From Carnobacterium iners (GTDB lineage: Bacteria; Bacillota; Bacilli; Lactobacillales; Carnobacteriaceae), in contig NZ_FXBJ01000002.1 of the NCBI RefSeq assembly GCF_900177385.1, positions 996,001 through 1,060,000 of the forward strand: a DNA stretch of 64,000 bases. Reading direction: 5' to 3'. Numbering within the stretch: the first letter of the stretch is position 1; the number at the start of each line of letters is the position of its first letter. Shown one piece after another: positions 1 to 64,000 of the stretch. The position numbers were made by a program, and so were the translations under genes. The notes below the pieces were generated by a model. That model saw only the letters and a list, made by a program, of their open reading frames with translations, ran no database searches and was not told the DNA's origin.

Positions 1-591
1 ATACAGACTGAAACCTTTGGTAAAAGTGATAACGTGACGTGCAAGTGGAGGCAATAAAAAGCCAGCAATAAATCCAGATAGACTACCTAGAAAAATACCA
101 ATAGAAAGAGGAAGTTCTTGTCCAAAGCTAAGTTCGCTTACTAGTGGACTCAACGCTGTTCCGAAAAGTGCTGCAAGCAAGGACTTCTCTAAAGGAATCT
201 GAGTAACTTTTGCAAAACCGAAAGCTCCTAAAATAATGGGTAAAGAGTTGTAGAAATTTTTACCAAAGAAAGAAAATCCTGTGATAATAAGTATTCCAGC
301 AATGACAGGGCCATTAATTTTAGCTTTACACATTCGCACGAGGAGTAGCGATTCCAATGTCATAATGGAGACATTTAAAAAAGCTGCTCCTGCATTAGCT
401 AATTCGATATAGTCGGTTAATAAAGTTGCTGGAGAGCTCATAATTATCCAAAAGCCAGTCCATATTTCTTGTGGAGAATTGAATAAAAAAGCTAGCACAC
501 CAAAGGATAAAGCGAAAACAGTAAATAGAAAATACATTTTTTTTTGGGATAATTCGGGGAATTTTTTTCTTTCTTCAGAGACTGCTATCAT
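1..591 (-). CDS. DUF1576 multi-pass membrane protein (partial)
   Basis: The frame is open from an ATG at 591 to the left edge, so 197 residues of the N-terminal part are visible and the C-terminus lies outside. AGGAGG sits 7 bases before the ATG. The product is strongly hydrophobic, with several membrane segments (for example FLFTVFALSFGVLAFLF near residue 20) and Gly/Pro-rich turns. The overall pattern matches my memory of the DUF1576 family of Firmicute integral membrane proteins. The family has no established function, and a transporter role would be a guess. The family name is fairly secure; the function is not. Confidence 0.7.
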   Translation of the reverse strand, partial: MIAVSEERKKFPELSQKKMYFLFTVFALSFGVLAFLFNSPQEIWTGFWIIMSSPATLLTDYIELANAGAAFLNVSIMTLESLLLVRMCKAKINGPVIAGILIITGFSFFGKNFYNSLPIILGAFGFAKVTQIPLEKSLLAALFGTALSPLVSELSFGQELPLSIGIFLGSLSGFIAGFLLPPLARHVITFTKGFSLY

Positions 592-1020
592 TATCTTCCT
601 CCTATCAAAAAGTAGGTTTTAAAAAGAGAACGTGACCTTTTTTGAGTGTAACAGAAAAAACTAGAGCTCTACAACAAGAAACGACTTTTATTGCTATATT
701 ATTTACTAATCATAGCGTCCACCTCTCTAGTATTTGATAAAAGTCAAACTGATTTCCTAAGATAGAAATATAAATAATGATTATTTTATAGATGACTGAG
801 ATTGTGGTATCAACTATTCTATATTAGTATTAGGGAAAAATTCGCTCAAATTATTTTTCGTCGCTATTATTTTCAATAGCCTGCTATAAATTTTTCAATT
901 CTAGTAAGATTATTAATGCTACTCTTATCTTAAAAAAGAAAGAAATGATTTAATGAGTAAATTAAGAGGTAATTATTTAGAAAAACTACTAAAAAATGAA
1001 GGAATAGCTTACCACATAAA
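592..1020. other. Intergenic region, AT-rich
   Basis: No convincing gene. A 32-codon open frame at 953-1051 (plus strand) has no clear ribosome site or homology that I recognise and runs into the decayed peptidase gene. The region should hold the promoter of the leftward DUF1576 gene. Confidence 0.4.
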
Positions 1021-1617
1021 CCATTGCTTACTGGCAATGCTCTCGATATGATGCGTTAGCAGCTAAAACCTTATACGAGAGTTTCTTATAGTATCACGAA
1101 AGGCGGCGAAGCATCTAACGTTATTCCGGAAGAAGCAGAAATGATCATTAACATGCGCAATTCAGATAAATTTAATTTGAAACAAACTCTTGAAAAAGTG
1201 ATGAATTGTACCAGAGGAGCATCAATCGCTACCGAAACAGAGTATACCACTATGAAAACTGGTGAAGACTTCGATAATATGAATGTTAATTATAAAGGGA
1301 CGGAAGCTATTAAAGAAATAATGGCTTTAATTGATCTTCCATATGTAGAAGAAAAACAAGGACAAGCTACAGGTAGTTCAGATATCGAAAATGTAAGTTA
1401 TGTTTGTCCAACTTTTTATCCAATAATGACTATTCTGGATCATTATTTCCCATTGCATACGAAGGAAGTCGCAGATATTATGAAATCTGACTCTATTAAC
1501 GAATTCATTTATCAAGGAGCTAGAGTTGTTGGCTTATTTATTCTAAAAGCCATTAAAGATTCAAATCTGTTGAAGGAAATCAAACAAGAATTTCAAAAGT
1601 CTGGTATAGGTAACTAG
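1021..1617 (+). pseudogene. Decayed M20-family peptidase/amidohydrolase (C-terminal remnant)
   Basis: In one frame from about 1021 the translation reads a conserved M20 stretch (GNALDMMR, then QLKPYTRVSYSITKGG, then ASNVIPEEAEMIINMR), interrupted by an in-frame TAG at 1057-1059. It continues open to TAG at 1615-1617. The ITKGG...NVIP segment and the later GSSDIENVSYVCPTFYP segment resemble the dimerisation and C-terminal metal-site regions of AbgB/M20D amidohydrolases. The N-terminal half with the first metal ligands is absent. The 158-residue frame starting at 1141 has no good ribosome site. I read it as a dead remnant rather than a small protein. Confidence 0.65.
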
Positions 1618-2003
1618 AATGGAGGTTCCTCATGTAAAACATTAAAAAAGTAATCTATTCTCTTTGAGATACCTATTTTTTATCTTTACTGCCAATTAAA
1701 ATAGCGAAAGAAGGCTTTTGGAAATTAGAATCTTGATTAAATTTATTATTTAGGTTTATTATCCTTTAAGTGTTAGACTTAGGTAGGACCATATGCTTGA
1801 CTAGACACTGCGGGAATAGTATTATATGCCGGTAGATACTAAGCTATTCTAGTGGATAGTATGTATATTTTAGAGAGTCACTCGAAGGAAATAAGTATCC
1901 GTTTTGAAGAGGGATTATCCTAATAAGTATAGTAATTAGGTAGACCACTTTTTTTAGCTGGAAACGTAAAATCCTATCATATCAGTTAAAGGAGCAATAA
2001 TTT
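1618..2003. other. Intergenic region upstream of pdxS
   Basis: 386 bases without a supported gene. It must contain the pdxS promoter. No MocR/PdxR-type regulator gene or obvious riboswitch is seen. Confidence 0.4.
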
Positions 2004-2870
2004 ATGAGTATGATTGATAAAGAAGCTATCTCAAAACAATTTCTTGGAGGCGTCATCATGGACGTTACCACACCTGAGCAAGCAAGAATTGCAGAAGATG
2101 CTGGTGCAGTTGCTGTAATGGCTTTAGAAAGAATTCCAGCGGATATCCGTGCTGCTGGAGGAATTAGTAGAATGAGTGATCCTGAGATGATTCAATCTAT
2201 TATGGATGCTGTTTCCATTCCAGTTATGGCAAAAGTTCGAATTGGCCATTTTGTAGAGGCACAAATACTTGAAGCCATTCACGTTGATTATATTGATGAG
2301 AGTGAAGTTCTTTCGCCAGCAGATCATGTGTACCATATCGATAAGAACAAATTTAAAACACCATTTGTTTGTGGAGCAAGAAACTTGGGTGAAGCACTTC
2401 GTCGCATTCAAGAAGGCGCTTCTATGATTCGGACTAAAGGAGAAGCGGGTACTGGAGATGTTGTTCAAGCAGTTAGTCATATGCGCCTAATCCAATCTGA
2501 AATTCGCCGAGTCGCTAGTTTGTCTGAAGAAGAATTATTTCATACAGCAAAAGAATTAGCAGTACCTTACGACTTACTAAAATATGTACATGAAAACGGC
2601 AAATTGCCAGTTGTAAACTTTAGTGCAGGCGGCGTTGCGACTCCAGCTGATGCAGTTTTAATGAGACAACTAGGAGCTGAAGGAGTTTTTGTAGGAAGTG
2701 GTATTTTTGCTTCTGGCGATCCTGAGAAACGCGCAAAAGCAATCGTTCGCGCAGTTAAAAACTATCAAGATCCAGCTATTTTAGCCGAAGTAAGCAAAAA
2801 TCTTGGTAAAGCTATGGTAGGAATCAATGAGAGTGAAATCGAAATTCTTATGGCCGAACGTGGCGAATAA
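2004..2870 (+). CDS. pdxS: Pyridoxal 5'-phosphate synthase subunit PdxS
   Basis: A 288-residue (beta/alpha)8 enzyme of the DXP-independent vitamin B6 pathway. It makes PLP from ribose 5-phosphate, glyceraldehyde 3-phosphate and ammonia, normally delivered by the glutaminase PdxT. Hallmarks are [35 protein letters not shown], the catalytic lysine in [10 protein letters not shown], and [12 protein letters not shown]. Length and ends are normal for the family. AAAGGAG lies upstream of ATG 2004. No pdxT follows: the gene ends in a terminator and the next gene is the his leader. PdxS can use free ammonia in vitro, so either PdxT is encoded elsewhere or ammonia is used directly. Product call is very secure. 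Confidence 0.97.
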
Positions 2871-2927
2871 TAAGAAATAAATAAGACTGTTTGTCAATAT
2901 AAAAACAGGTTTTAAAATGAACGAAAC

Positions 2928-2972
2928 AAAGACTGTTAACACGAGACTAAATGTGTTAGCAGTCTTTTATTT
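2928..2972 (+). terminator. Rho-independent terminator after pdxS
   Basis: An inverted repeat, AAAGACTGTTAACAC (2928-2942) against GTGTTAGCAGTCTTT (2953-2967), has one G-U pair and a T-rich tail. It closes the pdxS unit. Confidence 0.8.
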
Positions 2973-3339
2973 ATTTAGAACGGTTTAGATGATAATTTAC
3001 CATTGCGTAACTAAATATAAAAATTGATTTTTAATTTTTATGCATGAAAAAATATATTCTGTTGTTTTTAAACCATATAATTATATATGTTTTAATACAT
3101 TTAAAGTCAATAGAATAGCTAGTTACCTCAATATTTTTTAAAGTTTAATCTGTTTTCAAAAAGGTTAAACAAATAAATTTGAAAAAACAACGATAGTTAA
3201 AGCTTGCTTAATTGTTTTGATAATGTTATCTTTCATTAAACTAAATTTCAAAATGTAAATTTCAAAAGAGAAAAAGCTAAACCTACATAAAAAATCCAAC
3301 TAAAAAAGAAAATAAAATGAAAAAAAGGAGGAAGGCGCG
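2973..3339. other. Promoter region of the histidine operon
   Basis: About 370 very AT-rich bases without a gene. The promoter of the his leader transcript must lie here; I could not single out one -35/-10 pair with confidence. No T-box motif (AGGGTGGNACCGCG) is visible. Confidence 0.4.
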
Positions 3340-3414
3340 ATGAAAATAAATCAAGCAAAAAATCTAAAAATCGAGAAAAATGTAATTAAGAACCATCATA
3401 ACCATCATAGGTAG
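3340..3414 (+). CDS. hisL: His operon leader peptide
   Basis: A 24-codon open frame with an ideal AGGAGG (3326-3331), 8 bases before the ATG. The peptide is MKINQAKNLK followed by IEKNVIKNHHNHHR. Four of its last six residues are histidine, encoded by CAT CAT AAC CAT CAT (3394-3408), just before AGG TAG. This is the classic layout of an amino-acid attenuation leader: a ribosome short of His-tRNA would stall on these codons. The gene lies about 180 bases ahead of hisZ, and a terminator hairpin sits in between. The peptide itself probably has no function after synthesis. Confidence 0.88.
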   Translation: MKINQAKNLKIEKNVIKNHHNHHR

Positions 3415-3547
3415 TAGAGTCTGTAACCATGAACTAACGGCTAAAAATTAGTTCATAGATGCATGCTCTGTTTAGTTTATTTTAACTAGAGCATGAATCT
3501 ATGATGGGAAGTAGTTAAACCATATAGATTTTCTATATGGTTTTTTT
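3402..3547 (+). promoter_or_regulatory. Translation-coupled his attenuator (competing RNA pairings)
   Basis: The segment 3497-3507 can pair in three mutually exclusive ways. First, CTATGATGG (3499-3507) pairs perfectly with CCATCATAG (3402-3410), which is the second His-His codon pair itself. Second, 3497-3503 pairs with 3454-3460 at the base of a hairpin that also joins 3462-3469 to 3488-3495. Third, 3497-3507 pairs with 3520-3529, with one bulged G, which captures the left arm of the terminator. A stalled ribosome on the His codons would block the first pairing and favour the third, giving readthrough. A smaller hairpin (3429-3437 with 3448-3456) may tune the switch. The fold is my own reading by eye. 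Confidence 0.75.
3517..3547 (+). terminator. Attenuator terminator upstream of hisZ
   Basis: A perfect 11-bp stem (AAACCATATAG, 3517-3527, with CTATATGGTTT, 3533-3543) has a 5-base loop and runs into a T tract ending at 3547. It lies 43 bases before hisZ, so it must be bypassed for operon expression. Confidence 0.88.
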
Positions 3548-3589
3548 GTATACTTTTTTACAAATTTATAAAAAGAAGGAGAGAGTTAC

Positions 3590-4540
3590 ATGCAGTTTAG
3601 AACAATTGCCCAAGAATTAGAAAAAACAAAAATAAAAAAAGACATCAAGAGAGGTATTGAGAATTATTTTGAAAAAACAGGTTTTTCTTTAATTGAACCT
3701 AAAACATTTCAAGATTACGATGATTTTATTAACTCAGCAGCTAATCCTGATCTAGCTAAGACGGTAAAAGTTTTAGGTGGAGATTCTAAGATATATGTTT
3801 TAAGACCAGATATTACAACAAATATTCTAAGTCAAATTTTTACTAAATGGGACGGAAAAAAGCCTCTAAAAGTTTACTACAATTCTAAAATTTATAGAAA
3901 TGAATTAAGAGGAAATGTAGCTGAAGACTATCAAATGGGAATTGAATCATTAGGAGATAACCAAATTAACGGGGATAGAGAGGTTTTTGAAATAGCACTA
4001 AATCTGATGTCAAAATTAGACAAAGACTATATTCTAGAACTTGGTTCCAGTAACTATTTAGATAGTTTTTTCAAAGAAAGAAAGCTAGCAGATGCTGATG
4101 AACTGGCTATAAAAACACTAATTAGTAGGAAAAATCGTGATGAGCTTAAGGGGAAACTGAAGTCATTAAAACTTGAAAATACAATGTTAACTAATATATT
4201 AGATATGCAAGGGAGTATGGAAAAAGTCATTACTATGGCTAAAACCTATGAAACAAATAAAGAAATGAAAAAGGCTATCCGTTCTCTTGAAAGTCTTAAC
4301 GAGTATTTTTTTGATAAAGGTGTAACGGATAATATCAAAGTTGATCTTTCTATGGTACCAGACCTTGATTATTATGATGGCATCATTTTTAAAGGCTATT
4401 GTTCAAATAAACCAACCAAAATTTTGAGCGGTGGTCGTTACGACAAGTCAACTGAAAAATATGGTTTAACGGTTTCTGCAATAGGATTCATGATTGATAT
4501 GAATATCGTTACTGAAATTAGAATGGAGGGGAAAAATTAG
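3590..4540 (+). CDS. hisZ: ATP phosphoribosyltransferase regulatory subunit HisZ
   Basis: A 316-residue HisRS-like protein without aminoacylation activity. It joins short-form HisG to form the active, histidine-sensitive ATP-phosphoribosyltransferase, the first enzyme of histidine synthesis. Class II synthetase-fold traits are visible: RPDITTNI near residue 85, VYYNSKIYRNE (motif 2-like) near 100, and LSGGRYDKSTEKYGLTVSAIGF (motif 3-like) near 280. The anticodon-binding domain of true HisRS is missing. AAGGAG precedes ATG 3590. The stop codon shares one base with the hisG start. It is the first gene after the attenuator. Confidence 0.93.
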   Translation: MQFRTIAQELEKTKIKKDIKRGIENYFEKTGFSLIEPKTFQDYDDFINSAANPDLAKTVKVLGGDSKIYVLRPDITTNILSQIFTKWDGKKPLKVYYNSKIYRNELRGNVAEDYQMGIESLGDNQINGDREVFEIALNLMSKLDKDYILELGSSNYLDSFFKERKLADADELAIKTLISRKNRDELKGKLKSLKLENTMLTNILDMQGSMEKVITMAKTYETNKEMKKAIRSLESLNEYFFDKGVTDNIKVDLSMVPDLDYYDGIIFKGYCSNKPTKILSGGRYDKSTEKYGLTVSAIGFMIDMNIVTEIRMEGKN

Positions 4541-5163
4541 TGGAGACTCTAACGATAGCGATAGCAAAAGGGCGACTTGGAAAAAAAGGATTAAAACTTT
4601 TTGAAGAAACAGAGTATGCGATTGAAATGGAAGAAGATTCTAGAAAACTAATTTTTAATAATGCTAATAAAACAATCAATTTTATCTTTGTTAAACCTTG
4701 CGACGTGGTTACTTACGTCGAAAAAGGCGTAGCGGATATGGGTATTGTAGGTAGAGACACTATTCTAGAAGAGAATAAAGATATCTACGAAGTATTGGAT
4801 CTCAAATATGGTAAGTGTAAATTTGTTGTAGCTGGTTTTGAGAATCAGGACTTAGTTAAAAAGAATGAAGTTTTAAAGATAGCGACAAAATATCCTTCCT
4901 ATGTTTATTCTATTTTTGAGGATAGAGGACAAAAGATAGAGATAATAAAATTGGGAGGAGCTATAGAATTAGCACCATTAATGGGGTTAAGCGAGGTCAT
5001 TGTCGATATAGTAGAAACTGGAACAACCTTGAAAGATAATGGATTAGTTGTTTTAGAAGAATTGGACCCAATCAGCGCTCGTCTGATTGTGAATAAAGTC
5101 AGTTATCGATTCAACTATGAGGAGATACAAAAAATAGAAAAGGTCTTAGGTGAAAGACGATGA
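4540..5163 (+). CDS. hisG: ATP phosphoribosyltransferase, short catalytic form HisG
   Basis: 207 residues, the short HisG type that needs HisZ. It condenses ATP and PRPP to phosphoribosyl-ATP. Motifs include IAIAKGRLGKKGL at the N-terminus, ADMGIVGRDTILE near 65, and the PRPP loop VDIVETGTTLKDNGL near 155. The C-terminal regulatory domain of long HisG is absent, consistent with hisZ next door. The start is GTG, overlapping the hisZ stop by one base; GGAGGGG lies just upstream. The end overlaps hisD (ATGA). Confidence 0.95.
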   Translation: METLTIAIAKGRLGKKGLKLFEETEYAIEMEEDSRKLIFNNANKTINFIFVKPCDVVTYVEKGVADMGIVGRDTILEENKDIYEVLDLKYGKCKFVVAGFENQDLVKKNEVLKIATKYPSYVYSIFEDRGQKIEIIKLGGAIELAPLMGLSEVIVDIVETGTTLKDNGLVVLEELDPISARLIVNKVSYRFNYEEIQKIEKVLGERR

Positions 5164-6446
5164 TTAAAATAATAGAGGCAAACAAAGAAAGTGAAAAAAT
5201 AGCAAAGATTTTATCTCGTAGCCAGATGGACTCGACAGAAGTGCTAGAAACAGTCAATCAAATATTGGAAGAGGTAAAAACAGATGGCGATAAGGCAGTA
5301 TTAAAATTCACCCAGTTATACGATGAAAATAAGTTGGAAAACTTAAAAGTAACTCAAGAAGAAATAGAAGCAGCTAAGCAGGCTATTGATAAGGACCTAG
5401 AAAAAGCCTTGAAAAATGCGATTAAAAACATCACTACTTTTCATAAAAAACAAGTAAAAGAAGGTTTTATGATAAATGAAAGTCCAGATGTCATGCTTGG
5501 CCAAATGGTGATGCCGATTGAGAAAGTAGGGTTATACATACCAGGCGGAACTGCTTCTTATCCTTCCACGGTAATGATGAATGCTATACCTGCAAACTTG
5601 GCGGGAGTAAAGGAAATAGTCATCACAACGCCAGCAGATAAAAATGGTAAGATAAAAGATTCTGTTTTAGTGACAGCTGATTTATTGGGAGTTGACCAAA
5701 TTTATAAAATTGGAGGGGCACAAGCTGTTGGCGCTCTTTGTTACGGCAGCGAAACGATTCCTAAAGTAGATAAAATTGTCGGACCAGGAAATATTTATGT
5801 TGCCATGGCTAAGCACAAAGTATCTGGATTAGTGGGTATTGATATGATTGCTGGACCAAGTGAAGTGCTGATTATTGCAGATGAGAAAGCAAATCCAACT
5901 TTCATTGCGGCTGATCTATTAGCTCAAGCAGAACACGATAAAAGAGCTGCGAGTATAGTGGTAACAGATTCTCATAGTCAAGCAAAGGCTATTCAAAAAG
6001 AGGTAGAAATCCAACTTCAAATGCTTGAACGGAATGAAATAGCTAGAGAAGCCCTTTCTGAATATGGTGCAATTATTCTTTGTGAAACGAAAGAACAATG
6101 CTTTGAAATAGCCAATGATTTTGCGCCAGAACATTTAGAAATATTGACTGAAAATCCATTTGAAGACTACAAAAAAATTAAAAACGCAGGCGCTATTTTT
6201 CTTGGAGAATATTCACCTGAACCTTTAGGAGATTATTATGCTGGCCCGAATCATACGCTGCCTACTTCAAAAACAGCGAGGTTTTCTTCCGCTCTTGGTG
6301 TCGATGACTTTTATAAAAAAACTTCTCTTGTTTATTATTCGAAAGAAGCACTCAGACAGGCGTCAGAAGACATTTTATTAATCGCTAATAACGAAGGATT
6401 GACAGGACATGCTAATTCTATCAAGGTGAGAATGGAGGAATCATAA
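5160..6446 (+). CDS. hisD: Histidinol dehydrogenase HisD
   Basis: A 428-residue zinc enzyme that oxidises L-histidinol to histidine with two NAD+, the last step of the pathway. Conserved stretches are VGLYIPGGTASYPSTVMMNA (about 125), KIVGPGNIYVAMAK (about 205), DMIAGPSEVLIIAD (about 230), QAEHDKRA (about 260, metal/substrate residues) and GPNHTLPTSKTARF (about 365). Length is normal. The start overlaps the hisG stop by four bases, indicating coupled translation. Confidence 0.97.
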   Translation: MIKIIEANKESEKIAKILSRSQMDSTEVLETVNQILEEVKTDGDKAVLKFTQLYDENKLENLKVTQEEIEAAKQAIDKDLEKALKNAIKNITTFHKKQVKEGFMINESPDVMLGQMVMPIEKVGLYIPGGTASYPSTVMMNAIPANLAGVKEIVITTPADKNGKIKDSVLVTADLLGVDQIYKIGGAQAVGALCYGSETIPKVDKIVGPGNIYVAMAKHKVSGLVGIDMIAGPSEVLIIADEKANPTFIAADLLAQAEHDKRAASIVVTDSHSQAKAIQKEVEIQLQMLERNEIAREALSEYGAIILCETKEQCFEIANDFAPEHLEILTENPFEDYKKIKNAGAIFLGEYSPEPLGDYYAGPNHTLPTSKTARFSSALGVDDFYKKTSLVYYSKEALRQASEDILLIANNEGLTGHANSIKVRMEES

Positions 6447-6447
6447 A

Positions 6448-7455
6448 GTGGAAAAATATGTAAGAGAAGAAATAAAAAAGTTAAACGCTTATGAAGTTCT
6501 AAATAAGGATTTTACTATTAAGTTAGATGCAAATGAAGGTGTGGAGTGGATAAAAGGTCTGAACCGTTACCCGCTAGATAAAAGCGATACATTAAGAGGA
6601 GAATTAGCAAAAAAACTGGGAAAGGACAAAGATGAAATCGTGCTTGGAAATGGTTCTAGCGAACTAATTGAACTAGCAATGAAAGCTTATTTAGAAGCAG
6701 GAAAAACGGTGGTTAGTTTTTCACCCACTTTTAGTATGTACCAGATTTTCACCATAATCCATAAAGGAAACTATGAAGAGTATCCGCTAGACGATAAAAA
6801 AAAGTTAAACATTGAAGGCTTTGTAGAATTTATTCAAGAAAAAAAAGCTAAGTTAGTTATTATTAGTAATCCAAATAATCCAACAGGTCTGTTTATTCCA
6901 AGAGAAGAAATCAAAAAAATCCTAACATCAGTAGATGCAATGGTTATTTTAGATGAAGCTTACATCGAATTTACAAATGAACCGAAAACAGATTTCACTA
7001 AAGAATTCAAAAATATGCTTGTTTTAAGAACTTTTTCTAAAGCGATGGGGTTAGCTGGAATTCGATTGGGGTACATGATTGCGGACAAAGAAAATATTGG
7101 TTATATCAATCGAGTACGCTCTCCTTATAACGTAAACGCTTTGACTCAAGAAATGGGTCTAAAAGTACTCAATGATCAAGAGATTACAAATAAAAATATT
7201 GAAATGATTAAAAAAGAAAGAGAAAAGATGAGACTCTTTTTACAAGGAAAAGACTTAAATCCTTTCCCATCAGAAGCTAATTTTTTGTTTTTCCAAGCGC
7301 CAAAAGCGGTATTTGATGCATTAGAAAACAAGGCCGTATTGATTAGGGATTTTTCAGGAAAACTTGAAGGATACTATAGACTCACTATTGGTACACCCCA
7401 AGAGAATGAAAGTGTTAGGAAGATAATAAAGGAGGTACAACATGCGACAAGCTAA
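6448..7455 (+). CDS. hisC: Histidinol-phosphate aminotransferase HisC
   Basis: A 335-residue class I/II PLP aminotransferase that converts imidazole acetol phosphate and glutamate to histidinol phosphate. The motifs ISNPNNPTG, VILDEAYIEF and the PLP lysine segment RTFSKAMGLAGIRLGY are present. The start is GTG one base after the hisD stop, with GGAGG upstream; no better ATG is in frame. The 3' end overlaps hisB by 14 bases. Position inside the his operon distinguishes it from related aromatic aminotransferases. Confidence 0.95.
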   Translation: MEKYVREEIKKLNAYEVLNKDFTIKLDANEGVEWIKGLNRYPLDKSDTLRGELAKKLGKDKDEIVLGNGSSELIELAMKAYLEAGKTVVSFSPTFSMYQIFTIIHKGNYEEYPLDDKKKLNIEGFVEFIQEKKAKLVIISNPNNPTGLFIPREEIKKILTSVDAMVILDEAYIEFTNEPKTDFTKEFKNMLVLRTFSKAMGLAGIRLGYMIADKENIGYINRVRSPYNVNALTQEMGLKVLNDQEITNKNIEMIKKEREKMRLFLQGKDLNPFPSEANFLFFQAPKAVFDALENKAVLIRDFSGKLEGYYRLTIGTPQENESVRKIIKEVQHATS

Positions 7456-8020
7456 GATTACGCGGCATACGTTAGAAACAAAGATAGATTTAATGTTAAA
7501 TCTAGAGGGGTCTAGAAAGATTTCTATCAACTCTGGAATTGGTTTCTTTGATCATATGCTAAGAGCAATGGCTTTTTATGCAAAATTCGATTTGACTGTC
7601 GAATGTGACGGAGACTTACAGGTAGATACTCATCACACCGTTGAAGATATTGGACTTTCCTTAGGAGCTGCATTTAAAGAAGCTTTGGGAGATAAAATAG
7701 GGATTGCTAGATTTGCTTCTCCAATCACACCTATGGATGAGAGTCTAGCACTTGTCGCTATCGATATTTCTAATCGACCTTTTCTAGTTGAAAATTTAAT
7801 GTTCACATCTGAAAAGATAGGAGAAATGGAAAATCAATGTTTCAAAGAGTTTTTCTATAGCTTTGCTATGTCTGCCGGACTTACTCTCCATATCGATGTG
7901 ATGAGAGGAGAAAATGACCATCACAAGATAGAAGCTGTTTTTAAAGGATTAGGAAGAGCAATGAGAGAAGCTGTGTGCATCGTTGATGATGAGGTAGTAA
8001 GCACGAAAGGCGTATTGTAA
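7442..8020 (+). CDS. hisB: Imidazoleglycerol-phosphate dehydratase HisB
   Basis: A 192-residue monofunctional dehydratase (no fused phosphatase) converting imidazole glycerol phosphate to imidazole acetol phosphate. The two manganese-binding signatures are visible: FFDHML and DTHHTVEDIGLSLG in the first repeat, and ENDHHKIEAVFKGLGRA in the second. AAGGAGG precedes the ATG, inside the end of hisC. The gene is followed by a 51-base gap to hisA, exactly where hisH is usually found in Firmicute operons; no hisH or remnant fits there. Confidence 0.96.
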   Translation: MRQAKITRHTLETKIDLMLNLEGSRKISINSGIGFFDHMLRAMAFYAKFDLTVECDGDLQVDTHHTVEDIGLSLGAAFKEALGDKIGIARFASPITPMDESLALVAIDISNRPFLVENLMFTSEKIGEMENQCFKEFFYSFAMSAGLTLHIDVMRGENDHHKIEAVFKGLGRAMREAVCIVDDEVVSTKGVL

Positions 8021-8071
8021 TAAAGTAGTTGAAATAGTTAATTAAATAAAGGGAATCAAGGAGTTGATTAA

Positions 8072-8779
8072 GTGTTTATCTATCCAGCAATTGATATCAA
8101 AGATAAATCGTGTGTCAGATTAGAGCAAGGTCTTTATGAGAAAATGACGGTATACGAAAAAGATCCTGTAAAAGTAGCAATAAGATGGGAAGATACTGGA
8201 GCTGAATTTTTGCATTTAGTAGACCTTGACGGGGCTAGAAATGGAATTCGTTTAAATGAAGAAGTTGTAAAAGAAATAATTAAAAACGTGACAATACCCA
8301 TTCAATTAGGTGGTGGAATTAGAGATTCTCAGGGAATAGAGACGCTATTAAATTTAGGCGTTTCTCAAGTGATTATAGGAACGGCTGCTCTCAAAGACCC
8401 CAAATGGATGAAAGAAGTTATTTCGCAATATGGTGACAAAATAATTGTCTCAATTGATGCTAGTAATGGATTTATAGCCACTGATGGATGGGAACAAGTT
8501 TCTGATGTAAAAGCGATAGACTATATAAAAGAACTTGAATCCTATGGTTTGAATCGAATAGTTTATACAGATATTGTAAAAGACGGGATGCTAAGTGGTC
8601 CTAATTTTGAAATATATGGAGAGTTAATTGGAAAAACCTCAATAGAAGTGATTGCTTCAGGAGGAGTTACTACGTTAGAAGATGTTAAAAGATTAAAGTC
8701 AATGGGACTTTATGGAGCAATTATTGGAAAAGTCTTATATGATGGAAAATTAGACTTACAGGAGGTTTTAACATGTTAA
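8072..8779 (+). CDS. hisA: ProFAR isomerase HisA
   Basis: A 235-residue TIM barrel that isomerises the phosphoribosylformimino intermediate (ProFAR to PRFAR). The catalytic aspartates are in [13 protein letters not shown] (residue 8) and [15 protein letters not shown] (about 129). Phosphate-binding glycine loops are QLGGGIRD and [11 protein letters not shown]. The start is GTG with AAGGAG upstream. The end overlaps hisF by 7 bases. It follows the short gap where hisH would be expected. Confidence 0.95.
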
Positions 8780-9528
8780 TAAGAGTGATTCCTTGTTTAG
8801 ACGTTAGGGATGGTAGAGTAGTAAAGGGTAAACAGTTCGATCAGATTGTGGATGTAGACGATCCTGAAGTTTTAGCAGAATATTATTCAAAAGCAGGTGC
8901 TGACGAGCTCGTTTTTTATGATATCACAGCTACTAATGAAAAAAGAAATGTATCGCTAGATTTTATTGAAAAAGTAGTAGAGAAAATAACGATTCCTCTT
9001 TGCGTAGGCGGAGGAGTCAGTAACTTAGCAGACTTTACAAACATTATGGATAAAGGCGCAAATAAAGTTTCCATTAATTCTGGAGCGGTGAAAACGCCTG
9101 AATTAATTAAAGAAGCTTCAGAAAAATTTAGCTCTAAAGCAGTTGTTTTAGGAATGGATATAAAAAAAATAGGGGAAGATAAATGGCGAATATTTACAAA
9201 TGGTGCGAGAATAGATACGGGTCTTGATGCAGTAGAATGGGCGATAGAAGCCGTGAAACTTGGAGCTGGAGAATTAGTGGTGAATAGCATTGATGCAGAT
9301 GGGATGAAAGAAGGATACGATATTGAACTATTAAATAAATTAGCGTCTGCGGTATCTGTTCCGGTTATTGCATCAGGTGGTGCTGGTAAGTTAGAAGACT
9401 TTGTTGAGGCAGCTACAAAAGGTAAGGCTAGAGGTGTTTTAGCAGCGAGTGTGTTTCACTACAAAGAAATCGAAATTGGGGACTTGAAACAATACATGAA
9501 ATCAAAGGGATTAGAGGTGAGTTTATAA
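8773..9528 (+). CDS. hisF: Imidazole glycerol phosphate synthase cyclase subunit HisF
   Basis: A 251-residue TIM barrel closing the imidazole ring and releasing AICAR. Catalytic Asp11 lies in [14 protein letters not shown] and the second aspartate in [11 protein letters not shown]. Phosphate loops CVGGGVS and [12 protein letters not shown] are intact. HisF normally takes ammonia tunnelled from the glutaminase HisH; no hisH is in this operon. HisF alone can work with free ammonium at high concentration, so a HisH elsewhere or ammonia dependence must be assumed. Confidence 0.95.
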
Positions 9529-10125
9529 ATGGAAATAAAGTATGATGCAAACGGACTAGTGCCTGCAATAGCTCAAGATATCGCTACGGGAGAAGTTTTG
9601 ATGTTAGCGTATATGAATGAAGAAACGGTTAAGTTAACATTAGAAACAAATATAGCACACTATTATTCTCGCTCAAGAAAAGAGATATGGAAAAAAGGAG
9701 CGACCTCTGGAAATAGTCAAGAAGTAAAGGGCTTTTATTACGATTGTGATGGCGATACGATTCTTATAAAAGTTAGTCAAACGGGTGTAGCATGTCACAC
9801 GGGAACATACTCTTGTTTCACAAATGAGTTGAAAAGTTCAACGGCCAATAAGAATACGATTGGAGATTTATATAAAGTTGTACTAGATAGAAAACTAAAT
9901 CCAGTTGAAGGATCTTATACAGCTTATTTATTCGATGAAGGAGTAGACAAGATTCTCAAAAAAGTGGGCGAAGAATCTGCAGAAGTTATTATAGGCGCAA
10001 AAAATAATAAAGAAGAATTAGTCTATGAAGCGAGTGATTTGGTTTATCACCTACTCGTTTTACTTGTCAATGAAGGGGTTCCACTGGGGAGTCTCTACGA
10101 GGAATTAGCTAAGCGAATGAAATAA
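9529..10125 (+). CDS. hisIE: Bifunctional PRA-CH cyclohydrolase / PRA-PH pyrophosphohydrolase HisIE
   Basis: A 198-residue fusion. The N-terminal HisI domain (about 1-105) has [28 protein letters not shown] and the zinc cysteines of [12 protein letters not shown]. The C-terminal HisE domain (about 110-198) has [15 protein letters not shown] and [11 protein letters not shown]. It carries out steps two and three of the pathway. The ATG begins right after the hisF stop, so translation is likely coupled. Confidence 0.95.
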
Positions 10126-10137
10126 GGAGGAGCTAAC

Positions 10138-10938
10138 TTGTTATACACAGATCAGCACGTCCATACTTCTTATTCTCCAGATAGTGAAGCGAAGATAGCA
10201 GACTACTTAATTAAAGCAAAAAAACTTGGTTTAGACTATGTTATTTTCACTGATCATGCAGATATGGGTGCAATAGAAGAAGCTTTCCAAAAGCAAATAG
10301 ACTATCAAGAGTACTTCAAAGTAATGAAGCGCTATGAAGAACAATACGAAATTGAGATAAAAGTAGGAATAGAAATAGGATACGAACTTAATTATAAAAA
10401 TCAAATCAATGAGTTATTAAATGAGTATCCTTTTGATTTTGTTATAGGTTCAATTCATTATGGAGATGGAAAAGACCTTTATTTAGGCGATTTCTATCAA
10501 GGGAAGTCACAATACGAATCCTACATGAGGTACTTTGAACTCATGTTAGAAATGGTAGAGAATTTTGCCAACTTTGATGTTATAGGACACTTAGATTACA
10601 TCGTTCGCTATGCCCCTTTTGCTGTTAAGGATTATGAGTATAAAGTATACAAAGAAATAATAGACTTAATCTTAAAAACAGTCATTAAAAAAGGGAAAGG
10701 AATTGAATTAAACACATCTGGTTTACGAGGTCCTTTAAAAACAATCTTGCCAAAAGAAGAAGTACTAATTCGGTATAAAGAATTGGGTGGTAAGATTATA
10801 ACGCTGGGCTCTGATGCTCATTTAGTAAAAGAGTATTATGCAGGAATGTCGAATGAAATAAACCATCTAGAGAGAGTGGGTTTTAGCGAACTTTCTTCTT
10901 TTAGCAAACGAAAAGTTAGACAGCATACAATTAGTTAA
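10138..10938 (+). CDS. hisK: Histidinol-phosphatase, PHP family (HisK/HisJ type)
   Basis: A 266-residue PHP-domain phosphatase removing phosphate from histidinol phosphate. The metal-binding motifs are DQHVHTSYSPDS (HxH), VIFTDHAD, VIGSIHYGDG, VIGHLDYIVRY and TLGSDAH. The start is TTG with GGAGGAG 7 bases upstream; no ATG is nearby. It closes the operon and replaces the HAD-type phosphatase of enterobacteria. A bidirectional terminator follows. Confidence 0.92.
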   Translation: MLYTDQHVHTSYSPDSEAKIADYLIKAKKLGLDYVIFTDHADMGAIEEAFQKQIDYQEYFKVMKRYEEQYEIEIKVGIEIGYELNYKNQINELLNEYPFDFVIGSIHYGDGKDLYLGDFYQGKSQYESYMRYFELMLEMVENFANFDVIGHLDYIVRYAPFAVKDYEYKVYKEIIDLILKTVIKKGKGIELNTSGLRGPLKTILPKEEVLIRYKELGGKIITLGSDAHLVKEYYAGMSNEINHLERVGFSELSSFSKRKVRQHTIS

Positions 10939-10949
10939 ATAAAACAGTT

Positions 10950-10984
10950 AAAACCCCTCTGATTTTTTCTATCAAAGGGGTTTT
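10950..10984. terminator. Bidirectional terminator between hisK and the FAD protein gene
   Basis: AAAACCCCT (10950-10958) pairs with AGGGGTTTT (10976-10984), with A-rich and T-rich flanks, between convergent genes. It can serve both. Confidence 0.8.
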
Positions 10985-10994
10985 GACTCATTAG

Positions 10995-12446
10995 CTATTT
11001 GCTCATTTTTAAGTGATGTAAAATATCTTTGACTGCTGGCCGTGCACTTTCAGAAACCATGTTGACTGAATTATTTCCAAATTGTACACCAGAAATTAGC
11101 TCTCCGTGTACTTTTAAGGTATGAAGAATGCCGTGTCTTTGACTAACGGCACTAAAGTCCGGCAAGCTAATTTGAACCCCACCAAATGTTTCTGGTTGGA
11201 GAAGACGTTCATTAATTAATTGACGCAAGAGCGGCATCCGGTCTACTTGATACGAGACTTTCTTTTCAGTACCAGCGGCATTAATAATATAGTCTACATA
11301 CTTTGGAGCTTGGTCTTTCAAGACAAGTTTAAAGGAATTTTCTTCTTCAATAACGTCTATCAAGTTGTCAGATACCGCGATGCTATTTGCTTGCCAAGCA
11401 GCTACCAATTCTTTAGCAGTAGCTACAGGAAATGAGCTCCGTAGTTTATCCCATTTCTCATAATATAAGTCAAAGAAACGTTGTTTGTCTGTTTCTTCTA
11501 AAGCCATCCATATATCTGGTAAAAAAGGACTCATATCGTGAAGTAAATTTTGAATAGCGCCAATTTCTTTAGAATCTGTTAACTCTTTTTTGAGTGTTTC
11601 TTTTGAGCCAAGCTGATTATTTTCCCAATTATCTTTTAAGGATAATTCTTGGTAAACTGCTTCTTTTTTAAACCATTCGACATATATTTCTAATGGAATA
11701 AAACCATTATTTTTTTCTTTAGCCCTTTTTATATTTTCTATTGTAAAAAAACGATAATCAATCGCATCAGCTTGGCCACGAATGGATTTAAAACGTCCAG
11801 AAGGAGAAAAGAAAGATACGGTTAAATCAGGTCGATTATAATGAGCGTACCTAAAAATATCAATACCCGTCAAACCAGTACCTAATACTCCAACTGTTGC
11901 ACCTTTAGGGATTAAAGGCATTGTTTTTTTAACTGGGAACGGATTAACAATAAAGTTCGGATGATTAATTAATTGATAAGGATCCTTATAAGCAAGACCT
12001 CCAATACATAAATGGATAGCATCAAAATCTTTTACTGTAGAAGATGAAGTCAATTGAAGTTGATTATTCGCTAGTATCTTAACGCTCTCAACTTCTTCTT
12101 TTATGATTTCAGCATTAGATTGGAAAAGCCAATCGCTCATTCGATCCTTTAAGTAGTCACCAAAAAGTTCACGAGGATAATGTTTTACTGCTGGCTCTGT
12201 TTCCTTTTTAGTACTTTGCAGCCATTCAACAAAATCATTTTTATTTTCCGGTATAATAGTAATAGTTCCGGCAGCTTGGTTCATAACTAATTTTTCATTG
12301 TCTTTTTGATAAGGTGCACCGGTTCCAAAAGTATCTTCGTCTCCAAATACAGTTATTTCTATCGAGGGATTGTTTTCTTTTTCTCTAGTCCACTCTCTAA
12401 GTGCACCAATACCAGCAACGCCCATTCCAATAATAGCAATTTTCAT
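10995..12446 (-). CDS. FAD/NAD(P)-binding protein (NAD_binding_9-like)
   Basis: 483 residues. The N-terminal Rossmann fold reads MKIAIIGMGVAGIGALREW, and a second dinucleotide fold near residue 190 reads GATVGVLGTGLTGIDIFRYA. This matches the FAD/NAD(P)-binding family seen beside ornithine-monooxygenase-like proteins in lactic acid bacteria. Substrate unknown. I chose the internal ATG at 12446, because GAGGAG lies 6 bases upstream of it; the longer start at 12467 lacks a site. It is monocistronic and convergent with the his operon. Family call is sound, role open. Confidence 0.8.
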   Translation of the reverse strand: MKIAIIGMGVAGIGALREWTREKENNPSIEITVFGDEDTFGTGAPYQKDNEKLVMNQAAGTITIIPENKNDFVEWLQSTKKETEPAVKHYPRELFGDYLKDRMSDWLFQSNAEIIKEEVESVKILANNQLQLTSSSTVKDFDAIHLCIGGLAYKDPYQLINHPNFIVNPFPVKKTMPLIPKGATVGVLGTGLTGIDIFRYAHYNRPDLTVSFFSPSGRFKSIRGQADAIDYRFFTIENIKRAKEKNNGFIPLEIYVEWFKKEAVYQELSLKDNWENNQLGSKETLKKELTDSKEIGAIQNLLHDMSPFLPDIWMALEETDKQRFFDLYYEKWDKLRSSFPVATAKELVAAWQANSIAVSDNLIDVIEEENSFKLVLKDQAPKYVDYIINAAGTEKKVSYQVDRMPLLRQLINERLLQPETFGGVQISLPDFSAVSQRHGILHTLKVHGELISGVQFGNNSVNMVSESARPAVKDILHHLKMSK

Positions 12447-12863
12447 ATGATTCTCCTCATCTTTCATTTAAATAATTGGATAAAAAATAAAATTTTTTCA
12501 GTACGTAATCTTGACGACTAAGTTTACCAAAAAAAAGTAGGAAAATACAGTTTATGGCTTTTTTTAAAAATTTTCCTTTAGAAAGAGCAAGTAGGGTTTT
12601 ATTGAATACTATTAAGTTGTTTTTAGAGAAGAACTTAAGAATGAATAAAAAGAAAGTGAAATTGTACTAGATAGATGAAAAAAAGAAATCTATTGGATTA
12701 AAAAGACGAATAGGAATAATTTTCTGTAGATGAGCATGAACGTTCTATCTTTAAATCAGATGAAGACACTATAAGAAATTAGGGTCAAATTAGCAAAAAC
12801 AATAGACTTAAATTGATTTGAACAATAAAATAGATTATGATTTTATAAAAGGAGAGGATAAAT
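12447..12863. other. Intergenic region between divergent genes
   Basis: About 400 AT-rich bases holding the promoters of the leftward FAD protein gene and the rightward ZIP transporter gene. AAAAGGAGAGG (12847-12857) is the ribosome site of the latter. Nothing else recognised. Confidence 0.4.
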
Positions 12864-13685
12864 ATCACTGATACATTTATTTCATTTCACCCAGTTTTAC
12901 AGGCTTTAATAGCAGGTTTATTTACTTGGGGCTGTACAATTGTTGGTTCTTCCTTTGTTTTTCTTTTTAAAACAGTTAATCGTAAGTTTTTAGATACAAT
13001 GAACGGCTTTGCAGCAGGTGTGATGATTGCTGCGTCTTTTTGGTCGTTATTAGCACCATCTATTTCTTTTGCAGAGCAAAATGATTACGGTTCTTGGTCT
13101 TGGTTTCCTGCCGCAATAGGATTTCTAGTAGGTGGACTATTTTTAAGATTAATCGACGTAATTATTCCGCATTTACATTTAAATGAGCCTATAGAGAATA
13201 GTGAAGGACCTAAGACTAAAGCTTCGAAAAACTTACTTTTATTTCTTGCCATTACAATCCACAATATTCCTGAAGGCTTATCGGTTGGTGTAGCTTTTGG
13301 AGCTGCCGCAATCGGAGCAGCAAATGGTGATGCCTTTATGAGTGCTGTTGGACTTGCTTTAGGAATTGGTATTCAAAATATCCCTGAAGGATCTGCTTTG
13401 TCCATGCCTATAAGAGCAGCCGGCAGCAGTCGTTGGAGAGCTTTTAATATTGGACAGCTTTCTGCAATTGTTGAGCCTATAGCTGCAGTAATTGGAGCTA
13501 TAACGGTTATTTCAATTACAGCTCTTTTACCATATGCTTTATCTTTTGCAGCAGGTGCGATGATATTCGTTACTGTTGAAGAACTTATCCCTGAATCTCA
13601 GACAAACGGAAACAAAGATAGTGCTACACTAGCACTAATGGTCGGATTTGTTATTATGATGATTTTAGATGTTGCTTTAGGCTAG
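12864..13685 (+). CDS. ZIP-family divalent metal transporter
   Basis: An inner-membrane metal importer of the ZIP/GufA type with about eight hydrophobic segments. The metal-site helices read TIHNIPEGLSVGVAFG and GIQNIPEGSALSMPIR, with a downstream VEPIAAVIGA and VEELIPES. The first canonical start in frame is ATG 12999, but the frame is open upstream and encodes a family-like N-terminus (TDTFISFHPVLQALIAG, then FTWGCTIVGS) directly after a good GGAGAGG. The expected initiator position, 12864, is ATC. Either translation starts at this rare codon, or the gene is damaged and starts at 12999 without the first helix. Family call secure. Confidence 0.85.
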   Translation: MTDTFISFHPVLQALIAGLFTWGCTIVGSSFVFLFKTVNRKFLDTMNGFAAGVMIAASFWSLLAPSISFAEQNDYGSWSWFPAAIGFLVGGLFLRLIDVIIPHLHLNEPIENSEGPKTKASKNLLLFLAITIHNIPEGLSVGVAFGAAAIGAANGDAFMSAVGLALGIGIQNIPEGSALSMPIRAAGSSRWRAFNIGQLSAIVEPIAAVIGAITVISITALLPYALSFAAGAMIFVTVEELIPESQTNGNKDSATLALMVGFVIMMILDVALG

Positions 13686-13733
13686 TTGAACAAAAAGTCA
13701 CTAGAGGACACAAAAAAATAACTTATGAGTATA

Positions 13734-13765
13734 AAAACTTGAAAGGTATACCTTTCAGTTTTTTT
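13734..13765 (+). terminator. Terminator after the ZIP transporter gene
   Basis: TGAAAGG and CCTTTCA flank a TATA loop, extended by AAAAC/GTTTT, followed by a run of T. Confidence 0.75.
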
Positions 13766-13953
13766 AATGATAGTATCTATTCTTTTATTTTGACTAAACT
13801 GTCTCCCTTACATTGCCGTATCAAATTAAATTAAAACGAGTTTCAACTATTAAGGAGAAATAAAAATGAAAGGTTTTTATAAAGTATTAACGCATATAAT
13901 TTACTAGTCAATAGACCTATCATTCAAAGATAGTAAAAAATGAATATAAAGAT

Positions 13954-14844
13954 TTATTTTACTTTTGTACTACGGCCAGAGGTAATTTCAATTGTTTCAG
14001 ATGCTACCTCTATACGTTCTCCTTCTTGTTCAAATCGACGGAGGATTTCTGAGAAAAGTTGATCTTTGACACCACGACGTTCTCGATAATCAACTACGTA
14101 TCGCAGACTCACTTCTACCCAGTTATCATTAAAGCTAAGATAAACTTGGTTTTCTAAAGAAGCATTCTCTAATTTATACCGTCTTTTCATTTTTTCCCAA
14201 GCAATAGTAGCTTCGGTATTGTACTGTCCCGTATGTTCTTCGGCTAGTTCTAGTAAAATCGTTTTAGCTAGCCTCATGTCACTTTCAAAACGTAAGGGGA
14301 TCATAATTTCATCCCATAAAAATTCAAAGTCAGCGTTATAGTTGTAAACGGGAGAGCTAAAGATATAGCTGTTAGCCACTCGAACAATTCTACCCGTATA
14401 TTGATCGCCATCTACCCATTCACCAAGTTCCATTAAGGTTGTTCGTAAAATACCAATATCTACTACGTCGCCTTTAATCCCACCAAGAAGGACGCGATCT
14501 CCTGTTTCAAAAAAGTCACCAAATAAAATTGCAAACCACCCTGCAATGCTGACAATAACTTCTCGTAAAGCATAAGTAACTCCAGCGCCAGCTAGCCCAA
14601 TTGCTGTTGTAAAACCAGAAAGGTTCCGTCCAAAGATAGACATAAAAACAATAAATAAGACAAAATTATTTGCCCAACGAGCAACTTTCCGAACAACATA
14701 CCAATGTCCAGAGTCTTTTAAGCCTCTATATAGGCGATTTAAAAGAAAACGGCGGACACCATAAAGAACAACAAAAAATATAAAAAACCAAATAATATTA
14801 ACTAATAGGGGATACGATCCAATAAAGTTACGAATATAGTTCAT
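13954..14844 (-). CDS. Small-conductance mechanosensitive channel, MscS family
   Basis: 296 residues. Two to three N-terminal membrane helices are followed by the MscS pore-lining pattern ATAIGLAGAGVTYALREVIVSIAGWFAILFGDFF (seen at about residues 80-113) and the beta domain with GDRVLLGGIKGDVVDIGILRTTLMEL. The channel releases solutes during osmotic downshock. GGAG stands 8 bases before ATG 14844. It is shorter than KefA-like members and has no periplasmic domain. It is monocistronic. Confidence 0.9.
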   Translation of the reverse strand: MNYIRNFIGSYPLLVNIIWFFIFFVVLYGVRRFLLNRLYRGLKDSGHWYVVRKVARWANNFVLFIVFMSIFGRNLSGFTTAIGLAGAGVTYALREVIVSIAGWFAILFGDFFETGDRVLLGGIKGDVVDIGILRTTLMELGEWVDGDQYTGRIVRVANSYIFSSPVYNYNADFEFLWDEIMIPLRFESDMRLAKTILLELAEEHTGQYNTEATIAWEKMKRRYKLENASLENQVYLSFNDNWVEVSLRYVVDYRERRGVKDQLFSEILRRFEQEGERIEVASETIEITSGRSTKVK

Positions 14845-15057
14845 AGGGGTAACTCCTTCCTTTTAATAGAAAGATGTTTAGCTTCACTCTTTTTTCATTA
14901 TACTAGATATTGCTAGCTAAACGCGAAAAATGAGCCTTTTAATTGAGGAACAACCAAAATATTAATTAAAAAACGATAAGTAAATGTAAAGTTAACTTTG
15001 TAGTTTTTATCACGTTATAGTAAAATTGAATGAAATCGCTAGTGAAGGAGACTGACA

Positions 15058-15549
15058 ATGAATTATCCACTATTAAAAAATCAATTACCAGAATCGATAA
15101 AAAAAGTATGGAAAAAAACTAGCTTTATTACGTTTATTTCTCTCTTGTTATTTGGTATAGGCGTTATAAGTGTGCTGACTTATTTTGAATTAGCTAGTAG
15201 TACATGGTATTTGGTATTCAGCATTTATTTTACACTTATCTTAATTTTATTTTTATTAAATTTTTTATTGATAAACTATCGCTACCATTATTTTCGTTAT
15301 GAAATAACTACTAAAGAAGTTGTTTTTCAAAAAGGCTTTATTTTTCGCTCAATTACATATGTTCCTTTTTCTCGTATTCAACATATAGAAACCGAACAGG
15401 GCCCCTTTTTAAGAAGAGAGCACTTAATGGAATTGGTTATTCATACTGCTGCAACTGCTCATCATATTGCTGGTCTGTCTCTAAAAGAAGCAGAAAAATT
15501 ACGTGAAAGTTTGCTAGAAAGAATAGAGGAGGCAAGTATAGATGACTAG
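15058..15549 (+). CDS. ydbS: PH-domain membrane protein, YdbS-like
   Basis: 163 residues: two membrane helices (about 25-45 and 55-80), then a bacterial PH (bPH2) domain with YRYHYFRYEITTKEVVFQKGFIF and YVPFSRIQHIETEQGPFLRRE. It is the usual partner of YdbT, whose gene overlaps it by 8 bases. In Bacillus this pair has been linked to resistance against certain antimicrobial peptides; whether that holds here is inference. AAGGAG precedes the ATG. Confidence 0.82.
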   Translation: MNYPLLKNQLPESIKKVWKKTSFITFISLLLFGIGVISVLTYFELASSTWYLVFSIYFTLILILFLLNFLLINYRYHYFRYEITTKEVVFQKGFIFRSITYVPFSRIQHIETEQGPFLRREHLMELVIHTAATAHHIAGLSLKEAEKLRESLLERIEEASIDD

Positions 15550-16981
15550 TGAACGAAAAAAATTTCATCCTTCAGTTATGCTTGTTCATTTCATTAAAGG
15601 GATTCGAAGTTGGCTGTTTTTTATATTTATCATCGTGATAAATACTGACGAAATAAGTATCTATCCAATAGCAGCTATGAGTACCATCCTAATAGTAGTC
15701 GTTCTAACGAGTATTTTTAAGTACTTTACGCAAACATACCAAGTAACACCACAAAAAATAATTATTCATAAAGGATTAATAAAAAAAAGAGAAACAGATA
15801 TTTATTATGATCGGATACAAACGATTAAACAAAGGCAATGGTTCTTTTTCAAACCATTTAAAGTAGTTGAACTTTTAATTGAGACAGCGAGTAGTACTCC
15901 TGGAGAGGCGGAAGCTTCTTTAACAGCAGTAGATAGTTCACTAATACAAACGATTGAAGGACTGCAGCACAATCTACGTTCTGACTCTAAGCAAGACAAA
16001 AAGACTGCATCATCTCACAAAGCTTCTTTTGTTTTATCCAATAATCAGATTGCTTTATATGCTTTAACGGATATGACTGTCTTTCTTATTTTTGGAACAG
16101 CTTTTTCTTTTTTTGGCGACTGGATTCCTGATAGTTTTTTTACAAAAATAGAGTTATGGATTAATGACTTACAGTGGATTGTAAGTGCTGTGGCCTTTGT
16201 TATAGGAGTTATTGGGATTGTTTTTTTATCTTTACTAAAAAATTTCATCTTATTTTATCAGTTCAAAGCAACCCTTGAAGAAAATACTTTATCAGTCGAA
16301 TATGGATTGTTTGAAAGGAAAATTCAAAAAATACCGTTAAAAAAAATACAGGCAATTAAAGTTCATAAACAAGTTCTACGTAACTTATTTGGAATGTCCT
16401 CTGTAGAACTCGTTCTGATGGGTGGACAAGAAAAAGAAGGAGAAGGTTTAGCTTCAAAAAAAGTTTTACTCTTTCCACTTATTCAAACAAAAATAATGTA
16501 TGAAATGTTAGCTGAATTTCTTCCTGATAGGCCCGTAACAGAACCCAATATTCACTTTGTTACAAAAGGAGAGCTATGGTACTTCTGGCGTTGGATATTA
16601 CTAATGGGACTACCTTTCGTTCTAGGTGGGTGGTTTATAAGAAGATGGGTGAGTTTAATTGTTCTTATTATCCTCATTTTCTTATTAATCCTTCAATGGA
16701 TCAAGAGCCAAAAACAAGGATACGCTATTCAAGGAAATCAAACGATATGGTTGCAACAGGTTCAAGGTCTTTCAACCGTTCAACTATTTATTGCACGACC
16801 AACTATTCAATCCTTTACTCGTTCGTCAACTAAATGGCTCATGAAAAAAAATCACGGACATATTCAAGTATGCTTTAAAGCAGGAGATAGTCCAGCCTAT
16901 TTTGACTTGCGTTTTATCCAAAAAGAAGATGAAGAGCTTATCTATGAAAAATTTTGGAAACAAGTAGTCCCTACTGAGTAA
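15542..16981 (+). CDS. ydbT: PH-domain membrane protein, YdbT-like
   Basis: 479 residues with three bPH2-type segments between pairs of membrane helices. The first domain has YQVTPQKIIIHKGLIKKRETDIYYDRIQ, the second FKATLEENTLSVEYGLFERKIQKIPLKKIQAIKV, and the third lies near the C-terminus after a helical pair. It is translationally coupled to the ydbS-like gene. Function is unsettled beyond membrane-associated envelope stress roles suggested for the family. Confidence 0.82.
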   Translation: MTSERKKFHPSVMLVHFIKGIRSWLFFIFIIVINTDEISIYPIAAMSTILIVVVLTSIFKYFTQTYQVTPQKIIIHKGLIKKRETDIYYDRIQTIKQRQWFFFKPFKVVELLIETASSTPGEAEASLTAVDSSLIQTIEGLQHNLRSDSKQDKKTASSHKASFVLSNNQIALYALTDMTVFLIFGTAFSFFGDWIPDSFFTKIELWINDLQWIVSAVAFVIGVIGIVFLSLLKNFILFYQFKATLEENTLSVEYGLFERKIQKIPLKKIQAIKVHKQVLRNLFGMSSVELVLMGGQEKEGEGLASKKVLLFPLIQTKIMYEMLAEFLPDRPVTEPNIHFVTKGELWYFWRWILLMGLPFVLGGWFIRRWVSLIVLIILIFLLILQWIKSQKQGYAIQGNQTIWLQQVQGLSTVQLFIARPTIQSFTRSSTKWLMKKNHGHIQVCFKAGDSPAYFDLRFIQKEDEELIYEKFWKQVVPTE

Positions 16982-17198
16982 AGGGCTTACCGTTAAAAGA
17001 ATCTAGAAGTGTCTTGAAATAAGATAAAGGGCGTAATCTAGAGTGAATTAAAGATACAAATAGCTAACATTAATTTGAAAACTAAGTCGATTATAAAATT
17101 ATAAAAAAATAACAAAGGAAATAAAAAAAGAAACCAATGAGTAGAACTCAAAATTATCTAAAAAATAGAAGAGAAAGTTTTAATAGTATGATGACTAG
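16982..17198. other. Intergenic, decayed
   Basis: AT-rich sequence, several stops in every frame. Together with the following remnant it looks like a gene graveyard after ydbT. Confidence 0.35.
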
Positions 17199-17513
17199 CT
17201 TAGTCCCTCAAACAGTTTTGAAGAGGGATACGATACAAGATAGTGGAAATTCGGGTAAAAAGAACTAGACTCATCTATTTTTCTGATCCCAGAAGATTAC
17301 TATGGCCTCACCCAAAACGAAGGAGTGATTGATCCTATACCTTCTTATAGTTTGTGGTTAGGTTCTCTAAAAGCAGGAGACTCTATTCTATTAAGAGAAG
17401 CGACAGTCGGTACGACAACTAATTTTATTTATATTTCCGATATAATTGAGTGTTTTACAAAAGAAAAAATTAGTTTAACTAGTAAAGTAGAACCGGTTAA
17501 TTATTATGGGTAA
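17199..17513 (+). pseudogene. Unidentified coding remnant
   Basis: An open stretch of about 105 codons without a proper start and ending in a stop, after which the same frame remains codon-like for about 18 further residues. Readable part: FLIPEDYYGLTQNEGVIDPI, then PSYSLWLGSLKAGDSILLRE. I do not recognise the family. The lack of a start, the stop in the middle of a protein-like frame and the short length suggest a relic. Confidence 0.35.
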
Positions 17514-17709
17514 ACAGTCTACAACGTGCCTAATGATGTTACTTTTAACTATAAAATTTTTCCTGCAATTTAAAAAATAAATAAATACATTAAAAAAACT
17601 CGTGATTTCACAAAAAGCTATCGGTATTTTCACAACTGACGGACTAATTTAACGAATAGCTATTTCCCTTCAGCCATTGATAGGAGCGTATTAATCCTAA
17701 CAGTCTTAA

Positions 17710-17919
17710 CTAGATGAATAATTGAATTAAACTGCCTATAATAGCGGCTGAAAGCATGATTTTACTAATAAGTAGATTCATGCTTTTTGACTTGGCTAAA
17801 ACAGATAATAGTACTAGTAATACAAAAAATATAGCGACGGATCTTTGCCTAATATAGTTGGTGGGTAAAGATGTAAAAATAAAGATAGATAAACCTATCT
17901 CGAATAATATAGTCATCAT
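17710..17919 (-). CDS. Small hydrophobic protein
   Basis: A 69-residue frame that is almost entirely membrane-like: one segment near 3-20, one near 28-43 and one near 50-69. The start region shows only a weak GGA. No homology recognised. It may be real or chance. Confidence 0.3.
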   Translation of the reverse strand: MMTILFEIGLSIFIFTSLPTNYIRQRSVAIFFVLLVLLSVLAKSKSMNLLISKIMLSAAIIGSLIQLFI

Positions 17920-18016
17920 GAAAATCCTATTTACAGATTACAGATTTAGGGAAAACTGATTTAAAATAAAATGATTCTTTTAATAAAAGTTTCAGTCTTA
18001 ACGGAATAAAAATAAG

Positions 18017-18075
18017 TTGACAACGAAGTATAAGATGATTATACTTTAAAAGTAGGTAAGTGAGTGATTACTCAC
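18017..18075 (+). promoter_or_regulatory. Sigma-A promoter with downstream palindromic operator
   Basis: TTGACA (18017-18022), a 17-base spacer and TATACT (18040-18045) give a near-consensus promoter. GTGAGTGATTACTCAC (18060-18075), an inverted repeat with one mismatch, begins about 8 bases after the expected start of transcription. This placement fits a repressor, for instance a TetR-type protein. No regulator gene adjoins the transporter, so the regulator must act from elsewhere. Confidence 0.75.
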
Positions 18076-18108
18076 TATAAAATTAAGTGAGAGAGGAATG
18101 ATGAATAA

Positions 18109-20187
18109 ATGGCTTTTTTAGAAGTGAAAAAATTAAATAAATATTTTCCAATAGGAGAGGATAAACGATTTCATGCATTAAAGAATATTGATTTATCTTT
18201 TGAAAAAGGTGAATTAGTTTCTATTATTGGAGAATCAGGTAGTGGAAAATCAACGTTAATGAATATTCTTGGCGGATTAGATTCAAGTTTTACGGGGGAT
18301 GTTTTTGTAGACGAAGAGAATATTGGGCAATACGAAGAGAAACAAATGGTACAGTATCATAAAGAAAAAATTGGTTTTGTTTTTCAAAGTTTTAATCTTG
18401 TGTCCCATCTTTCAATATTAGATAACGTTACACTTGCTATGACGTTATCTAATGTGGATAAAGAAACCCGTATTGAACGATCAATAGCTATCTTAGATCA
18501 ATTAGGTTTACAGGAGCAACATAAAAAGAAACCTAATCAATTATCTGGTGGTCAAAAGCAACGTGTTGCGATAGCTAGGGCGCTAGTAAATGACCCAGCT
18601 ATTATTATTGCAGATGAACCTACTGGAGCTTTAGATTCAGAAACGAGCGAACAAGTTCTTGATATCATTCAGCAAATAGCAGAGAGTGGGAAATTAGTTA
18701 TTCTTGTAACCCACTCAGAGCGAGTAGCAGAAAGATCTAGTCGTATCGTAACAATAGCCGATGGTGAAATAATTAATGATAAAAAAATGGGATCATTAGA
18801 TAAAGTGGATAATACATTTATTTTACGTCCTCTTGATAAAAAACAAACAAATAAAAATTTATCTATTTTTTCAGCTATTCGTATGGCTCTTTTGAATATG
18901 AAGGAAAAGCTAGGTAGAAACGTTCTAATTGCATTAGGTGGAAGTATCGGAATTATGAGTATCGTACTTATGTTATCTCTTGGACAAGGAGTAAATGACT
19001 ATCTAACTGAAACAATGAACGAAAATGTCAATCCGTTAATAATTGAGACCAAGATGACGGAAGATACTAAAACCAAAGATGCCCGTAAAGAGCGTGTGGA
19101 TAAAGAAGAAGAAGGGAAAAATGCAGCTGTTAGTAATGGCCCCAGTTTACCGATAAATATTGGCGGCAATGGTGAAGCAAAAGGTGGTTTTGAAGGTCCA
19201 CCAGGAACACAAAATGAATTAGCCTTTGATAAAAATAATATCGAGGAACTTCAAAATATTGAATACGTAAAAACAATCATAGAAGGCTTTACTTCTTTTT
19301 CATTTTCAAAAAATGCTGTTGAATATGAAGATGAAAATTACACTTATATGAATTTTGGAACAGTTTCACCGGATATGACTCCTTCGAATATTATTTTTGG
19401 TGAATTACCAGAAATAAATGAAGTGATGATCACAGAAGGACTTGCAACAAGTATAGCTGATGAAGCAGATAAGATGATTGGCAAAGAGATAAACGTAAAG
19501 ACTGAAATGGGTGAGGAAATACTAGAGGGTACTTATACAATCAGTGGTATCTATACACCAGGTGATGCAGTTGGACCAGCCGGAATCTTTGAATCTGTCT
19601 TCATGACGATGGAAACGTTTAAAGCACTAAATGAAGAAGCAGGTAAAAAGACTGAATCTAATGTTGTTTACATCACATCAGAAGCGGAAGGATTTACTAA
19701 AGATATTAAAGAAGAAGTAAAAGAACTAGGTTATGCAGGTTCATCTTCTGATATTTTAACTGAAATTTTTAGCCAATTATTAGCTATCTTTACGTACATT
19801 CTTACGGGAGTTGCCGGTATTTCATTATTGGTATCTGCTATTATGATTTTGACTGTTTTGTACATTAGTGTTATAGAACGTACGCAAGAAATTGGTGTAA
19901 TGAAGGCCATTGGTGGACGTAAAAAAGATATTAGAAGAATTTTTGTCTCTGAATCATTTTTAATAGGATTTTTTAGTGGTATTCTCGGTGTTGGAATTGC
20001 ATACGGGTTATCATTTATTGGAAACCTCTTTATTGAAAGTATCTTTGATGCAACAGTCTTTAATATGACTCCGATGTTTGCACTAGCTGGAGTTTTTGTC
20101 AGTATTATTATTAGTGTTTTAGCAGGGTTGCTACCTGCAAATAAAGCAGCTAAATTAGATCCTGTAGAAGCACTAAGAAGAGACTAA
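18109..20187 (+). CDS. MacB-like ABC transporter (ATPase fused to FtsX-type permease)
   Basis: 692 residues. The ATPase (1-225) has Walker A GESGSGKST, signature LSGGQKQRVAIARAL and Walker B IIIADEPTGALD. The permease part has one helix near 275, a large extracellular domain (about 300-565) with a Gly/Pro-rich stretch, and three C-terminal helices ending in LLPANKAAKLDPVEALRRD. MacB-type proteins use a mechanotransmission mechanism to export peptides, toxins or drugs. Two earlier ATGs (18098, 18101) are out of frame. Expression is probably governed by the palindromic operator just upstream. Substrate unknown. Confidence 0.88.
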   Translation: MAFLEVKKLNKYFPIGEDKRFHALKNIDLSFEKGELVSIIGESGSGKSTLMNILGGLDSSFTGDVFVDEENIGQYEEKQMVQYHKEKIGFVFQSFNLVSHLSILDNVTLAMTLSNVDKETRIERSIAILDQLGLQEQHKKKPNQLSGGQKQRVAIARALVNDPAIIIADEPTGALDSETSEQVLDIIQQIAESGKLVILVTHSERVAERSSRIVTIADGEIINDKKMGSLDKVDNTFILRPLDKKQTNKNLSIFSAIRMALLNMKEKLGRNVLIALGGSIGIMSIVLMLSLGQGVNDYLTETMNENVNPLIIETKMTEDTKTKDARKERVDKEEEGKNAAVSNGPSLPINIGGNGEAKGGFEGPPGTQNELAFDKNNIEELQNIEYVKTIIEGFTSFSFSKNAVEYEDENYTYMNFGTVSPDMTPSNIIFGELPEINEVMITEGLATSIADEADKMIGKEINVKTEMGEEILEGTYTISGIYTPGDAVGPAGIFESVFMTMETFKALNEEAGKKTESNVVYITSEAEGFTKDIKEEVKELGYAGSSSDILTEIFSQLLAIFTYILTGVAGISLLVSAIMILTVLYISVIERTQEIGVMKAIGGRKKDIRRIFVSESFLIGFFSGILGVGIAYGLSFIGNLFIESIFDATVFNMTPMFALAGVFVSIIISVLAGLLPANKAAKLDPVEALRRD

Positions 20188-20355
20188 CGATAAGGAAGTA
20201 TTAAAAACGAGTACGATAGATTTTTATTTTTAAAAACGATGGCTATAAAGCTAACCACACTCACTTGCTTTTGGATTCGTTTACTAGTATTCTTATGGTG
20301 CGTTCAGTTTGTATTGATTACAAAATGACATTCAATTTAATTAGGAGGAATGAAA

Positions 20356-20781
20356 ATGAAAATTAGCGATAAAGAATACGGAGAAAAACCTTATGTAGTA
20401 AATATCGAGGACGCTACTGTACAAAATGAGACTTATCGAACAACGATGTGGACTGGTAAAAAATTACAAGTAACCATCATGTCTATCCAGTCTAATGATG
20501 ATATTGGCTTAGAAGTGCATCATGGTATTGATCAGTTTATTCGTATCGAAGAAGGACAAGGATTATGTAAAATGGGTCCTACAGAAGATAACTTAAACTT
20601 TGAACAAGAAGTTAAAAACGATGATGCTGTTTTTGTACCAGCAGACATGTGGCACAATATTTTAAATACAGGTGATAAGCCCTTAAAATTATATACAATT
20701 TACGCAGGACCAGATCATGTTGCAGGAACGATTCATGAAACACATGAGGATGCACATAATGATCCCAATGAACAAGACTAA
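20356..20781 (+). CDS. Cupin-domain protein
   Basis: 141 residues with the double cupin motif: GLEVHHGIDQFIRIEEGQG and AVFVPADMWHNILNTGDKPLKLYTIYAGPDHV, the latter giving the third metal-ligand histidine. A histidine-rich tail (HETHEDAHNDPNEQD) follows. This compact single-domain type is common in lactic acid bacteria and may act in sugar-phosphate or metal-related chemistry; the substrate is unknown. ATG 20356 is chosen over 20350, because AGGAGG (20343-20348) is 7 bases from the former and only one from the latter. Confidence 0.85.
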   Translation: MKISDKEYGEKPYVVNIEDATVQNETYRTTMWTGKKLQVTIMSIQSNDDIGLEVHHGIDQFIRIEEGQGLCKMGPTEDNLNFEQEVKNDDAVFVPADMWHNILNTGDKPLKLYTIYAGPDHVAGTIHETHEDAHNDPNEQD

Positions 20782-20837
20782 TACAAAATTGTTTTAGAGT
20801 AAACTAAATAAGAAACTAGTAATAACTAGTTAAGAAT

Positions 20838-20890
20838 AAAAAAAGTTCCATCTATCAGTTTAAAAAAATTGATAGATAGAACTTTTTTTT
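20838..20890 (+). terminator. Terminator after the cupin gene
   Basis: A long stem (AAAAAAAGTTC plus TCTATC against GATAGA plus GAACTTTTTTT) with an A-rich loop and a T8 tail. Confidence 0.9.
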
Positions 20891-21025
20891 ATTACGTTTA
20901 AATTATTTTACTTCAGAATAAAAGAATAAAAAATTCACTTGCTTATTCTGAGATAATACAATTACTTAAGATGAATGTTATACCCAATTTAATGTAAGAT
21001 ATATCTGTCATATCGGGAAGATAGT

Positions 21026-21163
21026 ATGGCTAAGAATATCATATTAAAGGTAGCACGTACAAAGAGTGAACTATCTCAACAGCAATTAGCAGATACGGTT
21101 ACCATAACACGGCAAACAATCAGTGATATTGAAAGAAGAGATTATAATCCGTACAAGACCTAA
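21026..21163 (+). pseudogene. Truncated XRE-family regulator
   Basis: 45 codons: MAKNIILKVARTKSELSQQQ, then LADTVTITRQTISDIERRDYNP. This is the helix-turn-helix of small YozG-like Cro/CI regulators, which normally continue with about 20 more residues after DYNP. The frame ends at TAA 21161-21163, where the IS605-family remnant begins. The protein is probably non-functional, although the DNA-binding helices are complete. Confidence 0.7.
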
Positions 21164-21364
21164 CAGGTCTGCTCGACTTGTGGACAACCAGCCTACCATG
21201 TAGAACCACGACCGCGATATAAATGCGGTGAAAAACAGTCTTTCCATTGGCATGGGACATGCCTTTGTCAAACAGTCTAAACCACTGCCTGTAAGCATTC
21301 GTGTAAAAAAGTTAAGTTAAGGGCGTTCCCAGGAGCTCTGTACTTTAGTGCCGATGTGGTTCAC
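21164..21364 (+). mobile_element. IS605-family remnant with right end
   Basis: The last 44 bases (about 21321-21364), starting GGGCGTTCCCAG and ending GTTCAC, recur in inverted orientation at 40207-40250 with only about four differences. There they lie at the end of an element carrying an IS200/IS605 tnpA. In such elements this end encodes the scaffold of the TnpB guide RNA. Upstream, one frame gives a short cysteine-rich stretch (VCSTCGQPAYHV) that could be decayed TnpB zinc-ribbon sequence, but this is uncertain. Most of the element is gone. Confidence 0.6.
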
Positions 21365-21574
21365 GATAAAGATAATAACTTTATTCATTCATTTAGCCAA
21401 AATATAGATTTTACGAGAATAAATAATGAAATTAAAGAAGAAACAGGTACTATTATCGACAGTAAGAACTTTAGATCTGGTTATGAAATAAAAATAGACG
21501 TGACCTATACTTTTAACGATGAAACAGAAAAATCATTTACCACTAAAACAATACTTGAAGAACAGGTTAAATAA
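21365..21574 (+). pseudogene. C-terminal fragment of an unidentified gene next to the IS end
   Basis: Directly after the IS right end an open frame of about 69 codons begins (DKDNNFIHSFSQNIDF and onward) and ends at 21574. It is hydrophilic, with a beta-rich end (IKIDVTYTFNDETEKSF). It has no start of its own apart from a GTG inside the IS end. It is most simply the 3' part of a gene cut by the insertion. Family not recognised. Confidence 0.45.
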
Positions 21575-21840
21575 TCTATTCTGACTAGACACAAAAATAA
21601 ACTATAGGCTAAAAAAGTGAAAAATGTAAAACAAATCTCTGTTACTAACGTTTAGATTCTTAAAAATAGTAGTAAATAACAGGGGGATAGGCTAATCGAT
21701 TATCTTTCACTTAAAGAAACTTTATAAAAAAGCAAAAAAAACTTTGTCAGCACCTACTAATAAATATGAAGTCTTTTTTTGTACTAATTTTTAACCATAA
21801 TATTACTCATATAAAAGTCTGAATCATTTCATAGATGAGT

Positions 21841-22257
21841 CTAGTTTCCGTTTAAAGTCCACTTTATTTGATCGTCTTCTTTTATTTCATAGTCAGCAGC
21901 ACCGACTGTTCCATCTTCACCGTTTACAGAATAGAGCCACCATTTATTTTTTGAATCATCTTGTTCAATACCATCGATAGCAGTGATGAATCCATCTGTT
22001 TCTTTTACTTCATATTCTACGTTCATAGCGTCTAATAAGGTTGTGCCCTCTTCTACTTTTAAAGATCTCGCCATATCAGCCTGCTCTTCTTCGTCTACTT
22101 CAAAGACAATAGTAGCCTCCACTGTTTCTGGTATTGAAATGGAACTAGCTTGTTCAGGTACAACCTGACTACTAGCTGATTCATTATTTGCTGGTGCTCC
22201 ACAAGCGGTTAAGATAAGAGTTAAGCCTAGAATTAACAGGGGTTTTAGTTTGTACAT
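21841..22257 (-). CDS. DUF4430 lipoprotein
   Basis: 138 residues. The signal peptide ends in the lipobox LTAC (Cys at about residue 19), followed by a Ser/Glu-rich linker and a DUF4430 domain (about 60-138) with EGTTLLDAMN and SKNKWWLYSVNGEDG. DUF4430 resembles the C-terminal domain of transcobalamin and intrinsic factor. Firmicute members are surface lipoproteins suspected of binding corrinoids or related ligands. GGAGG precedes the ATG. Its place next to the cobalamin adenosyltransferase and the B12-dependent reductase supports a B12 link, which remains inference. Confidence 0.8.
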   Translation of the reverse strand: MYKLKPLLILGLTLILTACGAPANNESASSQVVPEQASSISIPETVEATIVFEVDEEEQADMARSLKVEEGTTLLDAMNVEYEVKETDGFITAIDGIEQDDSKNKWWLYSVNGEDGTVGAADYEIKEDDQIKWTLNGN

Positions 22258-22335
22258 ATTTTTTCCTCCAGTTGAATAAAATCGTTGGTTTAAGTAAGTA
22301 AAATTTTTTATTGGTATAAGTTACAGGTGTCCATT

Positions 22336-22932
22336 TTAGTAATGTGTTTTTGGAATAGTTTCTTTTTTTAGTTCAGAATGAAAGACTTTTCCTCCTTTTT
22401 CATAAAAAGGTTCTTTAACTCCTTTTCGTGAATTTACTACACGTGCTATGGCAAAAAAGTAATCTGATAATCGATTGATAAAAATCATAACGACTGGATT
22501 AATCTTTTCTGTTTTACCTAAAGATACGATAATACGTTCTGCTCTTCTAGTGACTGTTCGAGCTAAGTGTAAAAAACTAGCAACAGGGTGACCACCTGGA
22601 AGAACAAATTTTTCTATTGCAGGGGGCTCTGTTGAGTAATCGTCAATTCGACTCTCCAGCCATTCCACCGCTTCTTTTGTAATGAGGTAGTCTTTTGTTC
22701 CCTCTAACATGGCTAAATCTGTTCCACAATCAAATAAAAGAAGCTGGATTTCGGCTAATTCTTCTTTTAGAACTAGTTCTTCTTTAGTCATTTGACTAAT
22801 GATTACCCCAACTAATGAATTTAGTTCATCTAACGTACCGTAGGATTCTACTCGGATAGCATCTTTTGAAATTGTCCGTCCACCAATCAAGTTTGTATTC
22901 CCATAATCGCCTCTTTTTGTATAAATTTGCAT
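22336..22932 (-). CDS. Cob(I)alamin adenosyltransferase, PduO type
   Basis: 198 residues. It transfers adenosyl from ATP to cob(I)alamin to make coenzyme B12. Signatures are MQIYTKRGDYGNTNLIGG at the N-terminus, SYGTLDELNSLVG, the C-terminal TRRAERIIVSL and FINRLSDYFFAIAR. ATG 22932 is preceded by CAGGAGG at proper distance; the longer frame to 22968 is not needed. It lies divergently beside the class II ribonucleotide reductase gene, which needs this cofactor. Confidence 0.94.
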   Translation of the reverse strand: MQIYTKRGDYGNTNLIGGRTISKDAIRVESYGTLDELNSLVGVIISQMTKEELVLKEELAEIQLLLFDCGTDLAMLEGTKDYLITKEAVEWLESRIDDYSTEPPAIEKFVLPGGHPVASFLHLARTVTRRAERIIVSLGKTEKINPVVMIFINRLSDYFFAIARVVNSRKGVKEPFYEKGGKVFHSELKKETIPKTHY

Positions 22933-23008
22933 AATACCCTCCTGTTTTATAAATTTCTTCATTCTCATTCAGTCTACACAAATCTCTTTTAAATACAAGT
23001 CTTTACAA

Positions 23009-23054
23009 ACACTATATATGGTGTAAAATAAAATTAACATACTATATATAGTGA
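23009..23054. promoter_or_regulatory. Two NrdR boxes upstream of the class II reductase gene
   Basis: ACACTATATATGGTGT (23009-23024) and ATACTATATATAGTGA (23039-23054) match the 16-bp NrdR consensus (acaCwAtATaTwGtgt). Their centres are 30 bp apart, about three helical turns, the usual tandem arrangement. NrdR represses ribonucleotide reductase genes when dATP is abundant. The boxes lie 58 bases or more before the start of the reductase gene and could also touch the divergent adenosyltransferase promoter. Confidence 0.92.
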
Positions 23055-23112
23055 TTTTTTTATTTTAAAGACGATTATGGGTACTTAATGACAAAATGAT
23101 GGAGTGATAGAA

Positions 23113-25656
23113 ATGATGATAAATACCGTGTCAAAACCAGTATTAAACGTAGCAAAACTAAACAAAGACATTTCAAATTTCCCAGCTGTTTTTCCTGTTA
23201 CAGAGGAGATGTCAACAACTTTCAGTGGTGTTTCACGTCTGATTTTAATTGATCGTTACGCATTTAAAGATACTACCCAACTAACTCTGACAAAAGGAGA
23301 CTTAGTTGTTGTAACCTTGAAAGAAGATCCGCAATATCCTGCACGTGGGATTGGGTTTATTTCTGCGCTTTTATTAGCCGAACAAAAAGCCATTATTTTA
23401 GTAGATGAAGAGTACCGAGGTCAGCTAGAAAATGAAGAGGAACAAATAACTGGATTGATTACTCGTTCACTAGCAGCAGTTGAAAAACCATTAGAAATTT
23501 ATTACGAACAAATTGCGAAGCGTAATGCAACTGGACTTTCAGCAGTTGAATCAACAATTGAAAAACAACAAGCTTCTTTTGAAATTTTTTATAGAGAGTT
23601 AATGGCACTAAATGTTATCCCAGCTGGTCGAGTACTTTATGGTGCAGGGTCTGGGATAGACGTTACTTACTTTAATTGTTACGTTATGCCTTATATGCCA
23701 GATTCACGAGCTGGTATATCTGATCACCGTAAACAAGTCATGGAAATTATGAGCAGAGGTGGCGGTGTTGGGACAAATGGTTCTACTTTACGGCCACGTC
23801 ACGCATTGGTCCATGGTGTAAACGGAAAATCTTCTGGATCAGTTTCATGGTTGGATGATTTAGCCCGCTTGACTCATCTTGTCGAACAAGGTGGTAGCCG
23901 ACGAGGAGCTCAGATGATTATGTTAGCAGACTGGCACCCAGATATTTTAGAGTTTATTATCTCTAAAATGCAAAATCCAGCTATTCTTCGCTTCTTAATT
24001 AAAACGACTAATGATGAAGAGATTAGGGAATTAGCAAAAAATAAATTAGTGTTCACTCCCTTTACAGCAAAAGAAAAAGCTATTTATCAAATGGTTTTAC
24101 AATCAAGTAAGTTAACTAACGATGAAAAAATTGATTTAACAATTATCCAAGAAGCAAAAGAAAAGCTAGAAACAGGTGGAATATATAGTGTTCAAAATCC
24201 TGATTTTTTAACCGGTGCAAATATTTCTATTTGCTTAACAGATGACTTCATGCAGGCAGTCGAAAAAGATTCTGATTATGTTCTTCGTTTTCCAGCTATA
24301 GAACAGTATACAGTTGAAGAAATGAAGGATTACAATCAGCATTGGTCAGATATCGGAGATGTTCGTGAGTGGGAAAAAAGCGGTAGAAAAGTAAGAACGT
24401 ATCGTTCTATTCGAGCACGTGAATTATGGAATTTAATTAACATCTGTGCAACCTATGCAGCAGAACCCGGTATTTTCTTTATTGATAATGCGAATAGAAT
24501 GACAAATGCAACAGCTTACGGTCAAAAAGTAGTCGGCACCAATCCTTGTGGTGAACAACCCTTAGCACCTTACTCTGTTTGTAATTTAGCAGCAATCAAT
24601 CTAGCTAACATGGTCGAAAAAAAGACTGGAATAATTGATTATGATAAGCTTATTCAGACTGTCAAAACGAGTATTCGTATGCAAGATAACGTCATTGATG
24701 CTACCCCATACTTTCTTAAAGAAAACGAAAAACAAGCGCTGGGTGAACGTCGAATTGGATTGGGTGTTATGGGACTAGCTGACTTACTCATTTACTGTGG
24801 CCAAAAATACGGATCTAAAGAAGCAAATACTTTACTCGACAGGCTCTTTAAAGCAATCGCCCAAGCTGCCTATGAAGAATCAATCAATTTAGCAAAAGAA
24901 AGAGGCAGTTTTCCATTTCTAATTGGAAAAACAGAATCAGAAACACAAACGCTGCGTCAACAGTTTATCGATTCAGGCTTTATGAGTCAGATGCCTGAAC
25001 AGATTCGTCTAGATATTTTGACCTATGGTATCCGTAATTCACATTTATTGACGATAGCGCCTACTGGTTCAACAGGTACGATGGTAGGTGTTTCAACCGG
25101 TCTAGAACCTTATTTCTCTTTTAGTTATTTCCGTAGTGGACGTTTAGGGAAATTTATTGAGGTTAAGGCGGCTATCGTTCAAGACTATTTAAAAGAACAT
25201 CCAGAAAAAGATACGGAACAGTTGCCGGATTATTTTGTTTCAGCAATGGAGCTGTCTCCTGAAGCTCATGTTGACACACAAACAACGATTCAAAGATGGA
25301 TTGATAGTTCTATTTCGAAAACAGTCAATGCACCAAGTGGTTATAGCATTGAACAGGTCCAAGCTATATACGATCGATTGTATCAAGGTGGAGCTAAAGG
25401 AGGAACTGTTTATGTGGATGGCAGTCGAGATACACAAGTGTTAACCTTGAAAGCAGAACAAAATACAGAGTGTAAAATAAATTCTTCGTTCGATGAGGAT
25501 TCATCTAGAGGTCAATCTGATAGGGCAGAAGAAGTGATTTTTTACGGAAATGAAATTGGCAATACTTGTCCTATTTGCCGGATCGGGATTGTTGAAGATA
25601 TCGGTGGTTGCCATACTTGTACAAATTGTCTGAGTCAATTAAAATGTGGCTTGTAG
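23113..25656 (+). CDS. nrdJ: Adenosylcobalamin-dependent (class II) ribonucleotide reductase
   Basis: 847 residues. It reduces ribonucleotides to deoxyribonucleotides with a thiyl radical formed from adenosylcobalamin, so it works with or without oxygen. Key parts are the N-terminal cysteine in TYFNCYVMPYMPDS, the RGGGVGTNGS loop, the active-site NPCGEQPLAPYSVCNLAAIN, TIAPTGSTGTM, and a C-terminal cysteine cluster CPICRIGIVEDIGGCHTCTNC, which probably relays electrons or binds zinc. ATG 23113 is 8 bases after GGAG; GTG 23104 overlaps that site. The family name (NrdJ versus RTPR) is less certain than the class. Confidence 0.93.
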   Translation: MMINTVSKPVLNVAKLNKDISNFPAVFPVTEEMSTTFSGVSRLILIDRYAFKDTTQLTLTKGDLVVVTLKEDPQYPARGIGFISALLLAEQKAIILVDEEYRGQLENEEEQITGLITRSLAAVEKPLEIYYEQIAKRNATGLSAVESTIEKQQASFEIFYRELMALNVIPAGRVLYGAGSGIDVTYFNCYVMPYMPDSRAGISDHRKQVMEIMSRGGGVGTNGSTLRPRHALVHGVNGKSSGSVSWLDDLARLTHLVEQGGSRRGAQMIMLADWHPDILEFIISKMQNPAILRFLIKTTNDEEIRELAKNKLVFTPFTAKEKAIYQMVLQSSKLTNDEKIDLTIIQEAKEKLETGGIYSVQNPDFLTGANISICLTDDFMQAVEKDSDYVLRFPAIEQYTVEEMKDYNQHWSDIGDVREWEKSGRKVRTYRSIRARELWNLINICATYAAEPGIFFIDNANRMTNATAYGQKVVGTNPCGEQPLAPYSVCNLAAINLANMVEKKTGIIDYDKLIQTVKTSIRMQDNVIDATPYFLKENEKQALGERRIGLGVMGLADLLIYCGQKYGSKEANTLLDRLFKAIAQAAYEESINLAKERGSFPFLIGKTESETQTLRQQFIDSGFMSQMPEQIRLDILTYGIRNSHLLTIAPTGSTGTMVGVSTGLEPYFSFSYFRSGRLGKFIEVKAAIVQDYLKEHPEKDTEQLPDYFVSAMELSPEAHVDTQTTIQRWIDSSISKTVNAPSGYSIEQVQAIYDRLYQGGAKGGTVYVDGSRDTQVLTLKAEQNTECKINSSFDEDSSRGQSDRAEEVIFYGNEIGNTCPICRIGIVEDIGGCHTCTNCLSQLKCGL

Positions 25657-25792
25657 CCATTGGGTGAATGAAAAGAGAAAGGTTAAGAAAGATAGGAATA
25701 GTCTTCTAGTTATTATTCTTCGTTTAGATATTTTGTTAGATTGAAGGTGTTTTGTAGTTTTACTGATACGTTTAATGATTAGGATGGAAAAC

Positions 25793-25834
25793 TTGATTAG
25801 GATCAATTTTTTTGTTAGTCATAACTCTTATACT
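25793..25834 (+). promoter_or_regulatory. FNR box and -10 element of the HMA protein gene
   Basis: TTGATTAGGATCAA (25793-25806) is a perfect FNR palindrome (TTGAT-N4-ATCAA). TATACT (25829-25834) follows after 22 bases. A transcript starting 7 bases after the -10 would place the box at -41.5, the class II activator position. Confidence 0.85.
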
Positions 25835-25864
25835 AAATGTAACAACAGATAGGAGGAAAATATT

Positions 25865-26086
25865 ATGAGTAAAGCAATATATCAATTGGAGCCGTTAACT
25901 TGTCCATCTTGCATTAAAAAAATTGAAACAACGCTAAGTAAAACAATAGGTGTAGAATCTGTAAAGGTACTATTTAATTCTAGTAAAGTAAAAACAGAAT
26001 TTGATGAGTCAACGATTGAAGCTTCAGAAATTAAAGAGACTATTCAAAAATTAGGTTACCCAGTACTATCATCAAAAGTGTCTTAA
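25865..26086 (+). CDS. Heavy-metal-associated (HMA) domain protein
   Basis: 73 residues forming one ferredoxin-like HMA domain with a CPSC metal site in LTCPSCIKKIETTLSK and the later VLFNSSKVKTEFDES. The usual GMTCxxC context is altered to LTCPSC. It probably chaperones a soft metal ion to or from the P1B ATPase encoded 190 bases downstream, whose own N-terminus lacks an HMA domain. AGGAGG precedes the ATG. It has its own FNR-box promoter and its own terminator. Confidence 0.88.
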   Translation: MSKAIYQLEPLTCPSCIKKIETTLSKTIGVESVKVLFNSSKVKTEFDESTIEASEIKETIQKLGYPVLSSKVS

Positions 26087-26094
26087 TAAAAGTA

Positions 26095-26131
26095 AGAAGA
26101 TCTCAGTGTATAATCTGAGGTCTTCTTTTAT
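26095..26131 (+). terminator. Terminator after the HMA protein gene
   Basis: AGAAGATCTCAG pairs with CTGAGGTCTTCT (one G-U pair), followed by TTTTA. It separates the chaperone from the ATPase transcript. Confidence 0.85.
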
Positions 26132-26190
26132 TGTTATTTATTTTAATCGGTCTGTTAAAGGTATGAAAATGCAAAAGTATTCTTGTAATC

Positions 26191-26232
26191 TTGATTTCAA
26201 TCAATTTTTAATTGAAGGATTACAGGTAAGAT
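26191..26232 (+). promoter_or_regulatory. FNR box and -10 element of the P1B ATPase gene
   Basis: TTGATTTCAATCAA (26191-26204) is a perfect FNR palindrome. A weaker -10, TAAGAT (26227-26232), follows after exactly 22 bases, as in the other two FNR promoters of this window. The box also lies inside a larger imperfect inverted repeat (TGTAATC...GATTACA). Confidence 0.8.
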
Positions 26233-26274
26233 AAAGCTATAAAAGAAATAGCTAAAGTAAAGGAGGAAGAAAAA

Positions 26275-28182
26275 ATGATTGCATATATTAACCAACACAA
26301 AAATCATATTACGACGTTATCAGGAATGTTAATTACTCTAGGATTTATTTCTAATTCTATGGGAAATAAAACGATAGGAGCTAGTGCTTTAATTATCGCA
26401 ACTACTATTGCGGGTATACCCATTTTTATTAAAGCCATTCAAGCTTTACGAATGAAAGCTTTTAGTATTGATTTGCTTGTTAGTATCGCTGTTATTGGTG
26501 CCTTGTACATTGGAGAATTTACCGAATCCGCTGTTGTAACATTCTTGTTCTTATTTGGGGATTACCTAGAAAGAAGAACACTGGAAAAAACCCGTTCTTC
26601 GTTAAGGGAATTAGTGGATATGGCTCCTCAAGAAGCAACAGTATTACGTACAAACGGGAACGCAGAGAAAATACCTGTTGAAGAGGTTGAAAAAGGGGAT
26701 CGCGTTATTATTCACCCTGGAGGGAAAATTCCTGTTGATGGTAGGATTGTTTCTGGTAATGCTTCTATCAATGAAGCTGCGATTACTGGTGAAGCTATTC
26801 CGTCTGCCAAATCAATTGATGATAAAGTCTTTAGTGGAACTATCTTGGATACAGGCTACCTTGAAATGATCGCTGAAAGAGTTGGAGACGATACGACTTT
26901 CGCTAAAATCATTGAACTAGTAGAAGAAGCTCAAGAGTCAAAATCAAAAGCAGAAAAATTTTTAGATAAATTCGCTAATATCTACACACCGGCCGTCGTT
27001 GTCTTATCTATTATCGTTTATATTTTTACTAGAGATTTGCATATGGCCATTACCTTTCTAGTCATTGCTTGTCCTGGAGCATTAGTTATCGGAGCACCTG
27101 TTTCAAGTGTTGCTGGTATTGGGAATGGAGCGAAGAATGGTGTGCTAATCAAAGGCGGAGAAATTATGGACAAGTTTTCTAAAGTCGATACCCTAGTCTT
27201 TGATAAAACAGGTACCTTAACAAAAGGAAAACCTGAAGTTACAGATATCCATACGTTTAATAAAATGAATAAAGATACTTTGTTGAAATTTGTAGCAAAA
27301 GCAGAAACGATTTCTGAACACCACTTAGGCCAGACAATTGTAAAAAAAGCGCAGAATCAAGGATTAGATTTAGCTTCTATAAAATTAACGGATGGAGAAG
27401 CGATTAAAGGATATGGGATTAAAGCTATAGTGGATGATTACAAACTTGTAGCTGGGAACCGCAAATTAATGAAGACTGAAAATATAGCCTTAGCAAATGA
27501 TGTCGAACTGTATGCGATCAAGCGCGAAAAAGCTGGGAATTCAGCTATTTTTATCGCACTTAATGGCGAAATTTCAGGTGTTGTTTCTATTGCCGACCAA
27601 ATTCGAGACGATGCCAAGGAAGCTTTAGCACAAATGAGAGGAAATGGTATTAAGAAAATTGTAATGTTAACAGGTGACAATAAACATACTGCCGAAGCCG
27701 TTGCAACGGAGTTAGGGCTAGACGAATTTCACGCAGAATTATTACCAAAAAACAAAGTAGAATATATAAAAGGACTAAAGAACTCAGGACATGTAGTGGC
27801 TATGGCTGGTGATGGAATCAATGATGCGCCAGCTATTGCAACAGCCGATATTGGTTTAGCTATGGGTGAAGGCGGAACAGATATTTCGATGGAAACAGCC
27901 GATATCGTTTTAATGGCCGATAAATTAATGCAGTTTTCCCATGCTTATTCATTATCTAAAGCGACTATCAGAAATATGAAACAAAATATGTTTATTGCAG
28001 TAGGTGTGGTCGTGATTTTACTAGGGGGCGTCTTAATGGGCAGTGTCCATTTAGCATTAGGTATGTTTATTCATGAAGCTAGTGTACTAGTAGTTATTTT
28101 AAACGCGATGCGTTTGATTCGCTTTAACCATAAAAATAAGCAAGTGGGTCCTAAACCAACGGTTATACCTGTAAAAGTTTAA
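26275..28182 (+). CDS. Heavy-metal P1B-type ATPase with atypical CPG and HH motifs
   Basis: 635 residues. P-type ATPase features are complete: the TGEA actuator motif in AAITGEAIPSAKS, phosphorylation site DKTGTLTKGKPE, and MAGDGINDAPAIATADIGLAMG. There is no N-terminal HMA domain. Two P1B hallmarks differ: the transmembrane metal motif reads ACPGALVIGAP (CPG instead of CPC/SPC/TPC), and the nucleotide-domain SEHPL reads SEHHL. Metal specificity therefore cannot be assigned. FNR control and the following Dps gene suggest iron or another metal that becomes labile without oxygen. AAGGAGG precedes the ATG. Confidence 0.88.
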   Translation: MIAYINQHKNHITTLSGMLITLGFISNSMGNKTIGASALIIATTIAGIPIFIKAIQALRMKAFSIDLLVSIAVIGALYIGEFTESAVVTFLFLFGDYLERRTLEKTRSSLRELVDMAPQEATVLRTNGNAEKIPVEEVEKGDRVIIHPGGKIPVDGRIVSGNASINEAAITGEAIPSAKSIDDKVFSGTILDTGYLEMIAERVGDDTTFAKIIELVEEAQESKSKAEKFLDKFANIYTPAVVVLSIIVYIFTRDLHMAITFLVIACPGALVIGAPVSSVAGIGNGAKNGVLIKGGEIMDKFSKVDTLVFDKTGTLTKGKPEVTDIHTFNKMNKDTLLKFVAKAETISEHHLGQTIVKKAQNQGLDLASIKLTDGEAIKGYGIKAIVDDYKLVAGNRKLMKTENIALANDVELYAIKREKAGNSAIFIALNGEISGVVSIADQIRDDAKEALAQMRGNGIKKIVMLTGDNKHTAEAVATELGLDEFHAELLPKNKVEYIKGLKNSGHVVAMAGDGINDAPAIATADIGLAMGEGGTDISMETADIVLMADKLMQFSHAYSLSKATIRNMKQNMFIAVGVVVILLGGVLMGSVHLALGMFIHEASVLVVILNAMRLIRFNHKNKQVGPKPTVIPVKV

Positions 28183-28256
28183 AGAAAAGATCTTTTTAAT
28201 AAAATACTTTTTTAAAGAGAAGGATTAAATAAAAAAATAACCAGGAGGAATCAAAC

Positions 28257-28805
28257 ATGACAAAAGAACTTACAAAAGAGGAATTAGTGGAACAAGAATT
28301 TATACAGGATGCAAAAGAACACAATCACCATAATCCTACTGCAGCAGCTATGGCTAATCATATTATCGCGAACCAAGGAATGCTGCACATTAAACTTCAT
28401 CAGTACCATTGGTATATCAAAGGTGCTAACTTTTTTTCACTTCATAAAAAATTTGAAGAATTATATAAGGACAATGAATCCTATTTTGATGGACTTGGTG
28501 AACATTTAATAGCATCTGGTTCAAAACCTTTCTCAACCGCAGAACAATTTGTTCAGTATTCATTTATTCCGGAATCAGCTGCAGATAAATATTTATCCGC
28601 TGAAAAAATGGTTGGAAACTTAGTAGACGACTACCGGACAACGCGAGATGTAACTGGAAAAGCCATTGTATTAGCACAAAATGAAAAAGATGCTGTTTTA
28701 GAAGATTTACTGATTGATTACAACTCTTATTTGAATAAAACGATTTGGATGCTGCAAGCTTTTCTCGGTAAATCAGCTCTTGAGGGAGAAGATGACGATG
28801 AGTAG
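28257..28805 (+). CDS. dps: Dps-family ferritin-like protein
   Basis: 182 residues. The ferroxidase-site pattern is visible in LHIKLHQYHWYIKGANFFSLHKKFEELY and in SYFDGLGEHLIASG. Dps dodecamers oxidise and store iron and protect DNA from peroxide. The N-terminus carries a short histidine-rich stretch (KEHNHHNPTAA) and the C-terminus an acidic EGEDDDE tail. It is 74 bases behind the P1B ATPase gene with no terminator between, so the two are probably co-transcribed under FNR control. AGGAGG precedes the ATG. Confidence 0.9.
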   Translation: MTKELTKEELVEQEFIQDAKEHNHHNPTAAAMANHIIANQGMLHIKLHQYHWYIKGANFFSLHKKFEELYKDNESYFDGLGEHLIASGSKPFSTAEQFVQYSFIPESAADKYLSAEKMVGNLVDDYRTTRDVTGKAIVLAQNEKDAVLEDLLIDYNSYLNKTIWMLQAFLGKSALEGEDDDE

Positions 28806-29009
28806 ATTTATAGTAAACGCAGCTTGATTGTAACTACGATACAGGAATGAGATTACTCTTTAGCTAAATCAGTTAGCTAAGATAGATAGTTATTTTATAT
28901 CTAAATAGACTAATTTATAGGATGCTAAAAAGCGCCAGAAGATTGCTACAAAGCTTGGTACAATAAATCGATAGTAAAAATCAAATAGACTTAGTTAAAT
29001 AAATCCACC

Positions 29010-29049
29010 AAAAAAAGTTGCTAGTAATATATTATTAACAACTTTTTTG
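29010..29049. terminator. Bidirectional terminator between dps and the first fnr-like gene
   Basis: AAAAAAAGTTG (29010-29020) pairs with CAACTTTTTT (29039-29048), and the AT-rich interior (TAGTAATATATTATTA) extends the stem. It lies between convergent genes. Confidence 0.85.
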
Positions 29050-29079
29050 CATTAAAAAATAATAAATTTATCTCGTTAA

Positions 29080-29766
29080 TTATGAAAGAGCTAATAATTT
29101 AATTTTTCCGCAGGCAACTTTTTTAATGATATTATCTTTTTCTAATCGGGCTAATTCTCGGCTTAATGATTCAGATGTGGTTCCTAAGTAAGAAGCCAAA
29201 TCTTTTTTAGCCATCTTCAATTCAACAATGGGCTCTTCTTGTGTAGAGTCAACCAAACTAATCAAAAAATGTAATAACCTATCTCTTACTGTTTCAGTAG
29301 TTGCCCAAGTCGTTTGTTGCTCAGAGGCTCCTAGTCTTTGAGAAATGGTAGACAACATTTCAATAGAGATCTTTGGGTATTGTAAGAGAAGTTCACGAAA
29401 ATCTTCATGCTTAATCGCACAAACACAGCAATCTGTCAGTGCTTGCGCAAAAGCCTCGTAAATCCCCTTTTTAAATAATGCTAATTCGCCAGTAAATTCG
29501 TTTTGATCAACCATTCTGATCAATTGTTCTTTTCCTGTATCGGATAGTCGATAGATACGAACCTTACCACTTTTTAGCATATAAAGAGAGTCAGCCGTTT
29601 CAAAAGGACGATAAATTGTCTCTCCTTGAGAGTAATATTTATGGTGAATGAGTAAATAAATTTTTTTCATTTGCTCAGTTGTTAGGGATTGAAATAAAGG
29701 GACGTTACTTAAACAAAACTGTTCTCTACCCTCACATCCATGAGGTGTTGACTGGTTCTTTTTCAC
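29080..29766 (-). CDS. Crp/Fnr-family regulator (FNR-like paralogue A)
   Basis: 228 residues: cyclic-nucleotide-binding-like beta barrel (about 25-140), dimer helix, and a C-terminal winged helix. The recognition helix TTSESLSRELARLE keeps the E..SR triad that reads TTGAT half-sites in FNR. N-terminal Cys11 and Cys18 plus a CCVC cluster (about 113-116) could hold an Fe-S cluster or form disulphides. It is transcribed away from the acyl-CoA dehydrogenase gene, and an FNR box lies between them. It is likely to control the FNR boxes found nearby. Confidence 0.9.
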   Translation of the reverse strand: MKKNQSTPHGCEGREQFCLSNVPLFQSLTTEQMKKIYLLIHHKYYSQGETIYRPFETADSLYMLKSGKVRIYRLSDTGKEQLIRMVDQNEFTGELALFKKGIYEAFAQALTDCCVCAIKHEDFRELLLQYPKISIEMLSTISQRLGASEQQTTWATTETVRDRLLHFLISLVDSTQEEPIVELKMAKKDLASYLGTTSESLSRELARLEKDNIIKKVACGKIKLLALS

Positions 29767-29860
29767 CTTACTCGCTCCTTCATCATTTATTTGTGACTTC
29801 TTAGTTTTATATTTTTTCTTTTAAGAAAAGACTTAGTATCTTTTAAAAATATCATTGTAC

Positions 29861-29902
29861 TTGATTTAAATCAAGTGAATATAAAAAGAAATCTATTATA
29901 CT
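29861..29902 (+). promoter_or_regulatory. FNR box and -10 element of the acyl-CoA dehydrogenase operon
   Basis: TTGATTTAAATCAA (29861-29874), a perfect FNR palindrome, is followed after 22 bases by TATACT (29897-29902). The box centre would be at -41.5. It lies between the divergent fnr-like gene and the dehydrogenase gene. Confidence 0.88.
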
Positions 29903-29961
29903 GGATTTATTAAGTCTTTAAATGAATTCTTGTGTATATTTGAACAAAGGGAGTGTAAGAC

Positions 29962-31092
29962 ATGAGTATAGAACTAACTCAACCACAAGTTATGTTGCAT
30001 CAAATGGTTGTAGACTTTACGGATAAAGAGGTAAAACCGCTAGATATACTAATTGATAAAGAAAGAAATTACCCTACAGAATTGTGGGATAAGATGATAG
30101 ATACTGGATTTTTAGGGTTAACTATACCAGAGGAATACGGCGGAGCTGGATTTGACGTCATTGCTAGTTCTCAAACCATTTATGATTTTGCTGTTCGTAA
30201 TGCTAGCATGGCCTTTACTTTAGAAGGGCATTATAAGTCTGTAGATCAAGTATTAAAATACGCAACAGATGAGTTAAAAGAAAAATATCTGCCTCAAGCA
30301 AATCACCGTATTTTTGGTTTTTCTTCAACAGAACCACAAGGTGGATCTAATGTAATGGGGCACACCGCAAAAGCGGTTAAAGAAGGCGATAAGTGGATTT
30401 TAAATGGCAACAAAACCATGATTACAAATGGCGGCTTAGCTCAAGTATACTGTGTACTTCTTAAAACGTCTCCAACAGAGTTGTCTTGCTTTCTTGTAGA
30501 CGAAGACATGCTTGGTTTTAAACACGGGAAAAGGGAAAAGTTTATTGGAATGAATGGTACACCTGTAGGAGAAATTTTCATGGAAAATATTGTTGTCAGT
30601 GAAGATCATTTACTTGGAACAATAGGACAAGGTGTGGAAATAGGAGATAATGCTCACTATGACGCCCGTATTTCAATGGGTGCTATTGCTGCCGGTATCA
30701 CAGAACATGCTTTAACTATCGCTGTTGATTATGCAAAACAACGTGAGGTAAAAGGAACGCCTATCACCCAATTATACTCTATTCAAGAAAAGATTACAGA
30801 AATAGCTATTGCTAAAGAAAATACCCAATTGCTTTATCAAGAGGCTGCTAGATTAAAAGTGGCAGGAAAGTCTTATGCTAAAGTAGCGACTATGGCAAAA
30901 TCATATGGCAGTCGCGCTTCCTATGCTGCAGCCGATCATGCTTTACAAGTTTTGGGTGGATATGGATATAGCCAAGAATATCCCGTAGAACATTTAATCC
31001 GTGATGCTCGTGCGTTACAACTTGCTGAAGGATCACTAGAAAAAATGATGATTGAAATAGCTAAAGAAGTTGTCAATGAAGGAGAGGAATAA
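29962..31092 (+). CDS. Acyl-CoA dehydrogenase
   Basis: 376 residues, the normal size of short-chain acyl-CoA dehydrogenases. Conserved parts are IPEEYGGAGFDVIASSQTIYDFA, GFSSTEPQGGSNVMG (flavin/substrate loop), NGNKTMITNGG, the KQREVKGTPI helix, QVLGGYGYSQEYPVEHLIRDAR and the putative catalytic glutamate in LQLAEGSLEKM. The FAD enzyme exchanges electrons with the ETF encoded next. No thiolase, crotonase or hydroxyacyl-CoA dehydrogenase is present, so the acyl-CoA substrate and direction are unknown. Under FNR control it may run as an anaerobic enoyl-CoA reductase (inference). Confidence 0.9.
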   Translation: MSIELTQPQVMLHQMVVDFTDKEVKPLDILIDKERNYPTELWDKMIDTGFLGLTIPEEYGGAGFDVIASSQTIYDFAVRNASMAFTLEGHYKSVDQVLKYATDELKEKYLPQANHRIFGFSSTEPQGGSNVMGHTAKAVKEGDKWILNGNKTMITNGGLAQVYCVLLKTSPTELSCFLVDEDMLGFKHGKREKFIGMNGTPVGEIFMENIVVSEDHLLGTIGQGVEIGDNAHYDARISMGAIAAGITEHALTIAVDYAKQREVKGTPITQLYSIQEKITEIAIAKENTQLLYQEAARLKVAGKSYAKVATMAKSYGSRASYAAADHALQVLGGYGYSQEYPVEHLIRDARALQLAEGSLEKMMIEIAKEVVNEGEE

Positions 31093-31097
31093 ATCTA

Positions 31098-31892
31098 ATG
31101 AGTTTAAAAATTGTCGTATGTATCAAACAAGTACCGGTTTCTAATAACTTGAAAATTAATCCGATTACTAAAAATCTAATTCGCTCTGGAGAACCAGGAG
31201 TGATGAACCCTTATGATAAAAATGCAATCGAAGCGGCTTTACGTTTGAAAGATGAATGGGGAGGAGAAGTCGTCCTATTATCTATGGGGCCCTCGGATTT
31301 TGAGATGACCTTACGACAAGGTCTAGCTATGGGTTGCGATGATGCTATTCTTTTAAGCTCAAGAAAATTTGGTGGAGCAGATACTTTGGCAACAGGTTAT
31401 GTACTAGCACAAGCTATTAAGGAATTGGGAAAGGTAGACTTAGTTTTATTAGGCCGTCAATCTATTGATGCCGATACTAGTCAAGTTGGTCCAATTGTTT
31501 CTGAATTTTTAGGATGGCCACAGATAACTTTTGTTAGTGAATTATCAGGACATGCTAAAAAAGGCATGACAGCAACCCGGTTATTAGAAAATATGCAGCA
31601 AAAAATTGAATTTCAATTGCCAGCCGTGGTAACGGTTCGTAGCGAAATGAACGAACCTCGTTATCCCACACCTCGTAATATTCAGCAAAGTTATCAAAAA
31701 AATATTCTCATTTGGGATGAAAACAATCTATCTGTTGATCCTAATAGAATAGGATTAAAAGGATCTCCAACGGTCGTTCGTAGTGTATGGGCGCCAGAAA
31801 AAGAAGCTAAAGAAACAACTTATCTTAAAGGCACGCCCGATGAAGCGGTTCGTGAATTATTAATACAAATGAGAGCGAGTAATTTACTCTAA
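31098..31892 (+). CDS. etfB: Electron transfer flavoprotein beta subunit
   Basis: 264 residues. MSLKIVVCIKQVPVSNNLKINP is the typical ETF-beta N-terminus. It is followed by MNPYDKNAIEAALRLKDEWGGEV and the AMP/FAD region LLGRQSIDADTSQVGPIVSEFLGWPQITFV. With EtfA it forms the FAD-carrying heterodimer that shuttles electrons to or from the acyl-CoA dehydrogenase. The gene begins five bases after that gene. Confidence 0.94.
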   Translation: MSLKIVVCIKQVPVSNNLKINPITKNLIRSGEPGVMNPYDKNAIEAALRLKDEWGGEVVLLSMGPSDFEMTLRQGLAMGCDDAILLSSRKFGGADTLATGYVLAQAIKELGKVDLVLLGRQSIDADTSQVGPIVSEFLGWPQITFVSELSGHAKKGMTATRLLENMQQKIEFQLPAVVTVRSEMNEPRYPTPRNIQQSYQKNILIWDENNLSVDPNRIGLKGSPTVVRSVWAPEKEAKETTYLKGTPDEAVRELLIQMRASNLL

Positions 31893-31908
31893 GAGAGGTT
31901 GATGAAAA

Positions 31909-32877
31909 ATGACTGACCAAGAAATTTGGGTATACGCAGAAAAGCATGTAGGAATGATTCAACCGGTTACTTACCAATTAATCACTAAAGCTAAAGAAAT
32001 AGCCAACGATAAAAAAGTTGTTGTGATTTTATTTGAAGCAACTGATAAAAATTTAGAAGATAAAATCAAAGAGTATGGCCCAGATGAAATTGTCATTGTA
32101 AAAGATGATCGCCTAAAAGATGCAACTGACTCTGAGATTGCTAGTTTAATGGCAGAGTTAGCCGATCGTCGTAAACCAAACAGTATTCTCTTTGGTGCTA
32201 CGGTTGTTGGACGCTCAATCGCACCTCGATTACAAGCAAAGTTAAATACAGGCCTAACCTCAGATTGCTTAAATTTAGCGTTTGATGATGACTTATTGGT
32301 TCAAACAAAACCATCTTATGGTGACAATATTATGTGTGAAATTATCTGTCCTAAACACCGCCCACAAATGGCTTCTGTACGACCAAATACGTTTGAAGCT
32401 AAGAAAAATTTGAGTCAATCAGTTAGAGTAACAGAGATAAATGATTTGTTCTTTAAAAAAGCAGAGCGTATAAAAATTGTAGAAGAAACGCCTCTTCTTT
32501 CTAAAAGCGACAGCATTGCTAATGCCGATCGAGTAATCGCCTTGGGTAGAGGAGCTGCAGACGAAAAAGCTGTCTTTTTAGCAGAAGAACTTGCTCGTAA
32601 ATTAGGCGCTAAAATTGGCGTAACTCGTCCTTTAACAGATCATCCTAAATTTAGTGGAGATGATCAAATTGGGCAATCCGGAAATACAATTGCACCAAAA
32701 CTACTTGTTAACCTAGGTGTTCATGGCGCAGTACAGTACACAACTGGAATTGGTAGTGCTGAATTAGTTGTTTCTATTAATAAAGATCCAGAAGCCCCTA
32801 TTTTCAATTATTCAAATTACAGTTATGTTGGAGACTCTGTTAGCTTCTTAGAAAGCTTTTTAAAAGTTGTTCAATAA
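31909..32877 (+). CDS. etfA: Electron transfer flavoprotein alpha subunit
   Basis: 322 residues. The N-terminal domain has ILFGATVVGRSIAPRLQAKLNTGLTSDC. The C-terminal FAD domain has VIALGRGAADEKAVFLAEELARKLGAKIGVTRPL, DDQIGQSGNTIAPKLLVNLGVHGAVQYTTGI and INKDPEAPIFNYSNYSYVGD. It is third in the operon and closed by a terminator. No FixX-like ferredoxin or quinone oxidoreductase adjoins, so the final electron donor or acceptor is unknown. Confidence 0.94.
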   Translation: MTDQEIWVYAEKHVGMIQPVTYQLITKAKEIANDKKVVVILFEATDKNLEDKIKEYGPDEIVIVKDDRLKDATDSEIASLMAELADRRKPNSILFGATVVGRSIAPRLQAKLNTGLTSDCLNLAFDDDLLVQTKPSYGDNIMCEIICPKHRPQMASVRPNTFEAKKNLSQSVRVTEINDLFFKKAERIKIVEETPLLSKSDSIANADRVIALGRGAADEKAVFLAEELARKLGAKIGVTRPLTDHPKFSGDDQIGQSGNTIAPKLLVNLGVHGAVQYTTGIGSAELVVSINKDPEAPIFNYSNYSYVGDSVSFLESFLKVVQ

Positions 32878-32924
32878 ACTGATCTATTTTTTCAGAAACT
32901 TAATAATAAAAAATATAAAAGACT

Positions 32925-32965
32925 AAAAAAAGTAATTTCTTGAACTTAAGAGGTTACTTTTTTTA
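32925..32965 (+). terminator. Terminator after etfA
   Basis: AAAAAAAGTAA (32925-32935) pairs with TTACTTTTTTT (about 32954-32964), with a partly paired interior. Confidence 0.8.
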
Positions 32966-33090
32966 AGGAATTCCTAAATCTATTGGATAAAAAGGTTTGA
33001 AATAAAAGGGGACTATTTTGTTATTTGTGTACTTCAGGATGCACAGGTAGTAGGATAGTCTTAAGCTAGTTAATTAACGGAGGGGATAAA

Positions 33091-33804
33091 ATGAATCAGA
33101 ATAATATACAGCAGTGTCACCATAGTCATACCGGCCATTCGCATAAATCGTGTGTCTCTTTAGTTCCAATTTTTAATCATTTAGAAGTTGAACAGCTAGA
33201 TAAAATTATGGCAACAACTAAATCTGTCTCCTATAAAAAAAATGAACTTATTTATCGTGCCGGAGAAGAATCTGATTCTTTGTACATTATTAATAAAGGG
33301 AAAGTACATATCTATAGATTAGCTGAATCTGGGAAAGAACAATTGGTTCGTATTTTAAATCCTGGGGACTTCACTGGTGAAATGGCCTTGTTTTCAGAAG
33401 TTACACATGAATCTTATGCCAAAGCTATAGTGGATACCACAGTTTGTATGATTAAACGAGTAGATTTACAAGACTTATTAGTGAAATACCCATCTATCTC
33501 TTTAAAGATTATTGCGGAATTCTCAAGTCGACTCGAGGCATCTGAAAAACAAGCGACAAGTTTTTCAATAGTAAAAGTAGAAACACGTATCGCTCTCTTT
33601 TTAGCAGAGAGTCTTGATAAAGAAGAGCCAGATAGAGTTGAACTCACTTTACCTATGAGTAAAAAAGACTTAGCCTCTTATCTAGGTACTACTCCCGAAA
33701 CAATTAGTCGGAAATTTAGTGACTTAGAAGCACAAGGCTATATCAAACAACTGACCCATAAACGAATTGAAATAGTTGATTTAGAGGGTTTATTGTTAGT
33801 TTAA
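33091..33804 (+). CDS. Crp/Fnr-family regulator (FNR-like paralogue B, His/Cys-rich N-terminus)
   Basis: 237 residues, clearly related to paralogue A. The sensing barrel spans about 27-145, and the recognition helix is TTPETISRKFSDLE with the E..SR triad of FNR. The N-terminus is striking: QCHHSHTGHSHKSC, with Cys9 and Cys21 enclosing five histidines, a plausible metal or Fe-S site. GGAGGGG precedes the ATG. It follows the etf operon after a terminator. Two regulators with the same DNA-reading triad but different sensor ends may compete for the same boxes. Confidence 0.9.
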   Translation: MNQNNIQQCHHSHTGHSHKSCVSLVPIFNHLEVEQLDKIMATTKSVSYKKNELIYRAGEESDSLYIINKGKVHIYRLAESGKEQLVRILNPGDFTGEMALFSEVTHESYAKAIVDTTVCMIKRVDLQDLLVKYPSISLKIIAEFSSRLEASEKQATSFSIVKVETRIALFLAESLDKEEPDRVELTLPMSKKDLASYLGTTPETISRKFSDLEAQGYIKQLTHKRIEIVDLEGLLLV

Positions 33805-33870
33805 AAACACGTAACGATATTTTGGTATGAATCAAATTCGACATTCTTTTAGCTTAAGAAAACTAGTTGG

Positions 33871-34830
33871 TTATTCTTCTTGCTGTTCAAAAAACTTTTT
33901 CTTAATTTTAATAAATCTTGTGAAATCAGTTAAAAGTATAAATAAGGTTGCGCGATTTTCAAATTCTTCTCTTGTTGTAGGTAAATCGCTATTTCTAAAG
34001 TCATTTAATAAGGATTCAATGTCTTTTGTTAAGTCGACAACTGGATTGCGTTCATGCAGCTGATTGGCTGTTTGATGAAATAAATTTGCTAAAACACTAT
34101 TTTGCTTAGTTGGTAAAAAGCAAACGCTTAGGTCCAGTGACATCTCTGCGAGGACTTTAACTTGTTGTTGGCGCATATCAAAGTACTGAATCATATAATC
34201 CTCATTTGGGCTAAACAATTGGTTGTTATACTCCGTGTAGGCTATCTTTTCTGCGTTTTTTAAATCGATATAAAGCTCTTTTAATAAAGATTCAACTTTT
34301 TCATTTGTCGTATAATCGCTTAAAATCGAATCAAAACCAACGAGAACTTTTTTCATTTTCTCTTCAATTTCATCTTTTAATTGGTTTAATTGGGATTCTT
34401 TTGAAGGCATATACAAATTAAATAAAACAGCGATTCCTGTACCAATAATCATGAGTAAAAATTCATTTGTAAGCCATCCAATTGAAGTGCTTTGTTCCAG
34501 CAATAAATGAGAAACAAGCACGGAACAGGGTGCAATTCCTACCTCTACATTTAATTTATAGGCTAAAGGAATATAGATTAGGAGATACAATCCAAATACA
34601 AGAGTACTAAATCCAACCAATTGAAATAATACGGTTGCTACGCTTAATGCTAAGATAGTAGAGCCTACTCTTTGAAGAGCAATATTGACGGATGATTTTT
34701 TAGTTTCTAAAACACTCAAAATAGCGATAATTCCTGCTGAAGTACTGTATTCTAGTTGAAAGGCCTGAGCAAGTAAAATAGCAATAGTTGTTGCGAACGT
34801 TATTTTTATTGCTCGTAAAGAGACAGTCAT
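33871..34830 (-). CDS. Aromatic acid exporter family (FUSC/DUF939-like) membrane protein
   Basis: 319 residues: six membrane helices in the first 150 residues (starting RAIKITFATTIAILLAQAFQ, with STSAGIIAILSVLETKKSS) and a long cytoplasmic helical C-terminal domain. This is the Gram-positive half-size version of the FUSC/AaeB family. Relatives are annotated as aromatic acid exporters, but few have been tested. AAAGGAG precedes ATG 34830. It is monocistronic and convergent with the second fnr-like gene. Confidence 0.82.
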   Translation of the reverse strand: MTVSLRAIKITFATTIAILLAQAFQLEYSTSAGIIAILSVLETKKSSVNIALQRVGSTILALSVATVLFQLVGFSTLVFGLYLLIYIPLAYKLNVEVGIAPCSVLVSHLLLEQSTSIGWLTNEFLLMIIGTGIAVLFNLYMPSKESQLNQLKDEIEEKMKKVLVGFDSILSDYTTNEKVESLLKELYIDLKNAEKIAYTEYNNQLFSPNEDYMIQYFDMRQQQVKVLAEMSLDLSVCFLPTKQNSVLANLFHQTANQLHERNPVVDLTKDIESLLNDFRNSDLPTTREEFENRATLFILLTDFTRFIKIKKKFFEQQEE

Positions 34831-35345
34831 AGTTACACTCCTTTGATTTAAAGACTACTTTCATAGTACCTCATTCGAGCAATAAATAAAATCAATGAGT
34901 CAAGTTTATTTTTAGCAAAAAGTATGAACACAATCAAGTAACAGAGATAATTTTAAGATAAGATAAAATCTAAAAATAAGAATTATTTTTTTGTGAAAGT
35001 ATAATTTCAAAATACTTTTATTGTGATTATTAAGAGAAGTTTAGATAAAAAGATATTTTTTTATCTAATGCTCTTTAAAAACACTATATGGTGTGCTATA
35101 TTATATATCGTATCACTACATAGTGTATTTTTGTTTTTAGCCTAGTTAGACTAATAGTCAACTAGTAGGGGAAGTGAATGAGTTTTCTCATAGGTAGAGG
35201 AATTAAATTGTTAAATACATATTTAGTTATATAGTAAAGTAAAATGATTATATAAGCAGTAAAAAAAAGTTGTTATAAGAAAATTAGATTGTATACAATG
35301 ACCAGAGTTAATAATAGAAATAAGAAATTATAGGAGGAGTTTGAT
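34831..35345. other. Intergenic region upstream of the deoxynucleoside kinase gene
   Basis: About 515 AT-rich bases. It contains a pair of NrdR-like sites (35081-35126), and a small ATGAG-TTTT-CTCAT hairpin near 35178. The 220 bases between the sites and the gene suggest a long untranslated leader or a second promoter. No gene seen. Confidence 0.4.
35081..35126. promoter_or_regulatory. NrdR-like tandem sites (14-bp variant)
   Basis: ACACTATATGGTGT (35081-35094) and TCACTACATAGTGT (35113-35126) resemble NrdR boxes shortened by two central bases; their centres are 32 bp apart. The pair lies upstream of the deoxynucleoside kinase gene, a sensible NrdR target. The shorter centre makes binding less certain than at 23009-23054. 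Confidence 0.55.
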
Positions 35346-36002
35346 TTGACCATGGTTTGTCTAGCCGGAATGATAGGAATAGGTAAAACAAGTGCAACAA
35401 AGTTATTAGGAGAGCGTCTAGGAGGAACAGTCTTTTATGAAAAAGTTGATGATAATGAAATTTTACCTTTATTTTATACAGCAAGTGAAGAAGAGCAAGA
35501 GCTTAAACGCTACCCATTCTTACTGCAATTGGAATTTTTAAATAGTCGCTTTCAAATTATAAAAGAAGCGGTCAAGCATGAAAACAGTATAATAGATCGT
35601 TCTATTTTTGAGGATTGGTATTTTGCAAAGATAAACCATGATTTGGGACGGATTTCAGATACAGAGTTTAGTATTTATGAAAAATTACTGGATAATATGA
35701 TGAATGAAGTTGACGAGATTCCTCAAAAAGCGCCAGATCTTATGGTATACATGAGAGCTTCATTTGAAACTATTTTAGATCGTATCGGAAAACGCGGACG
35801 AGAATTTGAACAAGATAAAAATCTATACAATTATTACTACGCCTTGTGGAAAGACTATGATGACTGGGTATTCAACCATTATGATAGATCAGCAATTTTA
35901 GTCATAGATATGGACCACATGGATATTGTAAATACTCCTGAAGATGCCAATATATTTGTAGAAAAAGTCCAAAATAAACTAGCAGAAGTGAAAATTGATT
36001 AA
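35346..36002 (+). CDS. Deoxynucleoside kinase (dAK/dGK family)
   Basis: 218 residues. It phosphorylates deoxynucleosides for salvage. Features: P-loop GMIGIGKTSA at residues 8-17, the DRS motif in IIDRSIFEDWYFA near 82, and the arginine-rich lid DRIGKRGREFEQ near 142. The start is TTG 35346, 8 bases after AGGAGG; ATG 35352 is 14 bases away and would remove two residues. A decayed nucleoside deoxyribosyltransferase gene follows, so the locus was once a fuller salvage unit. Substrate base is not decidable from sequence. Confidence 0.9.
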   Translation: MTMVCLAGMIGIGKTSATKLLGERLGGTVFYEKVDDNEILPLFYTASEEEQELKRYPFLLQLEFLNSRFQIIKEAVKHENSIIDRSIFEDWYFAKINHDLGRISDTEFSIYEKLLDNMMNEVDEIPQKAPDLMVYMRASFETILDRIGKRGREFEQDKNLYNYYYALWKDYDDWVFNHYDRSAILVIDMDHMDIVNTPEDANIFVEKVQNKLAEVKID

Positions 36003-36131
36003 TGACAGCTACTATTTTGATTTTTTTAAATATGGTACTCCCAAATGGTTGGATATAAACTAAAGATAAAGATAGATGAGTCTATGAGTAGACAGTTAGT
36101 AATAGTAAATAATAAGTGAGAAAAGACAAAC
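36003..36131. other. Spacer between kinase gene and decayed ndt
   Basis: AT-rich, no gene. No clear terminator after the kinase gene. Confidence 0.3.
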
Positions 36132-36390
36132 GTAAGAACCTACTTAGCCGGTCCTTTCTTTAGTGAATCTCAGATTGATAGAGTCATAAGAGTTGAAACA
36201 GGTTACGCCTATGCTAAAGAAATGCTTATTGTGCGGTTATATATATGAAACAGATAAGCCTTAATTTGATGTTATCAGACGGTCTACATGGCTATTTAAT
36301 AATATTTTAGATTTGGAGAGTTACAACTTTCTAGAAATGTCATTTAGTAGTTGTGCTAATCAAATTGATAGTAGGCAATGTCGAGTGTAA
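36132..36390 (+). pseudogene. Decayed nucleoside 2-deoxyribosyltransferase
   Basis: Three blocks can be read. RTYLAGPFFSESQIDRVIRVE (from 36135) is the N-terminal signature of Ndt enzymes. It runs straight into ETGYAYAKEMLIVRLY, which matches the much later WEIGYAYAK region, so the middle, including the active site, is deleted. After a stop and frame change come NLMLSDGLHGYL and ILDLESYNFLEM, like the C-terminal NLMIADSLHAYL...YDFNEM. The gene once exchanged bases between deoxynucleosides and is now dead. Confidence 0.75.
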
Positions 36391-36596
36391 AATAAAAGCA
36401 AAAAAGGAATTTTTTCTAGTTTTTATTTCTTCAGTCATAGTAGATCCTTATGGGAGTCTTTATAGATATCTAAAATGGATCTTCTTTAAAAAAAATAATT
36501 AGTTTTACTTAATTTCGAGGGTAAACATTAGAAATAAGGTTTCTTTACTTGTAAGATGAGTCTAATCATTAAACTTATTTAAGAAAGGAACTTAAA

Positions 36597-37256
36597 ATGA
36601 AAACATTTAAACGACTACCAAGGCATATTGGAGTTATTCCCGACGGCAATCGACGATGGGCATCTTCTCGAGGCATGCAAAAACAGGATGGATACGAACA
36701 CGGCGTCGGACCTGGACTTGAACTTTATGAGGCCTGTTTAAAACTAGGCGTTGAAGAGATGACCTTCTATGGCTTTACGATGGATAATGTCAAGCGTCCC
36801 TCTATACAGGCTCGTGCATTCCAAAAGGCTTGCGTAGATTCTGTTCGAGAACTACAAAAGCGTGATGCAGATTTGCTAGTGATAGGAAACACAGACTCCA
36901 AACTTTTTCCAGAAGAGCTGAAGCCCTATACAACCCGAACTCGTTTTGGTGAGGGAAAAATGAAAGTAAACTTCTTAGTCAACTATGGATGGGATTGGGA
37001 TTTAAACCAGGCTTTACAAGACAAAGAAACTCTCGTCAGTGAAAATGTAGCAAGTCATATTGCTTCAAAAGATATTTCGCGTATTGATTTGATTATACGC
37101 TGGGGAGGCCAGCGTCGGTTGAGCGGATTATTGCCAATTCAATCAGTTTACTCTGATTTTTATGTTTTAGATCAATATTGGCCAGACTACGAAGAAAAGC
37201 AATTGTTTGAAGCGCTCCGTTGGTACCAGAAACAAGATGTTACTTTAGGTGGATGA
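36597..37256 (+). CDS. Undecaprenyl-diphosphate-synthase-like cis-prenyltransferase
   Basis: 219 residues. The start RLPRHIGVIPDGNRRWASSRG contains the catalytic aspartate and the pyrophosphate-binding GNRRWA. FYGFTMDNVKRP and RWGGQRRLSGLLPIQSVYSDFY carry the second substrate-binding arginines. It is shorter than typical UppS (about 245-260) and differs from the usual SFSTENWKRP/RTSGEQRLSNFLLWQ wording, so it is probably a second paralogue with another chain length or role, not the essential cell-wall enzyme. AAGGAA precedes the ATG. No functional neighbour. Confidence 0.85.
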   Translation: MKTFKRLPRHIGVIPDGNRRWASSRGMQKQDGYEHGVGPGLELYEACLKLGVEEMTFYGFTMDNVKRPSIQARAFQKACVDSVRELQKRDADLLVIGNTDSKLFPEELKPYTTRTRFGEGKMKVNFLVNYGWDWDLNQALQDKETLVSENVASHIASKDISRIDLIIRWGGQRRLSGLLPIQSVYSDFYVLDQYWPDYEEKQLFEALRWYQKQDVTLGG

Positions 37257-37515
37257 ATATTCTGATAAGGAATTTTATAAGCATAGAATATTTTAAAATA
37301 GAAAGTAAATTAGTTAATCCTTGAAAAAATAGCTGAGTTTATCAAGGAACAGAAATAGTTTTTTTGATGTGCTCTTGGCTTAAAACATGCTTTGATCAGA
37401 TAGTTTAAATCTTTATAGGTATATTAAAATGTTTTACAACCATCATACATATTGGAATGATGGGATTTAGGAATAACTGTTTGACTAGATTAACAAGCGG
37501 TGGACTCACCTCAAG
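37257..37515. other. Intergenic, no gene seen
   Basis: Part of a 508-base gap after the UppS-like gene. No terminator directly behind that gene; the two hairpins listed next occupy the second half. Confidence 0.3.
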
Positions 37516-37558
37516 TACCCGTATAAAAAGCTCGGTAGTTGAGCTGTTTATACGGGTA
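37516..37558. repeat. Long perfect hairpin, copy-free (1 of 2)
   Basis: TACCCGTATAAA (37516-37527) pairs with TTTATACGGGTA (37547-37558), and AGCTC (37529-37533) with GAGCT (37541-37545), giving a stem of about 17 bp with a 7-base loop. No T tract follows on either strand, which argues against an ordinary terminator. Confidence 0.6.
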
Positions 37559-37581
37559 TAAACTAAGAGCGAGATTGTGGC

Positions 37582-37630
37582 AATTAAAGAAACTGCCACC
37601 GAGTATTTTTCGGGAGCAGCTTCTTTAATT
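37582..37630. repeat. Long hairpin, copy-free (2 of 2)
   Basis: AATTAAAGAA (37582-37591) pairs with TTCTTTAATT (37621-37630). Inside, CTGC pairs with GCAG and CCGA with TCGG around a T-rich loop. It sits 23 bases after the first hairpin. It could act as a terminator for either flanking gene or belong to an unrecognised RNA or small repeat. Confidence 0.6.
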
Positions 37631-37764
37631 TATTCCATCTATTCTTTATTTTCCTTAAATCGAAGTCTGTTTTATTTGGTTGGATTGATTTTGTAAAGCG
37701 ATTATCTATTTTAATATTTTTGTAAAAAAAATTAGTTAAAAGAAACAGCCACATCAAATCTAAC

Positions 37765-38283
37765 TTATTCGTTGCCTTCAAAAGTAGTGTCAGTATTTAT
37801 AATATACCAAACATCATTTACGCCCTCACCGTTAACGTCTCCTTTAGCTTTATCATTGATAAAGTAGTAAAGAGGATAATCCCTATAAGTTACTTGCATA
37901 TCTCCAGTATCTTCTCTTTTGATTGTATCAAAGTCGTTTTCATCAAAACCTTCTGGAACTTCAAAATCTTCTGCAATAAAAGCTGGCCAATTTTCTAGGA
38001 CATCACCAGTAGCATTACTTTTACCAGGCTCATCATTTTTGAAATAATAAAGTGTCATTCCATCAGCATCTGCTAAATACTCTCCAACTTCTCCATTCTT
38101 TAATAATTGCAGACTTCCCATTATTTCTACACTTGTCATTTTCTCAGTGTCTGACTCGACACTTGCCATTTCCTCAGTATCCAAATAGCTTGTGTCTTCC
38201 ATTACTGCTGTATCGTCATTCGTGTTGCATCCTGCAACTAATACAAGTGAAGCTATAAATAAAGTTGAAAAGATTCTTTTCAT
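37765..38283 (-). CDS. Lipoprotein with secreted-repeat (COG4315-type) domain
   Basis: 172 residues. The signal peptide ends in lipobox VAGC (Cys about 19), then an acidic, Thr/Ser-rich linker, and two related repeats: VGEYLADADGMTLYYFKNDEPGKSNATGDVLENWPAF and QVTYRDYPLYYFINDKAKGDVNGEGVNDVWYII. This is the predicted-lipoprotein family often called secreted repeat of unknown function; some members sit with electron-transfer proteins. ATG 38283 is preceded by GGAGG; the longer frame to 38298 overlaps it. Role unknown. Confidence 0.8.
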   Translation of the reverse strand: MKRIFSTLFIASLVLVAGCNTNDDTAVMEDTSYLDTEEMASVESDTEKMTSVEIMGSLQLLKNGEVGEYLADADGMTLYYFKNDEPGKSNATGDVLENWPAFIAEDFEVPEGFDENDFDTIKREDTGDMQVTYRDYPLYYFINDKAKGDVNGEGVNDVWYIINTDTTFEGNE

Positions 38284-38661
38284 TTTAATGCCCTCCATTT
38301 AGATAGATTTTTATTATTCAAGTAAAAATAAGCTCAATTAAGCCAAAGTAATGATAAAGGATTCAAGGGGCAGTTTTTTTTGATTTGTTTCGGAGTGTCA
38401 GAGAGTCAAGAGATTGAATAAGAAATAGTCTATAACTACTGGGCTAGGGTGTTGGGCAAGTTAGTTGTTGCTTTAATTTACTGTAGTTGTTTTCAGATAA
38501 AATGAACTTTATAAACTCATTTTCTAGCTCTTTTACTACACTGTAACTTTACCTTAGATACTATTTATACTCAAGTATTAAGACTCCTTTGTCTTTTCTT
38601 GAACGGAAGAAAACAATCAACTTTATCACTATCAAGAATAATAGCTGCTAGTTAGTATATT
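38284..38661. other. Intergenic, no gene seen
   Basis: About 380 bases holding the lipoprotein promoter (leftward). No protein-like frame recognised. Confidence 0.3.
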
Positions 38662-38760
38662 TTGAACATTTTTTAAGAGTAGTGTATACTATTTTTTAAG
38701 GAACAACCCCTGTACTATGTTTTTAGTAGGTAGAGACGGTTCGATAGGGGTTGTTTTTTT
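38662..38760 (+). ncRNA. Candidate short RNA gene with own promoter and terminator
   Basis: TTGAAC (38662-38667), a 17-base spacer and TATACT (38685-38690) form a good promoter. Transcription would begin near 38697. Only about 10 bases later a stem starts: AACAACCCCT pairs with AGGGGTTGTT (ending near 38755), followed by a T tract to 38760. The product would be an RNA of about 64 bases that is mostly hairpin, with a loop containing AGTAGGTAGAGACGG. No peptide fits inside. It might instead be an attenuator for the diguanylate cyclase gene 157 bases downstream. Confidence 0.5.
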
Positions 38761-38916
38761 AGTTCCTCTACTATTATTTTTTTATAGAAATAAGATAGAG
38801 ACGATACCACTGAATGCTTATAAGAATCGAAATAGTTATTAAGAATAAAAAACGAATAATCTGTGTAATGTTAACGAGAGCGTTTAAAGATAACTAGGCA
38901 AAAGTAGGAGATAAAA

Positions 38917-40077
38917 ATGGAACAAAATTTTACGTATTCAGAAAATAATATAATAGGCCTAATTATACTTTTAGTAATTTTTATGAATATTAAATCACAT
39001 CATAATAAAATGAGACTTGATAAAAAATTATATTTAACGCTTATTATTTCAACAGCGCTAATAATGATATTAAATATTATTATGAATTATGTTAATGATA
39101 GAACAGGATATCTCTTTAGAGAGATAAACAGTATAACGACTATGATTTATTTCATATTAAACCCACTTCCGTATATTGCTTGGTCACTTTATGTTGATTT
39201 TTTTATTCATAAGGATATAAAAAGAAGTAGAAAAATAAGACTATTTGTTGTGATACCGGCGATAATAAGTGTTTTATTGTGTATCCTTAGTATTTATAAT
39301 AAAAAAGTATTTTATATAACCGAAGATAATGTATATCAGCGCGGGGAGTTGTTTTGGTTAAATGCAGCACTGTACTATTCTTATAGCGTAGGTACATATA
39401 CACAAATTATTAGTAAAAGAAAAAACGTCAGAAAAAAAGATTATTATTCTCTACTGACATTTGCAGTTATTCCTGTGATGGCAGGTATACTACAAACAAT
39501 CGATACGAGTAAATCTTACCTTTGGCTAGGCATATCTATATCTGCACTTATCATTTTTTTAAATATACAAAATGGAGAGATAAACGAAGACTACCTAACA
39601 GGGGTTTATAACAGAAGACAGCTGGATCTCTATTTAAAAAATTCAATAAGAGAATTGAAACCGGATGAGTTATTAAGAATGATTATGATAGATCTTAATG
39701 ACTTCAAGGAGATAAATGATAACTATGGACACATAGAAGGGGATCAAGTTCTAAAATATATAGCTAGTATACTAATAGATAGTTTTAGATCAGGAGATTT
39801 TATATCAAGGTATGCTGGAGATGAATTTGTTGTTATTATGAAATTAGAAAGCAAAAAGAATAAAGATGAAATGATAAATAAGTTTAGAAAAAATCTGAGA
39901 GAGTTTAACGAAACGGGAACAAGACCTTATAAAATAAGTATTAGCTTAGGCTATGCTACTTACCTTCCAGCATTAAAAATGACTGCAGACGAATTTATAA
40001 GTCATACAGATAAACGTATGTATAAAGATAAACGTTTACACAGAGATAAAAGAGAAGTCAAAGAGACACTTTTATAA
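38917..40077 (+). CDS. Membrane diguanylate cyclase (GGDEF)
   Basis: 386 residues. The first 215 contain about six or seven membrane helices, a sensor of unknown ligand. The GGDEF domain (about 220-375) begins NEDYLTGVYNRRQLDLYL, has MIDLNDFKEINDNYGHIEGD, and the active-site loop reads AGDEF (in SRYAGDEFVVIM), an accepted variant. RSGD five residues before the loop fits the inhibitory I-site (RxxD). It should make cyclic di-GMP. AGGAG precedes the ATG. It is transcribed alone. Confidence 0.9.
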   Translation: MEQNFTYSENNIIGLIILLVIFMNIKSHHNKMRLDKKLYLTLIISTALIMILNIIMNYVNDRTGYLFREINSITTMIYFILNPLPYIAWSLYVDFFIHKDIKRSRKIRLFVVIPAIISVLLCILSIYNKKVFYITEDNVYQRGELFWLNAALYYSYSVGTYTQIISKRKNVRKKDYYSLLTFAVIPVMAGILQTIDTSKSYLWLGISISALIIFLNIQNGEINEDYLTGVYNRRQLDLYLKNSIRELKPDELLRMIMIDLNDFKEINDNYGHIEGDQVLKYIASILIDSFRSGDFISRYAGDEFVVIMKLESKKNKDEMINKFRKNLREFNETGTRPYKISISLGYATYLPALKMTADEFISHTDKRMYKDKRLHRDKREVKETLL

Positions 40078-40206
40078 AGTTACGGTCTAAATCAAAGGAT
40101 TATCTGTTTATTATTTCTCAACAGAGTCTTTAACCCAGACTATCATTTTTTTCTGTTAATAAATTGATTTTTCTTATAAAATAGCCTGTTAAGTGAATAC
40201 GAGTAG

Positions 40207-40784
40207 GTGAACTACATCGGCACTGAAGTACCGAGCTTCTGGGAACGCCCCCGTTAGATCCGTTGACACGTGTTGGAGACTGATGGAATCCGACACTTTT
40301 AAAAAGACAGACTCCTGCTTTAACGTGGGCAGAAGATTATTCAGGTCTTACTCGCTCAACGTGGGCAGTGTGGGGTTGTTTTCATGCTGTTCGTTCCACA
40401 TGCCCAAGAATTAATTCCACACAAAACGGGCATTGCCGATGTTCTGCATTACTTGAGCCTGTTGGCCTGGGTGGCCAAATACCGAAAAGTCGTATTCACA
40501 ACACCCGATTGCCGACACGCAATGAAGGCGTTCCTGCACGTGATAGCCAAAAATAACGACAGCACCATGCTGGAGAGTGAAGTCGTGGACGACCACGTTC
40601 ATTTAGTTTTGTCTTTCCCGCCGAACAAAGCCATCAGCTCAGTCATGAAGGCTTTAAAGGGAGCGTCCGCGCGCGACTGGTTCAGACAGTTACCAGATAC
40701 AAAAAAGGAACTATGGAAAGGCTCGTTATGGTCTCATAGTTACTTTGTAAGCACAGTTGGGGATGTGTATCGCTAACGTCCCAT
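40207..40784. mobile_element. Internally deleted IS605-type element
   Basis: The left border (40207) carries the inverted copy of the right-end sequence seen at 21321-21364. The right border, CGTCCCAT (40777-40784), matches the left end ATGGGGCG of the element at 63727. The element is outside-in: tnpA reads right, and the tnpB end reads left. Nearly all of tnpB is gone, and tnpA has lost its 3' end together with the subterminal hairpin. Both this element and the one at 63727 are flanked at the tnpA end by CTTTAT. Confidence 0.75.
40384..40776 (+). pseudogene. tnpA: Truncated IS200/IS605 transposase TnpA
   Basis: 130 residues of a Y1 HUH transposase. The HUH motif is present in VVDDHVHLVLSFPP, and MKALKGASARDWFRQLPDTKKELWKGSLWSHSYFVSTVGDV is typical. 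The N-terminus is foreign and reads out of the deletion joint (ADVLHYLSLLAWVAKYRKVVF, with only the KYRK part family-like). After GDV the frame ends as YR-stop, so the catalytic tyrosine helix (YVQNQ in the 63.8-kb copy) is missing. It cannot transpose itself. Confidence 0.85.
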
Positions 40785-40855
40785 ATAAAGAAAGGCAAGA
40801 CTTCCTAAAAAATACTAGTAATAAATTTAGTGTTAGACCAGCTTAAAAAAAAGGA

Positions 40856-41593
40856 TTAATAAAAAACTTCATCTAAAAATAGTCCTTGAGCAGGCACGGT
40901 CATCCCAGCATCACTTCTGATTCCACTCTCAAAAAGGGTATCAATGTGCTCTGGACTCATTTTGCCAATCCCGATTTCTAATAAAGTTCCCATAATAATC
41001 CTAATCATTTTATATAAGAAACCGTCGCCTATAAATGTAAAATGCAAGAGATCCCCTTCTTTATGAATGGTGATTTCTTTAATAGTTCTTACCGTTGATT
41101 TTTTTGTTTTCTTGAGTGAAGAAAAACCAATAAAATCATGTGTTCCGGTAAGTATTTTGCAAGCCTCGTTCATTTTAGTTACATCAAGTTGTTCAGGATG
41201 ATGGTAGCTATAAGTGCGTTCAAATGCAGAAGGGACAGGAGTGTTCCAGACGTAATAACTGTATTGTTTTCCAGTAGCATTATAGCGAGCATGGAACCTT
41301 TCTGGAACCTCCTCTAGTTTTTTAACGACAATATCACGCGGAAGATAGGTATTTAGATGGTCTCTCATAGCGATTAGTTCCATGTTAGATGTCGTTTTAA
41401 AATTAGCTATCTGCCCTCTAGCATGGGTTCCTGCATCTGTACGACCTGAGCCAATAATATCACTAGTCGTTTTTGTCATTTCAGACAAGATGTTTTCTAT
41501 TTTACCTTGAATAGTCTTGTCTGAATCTCCGAGTTTTTGCCATCCTAAATATCGACTACCATCATACTCGATGGTCATTTTAATATTTCTCAT
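40856..41593 (-). CDS. truA: tRNA pseudouridine(38-40) synthase TruA
   Basis: 245 residues. It modifies uridines 38-40 of the anticodon arm. Motifs are YDGSRYLGWQKLGD, the catalytic aspartate in GSGRTDAGTHARGQIANF (about residue 52), RFHARYNATGKQYSYYVW, and the C-terminal FLYKMIRIIMGTLLEIG. Length is normal. The gene stands alone; in many relatives it is in the ribosomal-protein/ecf region, so this may be a second copy or a rearranged locus. Confidence 0.95.
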   Translation of the reverse strand: MRNIKMTIEYDGSRYLGWQKLGDSDKTIQGKIENILSEMTKTTSDIIGSGRTDAGTHARGQIANFKTTSNMELIAMRDHLNTYLPRDIVVKKLEEVPERFHARYNATGKQYSYYVWNTPVPSAFERTYSYHHPEQLDVTKMNEACKILTGTHDFIGFSSLKKTKKSTVRTIKEITIHKEGDLLHFTFIGDGFLYKMIRIIMGTLLEIGIGKMSPEHIDTLFESGIRSDAGMTVPAQGLFLDEVFY

Positions 41594-41639
41594 TTTATCT
41601 CTCTTAATCCCCTTAACTTGTTTTTATTTTCTTAGGTAT

Positions 41640-42152
41640 TTACTTCACTGCTAGAATTCTAACTAAAATTTCATTTCTTCTAAGCATAGGGGGTACAAGC
41701 GGTGCATTATAAGAAGCAACCATGAAATTTGATTGCTTTCGATATCCCTTTTCGAGTAACCACTGATCAAGCTTATTTTTCATCTTTAATTCTTTTGCTG
41801 TATTTGAAAAGCCTGGATACCGTAGCGAACCAAATAATCCTTCTTCAAATTTTTTGGTTTTTAGATATGAGTTGTTAGGCTTTGGTATTTTGTCGCTATA
41901 TTTTCCTGGAACGACAAATGCCATTTTTTTGTTTTCCCCTGTTTCTTCTCGGATAACGGGTACAGTCATTGAGATTTTTTCATTATCTTCATTGTCATTG
42001 GAAATATATTTAAACAAAGAACCGAATCCGTTTTTGATTTCCGGGTCATTTTTATTTTCATACTCAACAATAAAGAAATCGACGTATTTTCTTATTTCAA
42101 ATTCCTCTTCTCTCATTACTATATCATAATCCGGTGTTTCATATTTACTCAT
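41640..42152 (-). CDS. SOUL-family heme-binding-like protein
   Basis: 170 residues starting MSKYETPDYDIVMREEEFEIRKY. It has the SOUL core FGSLFKYISNDNEDNEKISMTVPVI and the later SLRYPGFSNTAKELKMKNKLDQWLLEKGYR. SOUL/HBP proteins bind heme or tetrapyrroles in eukaryotes; bacterial members are untested. ATG 42152 has GGAG 7 bases upstream, better than the longer frame to 42188. It is followed by truA 46 bases away on the same strand and may be co-transcribed. Confidence 0.82.
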   Translation of the reverse strand: MSKYETPDYDIVMREEEFEIRKYVDFFIVEYENKNDPEIKNGFGSLFKYISNDNEDNEKISMTVPVIREETGENKKMAFVVPGKYSDKIPKPNNSYLKTKKFEEGLFGSLRYPGFSNTAKELKMKNKLDQWLLEKGYRKQSNFMVASYNAPLVPPMLRRNEILVRILAVK

Positions 42153-42563
42153 AAAGTCACTCCATTCATAATCAATTACTGGCTTCAATACTAGTATAGC
42201 AATTTTAATGAATTATCTTTAGTCATTTTACTCTAGATTTCTGATTATTTTTCGGCATCTGATCTTCTAAGTAAACAGCAACCCAGGATTAATAAACAAT
42301 AGCCTATAGTAAAATAGACTTTACTCCTTTTTGTAATGGTAACAGCATAAGGAACTACCTACAAATATAACCCTTTATTTTTGAAAAATAGTTAATGGGA
42401 AAAAGATTATAACTAGTCAAAATAGCGAATATGGGCTAATAAAGCTATGCGAAGAAAATTGGACGAATAGATGGAAGTAAAAGAGAAATTTAACAATGTT
42501 TATAATTAGACTTTTACTTTTTAAAATCGGATACTAAAAATAGAATAAAAGAAGATGCTAAAT
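42153..42563. other. Decayed intergenic region
   Basis: On the minus strand near 42235-42360 a short hydrophobic frame (KVYFTIGYCLLILGCCLLRRS) may be a remnant of a membrane protein. No gene is supported. Confidence 0.3.
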
Positions 42564-42762
42564 ATGAAGACAGCAGATAGCGTTGCTCTGGGACTTTTAA
42601 TTGTTGGAAGTTTGAACTAGTCATTAGTTGGCCTATTCGAATTCATTTCAGTTGCGATAATTTTCGGCGAAGAAATAGCTTTTTTTATCTAAAAGCGTTT
42701 TTATTATTTCTGGAATTTGTGCTTTTTATTCAGTGGAATTCTTCTATTTAATCTTTTCCTAG
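42564..42762 (+). pseudogene. Decayed DUF378 membrane protein
   Basis: MKTADSVALGLLIVGSLN, then TAG, then SLVGLFEFISVAIIFGEE. This corresponds to the DUF378 pattern ALVLLIIGGLNWGLVGLF, with the tryptophan codon turned into TAG. A later frameshift brings in KSVFIISGICAFYSV, like the second helix (YILVGISALYSI). Two lesions make this a clear pseudogene of a small two-helix protein. Confidence 0.72.
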
Positions 42763-43008
42763 ACAAATAATCCGCATAAATAGTCTTAAGTTTACAATAA
42801 AGAAATGGTTTATTTTTTATAATAAATAGAATTAAAACAGTAAGAAAAAGGATTACACGAATAATATGTTGTTCTTTTTCTCTTTTAATACCCTGAAATC
42901 TACATTCAATAAGAGTAGAATAATTCTAAGGAAGGACTAAAGGATTAAAAATCATTCTTTCTTTTATTTGTGGTTGCTTGTATTTCCCTATTTATCCAAT
43001 CCATTTTT
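42763..43008. other. Intergenic between decayed DUF378 and glpK
   Basis: AT-rich; no gene. No obvious terminator for glpK. Confidence 0.3.
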
Positions 43009-44523
43009 TTAAAATGATGATTCATGTACTAATTTAGTGTAATAACGGATAGCTTTGACGGCACTATGCCAACCATGGAGTCGTTCTTGTCGTTCTTTAT
43101 TAGTCATATGCGGTTCAAATTGCTCATTCTCAGATACTAAAGCTGTTAACTCGCTTTGATCACGCCAATACCCAATAGCTAATCCAGCAAGGTACGCTGC
43201 TCCTAGTCCGGTTGTTTCTAGACGTTCGATACGTCTAACGGTTTTTTTAAGAATATCTGCTTGAAATTGAATCAAAAGATTATTTTGTGCAGCCCCACCA
43301 TCAACATGGAGAAGATCTACTGAAATACCTGTATCTGATTCCATTAATTCAATGATATCATTAACTTGATAAGCGATAGATTCTAAGGTTGCTCGAACTA
43401 GTTCTCGCCGACTAGTAGATTCGTTGATTCCTAAAAAAGCTCCTCGTGCATTTGAATCCCAATAGGGAGCACCAATTCCTCTAAAGGTTGGGACAACATA
43501 AATTCCAGAATTTTTTTCTGCTTTAAGAGCTAATAATTCTGAATCTTCGATTGATTCAAATAACTGCAAGCTATCTTTCAACCAGTCAATAGCACTACCC
43601 GAAATAAGAGCCGAACCCTCAAGAGCGTAAGTTATTTTATTATCAATGGAATAACCGATTGTAGTGAGTAATTTATGTTTAGAAAGTTTAGGTTCAGAAC
43701 CCGTATTCATAACAATAAAGGTTCCTTGACCATAAGTGCTTTTTACTTGGCCTGGTTGAAAAGCTAACTGACCAAATAATGCTGCTTGTTGATTTCCAGC
43801 AACACCGCTAATAGGAATAGCTACTCCGTCAAAAATAGCCTTATCGGTTAAGCCATAGACATGAGAACTAGGAAAGACCTTTGGCAAAAGATTCTTTGGA
43901 ATGTTGAAAAGATTTAATAAATAGTCATCCCATTCTAGCGTATGAATATCAAATAACATCGTTCTTGAAGCATTTGTGTGGTCGGTACAATGCAACTTAC
44001 CATTGGTTAGATTCCAAATAAGCCAACTATCGACAGTCCCAAAAGCTAGCTCACCACGTTCTGCTCGTTCTTGTGAACCCGGATGTTGATCGAGGATCCA
44101 ACGAATTTTACTAGCAGAAAAATAAGGGCTCAAAACTAAACCAGTCTTCTCATGGATGTACGTTTCAATCTCTTCATTTTCAAGTTGTTTAATAATAGCG
44201 AGTGATTGGTTGGAACTCCAAACAATAGCGTTGTGTATCGGTTTTCCAGTTTTACGATCCCAGACGATAGTTGTTTCACGCTGATTTGTTATGCCTAGTG
44301 CCTTAATCTGGTTGAATGAAAGACCAGAGTGATTCATTACCTTTTGAATCACTTCACAAACAGATTGCCAAATAATAGTTGGGTCTTGTTCTACCCAGCC
44401 AGATTGTGGAACTTGTTGTTCAAAATGTTGAGCTGCGGTACCAATATAATTCCCTTGACGATCGATAATAATCGCACGTGTGGTTGTTGTTCCTTGGTCA
44501 ATGGCTAAAATATATTCTGCCAT
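43009..44523 (-). CDS. glpK: Glycerol kinase
   Basis: 504 residues. It phosphorylates glycerol to glycerol 3-phosphate. FGGY-family signatures: YILAIDQGTTTTRAI at the N-terminus, GWVEQDPTIIW, TNQRETTIVWDRKTGKPIHNAIVW, GTVDSWLIWNLTNG, and VDGGAAQNNLLIQFQADIL with ETTGLGAAYLAGLA. Gram-positive GlpK is usually activated by HPr phosphorylation on a histidine in a YHFYG.EVPI.G loop; here the loop reads AIFDGVAIPISG without it. ATG 44523 is chosen over TTG 44529. It lies downstream of dhaS on the same strand. Confidence 0.93.
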   Translation of the reverse strand: MAEYILAIDQGTTTTRAIIIDRQGNYIGTAAQHFEQQVPQSGWVEQDPTIIWQSVCEVIQKVMNHSGLSFNQIKALGITNQRETTIVWDRKTGKPIHNAIVWSSNQSLAIIKQLENEEIETYIHEKTGLVLSPYFSASKIRWILDQHPGSQERAERGELAFGTVDSWLIWNLTNGKLHCTDHTNASRTMLFDIHTLEWDDYLLNLFNIPKNLLPKVFPSSHVYGLTDKAIFDGVAIPISGVAGNQQAALFGQLAFQPGQVKSTYGQGTFIVMNTGSEPKLSKHKLLTTIGYSIDNKITYALEGSALISGSAIDWLKDSLQLFESIEDSELLALKAEKNSGIYVVPTFRGIGAPYWDSNARGAFLGINESTSRRELVRATLESIAYQVNDIIELMESDTGISVDLLHVDGGAAQNNLLIQFQADILKKTVRRIERLETTGLGAAYLAGLAIGYWRDQSELTALVSENEQFEPHMTNKERQERLHGWHSAVKAIRYYTKLVHESSF

Positions 44524-44611
44524 AAGCAATCACGTCCTTAAATAGGTTGTATAGTAAACGAGTATTCTTTCTTCTGTATAAAAATTTTATTTTTCTTAGT
44601 ATCCCTTACCT

Positions 44612-45154
44612 TTAGATTCTAAAGTAAATGACTTTGATAAGGAGTTCATGATAGACAGCACTGTTTGGCTCACAATCTTCTAATACCCAATGATAAAGCA
44701 TTTCAGATAATCCATAGGCACAAAAATCAATTTTTGTTTTTACTAGAGTAGAGTGACTGTCAGAAATAGAATGTGTTTGGAGGTAGTCATCCGTAATAGT
44801 TTGAATACCTTGTTTGATGTAATAGATAAAATAATCTTTAAAGGAATCTAATTTTATGTTTGAAACTATTTTTTTATAATACGTTTTATTCTCTTCAAGA
44901 TAGTTTATTAGATGGAATAATACTTCCTCCCATTTGTCCCATTTCATAATAGATTGAATGAGATCAGTGACATCATACGAAAATATCCAGGTAATTAAAT
45001 CATATTTATCATCAAAATGATCATAGAAAGTTTGACGACGGTAATCAGTTTGATCCATGATATCTGTTATGGATATTTTATCAATTACTTTTCCGTTAGC
45101 TAGATTTTTGAAAGAGCAAGAAATAATTTCCTTCGTTGTATTTTGTTGGTTCAT
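44612..45154 (-). CDS. dhaS: TetR-like regulator DhaS
   Basis: 180 residues. The N-terminal helix-turn-helix contains KISITDIMDQTDYRRQTFYDHFDDKYDLITWIF, typical of the DhaS/DhaQ branch of TetR proteins. In Lactococcus DhaS activates the dha operon when DhaQ carries dihydroxyacetone. It is divergent from gldA-dhaKLM, which supports the same role. No dhaQ gene is present in this window, so the sensing partner is elsewhere or replaced by DhaK. Confidence 0.85.
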   Translation of the reverse strand: MNQQNTTKEIISCSFKNLANGKVIDKISITDIMDQTDYRRQTFYDHFDDKYDLITWIFSYDVTDLIQSIMKWDKWEEVLFHLINYLEENKTYYKKIVSNIKLDSFKDYFIYYIKQGIQTITDDYLQTHSISDSHSTLVKTKIDFCAYGLSEMLYHWVLEDCEPNSAVYHELLIKVIYFRI

Positions 45155-45236
45155 ACTGGGGACCCCTTCGACAACTTATTAACTACCCTATTCTATTCAC
45201 TTCTATTATACGTCATACTTCAAAATAATTGAAGCG

Positions 45237-45278
45237 GACAAAGAGTATCTTTTGTCTGTTGAAATGATACCGCTTTCT
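45237..45278. promoter_or_regulatory. Possible DhaS operator and cre site in the divergent dha promoter region
   Basis: GACAAA (45237-45242) and TTTGTC (45251-45256) form an inverted repeat, a plausible DhaS site. ATGATACCGCTTTCT (45264-45278) matches the catabolite response element WTGNAANCGNWWNCA with two mismatches. Both lie between dhaS and gldA, where control of both would be effective. Confidence 0.5.
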
Positions 45279-45363
45279 TATTAAGCTAGGTTTAGATTTA
45301 AAAAGGAGCCGTTCATTATTTTAAGAGTGGCTTTATTTTAAAAAATATGAGGAGGAATAAGAA

Positions 45364-46503
45364 ATGAGAAAAGCTTTTATTAGTTCAGCAAAGTATGTTC
45401 AAGGAGAAAATGAATTATTAAATTTAGGTTTTTATATTAAGTCCTTAGGAGAATCAGCTTTAGTTATCGGGAATCCAGATGATATCATTCGAGTTCAAGA
45501 TAAGTTAGATCAAACAGCAAAACGTTTTGGCATCACTTTACATCTAGCTGATTTTGGTGGCGAAGCAACACGTGAAGAAGTCGTGCGTCTTAAAAAATTA
45601 GCAAAAGAAAAAGGCGCAGATGTTATCGTTGGTCTCGGCGGTGGGAAAGCAATCGATACGTCTAAAACAGTTGCCAATGGTCATAATTTAATTGTCTGTC
45701 CAACGATTGCAGCTACGGATGCACCAACGAGTCATTCTGCAGTACTTTATACAAAAGATCACCACTTTGACGAGTATGCTTATTTTATTAAAAATCCTAG
45801 TGTTGTATTAATGGACACAACGGTTATTGCTCAAGCACCAACACGATTTTTAGTCTCTGGAATGGGCGATGCACTGGCTACTTATTATGAAGCACGTGCA
45901 ACCCGTCGCTCAAATTCAAATGTAAACGCTGGCTTGCCAAATGGCTTCTACGCTGGTGATACTGAACCTGCTAAAGGTACGATCGCCTCTATTACATTAG
46001 CCAAAGTTTGTTATGAAACCGTTCTCGAAAGTGGCTATAATGCTAAGATTGCTTGTGATCACAATGTTGTTACACCGGCTTTAGAGAATATTATTGAAGC
46101 CAATACATTATTATCTGGTCTTGGTTTTGAGTCAGGTGGATTAGCTGCAGCACATGCTATTTACAACGGCTTGACGGTTCTAGATGGTCCTCACAATTAT
46201 TTCCATGGAGAGCAAGTAGCCTTTACGACATTTGTTCAACTTATCCTTGAAGATGCACCAACAAAAGAAGTAGAAGAATTACTAGATTTTAGCTTATCTG
46301 TTGGCTTACCTGTCTCTTTAGCAGACTTAGATGTAAAAGAAGTAAACTATGAAGATATCCTAAAAGTTGCAGAAAAAGCTTGTATTCCTGAAGAGTCTAT
46401 TCACGCTATGCCTTTTAAAGTTACACCTGAAAGTGTTGCTCAAGCTATTATTGCAGCTGATGCACTCGGACGTGATTACAAAAAGCGCAAGGCAGTTAAA
46501 TAA
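45364..46503 (+). CDS. gldA: Glycerol dehydrogenase
   Basis: 379 residues, a zinc-dependent member of the iron-type alcohol dehydrogenase superfamily. It oxidises glycerol to dihydroxyacetone with NAD+. Visible: VIVGLGGGKAIDTSKTVA, CPTIAATDAPTSHSAVLYT, SGMGDALATYYEAR with its metal aspartate, and metal histidines in SGGLAAAHAIYNGL and GPHNYFHGEQVAF. AGGAGGAA precedes the ATG. It is the first gene of the dha operon and feeds DhaK. Confidence 0.95.
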   Translation: MRKAFISSAKYVQGENELLNLGFYIKSLGESALVIGNPDDIIRVQDKLDQTAKRFGITLHLADFGGEATREEVVRLKKLAKEKGADVIVGLGGGKAIDTSKTVANGHNLIVCPTIAATDAPTSHSAVLYTKDHHFDEYAYFIKNPSVVLMDTTVIAQAPTRFLVSGMGDALATYYEARATRRSNSNVNAGLPNGFYAGDTEPAKGTIASITLAKVCYETVLESGYNAKIACDHNVVTPALENIIEANTLLSGLGFESGGLAAAHAIYNGLTVLDGPHNYFHGEQVAFTTFVQLILEDAPTKEVEELLDFSLSVGLPVSLADLDVKEVNYEDILKVAEKACIPEESIHAMPFKVTPESVAQAIIAADALGRDYKKRKAVK

Positions 46504-46535
46504 ATTAAAAATAAGAATGAAAGGAATGAAACTAG

Positions 46536-47525
46536 ATGAAAAAAATTATGAATGATCCCAATAAAATTGTTGATGAAATGATAGAAGGGATGATTGTAGC
46601 GCATTCCGATTTAATTAAAAGAGTACCTGAAACAGGCGTCATCCAACGTAAAACAAAAAAAGCTGGAAAAGTAGCGATTATTTCTGGCGGAGGAAGTGGG
46701 CACGAACCAGCTCATGCTGGATTCGTTGGGGAAGGCATGTTGTCTGCTGCTGTTTGTGGTGCGGTATTTACATCTCCAACACCAGACCAGATTTTAGAAG
46801 CCATTAAGGCAGCTGATGAGGGTGCAGGAGTGTTCTTAGTCATTAAGAACTATTCTGGCGATATTATGAATTTTGAAATGGCTCAAGAAATGGCCGAAAT
46901 GGAAGATATCTCAGTAGAAAATATCGTTGTAGATGATGATATTGCTGTTGAAGATAGTCTGTATACTCAAGGAAAGCGTGGAGTAGCAGGGACGATATTT
47001 GTTCATAAAATACTTGGCTACGCTGCTGAACAAGGAAAGTCGATTAAAGAAATAAAAAAATTAGCCGACGACTTAATGCCTAATATTAAGTCTATTGGAC
47101 TTGCACTGACTGGTGTAACAACACCTGGTGCTGCTCAGCCAAGCTTTACTTTAGCTGAAGATGAAATTGAATATGGAGTAGGCATTCATGGAGAACCAGG
47201 CTACCGTAGAGAAAAATTGCAACCTTCTTATGACCTCGCTGACGAATTATTGACGAAGGTAGTTAAAGAATTTGATGGAAAAGAAAAAGGCCAATTTGCA
47301 GTAATGATTAATGGACTTGGTGGGACACCATTAATGGAGCAATATGTCTTTACAAATGACGTGAAAAAACTGATGGATAAACGCAATTGGTCTCTTGACT
47401 TTTATAAAATAGGCAACTTTATGACATCACTTGAAATGCAAGGATTGTCATTGACCCTACTTCATTTAGAAAATGATTTTTATCTTGAAGCACTAAATGC
47501 GCCGGTTAAAACAATCGCCTGGTAA
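46536..47525 (+). CDS. dhaK: Dihydroxyacetone kinase subunit DhaK
   Basis: 329 residues, the substrate-binding subunit. SGGGSGHEPAHAGFVGEGMLSAAVCG forms the dihydroxyacetone site. The histidine that binds the substrate covalently is in YGVGIHGEPGYRREK (about residue 215). DVKK and GNFMTSLEMQGLSLTLL match the C-terminus. Together with DhaL and DhaM it converts dihydroxyacetone to DHAP with PEP as phosphate donor. AAAGGAA precedes the ATG. Confidence 0.96.
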   Translation: MKKIMNDPNKIVDEMIEGMIVAHSDLIKRVPETGVIQRKTKKAGKVAIISGGGSGHEPAHAGFVGEGMLSAAVCGAVFTSPTPDQILEAIKAADEGAGVFLVIKNYSGDIMNFEMAQEMAEMEDISVENIVVDDDIAVEDSLYTQGKRGVAGTIFVHKILGYAAEQGKSIKEIKKLADDLMPNIKSIGLALTGVTTPGAAQPSFTLAEDEIEYGVGIHGEPGYRREKLQPSYDLADELLTKVVKEFDGKEKGQFAVMINGLGGTPLMEQYVFTNDVKKLMDKRNWSLDFYKIGNFMTSLEMQGLSLTLLHLENDFYLEALNAPVKTIAW

Positions 47526-47568
47526 AATAAGAATGAATGATAGAGGAATGAAAGGAGTTCGAACTAAG

Positions 47569-48150
47569 ATGAATGTTCAAACAGGTATTCGTTGGATGGA
47601 GTTATTTAATGAAAAAATCCAACAAGAAAAAGATTATTTAACCCAGCTGGACACACCAATTGGAGATAGCGATCATGGCAATAATATGTCGAGAGGCATG
47701 TCTCACGTTATTCAGGCAATTGAATCAGAATCTCCTGATTCGCTTGAAGCACTTTTAAAATTAGTTACGACAACTTTATTAAGTAAAGTTGGAGGAGCTT
47801 CAGGTCCCTTATATGGTTCAGCATTTATGGGGATGTTAAAAACACTTCAGCAAGATGATTCTTCATGGAGTAAAATACTTCAAGCTGGATTAGAAAGCAT
47901 TCAAAAACGTGGGAAAGCTGAAATTGGCGATAAAACGATGATTGATGTTTGGGCACCTGTTGTTCAAGCAGTAGAAGACAATCAATTAACAAGTGCTGTG
48001 ATTGATGAGGCTGTTGAAGCGACGAAGCCATTAAAAGCTAAAAAAGGCCGTGCCTCATATGTAGGAGAACGCTCCATTGGATACATTGATCCCGGTGCCT
48101 ATTCGTCTGCTTTACTATTTAAGGCTATGTTGGAATCGGAGGGAAAATAA
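47569..48150 (+). CDS. dhaL: Dihydroxyacetone kinase subunit DhaL
   Basis: 193 residues, the ADP-carrying subunit. The magnesium-binding aspartates lie in TPIGDSDHGNNMSRG, and the nucleotide loop is GGASGPLYGSAFM; GDKTMIDVWAPVV and YIDPGAYSSALLF are conserved. ATG 47569 with AAAGGAG upstream gives the family start MNVQTGIRWMELF; the longer open frame overlaps the dhaK end. Overlaps dhaM at its stop (TAATG). Confidence 0.95.
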   Translation: MNVQTGIRWMELFNEKIQQEKDYLTQLDTPIGDSDHGNNMSRGMSHVIQAIESESPDSLEALLKLVTTTLLSKVGGASGPLYGSAFMGMLKTLQQDDSSWSKILQAGLESIQKRGKAEIGDKTMIDVWAPVVQAVEDNQLTSAVIDEAVEATKPLKAKKGRASYVGERSIGYIDPGAYSSALLFKAMLESEGK

Positions 48151-48524
48151 TGGAGAAACCAGGAATGATTATTATCTCTCATGTTTACGAAATTGCAAAA
48201 GGTGTTGAGCGATTGCTTCAAGAAGTTGCCAAGGATGTTGCTATTGAAGTGATTGGTGGGGTAGACAAGACTGAGATCGGAACAAGTTTCGATACCATTC
48301 TTGAATTAGTCAACAATCATCCATCTGATCATCTACTAGCTTTTTATGATTTAGGTAGTGCTAAAATGAACTTGGAAATGGTAAAAGAACTTAGCGATAA
48401 ATCAATCACTATTTATGATGTTCCAATTGTTGAGGGCTCTTATACTGCAGCGGCACTTTTACAAGCTGACGTTACTCAAGAGGCTATTGAAGAGCAATTG
48501 AAAGAATTACACATTAATAAGTAA
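48150..48524 (+). CDS. dhaM: Dihydroxyacetone kinase phosphotransfer subunit DhaM (EIIA-like)
   Basis: 124 residues with only the EIIA-man-like domain. The phospho-histidine is His11 in MIIISHVYEIAKGV. GGVDKTEIGTSFDTI and FYDLGSAKMNLEM are typical. It passes phosphate from HPr to the ADP on DhaL, so this kinase is PTS-driven. The HPr and EI domains of enterobacterial DhaM are absent, as usual in Firmicutes. Confidence 0.93.
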   Translation: MEKPGMIIISHVYEIAKGVERLLQEVAKDVAIEVIGGVDKTEIGTSFDTILELVNNHPSDHLLAFYDLGSAKMNLEMVKELSDKSITIYDVPIVEGSYTAAALLQADVTQEAIEEQLKELHINK

Positions 48525-48544
48525 AAATGATTGGAGTAGTAGAT

Positions 48545-49714
48545 ATGCCAGAAGAAAATTACGATTTTATGATGCCTAACGTAAACTTCTTTGGACCTGG
48601 AGTAGTTAAAAAGGTCGGAGAAAGAGCAAAAATGTTGAATATGAAAAAAGTATTGATTGTAACAGATACTTTCTTAAGAGACTTAGATAACGGACCAGTT
48701 AAACAAGCAGAAAGTTCTTTACTGAAAGCTGATATTGCGTACGTTATTTTTAGTGGTGTCGAACCAAATCCGAAAATAAGAAATGTTAAAGAAGGTAAAA
48801 AGGCATATATCGATAATCATTGTGATTCAATCATTACGATAGGTGGTGGATCAGCTCATGATTGTGGAAAAGGAATTGGTATTGTTTTATCAAATGGTGA
48901 TGACCTACCAGCCCTTGCCGGAATTGAAACGTTAGAAAATCCTTTGCCACCGCTAATGGCTATAAATACAACAGCTGGAACAGCCTCAGAAATTACAAGA
49001 CACACGGTTATAACCAATGAAAAAACTCATTTAAAATTTGTTGTTGTTTCTTGGCGAAACGTCCCATTAGTTTCTTTTAATGATCCGCTGCTGATGTTGG
49101 ATATCCCAACAGCCCTAACCGCTGCCACAGGTATGGATGCCTTAACACACTGTGTAGAATCTTATGTATCAGTAAATAGAAATCCAATTACAGACGCCCA
49201 AGCGATTCAAGGAATAAAATTAATTAGTAAATATCTAAGACGTGCCGTAGCTAATGGACACGACGTAGAAGCAAGAACCAATATGGCTTATGCTTCTATC
49301 TTAGCTGGGATGGCTTTCAATAATGCAGATTTAGGTTACGTTCATGCAATGGCTCATCAATTGGGGGGACAATACGATGCTCCTCATGGAGTGTGTTGCG
49401 CTGTGTTGATGCCCACTGTTGAAAAATGGAATATTATTAGTAATCCAGAACGTTTTTCTGATATTGCAGAATTACTAGGTGAAAATATTGCAGGATTATC
49501 GGTTATGGAAGCTGCTGATAAATCTGTCGAAGCAATGATTCGTATTTCTGAAGATGTGGGTATCCCAACAAATATTAAATCTCTTGGTGCATTACCAGAA
49601 GACTTTGATAAAATGGCGGAAAATGCTTTGAAAGATGGGAATGCTTTTTCTAATCCTAGAATAGGAAATAAAGAAGATATCATCAACTTGTATCAACAAG
49701 CATATAAAGCCTAA
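48545..49714 (+). CDS. Iron-containing alcohol dehydrogenase (1,3-propanediol dehydrogenase-like)
   Basis: 389 residues, class III Fe-alcohol dehydrogenase. NAD-binding GGGSAHDCGKGIGI, TTAGTASEITRHTVIT, metal ligands in ATGMDALTHCVESYVS and GYVHAMAHQLGGQYDAPHGVCCAVLMP. It closely resembles DhaT, which reduces 3-hydroxypropionaldehyde to 1,3-propanediol. No glycerol dehydratase is present in the window, so the true substrate may be another aldehyde. ATG 48545 is 8 bases after GGAG; the longer frame from 48527 overlaps that site. Last gene of the dha operon. Confidence 0.88.
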   Translation: MPEENYDFMMPNVNFFGPGVVKKVGERAKMLNMKKVLIVTDTFLRDLDNGPVKQAESSLLKADIAYVIFSGVEPNPKIRNVKEGKKAYIDNHCDSIITIGGGSAHDCGKGIGIVLSNGDDLPALAGIETLENPLPPLMAINTTAGTASEITRHTVITNEKTHLKFVVVSWRNVPLVSFNDPLLMLDIPTALTAATGMDALTHCVESYVSVNRNPITDAQAIQGIKLISKYLRRAVANGHDVEARTNMAYASILAGMAFNNADLGYVHAMAHQLGGQYDAPHGVCCAVLMPTVEKWNIISNPERFSDIAELLGENIAGLSVMEAADKSVEAMIRISEDVGIPTNIKSLGALPEDFDKMAENALKDGNAFSNPRIGNKEDIINLYQQAYKA

Positions 49715-49764
49715 ATATTTTGTCTATCAAGATATCAAACTAAGCTAGATATAAAATATAATGA

Positions 49765-49813
49765 AATAACAGGATAGAAACTACAAAAGTAGAATCTGCC
49801 CTGTTATTTTTTG
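49765..49813 (+). terminator. Terminator of the dha operon
   Basis: AATAACAGG (49765-49773) pairs with CCTGTTATT (49800-49808), with inner AGA/TCT and CTAC/GTAG pairs, followed by a T run. Confidence 0.85.
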
Positions 49814-50736
49814 TGATTGTCGAACAGTCATATCATCTATAAATTTTATGGAAATAGTTATACTTACTACAATAACGCTAATTAAAAAGATGAATTTGTA
49901 ACCTATTAAGAGCCAAAGTACTCATTGTTTTTCTGATAACAATTAAAAGATGCTAACATTTAGTGACTTAAGAACCAATTGTACACTTTTAAATTATTAA
50001 GAACATAATTAGTAGATAAAAAATAGGGGCTGTGAGATTAAATTATTCAATTTATATCATAAAAGCAGATATGCTTAAACCTCTCATTTTTAAATATAAA
50101 ATATTTGATTCAGTTTCTTTAGCCCATCTTTGATTGTTTCGTAGAGAGATTTTTACTAACCTGAAAGATAAGGTTAAGTAATATGAATTGTTGTAGTTGA
50201 ATAGAGACTCTGAAAAATATGAATACTAAAATTATATATTGAGATTTACTTCTTTTACTAAAATAGTCAGCAATAAAAGGAATTCGGTTATTCTTGTTTT
50301 AAATAATAAGTAAATTTGTTCGTTCAGCAAGAAAGACTGTTGGAAAACTTAGCTCATATCATGTATACCAAGAACTCTTTTATAAAATTCTATAGAATAG
50401 TCGTTACTTGAGGTAGTGGTTATAGCCAAACTAGTCTAATTTTCAAAATATAGATATGTTTCATAGGATTAGCCTCTCTAAAAAGCTACGGTTTTCAGCT
50501 GAAAAATAATGAGTTATAAAACAATAAGTAAAAACGAAAAATTAGTAAGATAATTTCGAAAAAATAACAAAATAAGCAATACACTAAATTTTTGAAAAGT
50601 ATGAATCAACTCAGGTTATAGAATATGGGAATAAAAGAATCTATAGAAGTTAAGTTTCTATATTGAATAGCTGTTAATTTTTTGCTTTATGCGTTTTCAG
50701 ATTTTCTAATAAAAGTCGAAATAGAGATATGAAAGC
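49814..50736. other. Long intergenic region, no gene seen
   Basis: About 920 AT-rich bases between the dha and pyr operons (convergent). All frames are broken by many stops. No tRNA, repeat or IS end recognised. Probably decayed DNA. Confidence 0.4.
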
Positions 50737-51660
50737 TTAATTAAAGAAAGTTTCTTTTCCAAGACAACCTTTTATTTCATTTAAATGTTTAATTCCTTGT
50801 TCATTCATAAATGTTTCTATTCCGTCTATTACATCTAGACTTAAAGTGGGGTTTATAAAATTGCCACTTCCAATTTGAATTAAGTCACTTCCAGCCATAA
50901 TAAATTCTATTGCATCACGATAGTCCATGATTCCACCCATCCCTATGATAGGAACCGTTACAGCTTTTGATACTTCATGGACCATTCTAAGTGCAATTGG
51001 TTTTATACAAGGGCCTGAAAGGCCTGCAATAGTGTTGTTAAATACAGGCTTTCTTTTTAAAATATCAATAGCCATTCCACTAAATGTATTCACTAAAGAA
51101 AGGGCATCCGCTCCTGACTTAACACAAGACTCTGCCATTTGACTAATGTTTTCAGCGTTAGGAGATAATTTTACAATTAATGGTTTAGTACAAATTGCTT
51201 TAACTTCTTTAACAACTTTTTCTGCATCTAAGCAACGTATACCAAAAGCCATCCCACCAGAGGAAACATTTGGACAAGAAATATTCAGTTCAATCATATC
51301 GACACTTGTCTGATTTAGTTTCTCAATCGCTTTTAAGTAATCATCCAAAGTCCCGCCACCAACATTGGCTAATATAACGGTACCTTGATCTTTCATAAAT
51401 GGGAGTTCGTCTTGGATAAACGCATCCACTCCAGGATTCTGTAGTCCAATAGAATTCAGTAATCCAGAAGCTGTTTCGTGCAGTCTGATCCCTTTATTGC
51501 CGTCTTTTTTGTGTAAGGTAAGTCCTTTTGAACTAATTCCTCCAAGACGCGAAAGATCAAAAAAATCTGCATGTTCTCTACCAAAACCAAAGGTTCCTGA
51601 AGCGGTAATGACGGGATTTTTGAATGCAATATCTAGAATATTAACTGCCATATCAGCCAT
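50737..51660 (-). CDS. pyrD: Dihydroorotate dehydrogenase B, catalytic subunit PyrD
   Basis: 307 residues, class 1B enzyme oxidising dihydroorotate to orotate. FMN barrel motifs are [31 protein letters not shown], the catalytic cysteine loop [40 protein letters not shown] and [27 protein letters not shown]. It is partnered by PyrK, whose stop overlaps its start (TAATG). Last gene of pyrB-I-K-D. Confidence 0.95.
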
Positions 51661-52394
51661 TATAATAAGACCTCTTTCCCCTTGAAAACAGGACCCTCTT
51701 TACAAACTCTTTTTATACCATTAGCTGTCTCTATTGTACATCCAAGACAGGCTCCAATACCGCAAGCCATCCTGCTTTCCATAGAAACCTGAACAGGTAC
51801 GATGCCTTCACACAGTTCAAGCACTTTTTTCATCATAGGGACTGGTCCACAAGTTATGACAAGACCATAGTTATGTGGATTAAATTGATCAATAGAAAAA
51901 CCCTTATGCCCGGTACTTCCATCTTCTGTTGATACATATAATGTATTAACCCGACTTTCTATCTTATCCATCCAATAAACAGTACTCCTAAAACCGGCGT
52001 AAAAATCTACTGGTGCATCTAAGTTTTTTAGTAGATAAAACATAGGAGCAATCCCAATTCCACCTGAGATAAGAGCTATTTTTTTACCTGATTCTAAGGT
52101 AAAGCCATTTCCAAGAGGTCCTAGTACGTCAAGAGTATCCTCAACTCGAAGTTTTGATAGTAGATGTGTACCTTGGCCTTTAACTTCATATAAAAAAGTT
52201 AAACAATTGTCTTCGACATCTGCAACACTAAGAGGTCTTGGTAAGAAAGGGTCGGTTGCTTCCCAGCCTTTTATCATAAAGAATTGTCCAGGTTTTATCT
52301 CTTTTTTGTGTTCCATTTGAAGTCTTATTTCAAAAATTTTAGCAGAAACTTCAAGATTTGATTTAATTTTGAGTGATTTGAATCCTTCTCTCAT
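51660..52394 (-). CDS. pyrK: Dihydroorotate dehydrogenase B, electron transfer subunit PyrK
   Basis: 244 residues. An FAD/NAD-binding ferredoxin-reductase-like fold with [11 protein letters not shown] (FAD), VLGPLGNGF and [16 protein letters not shown] (NAD). The 2Fe-2S cysteines are in [21 protein letters not shown] near the C-terminus. It carries electrons from PyrD to NAD+. GGGAGG precedes ATG 52394, 69 bases behind pyrI. Confidence 0.95.
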
Positions 52395-52463
52395 ACAAGC
52401 GTTCCTCCCTTTATTTTATAATTTTGGCAGAGCGATATTATTTTATAAAGTTAGATTGAACGA

Positions 52464-52892
52464 TTACATTTCCCAGTTATAGATGTGGTCACAATAGACA
52501 CAGTTGTAGCTAAGTTCTTTTTTATCTAAGAGGCTAAAAGACTGAACAACATTTTCTTCTGTTGAGGTCACACATCTAGGGTTTTTACATTGAATAACTC
52601 CTTCAACTTTTTGTGGAGGAGAAAGTTGGATTTTCTCTACAATTTTTTCGTTTCGTATGATATTAATTGTTACATCAGGATCGATTATGCCAATAATTCT
52701 TAAGTCTAAATCAGTATACTTTTCAATTTTTATCACATCTTTTTTACCTTTTCTTTTGCTAGGTGCATTTATAATCAAAGCAACTGTATAGTCAGATTTT
52801 TCTAATTTTAAGTATTGAAATATTCTGAAACCAAGGCCTGGACTGATATGATCTATAACAATTCCTTTAGATATACTGTCAATATAAAGCAT
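52464..52892 (-). CDS. pyrI: Aspartate carbamoyltransferase regulatory subunit PyrI
   Basis: 142 residues. Nucleotide-binding N-terminal domain (ISKGIVIDHISPGLGFRIFQYL, matching the GTVIDHIPAQIG of E. coli PyrI) and a zinc domain with four cysteines: CKNPRC and CVYC. It binds CTP/ATP and holds the PyrB trimers together. The start overlaps the pyrB stop (TAATG). PyrI is common in enterobacteria, archaea and clostridia but unusual in Lactobacillales, where pyrB normally stands alone under PyrR control. Confidence 0.93.
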   Translation of the reverse strand: MLYIDSISKGIVIDHISPGLGFRIFQYLKLEKSDYTVALIINAPSKRKGKKDVIKIEKYTDLDLRIIGIIDPDVTINIIRNEKIVEKIQLSPPQKVEGVIQCKNPRCVTSTEENVVQSFSLLDKKELSYNCVYCDHIYNWEM

Positions 52893-53806
52893 TAAATTGC
52901 CCCCAACATTTTTATGATAAGTGCCATTCTTACGTACATCCCGTATTTAGCTTGTTTAAAATAAACGGCTCTGGGATCAGAGTCAACTTCTGGACTAATT
53001 TCATTCACTCTAGGCAGAGGATGTAGAATGGCTAAGTCTTTTTTAGCAGAGATTAGCTTTTTGTTGTCCAAGATATAGGTATCTTTTAATCTAACGTAGT
53101 CTGCTTCATTAAAGAATCGTTCTTTTTGAACTCTAGTCATATAAAGGACATCAATGTCGCCCATAACTTCTTCTAGCGTTTCAACTTCTATAAAGGGAAT
53201 AGCTTCTTTTAATAAGATTTCTTTTTTAATGTACTCTGGTATTTTTAGTTCAGGTGGTGAGATAAGAATAAAATTAATCCCTTCATATTTTGAAAGAGAC
53301 TTAATAAGAGAATGAACGGTTCGTCCAAATTTTAGATCGCCACATATTCCAATGGTTTGGTTTTCTATTTTCCCTTTGATTTCTATAATCGTTAAAAGAT
53401 CTGTGAGGGTTTGAGTGGGGTGCTGGTGTCCGCCATCTCCAGCATTTATGATGGGAACATCTGAAGTCAAAGAAGCATACCTTGGAGCGCCTTCTTTGGG
53501 GTGTCTCATGACGATTAAGTCGACATATGAGCCTACTGTGCGAATGGTATCGGGAAGACTCTCGCCTTTAGAAGCAGAACTCGAACTTGCTTCAGAAAAG
53601 CCAATAACCTTTCCACCAAGCCTTAGCATCGCAGCCTCAAAACTAAATCTTGTACGGGTGCTTGGTTCGTAAAATAACGTGCTCATAAGTTTTTTTTCAC
53701 ATGACAACCTGTATTTATCTTCATCTTTCATAATCTCTTTTGAAAGTGTGAATAATTCTTCTAATTCTTCGATAGATAAATCCATTGAATCTATTAAGTG
53801 TTTCAT
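52892..53806 (-). CDS. pyrB: Aspartate carbamoyltransferase catalytic subunit PyrB
   Basis: 304 residues. It makes carbamoyl aspartate from carbamoyl phosphate and aspartate. The carbamoyl phosphate site [21 protein letters not shown] is intact, as are [14 protein letters not shown], the [16 protein letters not shown] loop and [19 protein letters not shown] precedes the ATG. First gene of the pyr operon, behind a terminator-type attenuator. Sequence style is of the PyrI-binding class rather than the Bacillus PyrB class, in keeping with pyrI next door (inference). Confidence 0.95.
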
Positions 53807-53860
53807 CGTATTCCTCCTTTTTTGTCTCGCTGAACATAGTTAAAAGAGAGCAGACTGCAT

Positions 53861-53914
53861 AAAAAAATACACCTTCCCCTAAAGGAAGGCGTAAAAACAG
53901 TCAAATTTGCGCAT
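53861..53914 (-). promoter_or_regulatory. pyr attenuator with 11-residue leader frame
   Basis: On the minus strand ACGCCTTCC (53892-53884) pairs with GGAAGGTGT (53877-53869) and runs into seven T (53867-53861), a terminator about 55 bases before pyrB. A short frame, MRKFDCFYAFL then TAG (53914-53879), ends inside the hairpin, and a T5 stretch lies just before the stem. This layout recalls the E. coli pyrBI leader, where UTP-dependent pausing lets a translating ribosome block the terminator. The ribosome site (AAAGG touching the ATG) is weak, and no PyrR-binding motif was seen. Confidence 0.6.
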
Positions 53915-53929
53915 CCTTTTTAAACTCTC

Positions 53930-54281
53930 GGTTTAAGTTAAAGGTTATTGGTATAAAACTATCATATTACTGATGAATCGTCAATCTAATTTACGGTTTA
54001 TTTAAAGACGGAGTACAAATTATCTTGTTTAATTAATAGTAAGAAAAAAGAATTAAGAGAGGTCATGCTTGCATAAATAGTTGGTTTGATAATTTTAAAA
54101 AAAAGTAAGATAGTATCTTAAGAAAGGCAAAATAGAACCAATGACTAGAATCGTTTATAATCCTAATTACTGGTTTTATTTTATTCAGATCAGTTACAAT
54201 ATATATAAATCACTATCTAATCCTCTTAAAAAAGATTGAAATGTTGATTTCTAGTCATTAAGACGGAATAAGTTTCTGATT
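53930..54281. other. Intergenic region with the pyr promoter
   Basis: 350 AT-rich bases between the leftward pyr operon promoter and the 3' end of the ABM gene. No gene seen. TTGACG at about 53975-53980 on the minus strand may be the pyr -35. Confidence 0.35.
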
Positions 54282-54572
54282 TTATTTTTCTTCTAGAGTA
54301 GAAATGGTGAGAATCGGTTGTTTTGAACTATAGGTAGGCAGCTTATTAAATAAATCAAGTAATAACGGATTTTTGTTATGTGCATTAATAGCTGCTTGAT
54401 TTTTCCGATTTTCTATCATAATAAATCGATTAGGCTCTTCAAACGATTCGTAAAGATGGTAGCCTATGCAACCTTCTTCTAGTAAAGTGGCTTCAATTAA
54501 TGGTGTAACAGTAGCCAAAAACTTGTCTCTTTTATACTCTTTTATAAAAAAAGTAGCATTGATAATTTTCAT
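54282..54572 (-). CDS. Antibiotic biosynthesis monooxygenase (ABM) domain protein
   Basis: 96 residues with the ferredoxin-like ABM fold: IINATFFIKEYKRDKFLATVTPLIEATLLEEGCIGYHLYESFEEPNRFIMIENRKNQAAINAHN. Such proteins (YgiN, ActVA-like) act on quinones or other aromatics, without a cofactor. Third gene of a MarR/nitroreductase/ABM operon, which points to a response to quinone-like or electrophilic compounds. AAAAGGGG precedes the ATG. Confidence 0.85.
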   Translation of the reverse strand: MKIINATFFIKEYKRDKFLATVTPLIEATLLEEGCIGYHLYESFEEPNRFIMIENRKNQAAINAHNKNPLLLDLFNKLPTYSSKQPILTISTLEEK

Positions 54573-54586
54573 AGATAGAACCCCTT

Positions 54587-55225
54587 TTATTTAAATGTTG
54601 TTAATGCATCTGCATCTAAACGAACAGATTGATACCCAGCATCTATTGATTCACCAATAGATAAAATCATGACAGGTACATAACGTACTTTGTCTAAATC
54701 AAATGCAGCTGCTAATAAATCAGACTCGAATCCACCAATAGCATTTGTATCGTATCCATGGTTACGGGCAACTAGCATTAATTGCATAGCTGCTAAGCTC
54801 GAATCAATTTTTACAATATCATTCATTTCTTGTCTCGTTAAGTTCTTGTAGTAAGGAATAATTGCAGCTAATTGTTGGTCCCTTACTTCAGAAGCCATTT
54901 TATTTTCTCGAACGGCCTGCTCATAAATTTCTTCTCCATATTCGTAACATTCCATATCGCCAAAGATTAAAATCATTGCAGATGAGGTATCATTTTGAGC
55001 AGTGTTAAAACGAATAAGTGGCTTTAACTTTTGTTTCTCTTCTTCACTTTCAACAACAACGAAGCGCCATGGTTGCATATTTACTGAAGAAGGTGCAGTA
55101 GTTGCTTCTTGAATCATTTCTAGCATTTCTTCCTGGGAAATTTTAACATCTTTATTGTATAGTCGAATAGATTTTCTTTCGAAGACGATATCTGAAAAAT
55201 CATTATTTTTTAATTTATTTTGCAT
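54587..55225 (-). CDS. Nitroreductase family protein
   Basis: 212 residues, FMN-dependent NAD(P)H reductase. FERKSIRLYNKDVKISQEEM (FMN phosphate-binding RxxR-type start), EATTAPSSVNMQPWRFVVVE and IGGFESDLLAAAFDLDKVRYVPVMILSIGE are family marks. It probably reduces quinones or nitroaromatics. It lies between the marR gene (19 bases) and the ABM gene (14 bases). Confidence 0.9.
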   Translation of the reverse strand: MQNKLKNNDFSDIVFERKSIRLYNKDVKISQEEMLEMIQEATTAPSSVNMQPWRFVVVESEEEKQKLKPLIRFNTAQNDTSSAMILIFGDMECYEYGEEIYEQAVRENKMASEVRDQQLAAIIPYYKNLTRQEMNDIVKIDSSLAAMQLMLVARNHGYDTNAIGGFESDLLAAAFDLDKVRYVPVMILSIGESIDAGYQSVRLDADALTTFK

Positions 55226-55244
55226 AGTTAAAACCTCTTCCTGT

Positions 55245-55652
55245 TTAATTGATTAGTTTATTTAACAAATAAGATAACTGTTCTGCTTCTTCGGTATTAA
55301 GTGAAATATTTAGCGGTTGCAGCATAGCATTATTTTTTTTCTCACAAGAGTTTAATTCAGTTTTTGCCTTTTCGGTTATACGAACAAAAATCTCTCTATT
55401 ATTTACTTCGTTTCGTTCTCTCGTAACGTAATTTTTTTCTTCCAATATTTTTAGGTGTCTAGTAACGGCAGAACGATCTATTTTTAATTCTGACTGTATT
55501 TGAGATTGAAGACATTTATCGTTTTCTTTAAGAAAGAGCATCATTTCAAATCTAGTTAAACTAAAACCTGTTTCTTTTTCAAAAAAGGAAGTCGTTTCTT
55601 GGTTTGAGATTTTTATTTTATAAAAAAGCTTACTGATTTCTCTAATTTCCAT
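55245..55652 (-). CDS. MarR-family regulator
   Basis: 135 residues with the winged helix KCLQSQIQSELKIDRSAVTRHLKILEEKNYVTRERNEVNNREIFVRITEKAK. First gene of a three-gene operon with nitroreductase and ABM genes, typical of MarR repressors that sense quinones or electrophiles. A cysteine (about 48, in NDKCLQSQ) and one in SCEKKN could be redox sensors. It likely binds the palindromes just upstream and controls its own operon. Confidence 0.9.
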   Translation of the reverse strand: MEIREISKLFYKIKISNQETTSFFEKETGFSLTRFEMMLFLKENDKCLQSQIQSELKIDRSAVTRHLKILEEKNYVTRERNEVNNREIFVRITEKAKTELNSCEKKNNAMLQPLNISLNTEEAEQLSYLLNKLIN

Positions 55653-55702
55653 CTATATCCTCCTTTCAAGTGAATTGATAATTGTACCTAATTAGTTCAA
55701 TA

Positions 55703-55729
55703 TTGACCAGTCCATCATTGACTAGTCAA
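55703..55729. promoter_or_regulatory. Putative MarR operator
   Basis: TTGACTAGTCAA (55718-55729) is a perfect 12-bp palindrome. A related half, TTGACCAGTC (55703-55712), stands 15 bases upstream in direct orientation. They lie 50-75 bases before the marR start, in the promoter region. Confidence 0.6.
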
Positions 55730-55937
55730 CTATAGTTCATTTTATTGGAATTGTAAACTATTTTTCTATTATTTATTATTTTCATAAGATCTAGGTATTT
55801 TTCAGAATATTAAAAAAATGGAGAAGTCTAACTAACAACTTCTATCGTTATCGTGGTATATTAGAACGTAAATGTCGTCAGTGTAAGCGTGTTTATAGAT
55901 AGAAAGATATTATTTGTTAATAAAGGAGTACAGGGCT

Positions 55938-57179
55938 ATGTGGAAAGGTAGATTTTTATTAATCGGACTGACAGTACTATTTCTCTTGTCAGCATGCTCA
56001 AATACTAAAGAAACAACAGAAATATCAGCGGAAAAAGTGATGCAAAAGAATTGGGAAACGATTGAAAAAGAAGCGGAAGAAACGACTGTAACTCTTTACA
56101 TGTGGGGAGGCGACGAAGGTATTAATCAATACATTGATGATTGGGTTACACCACAGTTAAGAGAACGACATGAGATCACTCTTCGCCGAGTACCTATGGA
56201 GTCACCTGAAGTATTAAGAAAATTACTGAACGAAAAAAAAGCCAAACAAATGAAAGAAACCACAGATGTGATTTGGCTAAACGGAGAAAATTTTGAAAAT
56301 GCTAAGAAAAACGAATTATTATTTGGACCGTTTTCTAACCAACTTCCAAATGTAAAAAACTATGTAAATACAAAGGCTTTAGATGTGCTTTACGATTTTG
56401 GAACAAAAGTAGATGGAATGGAAGCTCCCTGGGGAAAAGTTCAGTTTGTTTTTCACTATGATCAAAATAAACTGGCAGACCCTCCCAAAACTTTTGAAGA
56501 ATTAAAAGAATGGGTGAAAAAGAATCCTGGTAAATTCACGTATCCTGATCCATCAGATTTCACTGGGAATGCCTTTTTACGGCATTTATTCTACGAATCA
56601 GTAGGGGATGTGCAAACGATTTTAGATAATGGATTCGATTCTACATTTGCAAAAGAAAATAGTCAAGAGATGTGGGATTTTCTGAACGAAGTGAAACCTT
56701 ATCTTTGGCAAGAAGGAAAAACATATCCAAATGATCTTACACAGTTGGATCGTTTGTTTAGTCAAGGGGAAGTCGCTATTACCATGGGTTATAACGAGGC
56801 GAGAGCGGAAAAACTAGTCGAAAAAGGTATTTTTCCTGACTCTACTCGATCATTTATTTTAAATTCTGGATCCATTGGCAATACTCATTTCTTAGCGATT
56901 CCCTTTAATAGTCCGAATAAAGAAGGCGCGCTAACCGTTACGAATTTTTTGTTATCGCCAGACGCACAATTGAAAAAATTAGATTCTTCTTATTGGGGAG
57001 ATAATACATCATTGGACATACGCAAACTTTCAAAAGAAGAACAAAGTCAATTTGAAGCGATTGACAGGGGAAAGACCGTCATACCGATAGAAATCTTAGA
57101 GGAGTTTGCCCAACCGGAAATTGATGCTAACTATGTACCATGGCTGAAGGAGAATTGGATCAATGAAGTGGTACGATAA
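55938..57179 (+). CDS. ynjB: ABC transporter substrate-binding lipoprotein, YnjB-like
   Basis: 413 residues. Signal peptide FLLIGLTVLFLLSAC with a lipobox (Cys about 20). The mature part has TVTLYMWGGDEGINQYIDDWV, VIWLNGENFENAKKNELLFGPF, APWGKVQFVFHYDQNKLADPP and ITMGYNEARAEKLV, the pattern of the COG4134/YnjB branch of extracellular binding proteins. Ligand unknown. ATG 55938 with AAAGGAG is preferred over the frame start at 55914. First gene of a six-gene rightward operon; its end overlaps the permease gene by 17 bases. Confidence 0.88.
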   Translation: MWKGRFLLIGLTVLFLLSACSNTKETTEISAEKVMQKNWETIEKEAEETTVTLYMWGGDEGINQYIDDWVTPQLRERHEITLRRVPMESPEVLRKLLNEKKAKQMKETTDVIWLNGENFENAKKNELLFGPFSNQLPNVKNYVNTKALDVLYDFGTKVDGMEAPWGKVQFVFHYDQNKLADPPKTFEELKEWVKKNPGKFTYPDPSDFTGNAFLRHLFYESVGDVQTILDNGFDSTFAKENSQEMWDFLNEVKPYLWQEGKTYPNDLTQLDRLFSQGEVAITMGYNEARAEKLVEKGIFPDSTRSFILNSGSIGNTHFLAIPFNSPNKEGALTVTNFLLSPDAQLKKLDSSYWGDNTSLDIRKLSKEEQSQFEAIDRGKTVIPIEILEEFAQPEIDANYVPWLKENWINEVVR

Positions 57180-58833
57180 AAACAAACCCTATCTATTAGT
57201 TGGACCTGCCATTTTGATGACACTTTTGTTAGTTGGATACGGTTTATTAATGGTTTTTATAGAAAGTATCTTATCGAGTGGCTCCTTGAGTCTAGAAATT
57301 TATCGAACCCTGCTAAGTGATGAAATATTTCAAAGCTCCTTTCTTTTTAGTCTGCGAATCGTAGTGGTATCTACTCTATTATCACTTGGAATTGGTTTTG
57401 TACTCGTTCGATCGGCTTTTCCTGTATTAAAACGGAGCTTTCCCAGGTTGATTTCTTGGTTACCCATGCTCTTTCCGCATTTCGTTTGGGGCTATATGCT
57501 TTATCTTTTATTTTCTCAAACCGGGCTTTTTTCAACCATTTTCAATGGACTTGGAATAATAGCTCTGCCAGGAGACTTTCCCAATTTATTTATGGATTCA
57601 GCTGGTTTAGGAATAATGATAACTTATATATGGAAGGGAGTTCCATTCGTTATTTTAATGCTACTCCCCGTTTATGAACAATTATCTCACTCTCAAAAGC
57701 AGTTAGTTTTTACATTAGGAGGGAAAAAAGGTGCTGTTTTTAGATACGTTGAATGGCCTTATGTCTTCCCGGTGTTGCTAGAAACTTTTTTCATCATTTT
57801 TTCTTTTGTACTAGCAGCATATGAAGTCCCAGCTTTGTTAGGCGCTACCTATCCTAAAATGATTTCCGTATTAAGCTACGATTGGTTTTTTGGAACAAAC
57901 TGGGAAAAACAACCTTACGCATATGCCACAATGGTTATCGTAACTACTTTTATCGTTTTTTTTGTTAGCATCTTATCTTTTATAACAAGAAGGAGTAGAA
58001 AACACCTTTATCAAAATCAAAATGATGGGAAAAAAATAGAGTCAATAGGACACTTTTCTAACTTTTCTTTTTTAAACATAGCTTTTCTAAGTTTACTTCC
58101 TACACTTTTTTTATTTCTATCCAGTTTTGTGAGTAAATGGGAGTACGGCATGATTCTACCAAAGACTATCTCCATTCAAGGGTGGCGCGTTCTTTTTCTT
58201 GAGCAACCCTATCTTTTGGAGGCCATTCTTACTTCAATAGGTATCATCCTATTAGCGTTATTGCTTAATGTAATCATCGGTATTCCAGCAGCGAATGCTT
58301 TAGCGTTTTATGAATTTAAAGGAAAAGCAACGATAGATACACTTCTTTTGTCTCCTTTATTCGTTCCAGTTTTAGCTGTAGCAATGGGGATTCATCTGAC
58401 GTTTATACGCTTAGGGATAGCGAACCGTTGGATTGGTGTTGTTCTTATCCATCTTATTTTAACGTTACCGTATACGATTAGGATTTTACGAGCAGGTTTT
58501 GAAAGGGTTGGGAAAAAGCAAGGAGAGCTGGCGGTATCTTTAGGAGCTAAACCGTTCAAGGCGTTTTATTTAATTTACTTGCCCCAGCTTTTACCTAGTT
58601 TGAGAAGTGTCGTTTTTATCGTTACGGTCGTTTCATTAAGCCAGTATTTTGTAACAGCTCTTATAGGAGGAGGGAATGTATTGACCTTGCCATTGCTATA
58701 TTTCCCTTTCTTTCAATCAGTAGATCAGTCAATCATGGCTAGTTTTTCGTTAATATTTGCAATCGTACCAGTTGGAATATGGGTAATTATTGAATTAGTA
58801 TTAAAAATCTTACTACCAAAGAAATTCGGGTGA
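57163..58833 (+). CDS. ynjC: ABC transporter permease (duplicated), YnjC-like
   Basis: 556 residues with about twelve membrane helices in two homologous halves, each holding a binding-protein-dependent permease (EAA-type) loop: HSQKQLVFTLGGKKGAVFRYVEWPYVFPVL in the first, and VGKKQGELAVSLGAKPFKAFYLIYLPQLLPSL in the second. Such fused permeases occur in ferric-iron, thiamine and YnjC transporters. The neighbouring YnjB-type binding protein makes the YnjC assignment most likely. Confidence 0.88.
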   Translation: MKWYDKNKPYLLVGPAILMTLLLVGYGLLMVFIESILSSGSLSLEIYRTLLSDEIFQSSFLFSLRIVVVSTLLSLGIGFVLVRSAFPVLKRSFPRLISWLPMLFPHFVWGYMLYLLFSQTGLFSTIFNGLGIIALPGDFPNLFMDSAGLGIMITYIWKGVPFVILMLLPVYEQLSHSQKQLVFTLGGKKGAVFRYVEWPYVFPVLLETFFIIFSFVLAAYEVPALLGATYPKMISVLSYDWFFGTNWEKQPYAYATMVIVTTFIVFFVSILSFITRRSRKHLYQNQNDGKKIESIGHFSNFSFLNIAFLSLLPTLFLFLSSFVSKWEYGMILPKTISIQGWRVLFLEQPYLLEAILTSIGIILLALLLNVIIGIPAANALAFYEFKGKATIDTLLLSPLFVPVLAVAMGIHLTFIRLGIANRWIGVVLIHLILTLPYTIRILRAGFERVGKKQGELAVSLGAKPFKAFYLIYLPQLLPSLRSVVFIVTVVSLSQYFVTALIGGGNVLTLPLLYFPFFQSVDQSIMASFSLIFAIVPVGIWVIIELVLKILLPKKFG

Positions 58834-58837
58834 TGCT

Positions 58838-59806
58838 ATGAAAAAGACCTATATAAAACTTATAAATTTATCAAAAATATACGAGCATCAAAAAATTATA
58901 ACTATTGATCAACTATCAATCCAAAAGGGAGAAATCGTTTCTATGATTGGACCTTCAGGAATTGGGAAAACTACACTATTAAAAATGATAGCTGGGTTAG
59001 TAGAGTATGATTCAGGAGAGATCATCATTGATGGTTATTCGATGAGTGGAATATCACCACAAGAACGTCCAGTCGTTTACCTGTTTCAAGAATCCCTCTT
59101 GTTTCCGCATTTGAATTTGCTTGAAAATGTAACCTTTGGACTGAAAATGGCTAAAGTTAAAAAGAAAAAACGCAATCAAATGGGAATTGCTATGTTAGAA
59201 AAAGTCGGATTAAAAGATTATACAGAGCGTTATCCTCATGAATTGTCAGGAGGACAAAAACAGCGTGTAGCTTTAGCAAGGTCGTTAGTGATGAAGCCAA
59301 AAGTACTTCTTTTAGATGAACCTTTTTCTAATTTGGATCCTGAGTTGAGGAAAGATACAAGACGCTGGATGAAACAGTTATTAAAAGAAGAAGAAATGAC
59401 TGTTTTATTCGTTACCCATGATTTAGAAGAGGCAATGGCGCTAGGAGATCGCGTGGCCATTCTTGGAGAGAACAAATTGCAACAAGTGGCAAGTCCAAGT
59501 GAATTATATGATGCACCCATCAATTCATATGTCACAGCATTTCTACAAAGCGGTATTTGGCGAGAAAGCCGGTTTATTTCTGAGAATAAACTAGTCTTCA
59601 TAAAGGCTAAACGAGCAGGGGAACAAACTTCGTGGCAGGCAGAAGTAATCGAAATTTTTTATAAAGCAGGAGAGTACTATAGCGTTATCCTGTTATCAGA
59701 TACGGGAGAAAAATTAACCTTGAAAGGATCCAAAAAGACTTCTGTAGGGAGCGTCGTTTATATAAAAGAAAAACAAATTGCTTACTTGGAAAGGGCGAAA
59801 ATATGA
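58838..59806 (+). CDS. ynjD: ABC transporter ATPase, YnjD-like
   Basis: 322 residues. Walker A GPSGIGKTTLL, Q-loop YLFQESLLFPHLN, signature LSGGQKQRVALARSL, Walker B VLLLDEPFSNLDPELR, H-loop FVTHDLEEAM. A C-terminal extension (about 235-322) has a TOBE-like beta fold. It powers the YnjBC importer. It starts 4 bases after the permease gene and overlaps the next gene by 4 bases. Confidence 0.9.
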   Translation: MKKTYIKLINLSKIYEHQKIITIDQLSIQKGEIVSMIGPSGIGKTTLLKMIAGLVEYDSGEIIIDGYSMSGISPQERPVVYLFQESLLFPHLNLLENVTFGLKMAKVKKKKRNQMGIAMLEKVGLKDYTERYPHELSGGQKQRVALARSLVMKPKVLLLDEPFSNLDPELRKDTRRWMKQLLKEEEMTVLFVTHDLEEAMALGDRVAILGENKLQQVASPSELYDAPINSYVTAFLQSGIWRESRFISENKLVFIKAKRAGEQTSWQAEVIEIFYKAGEYYSVILLSDTGEKLTLKGSKKTSVGSVVYIKEKQIAYLERAKI

Positions 59807-60465
59807 AGAAAAAAGATGGGCTTATTTTACTCAGTTTTCTTGCTTTTTTACTCATACTATTCTTTTTAAATCAAACCGCGTTTAATATAGAAGCAGAAAC
59901 GATACAAAGTGAAATAATTGAATTGGGAGTCATTGCACCGTTCGTTTATGTGTTTCTTTATTCGGTACGGCCATTAATTCTTTTTCCAGCATCCGTTTTA
60001 TCGTTAGCCGGAGGGCTTGCATTTGGACCCTTATACGGAACTCTTTTAACACTCATCGGTGCATCGGTAGGTGCCTATCTATCTTTTTTAGTCTCACGAC
60101 AACTTGGGAGCAAATGGATAGAAAAAAAGGGAGGTCATCGCGTTTTGAAATTAAAAGATGTTTTAGAACAGAAAGGCTTTATCGTTGTGTTGGTAATGAG
60201 ACTAGTTCCACTCTTTCCATTTGATTTAGTTAGCTATACAGCAGGATTATCTAAAATAAAAACAAGAGACTTTATGGTTGCAACGGTACTTGGAATGATA
60301 CCAGGTACGTTTGCTTATACCTTTTTAGGGGCCAATGCATTGTCATCTAATATAGGTATGATAGCATTGGCAGGGGGACTGTTTGTCGTTATTACGCTGA
60401 TTCCAACCTTATTCCAAAAAAAAATCCGCGAACTATTAAAGATGAAAGATGAAAGTGGGGAGTAA
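59803..60465 (+). CDS. TVP38/TMEM64 (DedA-like) membrane protein, YdjX/YdjZ-like
   Basis: 220 residues with about five hydrophobic segments. The VTT core reads SVRPLILFPASVLSLAGGLAFGPLYGTLLTLIGASVGAYLSFLVSRQLG, then VVLVMRLVPLFPFDLVSYTAGLSKIKTRDFMVATVLGMIPGTFAYTFLGA. Relatives move lipids or ions across membranes, and E. coli YdjX/YdjZ are encoded next to the YnjBCD genes. Its presence inside the ABC operon suggests a joint task. Translational overlap with the ATPase gene (ATGA). Confidence 0.9.
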   Translation: MKKKDGLILLSFLAFLLILFFLNQTAFNIEAETIQSEIIELGVIAPFVYVFLYSVRPLILFPASVLSLAGGLAFGPLYGTLLTLIGASVGAYLSFLVSRQLGSKWIEKKGGHRVLKLKDVLEQKGFIVVLVMRLVPLFPFDLVSYTAGLSKIKTRDFMVATVLGMIPGTFAYTFLGANALSSNIGMIALAGGLFVVITLIPTLFQKKIRELLKMKDESGE

Positions 60466-60469
60466 AAAA

Positions 60470-61054
60470 ATGCTGGATACTCACGCAAGAAAATATGTTC
60501 AACCGACTATAGAAAAAGTAGCACGAACCTTTTTGAAGGTTGGATGGAGTGCAAATCACGTAACATGGGGTGCTTTTTTTATAGGTGTTTCTTCAGGAGT
60601 GTTTGTTTACATACAACAACCATTCATAGCTGTTTTAGTATTATGGATTTCTGGATTTCTTGATGCGGTAGATGGAACAATGGCGCGATTATCTAAACCC
60701 TCACTTTGGGGAACGGTACTTGATATTACGTTTGATCGAATCGTTGAGATCAACGTTATTCTAGGACTAGCATTCGCCTTTCCAGCTGCGCAAGGGGCAC
60801 TTTTGTTGCTCAGTGTTTCGATTATTCTGTCGATGACAATCTTTCTCACAGTAGGAGCGGTATCAGAAAAAAAGGGGATGAAAACTTTTTACTATCAAGC
60901 AGGCCTCGCAGAAAGAACAGAAGGATTCATCTTGTTCTCACTCATGATTCTTCTTAATAATTATTTGATTGGAGTCACTCTTCTCTTTTTCGTGATTGAG
61001 TTAGTTACGGCAATTCAAAGACTAATGGAAGCAAGACGGATTTTAAGTAAGTAG
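60470..61054 (+). CDS. ynjF: CDP-alcohol phosphatidyltransferase family protein, YnjF-like
   Basis: 194 residues with five or six helices. The complete catalytic motif DGxxAR-x8-GxxxDxxxD is in LDAVDGTMARLSKPSLWG followed by TVLDITFDR. The enzyme should join a CDP-activated lipid or alcohol to a hydroxyl group; the acceptor is unknown. ATG 60470 is 5 bases after the previous stop, with GGGGAG at proper distance; the longer frame overlaps that gene. Its E. coli counterpart lies at the end of the ynj cluster. Confidence 0.9.
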   Translation: MLDTHARKYVQPTIEKVARTFLKVGWSANHVTWGAFFIGVSSGVFVYIQQPFIAVLVLWISGFLDAVDGTMARLSKPSLWGTVLDITFDRIVEINVILGLAFAFPAAQGALLLLSVSIILSMTIFLTVGAVSEKKGMKTFYYQAGLAERTEGFILFSLMILLNNYLIGVTLLFFVIELVTAIQRLMEARRILSK

Positions 61055-61070
61055 GAAGGCGGGTAATAGG

Positions 61071-62429
61071 ATGGAAAAATATGATGTAATCGTAATAGGT
61101 GGAGGAGCGGGCGGTTTAACCGTCGCTTCAGGGGCAAGTTCTCTTGGAGCCAAAGTAGCATTAGTTGAAAAAGGACAGTATCTTGGTGGCGATTGTCTGC
61201 ATGTTGGATGTGTTCCTTCAAAAGCATTGATTCAAGCTGCGAAAGATAGTTATAGAGCAAAAAATAAAGCCACTAAATTAGGGCTCCATGTTTCTGGAGA
61301 GGTAGATATGAAAGAAGTGAAAAAACGTGTTCAAGCATCTGTTTCAACGATTCAAAAACAGGATAGTGATGAGCGTTTTTTGAATATGGGAATAGATATC
61401 TATAGAGGAAATGGTAAATTTACTTCTGAAAATACTTTTATGATAAAAGATACTGAAATTTATGGGAAGCGGATCATCATTGCTACCGGTTCAAGACCAT
61501 TTGTTCCAAAAATTGAGGGACTAGAGGAAGCAGGATATTGGACGAATGAAACGTTATTTCAACAAGAAGTTCTACCAAAAGAATTGCTAGTACTTGGAGG
61601 TGGACCGATAGGCTTAGAGTTAGCACAGGCTATGGCTCGTTTGGGATCGGTTGTTACTGTTGTAGAACAAAAAGACTCTCTTTTGAGTACAGAAGATGCT
61701 ACAATTCAAAAAGCGGCAGTAAAAGTGCTTGAATCTGAATTAACGTTTTACTTGAATGCAGAAGTAAAAAAAGTCGAGGTTCAAAATGATAAAAAAATAG
61801 TGATTGTGGATAAAAATGGTCAACAGATAAAACTAGCAGTGGATGAAATTTTAGTAGCAGTGGGACGTCTCCCAAATAGTGATTCACTTCAATTAGAGAA
61901 AATAGGTATTGAAATGGATGAAAGAGGTCATATTTTGACAAATGAAAAGTTGCAAACAAATCTTTCGACTATTTATGCGATTGGAGATGTGAATGGTAAA
62001 TTTCCGTTTACACATGTAGCGGGAGAAGAAGGAAAGACCGCTGTACAAAATGCTGTATTAGGATTCCCTAAAAAGATGAAATATGATCAAATACCTTGGA
62101 TTATCTATACAGATCCTGAAATATTCCATATTGGTTTAACAGAACAAGATGCAAAAGAAAAAAGGATAGCAGTCTCTATTTATGAGATTCCTCTTGCAGA
62201 AGTGGATCGTTTTGTAGCGGACCATGAGGATAGAGGACTTGTCAAAATACTGACAAACTCTAAAGGGAAGATAGTAGGTGCGCATGCATTTGGAAAAGGA
62301 GCGGGTGATTGGATGCAAACCATCGTATTTGCAATCGCACAAAATCATAAAATTGGAGATCTTTCTCAAATGGTTTATCCGTATCCTAATCATGCAGCGG
62401 CTATTCAACGCACAGCAGATTTATATTAG
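61071..62429 (+). CDS. MerA/Lpd-like FAD-dependent disulphide oxidoreductase
   Basis: 452 residues. FAD site VIVIGGGAGGLTVASGASSLG, redox-active disulphide GGDCLHVGCVPSKALI, NAD(P) fold LLVLGGGPIGLELAQAMA, second FAD motif LSTIYAIGDVNGKFPFTHVA. The C-terminal catalytic H-P-x4-E motif of dihydrolipoamide or glutathione reductases is replaced by VYPYPNHAAAIQR, and no C-terminal cysteine pair or HMA domain of MerA is present. So it is neither a standard Lpd nor a mercuric reductase. AAGGCGG precedes the ATG. Last gene of the ynj-like operon. Confidence 0.88.
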   Translation: MEKYDVIVIGGGAGGLTVASGASSLGAKVALVEKGQYLGGDCLHVGCVPSKALIQAAKDSYRAKNKATKLGLHVSGEVDMKEVKKRVQASVSTIQKQDSDERFLNMGIDIYRGNGKFTSENTFMIKDTEIYGKRIIIATGSRPFVPKIEGLEEAGYWTNETLFQQEVLPKELLVLGGGPIGLELAQAMARLGSVVTVVEQKDSLLSTEDATIQKAAVKVLESELTFYLNAEVKKVEVQNDKKIVIVDKNGQQIKLAVDEILVAVGRLPNSDSLQLEKIGIEMDERGHILTNEKLQTNLSTIYAIGDVNGKFPFTHVAGEEGKTAVQNAVLGFPKKMKYDQIPWIIYTDPEIFHIGLTEQDAKEKRIAVSIYEIPLAEVDRFVADHEDRGLVKILTNSKGKIVGAHAFGKGAGDWMQTIVFAIAQNHKIGDLSQMVYPYPNHAAAIQRTADLY

Positions 62430-62519
62430 AGAGAGAAACTATTCTCGGGTTTTCTTCCGAAACTATCTAAAAAATATATTCAATGGTTTAGGTGAAGGTA
62501 AAAAAGCGAATTATTTTAT

Positions 62520-62571
62520 AAAAAAAGCACCATTGATCCTATTGATTGAACAGTTCAATAGCGCTTTTTTT
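62520..62571. terminator. Terminator between convergent flavoprotein genes
   Basis: AAAAAAGC and ATTGA upstream pair with TCAAT and GCGCTTTTTTT downstream. It lies between the two genes, suited to both directions. Confidence 0.75.
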
Positions 62572-62579
62572 AAAAAAGT

Positions 62580-63656
62580 TTAGAAGCGAAAAGAATCTAT
62601 AAAACGTTTGTCGATATGGTGCTTGATTCTCCAAGGTATCTTCCCATGTAAATAAAATGGTCCATAGGTAAGCAGTCCTTCTTGGTTGCCAGTAGATAAG
62701 ATGGACAGAAATCTTTTCTGTGGAATAAAAGGAAGTAAATCCTGGTTTTCTAAATAGCGTTTTAAATTTTGTGTTAGTAATTGGCCTTGTCTCACAGCAT
62801 AAACCCCGTTCTTAGGCAGTAAAGGATACTCTTCTACGGTAGCACAATCGCCAGCTCCAAAAATAAAAGGATACTGTTTGTGTTGTAAGGTATTCTTAAC
62901 AAGCAGAAACCCGATAGCGTCTCTGAGGAGAACGTTTTCTGTAAATAGAGGACTTGCAACGGGTCCGGTTAAAGATAGTAGATGACTCCATTTAATATTA
63001 TGATTTCTATCTGTAATCAGAAAGTTTTGATTGAGGTGCTCGATTCTTTCATTCTCAAAAACTTCTAATCCTTTTCTTTTTGCTACTTGTCTTATTTTTA
63101 TAGATGCCTTTTTTCCATAAGAAGAAAGGAGCGGAGATGAACTGATTAATTTTACATTTGCTTCTTTCTTGTTTGTCTTTCTCCAAGCGGCTGTAGACAG
63201 TGCTAGCTCAACCCCTGCGGACCCACCTCCAATGACTACAGGCTGTTCACCTAATCGGAATGCTTCTATGCTAGTAGCAAACTTATAATTTGGTTTAATA
63301 CTTTTGATAGCAGTGGAGTTAACTAATTTAGAAATGCTGGATCCAATGTTAATGGAAATCGTATCAAAAGAATAGGTATGACCAGAGCTTCCTTCAATGG
63401 TTTTGTCTATAGGGTTCAATCCAATGATAGTGTCCGCAACAAACTTTACAGAAGCTCTGTCACAGAGTTGTTCGATGTTAACGCGGATATCTTCCATTTC
63501 ATATAGCCCTTCTGTAAATCCTGAAAACATCCCTGAATAGTACTGATAAGGGTCTGCAGAAATAAGAACAATTTCATGTGGAATAGAGGTTGTAAGTAGT
63601 TCGCGAAGAAATATAAGGTGCGCGTGACCACCACCGATAAGGACTAATTTACTCAT
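62580..63656 (-). CDS. FAD-dependent oxidoreductase related to the SelD N-terminal extension (TIGR03169-like)
   Basis: 358 residues, NDH-2-like fold. LVLIGGGHAHLIFLRELL (FAD), YYSGMFSGFTEGLYEMEDIRVNIEQLC, SINIGSSISKLV, VVIGGGSAGVELALSTAAW (NAD(P)) and YPFIFGAGDCATVEEYPLLPKNGVYAVRQGQLLTQNL. The opening GGGHAHL and YSGM-type wording are those of the oxidoreductase family found alone or fused in front of selenophosphate synthetase. No selD is in this window. ATG 63656 with GGAG is preferred over GTG 63665. It is convergent with the ynj-like operon. Confidence 0.8.
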   Translation of the reverse strand: MSKLVLIGGGHAHLIFLRELLTTSIPHEIVLISADPYQYYSGMFSGFTEGLYEMEDIRVNIEQLCDRASVKFVADTIIGLNPIDKTIEGSSGHTYSFDTISINIGSSISKLVNSTAIKSIKPNYKFATSIEAFRLGEQPVVIGGGSAGVELALSTAAWRKTNKKEANVKLISSSPLLSSYGKKASIKIRQVAKRKGLEVFENERIEHLNQNFLITDRNHNIKWSHLLSLTGPVASPLFTENVLLRDAIGFLLVKNTLQHKQYPFIFGAGDCATVEEYPLLPKNGVYAVRQGQLLTQNLKRYLENQDLLPFIPQKRFLSILSTGNQEGLLTYGPFYLHGKIPWRIKHHIDKRFIDSFRF

Positions 63657-63726
63657 TACTTTCACTCCAGTGTAAATCTAATTTGTTGAAGATGGATAGG
63701 TTATATCTAAGTTGTATGAGCTTTAT

Positions 63727-64000
63727 ATGGGGCGCTTGTGAGAAAACTCTTAGTTTCAATCAGGGGTTTTCTCGCGTCTCGACCGCCCGCTATTGAATTC
63801 CTTTAGTTGGTTTTGTACATACTGCATGACGACCTCTTTGGATACATCCCCAACGGTGCTTACAAAGTAATTATGAGACCATAACGAGCCTTTCCATAGT
63901 TCCTTTTTTGTATCGGGGAACTGTTTGAACCAGTCACGCGCGGACGCTCCCTTTAAAGCCTTCATCACTGAGCTGATGGCTTTGTTCGGTGGGAAAGACA
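63727..64000. mobile_element. IS605-type element, left end and partial tnpA (runs off the window)
   Basis: The end begins ATGGGGCG (63727) next to CTTTAT (63721-63726). A subterminal hairpin, GAGAAAAC (63740-63747) with GTTTTCTC (63766-63773), fits the TnpA recognition structure. The homologous end of the deleted copy is at 40777-40784. tnpB is expected to the right, on the plus strand. Confidence 0.8.
63756..64000 (-). CDS. tnpA: IS200/IS605 transposase TnpA (C-terminal part)
   Basis: 81 residues up to the right window edge. KAISSVMKALKGASARDWFK and ELWKGSLWSHNYFVSTVGDVSKEVVMQYVQNQ are Y1-transposase signatures; the tyrosine in YVQNQ is the nucleophile that joins DNA ends. The C-terminus is complete, unlike the copy at 40384-40776. 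The HUH motif should lie just outside the window. Probably an intact gene. Confidence 0.88.
   Translation of the reverse strand, partial: SFPPNKAISSVMKALKGASARDWFKQFPDTKKELWKGSLWSHNYFVSTVGDVSKEVVMQYVQNQLKEFNSGRSRREKTPD

Follow-up and report, generated by a model that had tools for sequence, protein, structure and literature searches.

A predicted histidine leader-peptide attenuator ahead of the his operon of Carnobacterium iners

The his operon of Carnobacterium iners is very probably controlled by transcription attenuation through ribosome stalling, as in the his and trp operons of enterobacteria. This reading comes from the sequence of a 64,000-nucleotide stretch of DNA, the whole of which we call the window (G000:C2:996001-1060000; G000, the genome it comes from, has three contigs and 2.57 Mb), and from comparison with related his operons. 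The leader, the RNA helices behind it, and the conservation of both with compensatory changes are observed. Because leader and helices recur in other genomes with paired changes, ribosome-stall attenuation, which an earlier note on this DNA had proposed, appears to be well supported, and strongly so by the comparative evidence.

Leader frame and alternative helices ahead of hisZ

The leader frame lies at 3340-3414 on the + strand. It has 24 codons (MKINQAKNLKIEKNVIKNHHNHHR), and its C-terminal end is NHHNHHR. The four histidine codons (3394-3399 and 3403-3408) are all CAT. A Shine-Dalgarno sequence, AGGAGG, can be read at 3326-3331 (+), 8 nt before the ATG at 3340, and the TAG stop (3412-3414) is directly followed by a second TAG. 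Neither strand of the 64 kb has another frame of 6-45 codons with a Shine-Dalgarno match of at least 5 and at least three histidines per six codons, and no comparable frame arose in 3,000 dinucleotide shuffles of 2871-3589, which bears out the earlier note's description of a His-rich leader with a strong ribosome site. Judged by its sequence, this is a short frame with a ribosome site and several codons for the amino acid that it would regulate. A weak promoter-like pair may lie upstream (TTGCTT-17-TATCTT at 3204..3232, +, with TG ahead of the second hexamer). The pair is absent from the output of a consensus scan, and it sits within a block (3196-3325) that is 89% identical, with 17 gap columns, to the close relative G004, which is classed in the same genus.

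The leader stands ahead of its cognate biosynthetic operon. On the + strand, this consists of hisZ (3590..4540; TIGR00443, 2.5e-57, under its curated cut-off), a short-form hisG (4540..5163; TIGR00070), hisD (5160..6446; TIGR00069), hisC (6448..7455; TIGR01141), the dehydratase hisB (7442..8020; NF002111), hisA (8072..8779; TIGR00007), hisF (8773..9528; TIGR00735), hisIE (9529..10125; NF002747), and a histidinol phosphatase of the hisK/hisJ type (10138..10938; TIGR01856). The gene order hisZ-G-D-C-B-A-F-IE-K is as the earlier note had given it, with one amendment: hisH is missing from the operon, including the hisB-hisA gap (8020-8072), and lies elsewhere in the genome.

From the histidine codons onwards, we distinguish six RNA segments on the + strand, named A-F as in enterobacterial his leaders. 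Segment A (3402-3410), at the end of the histidine stretch, is perfectly complementary to 3499-3507 in segment D, so the 9-bp pairing of the histidine codons noticed earlier is real. Taken alone, this pairing is only moderately unlikely by chance, as a 9-nt complement to the histidine stretch was present in 62 of 5,000 shuffles of 3415-3550 (about 1%). Helix analysis and folding pair segment B (3415-3437), whose outer 5' arm comes directly behind the leader stop, with segment C (3448-3470) in a 19-bp hairpin (3415-3470). In helix analysis, segment C can also pair with D, as 3453-3469 and 3488-3504 form a 16-bp hairpin (3453-3504). Segment D (3488-3507) is contested by A, C, and E (duplex and helix analysis, and folding). 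Segment E (3517-3531) is the left arm and loop of an intrinsic terminator, and segment F (3532-3547) is its right arm and U run. The terminator (3517-3543; 12 bp and the U run) is visible in the sequence and was recovered independently by a terminator scan. As the earlier note had also seen, D can capture the terminator's left arm: 3495-3507 and 3520-3531 form an antiterminator of 12 bp with one bulged G and a duplex energy of -11.7 kcal/mol. This strength was equalled in 3 of 2,000 shuffles for the window, and in 5 and 62 of 2,000 for the leaders of G401 and G423 (see below).

Several of these helices exclude each other: C:D cannot form alongside full B:C, D:E cannot form alongside either C:D or A:D, and E:F cannot form alongside D:E. 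Behind the leader frame, then, are an intrinsic terminator and a mutually exclusive antiterminator. The competition for one segment that the earlier note described is real but incomplete, since the rival hairpins B:C and C:D were missed. Their rivalry seems to be the core of the arrangement, as it would determine D's availability for blocking the terminator.

The proposed switch, for which we infer the co-transcriptional order, the ribosome footprints, and the response to histidine, would work as follows. The leader peptide would be translated while the leader RNA is being transcribed. If charged tRNA-His is scarce, the ribosome would halt on the histidine codons, covering A and leaving B exposed. 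B:C would then form and hold C off D, and D would be free to pair with E, so that RNA polymerase would continue into hisZGDCBAF-IE-K. If histidine is ample, a ribosome at the stop codon would mask the outer arm of B, and C:D would form; once the ribosome departs, A would pair with D. With D occupied by C or by A, E:F would form and transcription would terminate ahead of hisZ. A ribosome's footprint extends about 15 nt from the P-site, and B, which begins directly after the leader stop in the window, thus starts inside it.

In the folding model, with the transcript ending at 3475-3490, the outer part of B:C was formed at 0.96-0.97 if the ribosome was stalled at His19/His20 (RNA masked to 3407-3410) and at 0.00 if the ribosome was at the stop. 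We also estimated energy barriers, roughly, with a path method at 37 C and an assumed prefactor. In the stalled state, these were 10.7 kcal/mol for B:C to C:D, 3.2 for the formation of D:E, and 9.2 for D:E to E:F; in the free RNA, they were 3.6 for the formation of A:D and 12.7 for A:D to D:E. By these estimates, a stalled leader would tend towards D:E, with read-through, and a free one towards A:D, with termination. Equilibrium folding as the sole account of antitermination fails, as the full-length leader stalled at His19 prefers the terminator (E:F about 0.94, C:D about 0.93). Because equilibrium favors the terminator even in the stalled state, antitermination would have to rest on co-transcriptional trapping, which the barrier estimates, rough as they are, suggest can occur. 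With the ribosome held at the stop, the outcome was mixed: D:E reached 0.79 for a transcript ending at 3531, which does not yet include F. The attenuator model is timing-dependent, like attenuation models generally.

Conservation and distribution of the leader

The leader frame and its histidine codons are conserved in a close relative. In G004, the Shine-Dalgarno sequence, the frame, and all four histidine codons are retained, and 8 of the 72 coding bases are changed (4 synonymous and 4 nonsynonymous). The third base of Asn21 is U rather than C, which turns one A:D pair from C-G to U-G. Carnobacterium sp. isolate HKST-UBA02 (L009), whose HisG is 92% identical to the window's, has the same leader DNA as G004; L002 and L009 are identical in sequence and were counted as one relative. 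From the Shine-Dalgarno sequence to the U run (3326-3549), the window and G004 are 92% identical without gaps, versus 64% with 38 gap columns in the spacer at 2871-3195. Conservation of this kind argues against the leader being a decaying passenger of a transferred operon that has lost its regulation. The operon does look foreign, it has no hisH, and its leader stops one codon earlier than in G004, but the helices are intact in both genomes, and we consider decay improbable.

A more distant comparison is with G423, from a different family of Bacilli, whose HisZ and HisG are 40% and 59% identical to the window's. Its leader (MIANNFVQVYFQFHHHHRFKGL, ending in ...QFHHHHRFKGL) is 154 nt upstream of hisZ. 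All five helices are retained, and 66 of the 68 listed pairs form; the exceptions are the outermost and innermost pairs of B:C, and the innermost falls at an alignment gap. Five pairs are changed on both sides: 3418-3467 in B:C (AU to GC), 3464-3493 and 3467-3490 in C:D (UA to AU and UA to CG), 3496-3530 in D:E (AU to UA), and 3519-3541 in E:F (AU to GC). Covariation of the pairings in related genomes, which the earlier note had named as a check, is thus present. At position 3467, the change from U to C is matched by changes in both alternative partners, 3418 (A to G) and 3490 (A to G). Across the three states, 98.9-100% of cells were paired, versus 20-55% if partners were slid by 1-3 columns. 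A column-shuffle control, which is weak with three sequences, reached the real value in 59, 49, and 19 of 500 shuffles. The alternative helices are kept with compensatory changes, clearly so against the slid controls and weakly so against the shuffles.

G401 (HisZ 32% and HisG 53% identical) has a leader with HHH (MPNTQVKFYIHHHMTRV) 123 nt upstream of hisZ. Although G401 was left out of the covariance model, the model recovers this region (E 3.1e-6; 52 sources searched). The G401 leader forms B:C, C:D, D:E, and E:F; A:D is weak (-4.8 kcal/mol). The pairing of the histidine codons with D, which is retained in G004 and G423, is not a universal core of the attenuator. In both G423 and G401, the last part of the leader frame shares sequence with the outer arm of B, which a ribosome at the stop codon would mask.

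Only three independent lineages of the leader were found. Their peptides have little in common except the histidine run (HHNHH, HHHH, and HHH), and all precede hisZ. This pattern is hard to square with the same RNA elements responding mainly to something other than His-tRNA, be it a metal or regulator bound by the RNA or the peptide, or translation slowing in general. Histidine-rich peptides could bind metal ions, which makes a metal conceivable as the effector, and we still give this class of explanation little credence. All four leaders (window, G004, G423, and G401) have the U-run terminator hairpin, and the start of hisZ is some 45 nt past the terminator, outside the named helices. Both observations speak for termination and against a translational control that hides the start of hisZ; such control does exist among some attenuators (excerpts of PMC9413887), and we judge it very unlikely in this operon. 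The reading that remains preferred is a stalled ribosome that acts through termination.

The leader is rare. HisG is present in 5 of the 18 genomes of the window's family: G000 and G004, and also G002, G008, and G011, which have a different his operon. HisZ was matched at E up to 1e-15 in 90 of 395 Lactobacillales genomes, and just two of these 90, the window's and G004, have the leader. Of the other 88, 45 have a T-box-like motif upstream (with two mismatches allowed; in 10 of them every such motif is more than 1 kb away, and that of L205 seems spurious), 40 have neither leader nor T-box-like motif (L201 was searched over 193 nt only), and three lack a hisZ piece, one of which, L206, has an Rfam T-box. 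Rfam T-boxes were found in 9 of the 20 Lactobacillales his loci that were submitted. Upstream of hisZ, many of the loci drawn from the wider class (L128-L155) were covered over 104 to about 510 nt only, and a leader farther away would be missed there.

A search of related his operons for the same leader, another check named earlier, found it in 5 of 60 loci, which represent four operons (the window's, twice, and those of G004, G423, and G401). In 20 hand-picked Bacilli loci with longer upstream sequences (some of them re-taken), only G401 had a leader. When the covariance model was run with stricter filters against 358 Bacilli genomes, which may or may not include G401, the only strong matches were G000 and G423. 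Nine weaker matches (E 4.6e-4 to 0.086) were taken as chance; the best of them, G717, has hisG on another contig. We dismissed two candidates by eye: an Arg-rich frame 250 nt before hisG, with no hisZ match (L030), and a frame 471 nt before hisZ with scattered histidines (L174). The His-rich frames on the + strand of L055, L059, L066, L080, and L083 all fell outside our terms for Shine-Dalgarno sequence, length, or distance.

Other known types of control were tested at this operon. A His T-box, in which uncharged tRNA-His binds the leader RNA directly, would be in line with what usually controls Lactobacillales his genes at the RNA level (excerpts of PMC9413887) and with the 16 T-box matches in G000 (12 above cut-off). 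But the window has no match to the T-box family (RF00230) at the gathering score, and a motif search with two mismatches allowed found no T-box within 1.5 kb upstream of hisZ, either in the window or in G004. T-box control of this operon is refuted at the sensitivity used, and its probability seems close to nil. At the gathering score, none of 4,227 Rfam families matched the window or the G423 and G401 loci. These include RF00514, and we rejected the proteobacterial His_leader model, which had no match at the operon. Membership in a HisR regulon was rejected because G000 has no member of the TrpR/HisR family (PF01371); none was found in G004 or G002 either, and G423 and G401 have one each. The earlier remark that T-boxes control most Firmicute his operons is a better description of Lactobacillales; across Firmicutes, the commonest control of his genes is the HisR repressor, as the excerpts of PMC9413887 describe.

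Origin of the operon and a native remnant behind a T-box

The earlier note called this a Lactobacillales-type his operon, which was wrong. HisZ is 22-30% identical to its counterparts in the 88 other matched Lactobacillales genomes, versus 40% to G423. In a HisG tree with 118 rows, the four leader-bearing operons group together (support 100/79, just below the starred level), separate both from native Carnobacteriaceae HisG and from the main Lactobacillales clade, which comprises 24 of the 28 Lactobacillales rows. The remaining four Lactobacillales rows are in a wider group of 22 rows (98/92) that includes the leader-bearing group. HisG is also present, at 43-45% identity, in four further genomes from the family of G423, where the roughly 320 nt examined upstream contain no leader; given these relatives with divergent HisG and without the leader, the operon looks mobile in that family too. 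The operon of G423 is ordered Z-G-D-C-B-H-A-F-IE (names by eye, hisH by family match) and so includes hisH; G004 gave no hisH match (genome 92% complete). From trees and gene content together, it is probable that horizontal transfer brought in the window's operon along with its attenuator, and that they replaced a native his operon.

A Clostridial origin was considered after the first scan, in which the kept matches after L009 were mostly Lachnospiraceae (HisG 51-57%), and was dropped. Only L009 had a convincing leader among the 80 loci of that scan, and the 23 of these loci that were included in the HisG tree formed a group of their own. Among plasmid records, 12 had a HisZ match, all below 60% (29.3% was the best among those listed), and none matched the leader DNA; viral contigs gave no match.

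Upstream of the his leader, pdxS lies at 2004-2870 of the window and is 99% identical in G004. The pdxS of G002 is 67% identical, and a glutaminase-like match adjoins it; G001 and G003 have no match. Possibly pdxS is part of the same acquired stretch as the his operon.

The only hisH of G000 above the family cut-off is at C2:2150056-2150613. Around it, on the minus strand, is a decayed native his operon (L311:2944-6686; G000:C2:2147943-2151685), which stands behind a probable His T-box and matches the intact operon of the congener G002 (L312, L094). Its hisH, hisF, and hisIE are full length and 92-94% identical to those of G002, hisC and hisB are fragments, and hisA is broken; hisZ, hisG, and hisD had no match within 9 kb. 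The T-box (106.2 bits) is ahead of the hisC fragment. By the rule for reading T-box specifiers, the probable specifier is CAC, a histidine codon, because this T-box region (GAACACATCTTTGAG) resembles five Lactobacillales T-boxes that lie 75-109 nt upstream of hisZ (L102, L107, L113, L123, and L192), all of which read ACACA-T/C-C...GAG. Among the nine T-box loci compared, L288 (before hisS of G004) and L195 are off-pattern and L209 is a loose fit.

In relatives, probable His T-boxes are also found near, not immediately ahead of, the native his operon (L094:3975-4219, L095:3923-4166, and L096:2082-2326). In G002, G008, and G011, the T-box is 1.4-1.6 kb upstream of hisZ, with a hisK-like frame (by eye) on the opposite strand in between; in G002, a broken transporter-like frame follows the T-box. 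Both congeners also have a Na+ riboswitch aptamer (RF03071) at these loci (L311:782-828 and L312:1823-1869).

Since the only hisH above the family cut-off sits behind a probable T-box and the acquired operon has none, one histidine pathway may be read by two different RNA sensors. On balance, we lean towards a half-finished operon replacement that includes the sensor: an attenuator-bearing his operon would have entered a Carnobacterium lineage, and the native one would have decayed behind its His-type T-box, leaving hisH, hisF, and hisIE intact. The pathway would then be under two unrelated tRNA readers, a stalled ribosome for the nine acquired genes and a T-box for HisH. This suggests one route of sensor change, namely the arrival of a complete operon together with its RNA switch. 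With the attenuator and the probable His T-box in the same genome, the choice between T-box and leader peptide could be tested in one cell and one pathway.

Comparison with known systems

In the enterobacterial his layout, the histidine stretch pairs with B; in the window, it pairs with D and not B, and there is no Rfam match. The enterobacterial attenuator (RF00514) is like the window in its stall at histidine codons, its chain of alternative hairpins, and its terminator (excerpts of PMC9413887 and general knowledge). The His T-box leaders of Lactobacillales (RF00230) share the signal and the target genes with the window's leader. They differ from it in binding tRNA directly and having no leader peptide, and they are absent at the window's operon. 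Leader-peptide attenuation in a Firmicute is also described for the leucine-rich peptide of the Staphylococcus aureus ilv-leu operon (excerpts of PMC5794164), which has genetic support and concerns a different amino acid and operon.

Among Firmicutes, the 2022 study PMC9413887 predicted His attenuators in 17 genomes, from the Bacillus cereus group, Peptostreptococcaceae/Lutispora, and Erysipelotrichales. By their description, these are like the window in having a His-rich leader peptide and a terminator and antiterminator before his operons, and they too were predicted from sequence. Lactobacillales are absent from Table 3 of that study, and its excerpts call Carnobacterium maltaromaticum a histidine auxotroph. 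A 2010 study (PMC2965389) suggested that, in bacilli, a histidine leader peptide precedes hisZ and a hisS paralogue. By its description, though not by its anatomy, this too is a His-codon leader ahead of a Firmicute hisZ; in the excerpts of that study, the mention of Lactobacillales concerns a hisS T-box only. In the open-licence literature, as judged by titles and the openings of abstracts, we found no report that describes a His leader peptide from Carnobacterium or any other member of Lactobacillales. On the excerpts of PMC9413887 and PMC2965389, then, His leader-peptide attenuators had already been predicted before Firmicute his genes, and what appears to be new is the case in Lactobacillales. 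It would extend His leader-peptide attenuation to an order in which another kind of histidine sensor is the usual one.
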